A stretch of 8,365 nucleotides of DNA from an uncultured Porphyromonas sp. (lineage in GTDB: Bacteria; Bacteroidota; Bacteroidia; Bacteroidales; Porphyromonadaceae), in the NCBI GenBank assembly GCA_902465775.1, contig CABQOJ010000047.1, positions 1 through 8,365 of the forward strand. The letters run 5' to 3'. The position numbers and the translations under genes are program-made. The notes below the pieces were generated by a model. It was not told where the DNA came from and searched no databases. It was given only the letters and a program-made list of their open reading frames with translations. This document shows, piece after piece, positions 1 through 8,365 of this stretch. Numbering within the stretch: position 1 is the stretch's first letter; each line of letters begins with the position of its first letter.

Positions 1-2
1 TC

Positions 3-62
3 CTAGAGGTGGTCAGACGGCACGCCGACTGGGTCAAGCAGCAGGGAGACCCTGAAACTTAG
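3..62 (+). CDS. C-terminal end of an unidentified protein (partial)
   Basis: An open frame enters from the left edge and ends at TAG (60-62). It encodes 19 residues, beginning LEVVRRHADW and ending GDPET. Codon choice (GTG, GTC, CGG, CAC, GCC, GAC) resembles the GC-richer pnt and pck genes, and the other two forward frames close at positions 4 and 52. It converges on pntB, and a hairpin that could terminate both directions lies 60 bases downstream, which is the expected layout for two convergent genes. The fragment is too short to assign a family; it could also be chance open frame. Confidence 0.5.
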   Translation, partial: LEVVRRHADWVKQQGDPET

Positions 63-123
63 TGCGCCTGCCTCCGCTTTAATCAGCAATCTTCACTTTT
101 TCAAAAACAGCGTTAGTTAAAAC

Positions 124-157
124 AAGAGACTGCTACTCCTAGGAGCGGCAGTCTCTT
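124..157. terminator. Bidirectional intrinsic terminator between convergent genes
   Basis: Ten-base arms AAGAGACTGC (124-133) and GCAGTCTCTT (148-157) pair perfectly, and the interior can continue with CTCC/GGAG. On the minus strand, leaving pntB, the stem is followed by GTTTTAAC. On the plus strand it is followed by the pyrimidine-rich CTTCTTATT. It lies about 85 bases past the pntB stop and 60 bases past the plus-strand partial gene, so it probably ends both transcripts. Confidence 0.7.
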
Positions 158-207
158 CTTCTTATTACTGGCGAAAGGCTGAGAGCCTTTGCCGCTGTAT
201 GGTTGCT

Positions 208-255
208 AACTAGAGCGTGTCGACTTTTGCAACAGTCTCAACTAGAGCGTGTCGA
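208..255. repeat. 16-bp direct repeat duplicating the pntB 3' end
   Basis: AACTAGAGCGTGTCGA occurs at 208-223 and again at 240-255. The second copy covers the last codons and TAG stop of pntB; the first lies just downstream of the gene. The repeat period is 32 bases, not a multiple of three, so the downstream copy is not a continuation of the reading frame. It looks like a scar of slippage or of the rearrangements that multiplied the pntB 3' region. Confidence 0.7.
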
Positions 256-751
256 TCAGGTCGCTGAGCGTCTTCTTGGCATCGCCAATGAGTAGCGTCA
301 CGCCTTCGCTACGGCTGTAGAGCGGGTTCTCGACACCAGCGTAACCAGGCTTGAGGTCGTAGTTACAGATGATCACCTGCTTGGCTTGATCTACGTTGAG
401 GACCGGCATACCGTAGATAGGCGTTCCCTCGGCATTACGTGCAGCGGGGTTGAGCACGTCGTTAGCACCGATGACGATGACTGCGTCGGTATTGGCAAAC
501 TGATCGTTGATCGCATCCATCTCGTAGAGACTATCGTAGTCCACATTAGCCTCAGCGAGGAGTACGTTCATGTGTCCTGGCATACGACCAGCCACAGGGT
601 GGATCGCGTACTTGACATCGGCACCGCTTCGAGCGAGCTTGTCGGCTAGTTGCTTGACCTCTTGCTGCGCTTGCGCTAGTGCCATACCGTAGCCTGGCAC
701 GATGATGACGCTCTTAGCGTTGTGCAGTACCTCCGTAGCGGATTGGAGTGG
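242..751 (-). repeat. PntB domain III, copy 3 (C-terminal)
   Basis: Encodes residues 689-857 and the stop, offset 192 codons from copy 2. It is the most divergent copy: HNAKS for RGAKR, MDAIND for MEAIND, CNYD for CNFD, and GVTLLIGDAKKT for GVALCLGDAKAT. Its ending matches the usual family C-terminus, where the protein stops soon after the GDAK helix. It is therefore the likeliest descendant of the original single domain III. Confidence 0.94.
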
Positions 752-2815
752 CGTTGCGCTGCTGGTAGCTGCAGAAGCAGACGAAGCCGCAGAAGCTGCG
801 GGGGTACTCTCCGCATGATCCAAACGATCCATCAAGTTGGAGAGCGTTGCCTTAGCATCGCCTAGGCAGAGCGCTACGCCCTCGCCACGGCTGTAGAGCG
901 GGTTCTCGACACCCGCATAGCCAGGCTTGAGATCGAAGTTGCAGATGATTACCTGCTTCGCCTGATCTACGTTGAGGACTGGCATACCATAGATAGGCGT
1001 CCCCTCGGCATTGCGAGCGGCGGGGTTGAGTACGTCGTTAGCACCGATGACGATGACCGCGTCGGTATTGGCAAACTGATCGTTGATCGCCTCCATCTCG
1101 TAGAGACTATCGTAGTCCACATTAGCCTCAGCGAGGAGTACGTTCATGTGTCCCGGCATACGACCAGCCACAGGGTGGATCGCATACTTAACATCAGCGC
1201 CGCCCTTAGCGAGCTTATCGGCCAACTGCTTGACCTCCTGCTGTGCTTGCGCAAGTGCCATACCGTATCCCGGCACGATGATGACGCGCTTAGCTCCACG
1301 GAGCATGCTGGCAGCCTGTGAGATAGGATCGCTAGCGGAACTGCTACTTGCGGGCTGTGCGGTCGCTGCCGAGCTATCTAAACCAGAGAGAATCTGATCG
1401 ATCGTTGCCTTAGCATCGCCTAGGCAGAGCGCTACGCCCTCGCCACGGCTGTAGAGCGGGTTCTCGACACCCGCATAGCCAGGCTTGAGATCGAAGTTGC
1501 AGATGATTACCTGCTTCGCCTGATCTACGTTGAGGACTGGCATACCATAGATAGGCGTCCCCTCGGCATTGCGAGCGGCGGGGTTGAGTACGTCGTTAGC
1601 ACCGATGACGATGACCGCGTCGGTATTGGCAAACTGATCGTTGATCGCCTCCATCTCGTAGAGACTATCGTAGTCCACATTAGCCTCGGCAAGGAGCACG
1701 TTCATGTGACCAGGCATACGACCAGCCACTGGGTGGATGGCGTACTTAACATCAGCACCGCTTCGAGCGAGCTTATCGGCCAGCTGCTTGACCTCCTGCT
1801 GTGCTTGCGCTAGTGCCATACCGTAGCCTGGCACAATGATGACGCGCTTAGCTCCACGGAGCATCGCAACAGCCTGATCGATAGGAGAGCTCTCCTGCTT
1901 AGGCTGAGTCGCAATGGGAGTTTTGGGGGCTGGAGCGTCAGGCTTGGCGGGAGCCGTTGCCTTAGCAGGAGCTTTTGCCTTGCCGTGAGGGATGAGGATG
2001 TTGATGAGCGAGCGGTTCATCGCACGGCACATGATCTGCGTGAGAAGGAGTCCCGAAGCACCAACGACACCACCGACAGCGACGAGGAAGATGTCGCCAA
2101 TGGCCATACCGGCGATAGCCCCAGCCACACCGCTCAGAGAGTTGAGCAAGCTGATGGTGATAGGCATGTCAGCACCGCCCACACGTATGGAGAAGTAAAG
2201 CCCGAAGAGCGCACTGAAGAGCATCGTGCCGATCATGGCGTAGATGAGAGCCGAGGGAACAACGTAGTTGAGCGTGCCGATAAGTAGGAAGAAGACGGCG
2301 ACAACGAGCGTGAGTGAGGTCGCTACATTGTGAAAAGGCCATACGACTGACTTCTGTGGCAGGACTCTGTGGAGCTTGCCCGCTGCGACGAGACTCCCGA
2401 CGAGCGTGAGCATACCGATGATGATAGCGAGGAAAGCGGTGACCAGCGTGAAGTAGACATTGCTCTCTGTAAGCTGGAAGAGTGTCAAAGCACCGACGAG
2501 TGCCGAGGCACCACCGCCGATACCGTTGAGCAGAGCCACCATCTGCGGCATCTGTATCATCTTGACTCGTGTGTAGAGTAGGACGCCGATGATACCACCG
2601 ATGAGGATGCCTGCGATGAGCCAGGGGAAGGTGACGACCTGTAGCTTGAGTAGCGTGACGATGACGCCTAGCCCCATGGCGGTAGCACTGAGGGCGTTGC
2701 CACGAGCAGCGGTTTTGACCTTGCTCATCATAGCGATGCCTACGAGCACGAGGATGCTGAGGACCGCGCAGATGACGTAGTATACGGGATTAGAGATCTC
2801 TATGAGTGTATTCAT
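242..2815 (-). CDS. pntB: NAD(P) transhydrogenase subunit beta with three tandem domain III copies
   Basis: This is the beta subunit of the inner-membrane proton-translocating transhydrogenase, which uses proton motive force to drive hydride transfer from NADH to NADP+. Residues 1-275 are the membrane domain II: eight or nine hydrophobic helices with family motifs MPQMVALLN (89-97), GGADMP (213-218), SLLNSLSG around N225 and IMCRAMNRS (261-269). An Ala/Pro/Lys linker (277-310) follows. Three copies of the NADP(H)-binding domain III then start near 311, 497 and 689. Each carries VPGYGMALAQAQ, HPVAGRMPGHMNVLLAEA, IGANDVLNPAA and GYAGVENPLYS. Spacers 481-496 and 667-688 are Ala/Ser-rich. The family is usually about 460 residues with one domain III, so 857 residues is highly unusual. 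The ATG start overlaps the pntAB stop as ATGA, implying translational coupling. The Lys-Arg-Ser that binds the NADP 2'-phosphate in E. coli aligns with Asn-Phe/Tyr-Asp in all copies. Identity is certain; cofactor preference is open. Confidence 0.96.
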   Translation of the reverse strand: MNTLIEISNPVYYVICAVLSILVLVGIAMMSKVKTAARGNALSATAMGLGVIVTLLKLQVVTFPWLIAGILIGGIIGVLLYTRVKMIQMPQMVALLNGIGGGASALVGALTLFQLTESNVYFTLVTAFLAIIIGMLTLVGSLVAAGKLHRVLPQKSVVWPFHNVATSLTLVVAVFFLLIGTLNYVVPSALIYAMIGTMLFSALFGLYFSIRVGGADMPITISLLNSLSGVAGAIAGMAIGDIFLVAVGGVVGASGLLLTQIMCRAMNRSLINILIPHGKAKAPAKATAPAKPDAPAPKTPIATQPKQESSPIDQAVAMLRGAKRVIIVPGYGMALAQAQQEVKQLADKLARSGADVKYAIHPVAGRMPGHMNVLLAEANVDYDSLYEMEAINDQFANTDAVIVIGANDVLNPAARNAEGTPIYGMPVLNVDQAKQVIICNFDLKPGYAGVENPLYSRGEGVALCLGDAKATIDQILSGLDSSAATAQPASSSSASDPISQAASMLRGAKRVIIVPGYGMALAQAQQEVKQLADKLAKGGADVKYAIHPVAGRMPGHMNVLLAEANVDYDSLYEMEAINDQFANTDAVIVIGANDVLNPAARNAEGTPIYGMPVLNVDQAKQVIICNFDLKPGYAGVENPLYSRGEGVALCLGDAKATLSNLMDRLDHAESTPAASAASSASAATSSATPLQSATEVLHNAKSVIIVPGYGMALAQAQQEVKQLADKLARSGADVKYAIHPVAGRMPGHMNVLLAEANVDYDSLYEMDAINDQFANTDAVIVIGANDVLNPAARNAEGTPIYGMPVLNVDQAKQVIICNYDLKPGYAGVENPLYSRSEGVTLLIGDAKKTLSDLIDTL
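818..1327 (-). repeat. PntB domain III, copy 2 (middle)
   Basis: Encodes residues 497-666, offset 186 codons from copy 1. Its C-terminal half (bases 845-1129) is base-for-base identical to copy 1. Just beyond that boundary it resembles copy 3 instead: bases 1092-1183 differ from 516-607 at a single position. The copy is therefore a mosaic, as expected from gene conversion between tandem repeats. Confidence 0.95.
1376..1885 (-). repeat. PntB domain III, copy 1 (membrane-proximal)
   Basis: Encodes residues 311-480 of PntB. The Rossmann-type GYGMALAQ lies at 330-337, HPVAGRMPGHMN at 361-372 and GANDVLNPAA at 405-414. Bases 1403-1687 are identical to 845-1129 of copy 2, without one synonymous change. 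Over the core from VIIVPGYGM to GDAKAT the two proteins differ only at RSG versus KGG, by eye. Confidence 0.95.
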
Positions 2816-3120
2816 GCCTTGCCTCCTTTCTTGTTTTTGGTAAACATACGGAGCATGCGGTTGGTCACGCCAAAGCCCCCGACGACATTAATCGTGGCTA
2901 GGATGACGGCTATAACCCCAAATATTTGCTGGAAGAGACTACCGTCTGGAGCTATGATAGCAGTGGCAGTAGCTGCGAGCGCTCCCGTGATGGTGACGCC
3001 ACTCAGGGCGTTCATCCCCGACATGAGGGGGGTGTGCAACAAGCTAGGCACATTGCTGATGAGCTTGTAGCCGACGAAGGTCGCCACAAGGAAGATGGCG
3101 ACGAGGATCAGTGGGTTCAT
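2812..3120 (-). CDS. pntAB: NAD(P) transhydrogenase alpha subunit part 2 (membrane)
   Basis: This small integral membrane subunit supplies the alpha-side helices of domain II in the split, three-gene transhydrogenase (Rhodospirillum rubrum and Thermus type). The 102 residues show three hydrophobic helices near 3-22, 38-58 and 64-86, and end in the basic tail KNKKGGKA, suited to the cytoplasmic side. The family signature VPSLLHTPLMSGMNALSG spans residues 24-41, and NVVGGFGVTNRMLRMF lies in the last helix and its exit. Length is normal for the family. Its TGA stop overlaps the pntB ATG as ATGA, so the two membrane subunits are probably made in step. A 146-base spacer with repeats and a hairpin separates it from pntAA. 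No clear Shine-Dalgarno precedes the ATG, as is common in Bacteroidota. Ser40 occupies the place of the His42 discussed for Thermus. Confidence 0.95.
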   Translation of the reverse strand: MNPLILVAIFLVATFVGYKLISNVPSLLHTPLMSGMNALSGVTITGALAATATAIIAPDGSLFQQIFGVIAVILATINVVGGFGVTNRMLRMFTKNKKGGKA

Positions 3121-3123
3121 TGA

Positions 3124-3187
3124 GAGATTAGAGATTAGAAATTAGAGATGAGAGGTTAGAGATTTAGAAATTAGAGGTTAGAAGTCA
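3124..3187. repeat. Degenerate 7-bp tandem repeat in the pntAA-pntAB spacer
   Basis: Nine consecutive units fit GARRTTA: GAGATTA, GAGATTA, GAAATTA, GAGATGA, GAGGTTA, GAGATTTA (one base longer), GAAATTA, GAGGTTA, GAAGTCA. They begin three bases upstream of the pntAB start codon and run into the left arm of the adjacent hairpin. On the transcript they read as a pyrimidine-rich TCTAAT-type leader. No reading frame uses them. Confidence 0.85.
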
Positions 3188-3232
3188 GAGTATGACCCAT
3201 TAGAATCATATCCTCTGACGTCTAACCTCTAA
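3171..3232. other. Long inverted repeat / hairpin between pntAA and pntAB
   Basis: Arms 3173-3190 (AGAGGTTAGAAGTCAGAG) and 3213-3230 (CTCTGACGTCTAACCTCT) pair over 18 positions with one mismatch, and two more pairs extend the base. Beyond a 2-base bulge, TATGA (3191-3195) pairs with TCATA (3206-3210), leaving a 10-base loop. No T-run follows in the operon direction, so it is not a standard terminator. It may protect or process the mRNA, tune pntAB-pntB relative to pntAA, or be the remnant of a small mobile repeat. Confidence 0.75.
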
Positions 3233-3266
3233 CGATAGGGGGGAAGTCAAGTTCCTGTAATCTAGG

Positions 3267-4433
3267 CTACTTCTTGAGTCCCATAGCCTCGAGGGTACCC
3301 TCGTGGATGATCTCCCCAGCCTCCGTCGTGACGACGATAGAAGAGGTGATCTGATCGCTCATGTCGAGGTGCATCTTGCCATCCTTGACGAGGTACTTGA
3401 CGAGGTTGTACATGTTTTGTGAGAACATCCAGGTAGCGCTCTGAGGTAGCATACCAGGGATATTCTTGATACCCTCGATGACTACGTGGTGCTTGACGTC
3501 ACGCTCACCTGGAGTCGTGATAGCGCAGTTACCACCCTGATCGATAGCGATATCGACGATGACAGAGCCAGGCTTCATAGACTTGACCATCTCCTCGGTG
3601 ATGACGACGGGAGCGATCTTGCCTGGTACGAGTGCGCTACAGAAGATGACGTCCATGTCCTTGACATGCTCAGCCAGCACCTGGCGCTCATGCTCTAGTA
3701 GCTCGGGGCTCAGGTGTAGTGCATAGCCACCAGGAGCGACAGCCTTGTCAGCGGGGATGCCTAGATCGATAGGCTTAGCACCTAGACTGGTAGCCTGCTC
3801 AGAAGCTGCAGGACGTATATCAGCTGCGTAGGTGATACAGCCTAGACGACGAGCCGTAGCGAGTGCCTGTAGACCAGCTACACCGACACCGATGACGAGC
3901 ACCTTGGCGGGCTCGATCTTGCCGACAGCGGTAAACATCTGTGGCATGAAGAAGGAGAGGTCGTTGGCAGCCATCAGGATACCCTTGTAGCCCGCGCAAG
4001 TACTCATAGAGGTGAGTGCATCGAGGTTTTGTGCACGAGAGATACGAGGTACACCATCTAGGGTGAGACCTACGACGCCCTGCGCAGCCATCTTGCGTAC
4101 CATATCATGGTTCACAGGAGAGGCTGGGTGGATGAAGGTGATCAGGTACTGCCCCTTGTGCATCATGTCGATCTCATGCTTGCCAAGCTGCTCGTTGAAG
4201 AGTGGCTCCTTGACCTTGATGATGATCTCCGCACGGCGGTAGATCTCCTCAGGTCCTTGTATCAGCTCAGCACCAGCTGCCTGATAGTCCTCGTCGTGGT
4301 ATGCTGCGCCTTCGCCAGCTCCACGCTCAAATAGTACAGTGTGTCCATCAGCGACATACTGCTTGACTGCCTCAGGGCTCGCTGCTACGCGAGCCTCATC
4401 GTGCATAATTTCTTTAGGTACGCCTATTATCAT
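3267..4433 (-). CDS. pntAA: NAD(P) transhydrogenase alpha subunit part 1, NAD(H)-binding domain I
   Basis: This is the soluble cytoplasmic domain I of the transhydrogenase; it binds NAD(H) as a dimer and exchanges hydride with NADP(H) held by PntB domain III. The 388 residues match the length of split-type PntAA proteins. It starts with the family N-terminus MIIGVPKEI. The RQD loop VPRISRAQNLDALTSMS gives R130, Q135 and D138, equivalent to R127, Q132 and D135 in R. rubrum. The nucleotide fold has GVGVAGLQA at 182-190, and D205 of ADIRPAA is the expected adenine-ribose ligand. DIAIDQGGN (294-302) and the C-terminal NIPGMLPQSATWMFSQN helix region (324-340) are also typical. It is the first gene of the operon, followed after 146 bases by pntAB. 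A TAnnTTTG-type promoter lies about 90 bases upstream. No truncation or missing active residue is apparent. Confidence 0.97.
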   Translation of the reverse strand: MIIGVPKEIMHDEARVAASPEAVKQYVADGHTVLFERGAGEGAAYHDEDYQAAGAELIQGPEEIYRRAEIIIKVKEPLFNEQLGKHEIDMMHKGQYLITFIHPASPVNHDMVRKMAAQGVVGLTLDGVPRISRAQNLDALTSMSTCAGYKGILMAANDLSFFMPQMFTAVGKIEPAKVLVIGVGVAGLQALATARRLGCITYAADIRPAASEQATSLGAKPIDLGIPADKAVAPGGYALHLSPELLEHERQVLAEHVKDMDVIFCSALVPGKIAPVVITEEMVKSMKPGSVIVDIAIDQGGNCAITTPGERDVKHHVVIEGIKNIPGMLPQSATWMFSQNMYNLVKYLVKDGKMHLDMSDQITSSIVVTTEAGEIIHEGTLEAMGLKK

Positions 4434-4522
4434 AATTCAAATGTGTAGTGAATGAATAGTCTTCTGCCTAGAATGGATAGCATACGAAAGCTTCAGCGCC
4501 GTCCCTGCACCCATTCACTTCG

Positions 4523-4554
4523 CAAATATACATACTTAACGCCAAAGTCACAAG
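4523..4554 (-). promoter_or_regulatory. Putative promoter of the pnt operon
   Basis: Read on the minus strand, TATATTTG (4530-4523) matches the Bacteroidota -7 consensus TAnnTTTG. CTTG (4554-4551) lies 20 bases upstream, which is the usual spacing for the -33 TTG element. Transcription would begin near 4518, giving a leader of about 85 bases before pntAA. No operator could be identified. Confidence 0.5.
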
Positions 4555-4778
4555 AGCCCCCACTGTACGATGACGAAAAGAGAAAAATGACATAGACATT
4601 GCAAAGGTAATAAGAGAGAGCTTAGAGCCTGAGTCTTGATGCGTTCAACGTCGGTCTGTAATCTTCAAGCGTCTCAGCAAGCCCCAGCTCGGAGCAATTT
4701 AGCAAATTTTCCAAACTTGTAGAACACAAACCCCTGAGTCCAAACGACACAAGCCATCTCCAGCAATGCTTACACTGA

Positions 4779-4807
4779 TTTTGTGTCAAATATATTTGCT
4801 ACCTTTG
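4779..4807 (+). promoter_or_regulatory. Putative plus-strand promoter of a small RNA
   Basis: TACCTTTG (4800-4807) is a perfect TAnnTTTG -7 box, and TTTTG (4779-4783) can serve as the -33 element. The gap is 16 bases, about three short of the usual spacing. A second TATATTTG at 4791-4798 lies inside the 12-base palindrome CAAATATATTTG (4787-4798), which could also fire leftward. The predicted start falls at about 4811-4814, the left edge of the stem-loop. Confidence 0.5.
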
Positions 4808-4811
4808 CAGT

Positions 4812-4893
4812 GAGGATAGCGTTTCCCAAAAGTAAGTCCCGCATTGATATTCCGATGTCTACGGTTTTTTGGAGAACGCTATTCTCTTTTTTT
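4812..4893 (+). ncRNA. Candidate small RNA: long stem-loop ending in a T-run
   Basis: GAGGATAGCGTT (4812-4823) pairs with AACGCTATTCTC (4875-4886) over 12 positions with one G-U. The stem continues past a wobble and one mismatch as CCAAAA (4826-4831) with TTTTGG (4867-4872). The loop of about 33 bases has short internal pairing options (CCG 4839-4841 with CGG 4862-4864; CAT with ATG). Seven T residues (4887-4893) follow the stem directly, so it also serves as an intrinsic terminator. With a TAnnTTTG box just upstream and no downstream plus-strand gene, a stand-alone RNA of about 80 nt fits best. The layout recalls Bacteroidales RNAs bounded by such a promoter and terminator, for example the Bacteroidales-1 motif, but I cannot confirm membership. 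Confidence 0.5.
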
Positions 4894-4897
4894 GCAA

Positions 4898-4937
4898 AAG
4901 CAGAGGTCTCACTCACGGGAGAGTGGGACCTCTGCTT
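4898..4937. terminator. Strong hairpin, probable terminator of the SPFH operon
   Basis: Arms 4898-4914 and 4921-4937 (AAGCAGAGGTCTCACTC and GAGTGGGACCTCTGCTT) pair over 17 positions with a single T-G position, around the loop ACGGGA. It lies about 90 bases past the stop of the minus-strand zinc-ribbon gene. In that direction the stem runs into TTTTGC, a short T tract. On the plus strand no T-run follows, so it does not look like the end of the small RNA. Confidence 0.55.
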
Positions 4938-5024
4938 GCTACATAATAGTTCGCTGTAAAGCCTAGAAGAGGACTTCCTGTTTGCTGTGAAAAGAAGAGA
5001 TGCACAAAACATCTAGGAATAACA

Positions 5025-6098
5025 CTACCAATTAGGGTCTAAATAAGGAGTATCTTCAAATCCTTTAGATTTAAGCTTAGCTACAAAGGAGTCAAGAGGT
5101 CTTCTCCAGAGTAGATTGAACCATCTTTTATGTCCAAAAAGATCTACAATAGTAGGACTAATAAAATAGTACGTATGAATGAACGCTCTTCCATACCATG
5201 TTTTGGCTAGTGTATAGTCTCTAAACCTTCTAAGTGTCCATACTTGTGAGCAGTTATACGAACCATAAATGGCTGTTGCAATATAGCAACCCGCACGTTT
5301 GTTTGTCAACTGACTTTCTTCTACGACATTCTCCATTTCTTCTGGAAGACCTTCCTTGATTAAGTCAAGATAGTTCTTGTATTTTGTTAGAGCATTGTCG
5401 CTTATAGATGTGCCACAGACATTAAGCCTTTCATTTATTGCATTTTGATAGTACACTAGCTGCTTGGCTAGCTCTCCACATAGTTCAGCTAGGTCTTGAT
5501 TATTGGTTATCTCAGAATCAGGAACGGCTAGCCTTAAGCTAAGGATGTTTGTTTCCTGAGATAAGCACAAATCCATTATAGAGTCTAGTTTTAAGGTCTC
5601 ATTGGTAGCTGTGAATGGGTTTACTGTGCTGTTGGCTTTATAAACGTCTTCAATGGATTGAGTATCTTGAAGCTGAGTCATTAAAAAATAGAAGTCATTT
5701 ATACTCTCTCCTAAGTAATAACTGTAGACGTCTAATTTCATGTTCTCAGAGTCGTCAAATTCCATGGCTCTTGCTCCTGCAGATATGATTTCGTCGCACT
5801 TTAAGTCTTTAAAAATAGCAAGTAGTCCCTGAGCTTGCATCTTGATAAACCACGCTTCTGCGTTTTGGACATCAACTTCTAACGCCTTGTTGGCATAGTT
5901 AAGAGCCTCTTGCCCGTCTTTGGCTTCAATAGCTGTGCTAGCCAGGTCTAATAGATTTTGTATGTCTATAGTCTTATCGGTTCGTTCCCTTTGTACTCTA
6001 ACTTTTGAACCACAATAAGAACAGAAGCCTTCCTCGCGACTACTTTCTAAAGATATAGAAGCCCCACAATTAGGACATTTCATATTTACTAAGCTCAT
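5025..6098 (-). CDS. Zinc-ribbon, TPR-like protein with C-terminal CFI-box-like module
   Basis: This 357-residue protein has no assigned function. It opens with a zinc ribbon, CPNCG (C8, C11) and CSYCG (C26, C29), with 14 residues between the knuckles. Residues 46-95 form two helices in TPR style (EALNYANKALEVDVQNAEAW). Residues 95-265 are mostly helical, acidic and unrecognised. The C-terminal part from C271 (CYIATAIYGS, then LRRFRD, Gly-Arg and YYFISP) matches the CFI-box-CTERM type of module as I know it, an uncharacterised C-terminal domain in diverse modular bacterial proteins. No signal peptide or clear membrane helix is seen. It starts six bases after the upstream SPFH gene, so the pair is almost certainly co-transcribed; the SPFH partner has no zinc ribbon of its own, and this protein may supply it. 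Codon use is AT-richer than in pnt or pck. An internal Met6 is an alternative start. Domain calls are firm for the ribbon, moderate for the rest. Confidence 0.88.
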   Translation of the reverse strand: MSLVNMKCPNCGASISLESSREEGFCSYCGSKVRVQRERTDKTIDIQNLLDLASTAIEAKDGQEALNYANKALEVDVQNAEAWFIKMQAQGLLAIFKDLKCDEIISAGARAMEFDDSENMKLDVYSYYLGESINDFYFLMTQLQDTQSIEDVYKANSTVNPFTATNETLKLDSIMDLCLSQETNILSLRLAVPDSEITNNQDLAELCGELAKQLVYYQNAINERLNVCGTSISDNALTKYKNYLDLIKEGLPEEMENVVEESQLTNKRAGCYIATAIYGSYNCSQVWTLRRFRDYTLAKTWYGRAFIHTYYFISPTIVDLFGHKRWFNLLWRRPLDSFVAKLKSKGFEDTPYLDPNW

Positions 6099-6104
6099 AG
6101 TGTT

Positions 6105-7220
6105 TTACTCTATAGGGGGAATTGGTGGAGGAATAGATCCTTCTAAGTTAATATCAGAGAATTCAGGAAATAAGGATAAGGGTTCCCATCCACTCATTCC
6201 TTTTTTCCAACATAGAAAGTGTAGCGTCTCTTTGTCTTGCACAATAGCTTGTCTAATTTGCTCGGTGCTATATGGACCTTTCGGTTGTCCGCTAATTGCA
6301 AGGTAGTATTCTGCTCCAATTGGTATTGGAGGAGGAGTTGTTGGCGTTTCTTCTGTCGACTCAAGCTGACTGCTTATTTGCTTACCCATATTGGTAGCTA
6401 CACCAAGTCCTAGTCCCGCATTGATAAAAGCCACCCCAGCTCCACTTTCGTTTTCAGCAGCTTTATCCATTATGTCGAAAGACCTTTCAAGCTTGTAGTT
6501 TTCTCTTCCAGTAATCTTTAACCGAGCGGACAAGTTCTTCGCCTTTTTGATTTCATCAAGACTTGGATCGTCCTCAGGAATATTGATGGAGACAAACGTA
6601 AACAGTAGAATGTCAATGCCGAACTCCTTGAAAATAGGTCTTAGCTCCTCTTGGGCATATAAGCTCAATTCGTAAATGCTTGTTGGCAACTCTAGAATTG
6701 AGACTTTGTCACTTGTAATCTTCTTAGCTATGATATTCGTTAGTTTAGAAAGCATAACGCCTCTGAAGTATGACTGAAGCAACTCTTCATCAAAATATGG
6801 CATATTCCCTACTAAGCTCAACAAAAACTTTTCTGGGTCTGCTACTTTGAACCCATATTGCCCATATGCACGAACAGGAACAATTATCCCGTATTGAGGA
6901 TCTTCCAATTGAATTGGGGTTTCGGTGCCCCACTTTAGATTTAATCGATTGATTGTGCTAACGAACCAAACGTCTGCTTGCCATGGAGAATCACTTCCAA
7001 AAGGGATGTTGATTAGTTTGTTGAGCAGAGGAATGTTATTGCTTTTGAGAGTGTAGGTCCCCTCAGAGAAGCTGTCGCAAACTTTCCCGTATTTTACGAA
7101 GAAAGCTACTTGTCCTGGGTAGACAACAAGTTGTGAACCCCATCGAAGATCGCAAGATGGGAATTTATGAACAATCACACCTTCCTCTTGCTCATACTTA
7201 ACAACGTCAATTATTGCCAT
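6105..7220 (-). CDS. SPFH-domain protein (YdjI/virion-core-like) with C-terminal GYF_2 domain
   Basis: This 371-residue protein belongs to the cytoplasmic SPFH family that includes Bacillus subtilis YdjI. Family traits are LRWGSQLVVYPGQVAFFVKYG (two pieces, 25-34 and 35-45), the long beta-rich SPFH core to about residue 215, a charged helix (220-257), then the glycine-rich GAGVAFINAGLGLGVATNMG (260-279). After a Thr/Pro linker, residues 304-352 fit GYF_2/DUF4339: YYLAISGQPKGPYSTEQI, then CWKKGMSGWEPL. The tail is PPPIPPIE. SPFH proteins form oligomeric scaffolds at membranes, and YdjI acts with the phage-shock protein PspA; whether that holds here is inference, as no pspA is in the window. 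No transmembrane helix is evident. Many family members carry a C-terminal zinc ribbon; here GYF_2 takes that place and the ribbon is in the next gene. Low GC suggests acquisition. Confidence 0.88.
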   Translation of the reverse strand: MAIIDVVKYEQEEGVIVHKFPSCDLRWGSQLVVYPGQVAFFVKYGKVCDSFSEGTYTLKSNNIPLLNKLINIPFGSDSPWQADVWFVSTINRLNLKWGTETPIQLEDPQYGIIVPVRAYGQYGFKVADPEKFLLSLVGNMPYFDEELLQSYFRGVMLSKLTNIIAKKITSDKVSILELPTSIYELSLYAQEELRPIFKEFGIDILLFTFVSINIPEDDPSLDEIKKAKNLSARLKITGRENYKLERSFDIMDKAAENESGAGVAFINAGLGLGVATNMGKQISSQLESTEETPTTPPPIPIGAEYYLAISGQPKGPYSTEQIRQAIVQDKETLHFLCWKKGMSGWEPLSLFPEFSDINLEGSIPPPIPPIE

Positions 7221-7354
7221 AGCTAAATGTCTAGTAGTCGTTTAATATTCGTTTGTCCTCGCTACATTAGCTAGTTCACAAGGATACTAACTTAAAGCTA
7301 AAAACAGAAGCAACGATAGCGATTGTGAAGTGATTGTAGATGATCACTATAAAA

Positions 7355-7389
7355 CACACGAATAGAGATCAGTGGTCTCTATTCGTGTG
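7355..7389 (-). terminator. Intrinsic terminator of pckA
   Basis: The 16-base arms CACACGAATAGAGATC (7355-7370) and GGTCTCTATTCGTGTG (7374-7389) pair almost perfectly, with one wobble-type position, around the loop AGT. In the pckA direction the stem is followed at once by TTTTAT. The hairpin sits 14 bases beyond the pckA stop codon and separates it from the SPFH operon, which must therefore have its own promoter within 7221-7354. Confidence 0.9.
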
Positions 7390-7403
7390 GAGTAAATCTA
7401 AAC

Positions 7404-8365
7404 TTAGAGCTTAGGACCAGCCTCGACGAGCTTCTTGCCATGCTCGTTGGTGGCAAACTTCTCGAAGTTCTTGACAAAGCGCTTAGCCAGATCCTGAGCC
7501 TTCGTCTCCCACTCAGCGGGATCAGCATAGGTGTCTCGTGGATCGAGGATAGCGGGATCTACGCCCGGCAGCTCCGTCGGGATGGCGAAGTTGAAGTGGG
7601 GTAGCGTCTTCGTCGGAGCCTTGTCGATCGAGCCGTCGAGGATTGCGTCGATGATGCCACGGGTATCCTTGATTGAGATACGCTTGCCCGTGCCGTTCCA
7701 GCCCGTATTGACGAGGTAAGCCTTAGCCCCGACAGCCTTCATACGCTTGACCAGCTCCTGACCGTACTTGGTCGGGTGGAGTGAGAGGAAGGCTGCGCCA
7801 AAGCATGCCGAGAAAGTCGGTGTAGGCTCCGTGACGCCACGCTCGGTACCAGCTAGTTTGGCCGTAAAGCCTGAGAGGAAGTAGTACTGCGTCTGCTCTG
7901 GATCGAGGATCGAAACTGGAGGTAGGACGCCGAAAGCGTCTGCCGAGAGGAAGATCACCTTGTTTGCATGGCCCGCCTTAGAGACTGGCTTGACAATGTT
8001 GTCGATGTGGTAGATAGGGTAGGAGACACGTGTATTCTCCGTGACAGACTTGTCGGAGAAGTCTATCTTACCGTTGGCATCGACCGTCACATTCTCTAGG
8101 AGCGCATCACGGCGGATGGCGTTGTAGATGTCAGGCTCCGACTCTTTGCTCAGGTTGATTACCTTAGCGTAGCAGCCACCCTCGTAGTTAAAGATTCCGT
8201 TGTCATCCCAGCCGTGCTCGTCGTCGCCGATCAGCTTGCGCTTGGGGTCGGTGCTGAGGGTCGTCTTGCCCGTGCCCGAGAGTCCGAAGAAGATAGCGGT
8301 CTCCGTCTCGTCCTGATTCGTATTGGCCGAGCAGTGCATCGAGGCATTGCCACGGAGCGGGTTGA
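7404..8365 (-). CDS. pckA: Phosphoenolpyruvate carboxykinase (ATP), C-terminal part
   Basis: This cytoplasmic enzyme interconverts oxaloacetate and PEP with ATP; in fermentative Bacteroidales it often runs in the carboxylating, ATP-forming direction towards succinate or propionate. About 319 codons of an expected 530-540 are visible; the frame continues past the right edge (NPLRGNAS before the first Met), so that Met at 8337-8339 is internal. The sequence shows MHCSAN (metal-binding His232 of E. coli), the P-loop [14 protein letters not shown] (Lys254, Thr255 equivalents), DDEHGWDD (Asp269 equivalent), [14 protein letters not shown] (Arg333 equivalent), [19 protein letters not shown] and the adenine-side [17 protein letters not shown]. 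It ends AGPKL, like E. coli PckA. All visible catalytic residues are intact. Composition matches pnt, not the adjoining SPFH genes. It is followed by its own terminator. Confidence 0.98.

What the first reader, a model, noticed from the sequence alone, without database searches (positions are those of the whole stretch)
242..1885. PntB carries three tandem NADP(H)-binding domain III copies
Seen directly: after one membrane domain the reading frame encodes three full domain III units (residues 311-480, 497-666, 689-857), each with GYGMALAQ, HPVAGRMPGHMN, GANDVLNPAA and GYAGVENPLY intact. Known transhydrogenases have one domain III per PntB, which alternates between domain I (hydride transfer) and domain II (proton gating). 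Three mobile copies on one membrane base would change the stoichiometry to 1:1:3 for domains I, II and III, and could let one copy recharge while another reacts, much like multiple lipoyl domains in a 2-oxoacid dehydrogenase E2. I know of no described enzyme with this layout.
Basis: partly seen in the sequence, partly recalled or inferred. Interest (0 to 1): 0.88.

Follow-up and report, generated by a model that had tools for sequence, protein, structure and literature searches.

The report
Transhydrogenase with three tethered nucleotide domains
A Porphyromonas-like bacterium encodes a membrane transhydrogenase with three copies of its mobile nucleotide-binding domain instead of one, a real layout that recurs in other bacteria with one to five copies, and in the relatives examined the residues that normally recognise NADP are replaced.

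Summary
Window 242-2815 (minus strand) is one 857-residue frame: a PntB membrane domain plus three full domain III (dIII) units (308-477, 494-663, 686-855), behind pntAA and pntAB. It is not an assembly error: related PntBs in other genomes, some on contigs over 2 Mb, carry 2-5 dIII units (Porphyromonadaceae, other Bacteroidales, Clostridia, Desulfovibrio, Riflebacteria). Copy number changes at least 41 times on one tree of 111 genes. Copies show purifying selection and keep conserved residues, although a stop codon in any extra copy would leave an ordinary one-dIII PntB; so the extra copies are probably used. The likely mechanism, inferred only, is several tethered dIII carriers sharing one membrane base. 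A correction: where 24 of 24 canonical controls have K-R-S/G in dIII, 94 of 94 PntBs of this branch have N-x-D, so 'NADP(H)-binding' is unproven. Absence of glucose-6-phosphate dehydrogenase (0 of 10 genomes) and some neighbours argue for NADPH supply; the motif argues for NAD(H). Ten library searches found no paper describing this layout. Verdict: a new variant of a known enzyme, widespread and apparently undescribed.

The parts
1991..2815 (-). PntB membrane domain (dII), residues 1-275; nine predicted helices of 20 or more residues
1895..1990 (-). first tether, residues 276-307, Ala/Pro/Lys-rich, pLDDT under 50 over 276-308
1385..1894 (-). domain III copy 1, residues 308-477
1490..1498 (-). 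N-F-D (residues 440-442) at the place of canonical K-R-S, copy 1
1337..1384 (-). second tether, residues 478-493, Ala/Ser-rich
827..1336 (-). domain III copy 2, residues 494-663; 285-bp exact match with copy 1
932..940 (-). N-F-D (residues 626-628), copy 2
761..826 (-). third tether, residues 664-685, Ala/Ser-rich
251..760 (-). domain III copy 3, residues 686-855
356..364 (-). N-Y-D (residues 818-820), copy 3
242..250 (-). last two residues and stop codon of pntB
2812..3120 (-). pntAB (alpha-2, 4TM part of the membrane domain), 102 aa, overlaps pntB by 4 bp
3267..4433 (-). pntAA (alpha-1, NAD(H)-binding domain I), 388 aa; the residues that I recall as the RQD loop and the NAD-site Asp are conserved

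Best explanation
This is a three-subunit membrane transhydrogenase (PntAA-PntAB-PntB) of a distinct N-x-D branch of PntB, in which dIII has been amplified, presumably by unequal recombination, and kept similar by gene conversion. Shown here: three intact dIII units under purifying selection on one dII, with linkers of low predicted order; recurrent copy-number change from 1 to 5 in bacteria of several phyla. Inferred: each dIII binds a nicotinamide nucleotide and takes turns docking on domain I (hydride transfer) and on dII (proton-coupled binding and release). Several tethered carriers per base let one recharge while another reacts and raise the local carrier concentration, as tandem lipoyl or acyl-carrier domains are thought to do (recalled). 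A dimer would hold 2 dI, 2 dII and 6 dIII. The carried nucleotide is most likely still NADP(H), bound without the KRS motif, but this is unproven; NAD(H) is the serious alternative.
Against: No biochemical data. The KRS motif is missing in 94 of 94 PntBs of the branch. Single-dIII members of the branch exist and presumably work. Only one dIII docks tightly on a dI dimer in known enzymes (PMC5742237 passages), so extra copies may not raise flux. 7 of 10 genomes also have an NfnB/GltA-like gene over cut-off, another possible NADPH route. Gene conversion could help keep copies intact without use. Parsimony counts on a quick tree with open forks, and collapsed assemblies, can inflate the number of copy-number changes.
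Confidence: 0.58

Rival explanations
1. The N-x-D branch has switched dIII to NAD(H) (or another nucleotide). Since NADH-to-NAD+ exchange gains nothing, dIII would then keep its nucleotide and act as a tethered hydride carrier for an unknown partner, or the enzyme would serve to dissipate or sense the proton gradient.
For: K-R-S/G is N-x-D in 94 of 94 branch members against 24 of 24 K-R-S/G in canonical controls, with no alignment gap (groups were split by the first letter of this motif, but also fall on two sides of one fully supported branch). Asp at the ribose end of a Rossmann-type site usually marks NAD(H) (general knowledge). Loops D and E are said to set NADP(H) over NAD(H) specificity (PMC9529548 passages). 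Domain I keeps its Asp and the recalled RQD residues in both groups, so it shows no swap to NADP(H).
Against: The other dIII signature motifs read are shared with canonical PntB. The Asp is not absolute: 5 of 734 units in the listed proteins have Asn there, four of them all the copies of one protein. Diaminopimelate dehydrogenase neighbours in one sub-branch. No glucose-6-phosphate dehydrogenase in 10 of 10 genomes. No neighbour common to the branch was found (crude gene calling). No genome shows both a high-scoring array and a separate complete low-scoring dIII, as if the two types replace each other (motifs were not read in most of these genomes).
Confidence: 0.27
2. The extra dIII copies are neutral by-products of slippage between repeats, with no function.
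For: Copy number is labile. Neighbouring copies share exact repeats (median 53 nt, up to 359, in 76 genes). Single-dIII branch members exist.
Against: A stop codon or frameshift in any extra copy would leave a normal one-dIII PntB, yet frames stay open in most complete genes and copies stay intact. One Bacillota sub-branch keeps copies 49-65% alike within a gene while the best match in another gene is 74-92%, so distinct copies were conserved for long.
Confidence: 0.1
3. Assembly or sequencing artefact.
For: Near-identical tandem repeats are prone to assembly error; 10 of 30 matching genomes of the family are fragmented at dIII, two Clostridia loci have runs of N inside the array, and one locus, L036, is split between two frames.
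Against: The layout recurs in many clusters (three with 122, 78 and 290 member sequences) and on long contigs: 4 copies in P0101 (longest contig 3,695,371) and P0084 (2,404,857), 3 in P0137 (3,525,959). The window copies differ from each other. Collapse of repeats would lose copies, not add them.
Confidence: 0.02
4. The protein is cleaved after translation into one-dIII PntB and free dIII domains.
For: Ala/Pro/Ser-rich linkers with low predicted order.
Against: None tested; I did not search for cleavage motifs.
Confidence: 0.03

Closest known systems
Proton-translocating nicotinamide nucleotide transhydrogenase (PntAB; E. coli, R. rubrum, T. thermophilus, mammalian NNT)
   Different: 2-5 dIII units in multi-copy members instead of one; K-R-S replaced by N-x-D; A/P/K/E-rich first tether (P 0.13, G 0.05 in 63 genes) against G-rich in canonical controls (P 0.02, G 0.20 in 23 genes).
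Single-dIII members of the same N-x-D branch (Prevotellaceae and other Bacteroidales, some Clostridia)
   Same: Same branch and same N-x-D motif.
   Different: One dIII; nine Bacteroidales members instead have a long dII-dIII tether (81-97 residues by my measure, against 45-51 in canonical).
Multi-lipoyl E2 of 2-oxoacid dehydrogenases and tandem acyl-carrier domains (recalled, no call)
   Same: Works like: repeated mobile carrier domains on Ala/Pro-rich tethers serving shared active sites; copy number varies between species.
   Different: No homology; the carrier would hold a non-covalent nucleotide and must also dock on a membrane proton channel.

Membership tests
Proton-translocating transhydrogenase (Pnt) | dI, dII and dIII encoded together (pntAA-pntAB-pntB) | tested here: met
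   all three parts found in 116 of 120 loci examined
Proton-translocating transhydrogenase (Pnt) | dI RQD loop and NAD-site Asp (residues recalled, not from a call) | tested here: met
   R130, Q135, D138 and D205 conserved in 87 of 87 branch and 21 of 21 canonical PntAA
Proton-translocating transhydrogenase (Pnt) | dIII fold with GYGxA, HPVAGRxPGHMN, GAND, GYAGV motifs | tested here: met
Proton-translocating transhydrogenase (Pnt) | KRS motif of the NADP(H) site in dIII | tested here: not met
   N-x-D in 276 of 277 non-canonical dIII units and N-L-N in one; 94 of 94 first units; 729 of 734 units of the listed proteins, the other five with Asn for Asp
Proton-translocating transhydrogenase (Pnt) | One dIII per protomer | tested here: not met
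   three copies
Proton-translocating transhydrogenase (Pnt) | Histidine in the proton channel (alpha-2 His42 in T. thermophilus, beta His91 in E. coli) | tested here: inconclusive
   Absent at both places in the window, but also in 22 of 24 canonical controls (one has the beta-91, another the alpha-2-42 His); PMC5742237 section 6 says its position may shift
Proton-translocating transhydrogenase (Pnt) | Proton-coupled NADH to NADP+ hydride transfer | not testable with these tools
   needs purified enzyme
Multi-lipoyl E2-like carrier system (functional analogy) | Repeated carrier domains, all competent | tested here: inconclusive
   Copies keep conserved residues; competence not measured

The most novel reading that the evidence does not exclude
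The N-x-D branch is a second kind of membrane transhydrogenase whose dIII does not carry NADP(H). Its one to five dIII domains are tethered hydride carriers holding NAD(H) or another nucleotide, charged at domain I with help of the proton gradient and discharged to a further partner.
Probability: 0.15. Interest if true: 0.93.

Novelty: new variant of a known kind. Interest (0 to 1): 0.72.

Why it matters
How the two dIII domains of a transhydrogenase dimer share work between hydride transfer and proton gating is still being worked out. Natural enzymes with one to five dIII on the same base are a ready-made series for testing whether dIII mobility, recharging or docking limits the rate. The changed nucleotide motif means that enzymes annotated as NAD(P) transhydrogenase in many Bacteroidales, Clostridia and Desulfovibrio rest on no reading of their NADP site, which bears on models of their redox metabolism.

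Tried and rejected
Loss of the channel histidine as a branch feature: rejected, because 22 of 24 canonical controls lack it at both known places too. Frame breaks in two Clostridia loci as insertions in dIII: rejected, they are runs of N (gap or mask, I cannot tell). Long tether as a general substitute for extra copies: rejected, because tethers of 81-97 residues are confined to nine related single-dIII Bacteroidales genes, other single-dIII genes have 46-61, and three multi-copy genes have 96-109 (L036 there is a frame-split multi-copy gene). Residues that mark first against last copies in general: only weak directional signals, which I put down to two clusters of related genes without a formal test. 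Conserved gene neighbour for the branch: none; the largest cluster (9 loci) proved to be antisense ORFs over pntAA, the next spans 8 of 77 loci (crude gene calling). Canonical PntB with several dIII: none among the 120 best hits of one canonical query, all with one dIII and 457-479 aa, although the length rule allowed up to 831 aa (the KRS motif was read in 110 of 120, the pattern failed in 10). Six or more copies: none among the listed hits; the longest is 1234 aa with five. Rows dropped: six ORFs with partial dIII (L023, L024, L065, L074, L088, L099) and L036, L068 left out of the 111-row tree, which used 18 of 201 listed proteins; L088 and L099, motif unreadable, left out of the 24/94 split; L101-L104, duplicates, left out. 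Papers: ten searches, six of them aimed at repeated domain III or at PntB in Porphyromonas, found no description of multi-dIII PntB; the library lacks most subscription papers.

Full report
What is there. The minus-strand ORF 242-2815 encodes 857 residues. Pfam PNTB matches in three stretches, and NCBIfam names it the beta subunit of Re/Si-specific transhydrogenase. Residues 1-275 are the membrane domain; 308-477, 494-663 and 686-855 are three full domain III (dIII) units, identical at 157, 145 and 147 of 170 residues in the pairs 1v2, 1v3 and 2v3. Upstream on the same strand lie pntAB (2812-3120) and pntAA (3267-4433), the three-gene form of the enzyme. The closest loci with a species name are two Porphyromonas uenonis genomes (95% over the best segment). 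No whole genome is held for the window.

Is it real? Yes. Of the 201 related proteins listed by two searches, 8 have two dIII, 61 three, 125 four and 7 five (the lists are ranked by score and so favour many copies). P0084 and P0101 (four copies) and P0137 (three) come from clusters whose longest contigs are 2.4, 3.7 and 3.5 Mb. In the family of P. uenonis, 30 of 38 genomes have dIII matches. By my count of the table, 20 of the 30 have at least two complete copies and the other 10 have only partial matches or one complete match beside partial ones. In two Clostridia loci the array contains runs of N. I infer that draft assemblies tend to lose copies rather than invent them.

How widespread is it? 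Counts are genomes with a dIII match, of all searched. Phylum of P. uenonis: 137 of 296, of which 136 have one match and only P. uenonis itself has several. Its order: 75 of 295, of which 70 have one match and 5 have two to four. Phylum of a Clostridia genome: 34 of 299; by my count 13 have two or more complete copies, 13 have one complete match and 8 are fragmented. Order of a Desulfovibrio: 16 of 150, 12 with three or more matches (two of them partly fragmented) and 4 with one. Loci from genome contigs add Riflebacteria, Dysgonomonas, Parabacteroides and Prevotellaceae. The layout is thus rare in Bacteroidota at large, usual in Porphyromonadaceae and frequent among the few Clostridia and Desulfovibrionales that have the gene.

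A separate branch with a changed nucleotide motif. Aligned without gaps to R. rubrum dIII, the window reads IICNFDLKPGYAGVEN where R. rubrum reads LFIKRSMASGYAGVEN. KRS (PntB 424-426) belongs to the NADPH site, and loops D and E are said to set NADP(H) over NAD(H) specificity (passages of PMC9529548). Of 120 aligned PntBs, 2 are unreadable there; 24 have K-R-S or K-R-G and 94 have N-x-D. I split the groups by the first letter of the motif, so Asn against Lys is by definition, but Asp in 94 of 94 and Arg in 24 of 24 are not. The two groups are the two sides of one branch with full support (the motif columns were part of that tree, but the membrane-domain tree also sets its four canonical rows apart). 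At unit level, 276 of 277 non-canonical dIII units have N-x-D. Among the 734 units of the 201 listed proteins 729 have N-x-D and five have Asn for Asp: all four copies of P0108 and one of P0142. Several dIII per gene were seen only in this branch: one canonical query listed 120 of 120 proteins with one dIII, and the 24 single-dIII canonical genes were fetched, whose other low-scoring genomes also show one match. Bit score alone does not separate the types cleanly: one N-x-D gene, L098, scores 254.

Are the extra copies used? At 20 positions that I picked as conserved, 261 units of 91 multi-copy genes show two deviations, both in one unit. Copies differ mainly at silent sites: median pN/pS 0.12 and none at or above 1 in 170 pairs with pS over 0.05, from 73 genes. 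Since any stop codon in an extra copy would leave a normal one-dIII PntB, open frames over such distances imply selection for the extra domains (inference). Gene conversion also acts: the 16 codon differences between window copies 1 and 2 all fall in the first 54 of 145 core codons (p 2.7e-8), and these copies share a 285-bp exact match. Copy 3 keeps its own residues across the window and the two P. uenonis genomes: pN 0.012 to copy 3 of either, against 0.034-0.038 to their copies 1 and 2. Copy number is labile: at least 41 changes on a quick tree of 111 genes, with two, three and four copies in nine close relatives including the window, and at least 33 on another tree of 118 rows; unresolved forks and collapsed assemblies may inflate both. 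In 45 of 91 multi-copy genes the mean identity within the gene exceeds the best identity to any unit of another gene in the set, in 46 it does not (this depends on how close the nearest gene is). A Bacillota sub-branch (L033, L057, L059-L062, L064, L066, L067) keeps copies that are only 49-65% alike within a gene while the best match in another gene is 74-92%, so there the copies have diverged and been conserved apart, though all keep N-x-D.

Mechanism. In known enzymes one dIII of the dimer faces domain I while the other faces the membrane domain, and one dIII binds a dI dimer tightly (Kd under 60 nM), a second weakly (about 10 uM) (passages of PMC5742237). The simplest reading is that several tethered dIII take turns at the same docking places. 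This is inference. The nucleotide is the main uncertainty. For NADP(H): the other dIII signature motifs are unchanged; none of 10 genomes of the branch has glucose-6-phosphate dehydrogenase against 9 of 14 controls, and 6 of 10 lack the isocitrate dehydrogenase family PF00180, found in 14 of 14 controls; in seven Bacillota loci a diaminopimelate dehydrogenase family gene lies upstream of pntAA on the same strand (three checked), an enzyme I recall as NADP-linked. For NAD(H): the nearly invariant Asp in place of the KRS serine. Against a simple reading for NADPH supply, 7 of 10 genomes also hold an NfnB/GltA-like gene over cut-off.

Novelty. Ten searches of the open library found no description of a PntB with several dIII domains. 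Of the papers I saw: passages and sections 4 and 6 of PMC5742237; passages of PMC7614955, PMC9529548 and PMC4478896; a term look-up without hits in PMC4518329; search listings for the rest. Where databases name these proteins they call them simply transhydrogenase subunit beta or the like.

Noticed in passing
window 3121-3266: Between pntAA and pntAB lies an AT/GA-rich array of 7-base units (consensus AGAGATT, 8.4 copies at 3123-3182). An intergenic array inside the operon might affect expression of the downstream genes.
   Followed up: no
window 5025-7220: Two adjacent genes, a protein with a weak zinc-ribbon match (5025-6098) and an SPFH/Band 7 protein with a GYF_2 domain (6105-7220), with no evident link to pnt.
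   Followed up: no
L033, L057, L059-L062, L064, L066, L067: Bacillota PntBs with two or three dIII that have diverged within the gene (49-65% identity) while each copy is conserved between genes; the last copy reads NLDRxPGY and GDAA, GDAS or GSAS in place of GDAK. Possible division of labour between copies.
   Followed up: partly
L069-L073, L075, L077, L079, L080: Single-dIII Bacteroidales genes of the same branch have unusually long dII-dIII tethers (81-97 residues by the measure, against 45-51 in canonical genes).
   Followed up: partly
PntB and PntAB: The known proton-channel histidine positions are empty in nearly all genes examined, canonical ones included (His at beta-91 in 2 of 94 branch and 1 of 24 canonical; His at alpha-2-42 in 0 of 91 and 1 of 24). 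Where these enzymes keep a proton-gating group is unclear.
   Followed up: partly
P0108: All four dIII copies of this protein carry N-Y-N instead of N-x-D, as if one change had spread through the array.
   Followed up: no
G990: One Desulfovibrionales genome carries two multi-dIII pntB genes, with four and three dIII matches at different places of one contig.
   Followed up: no
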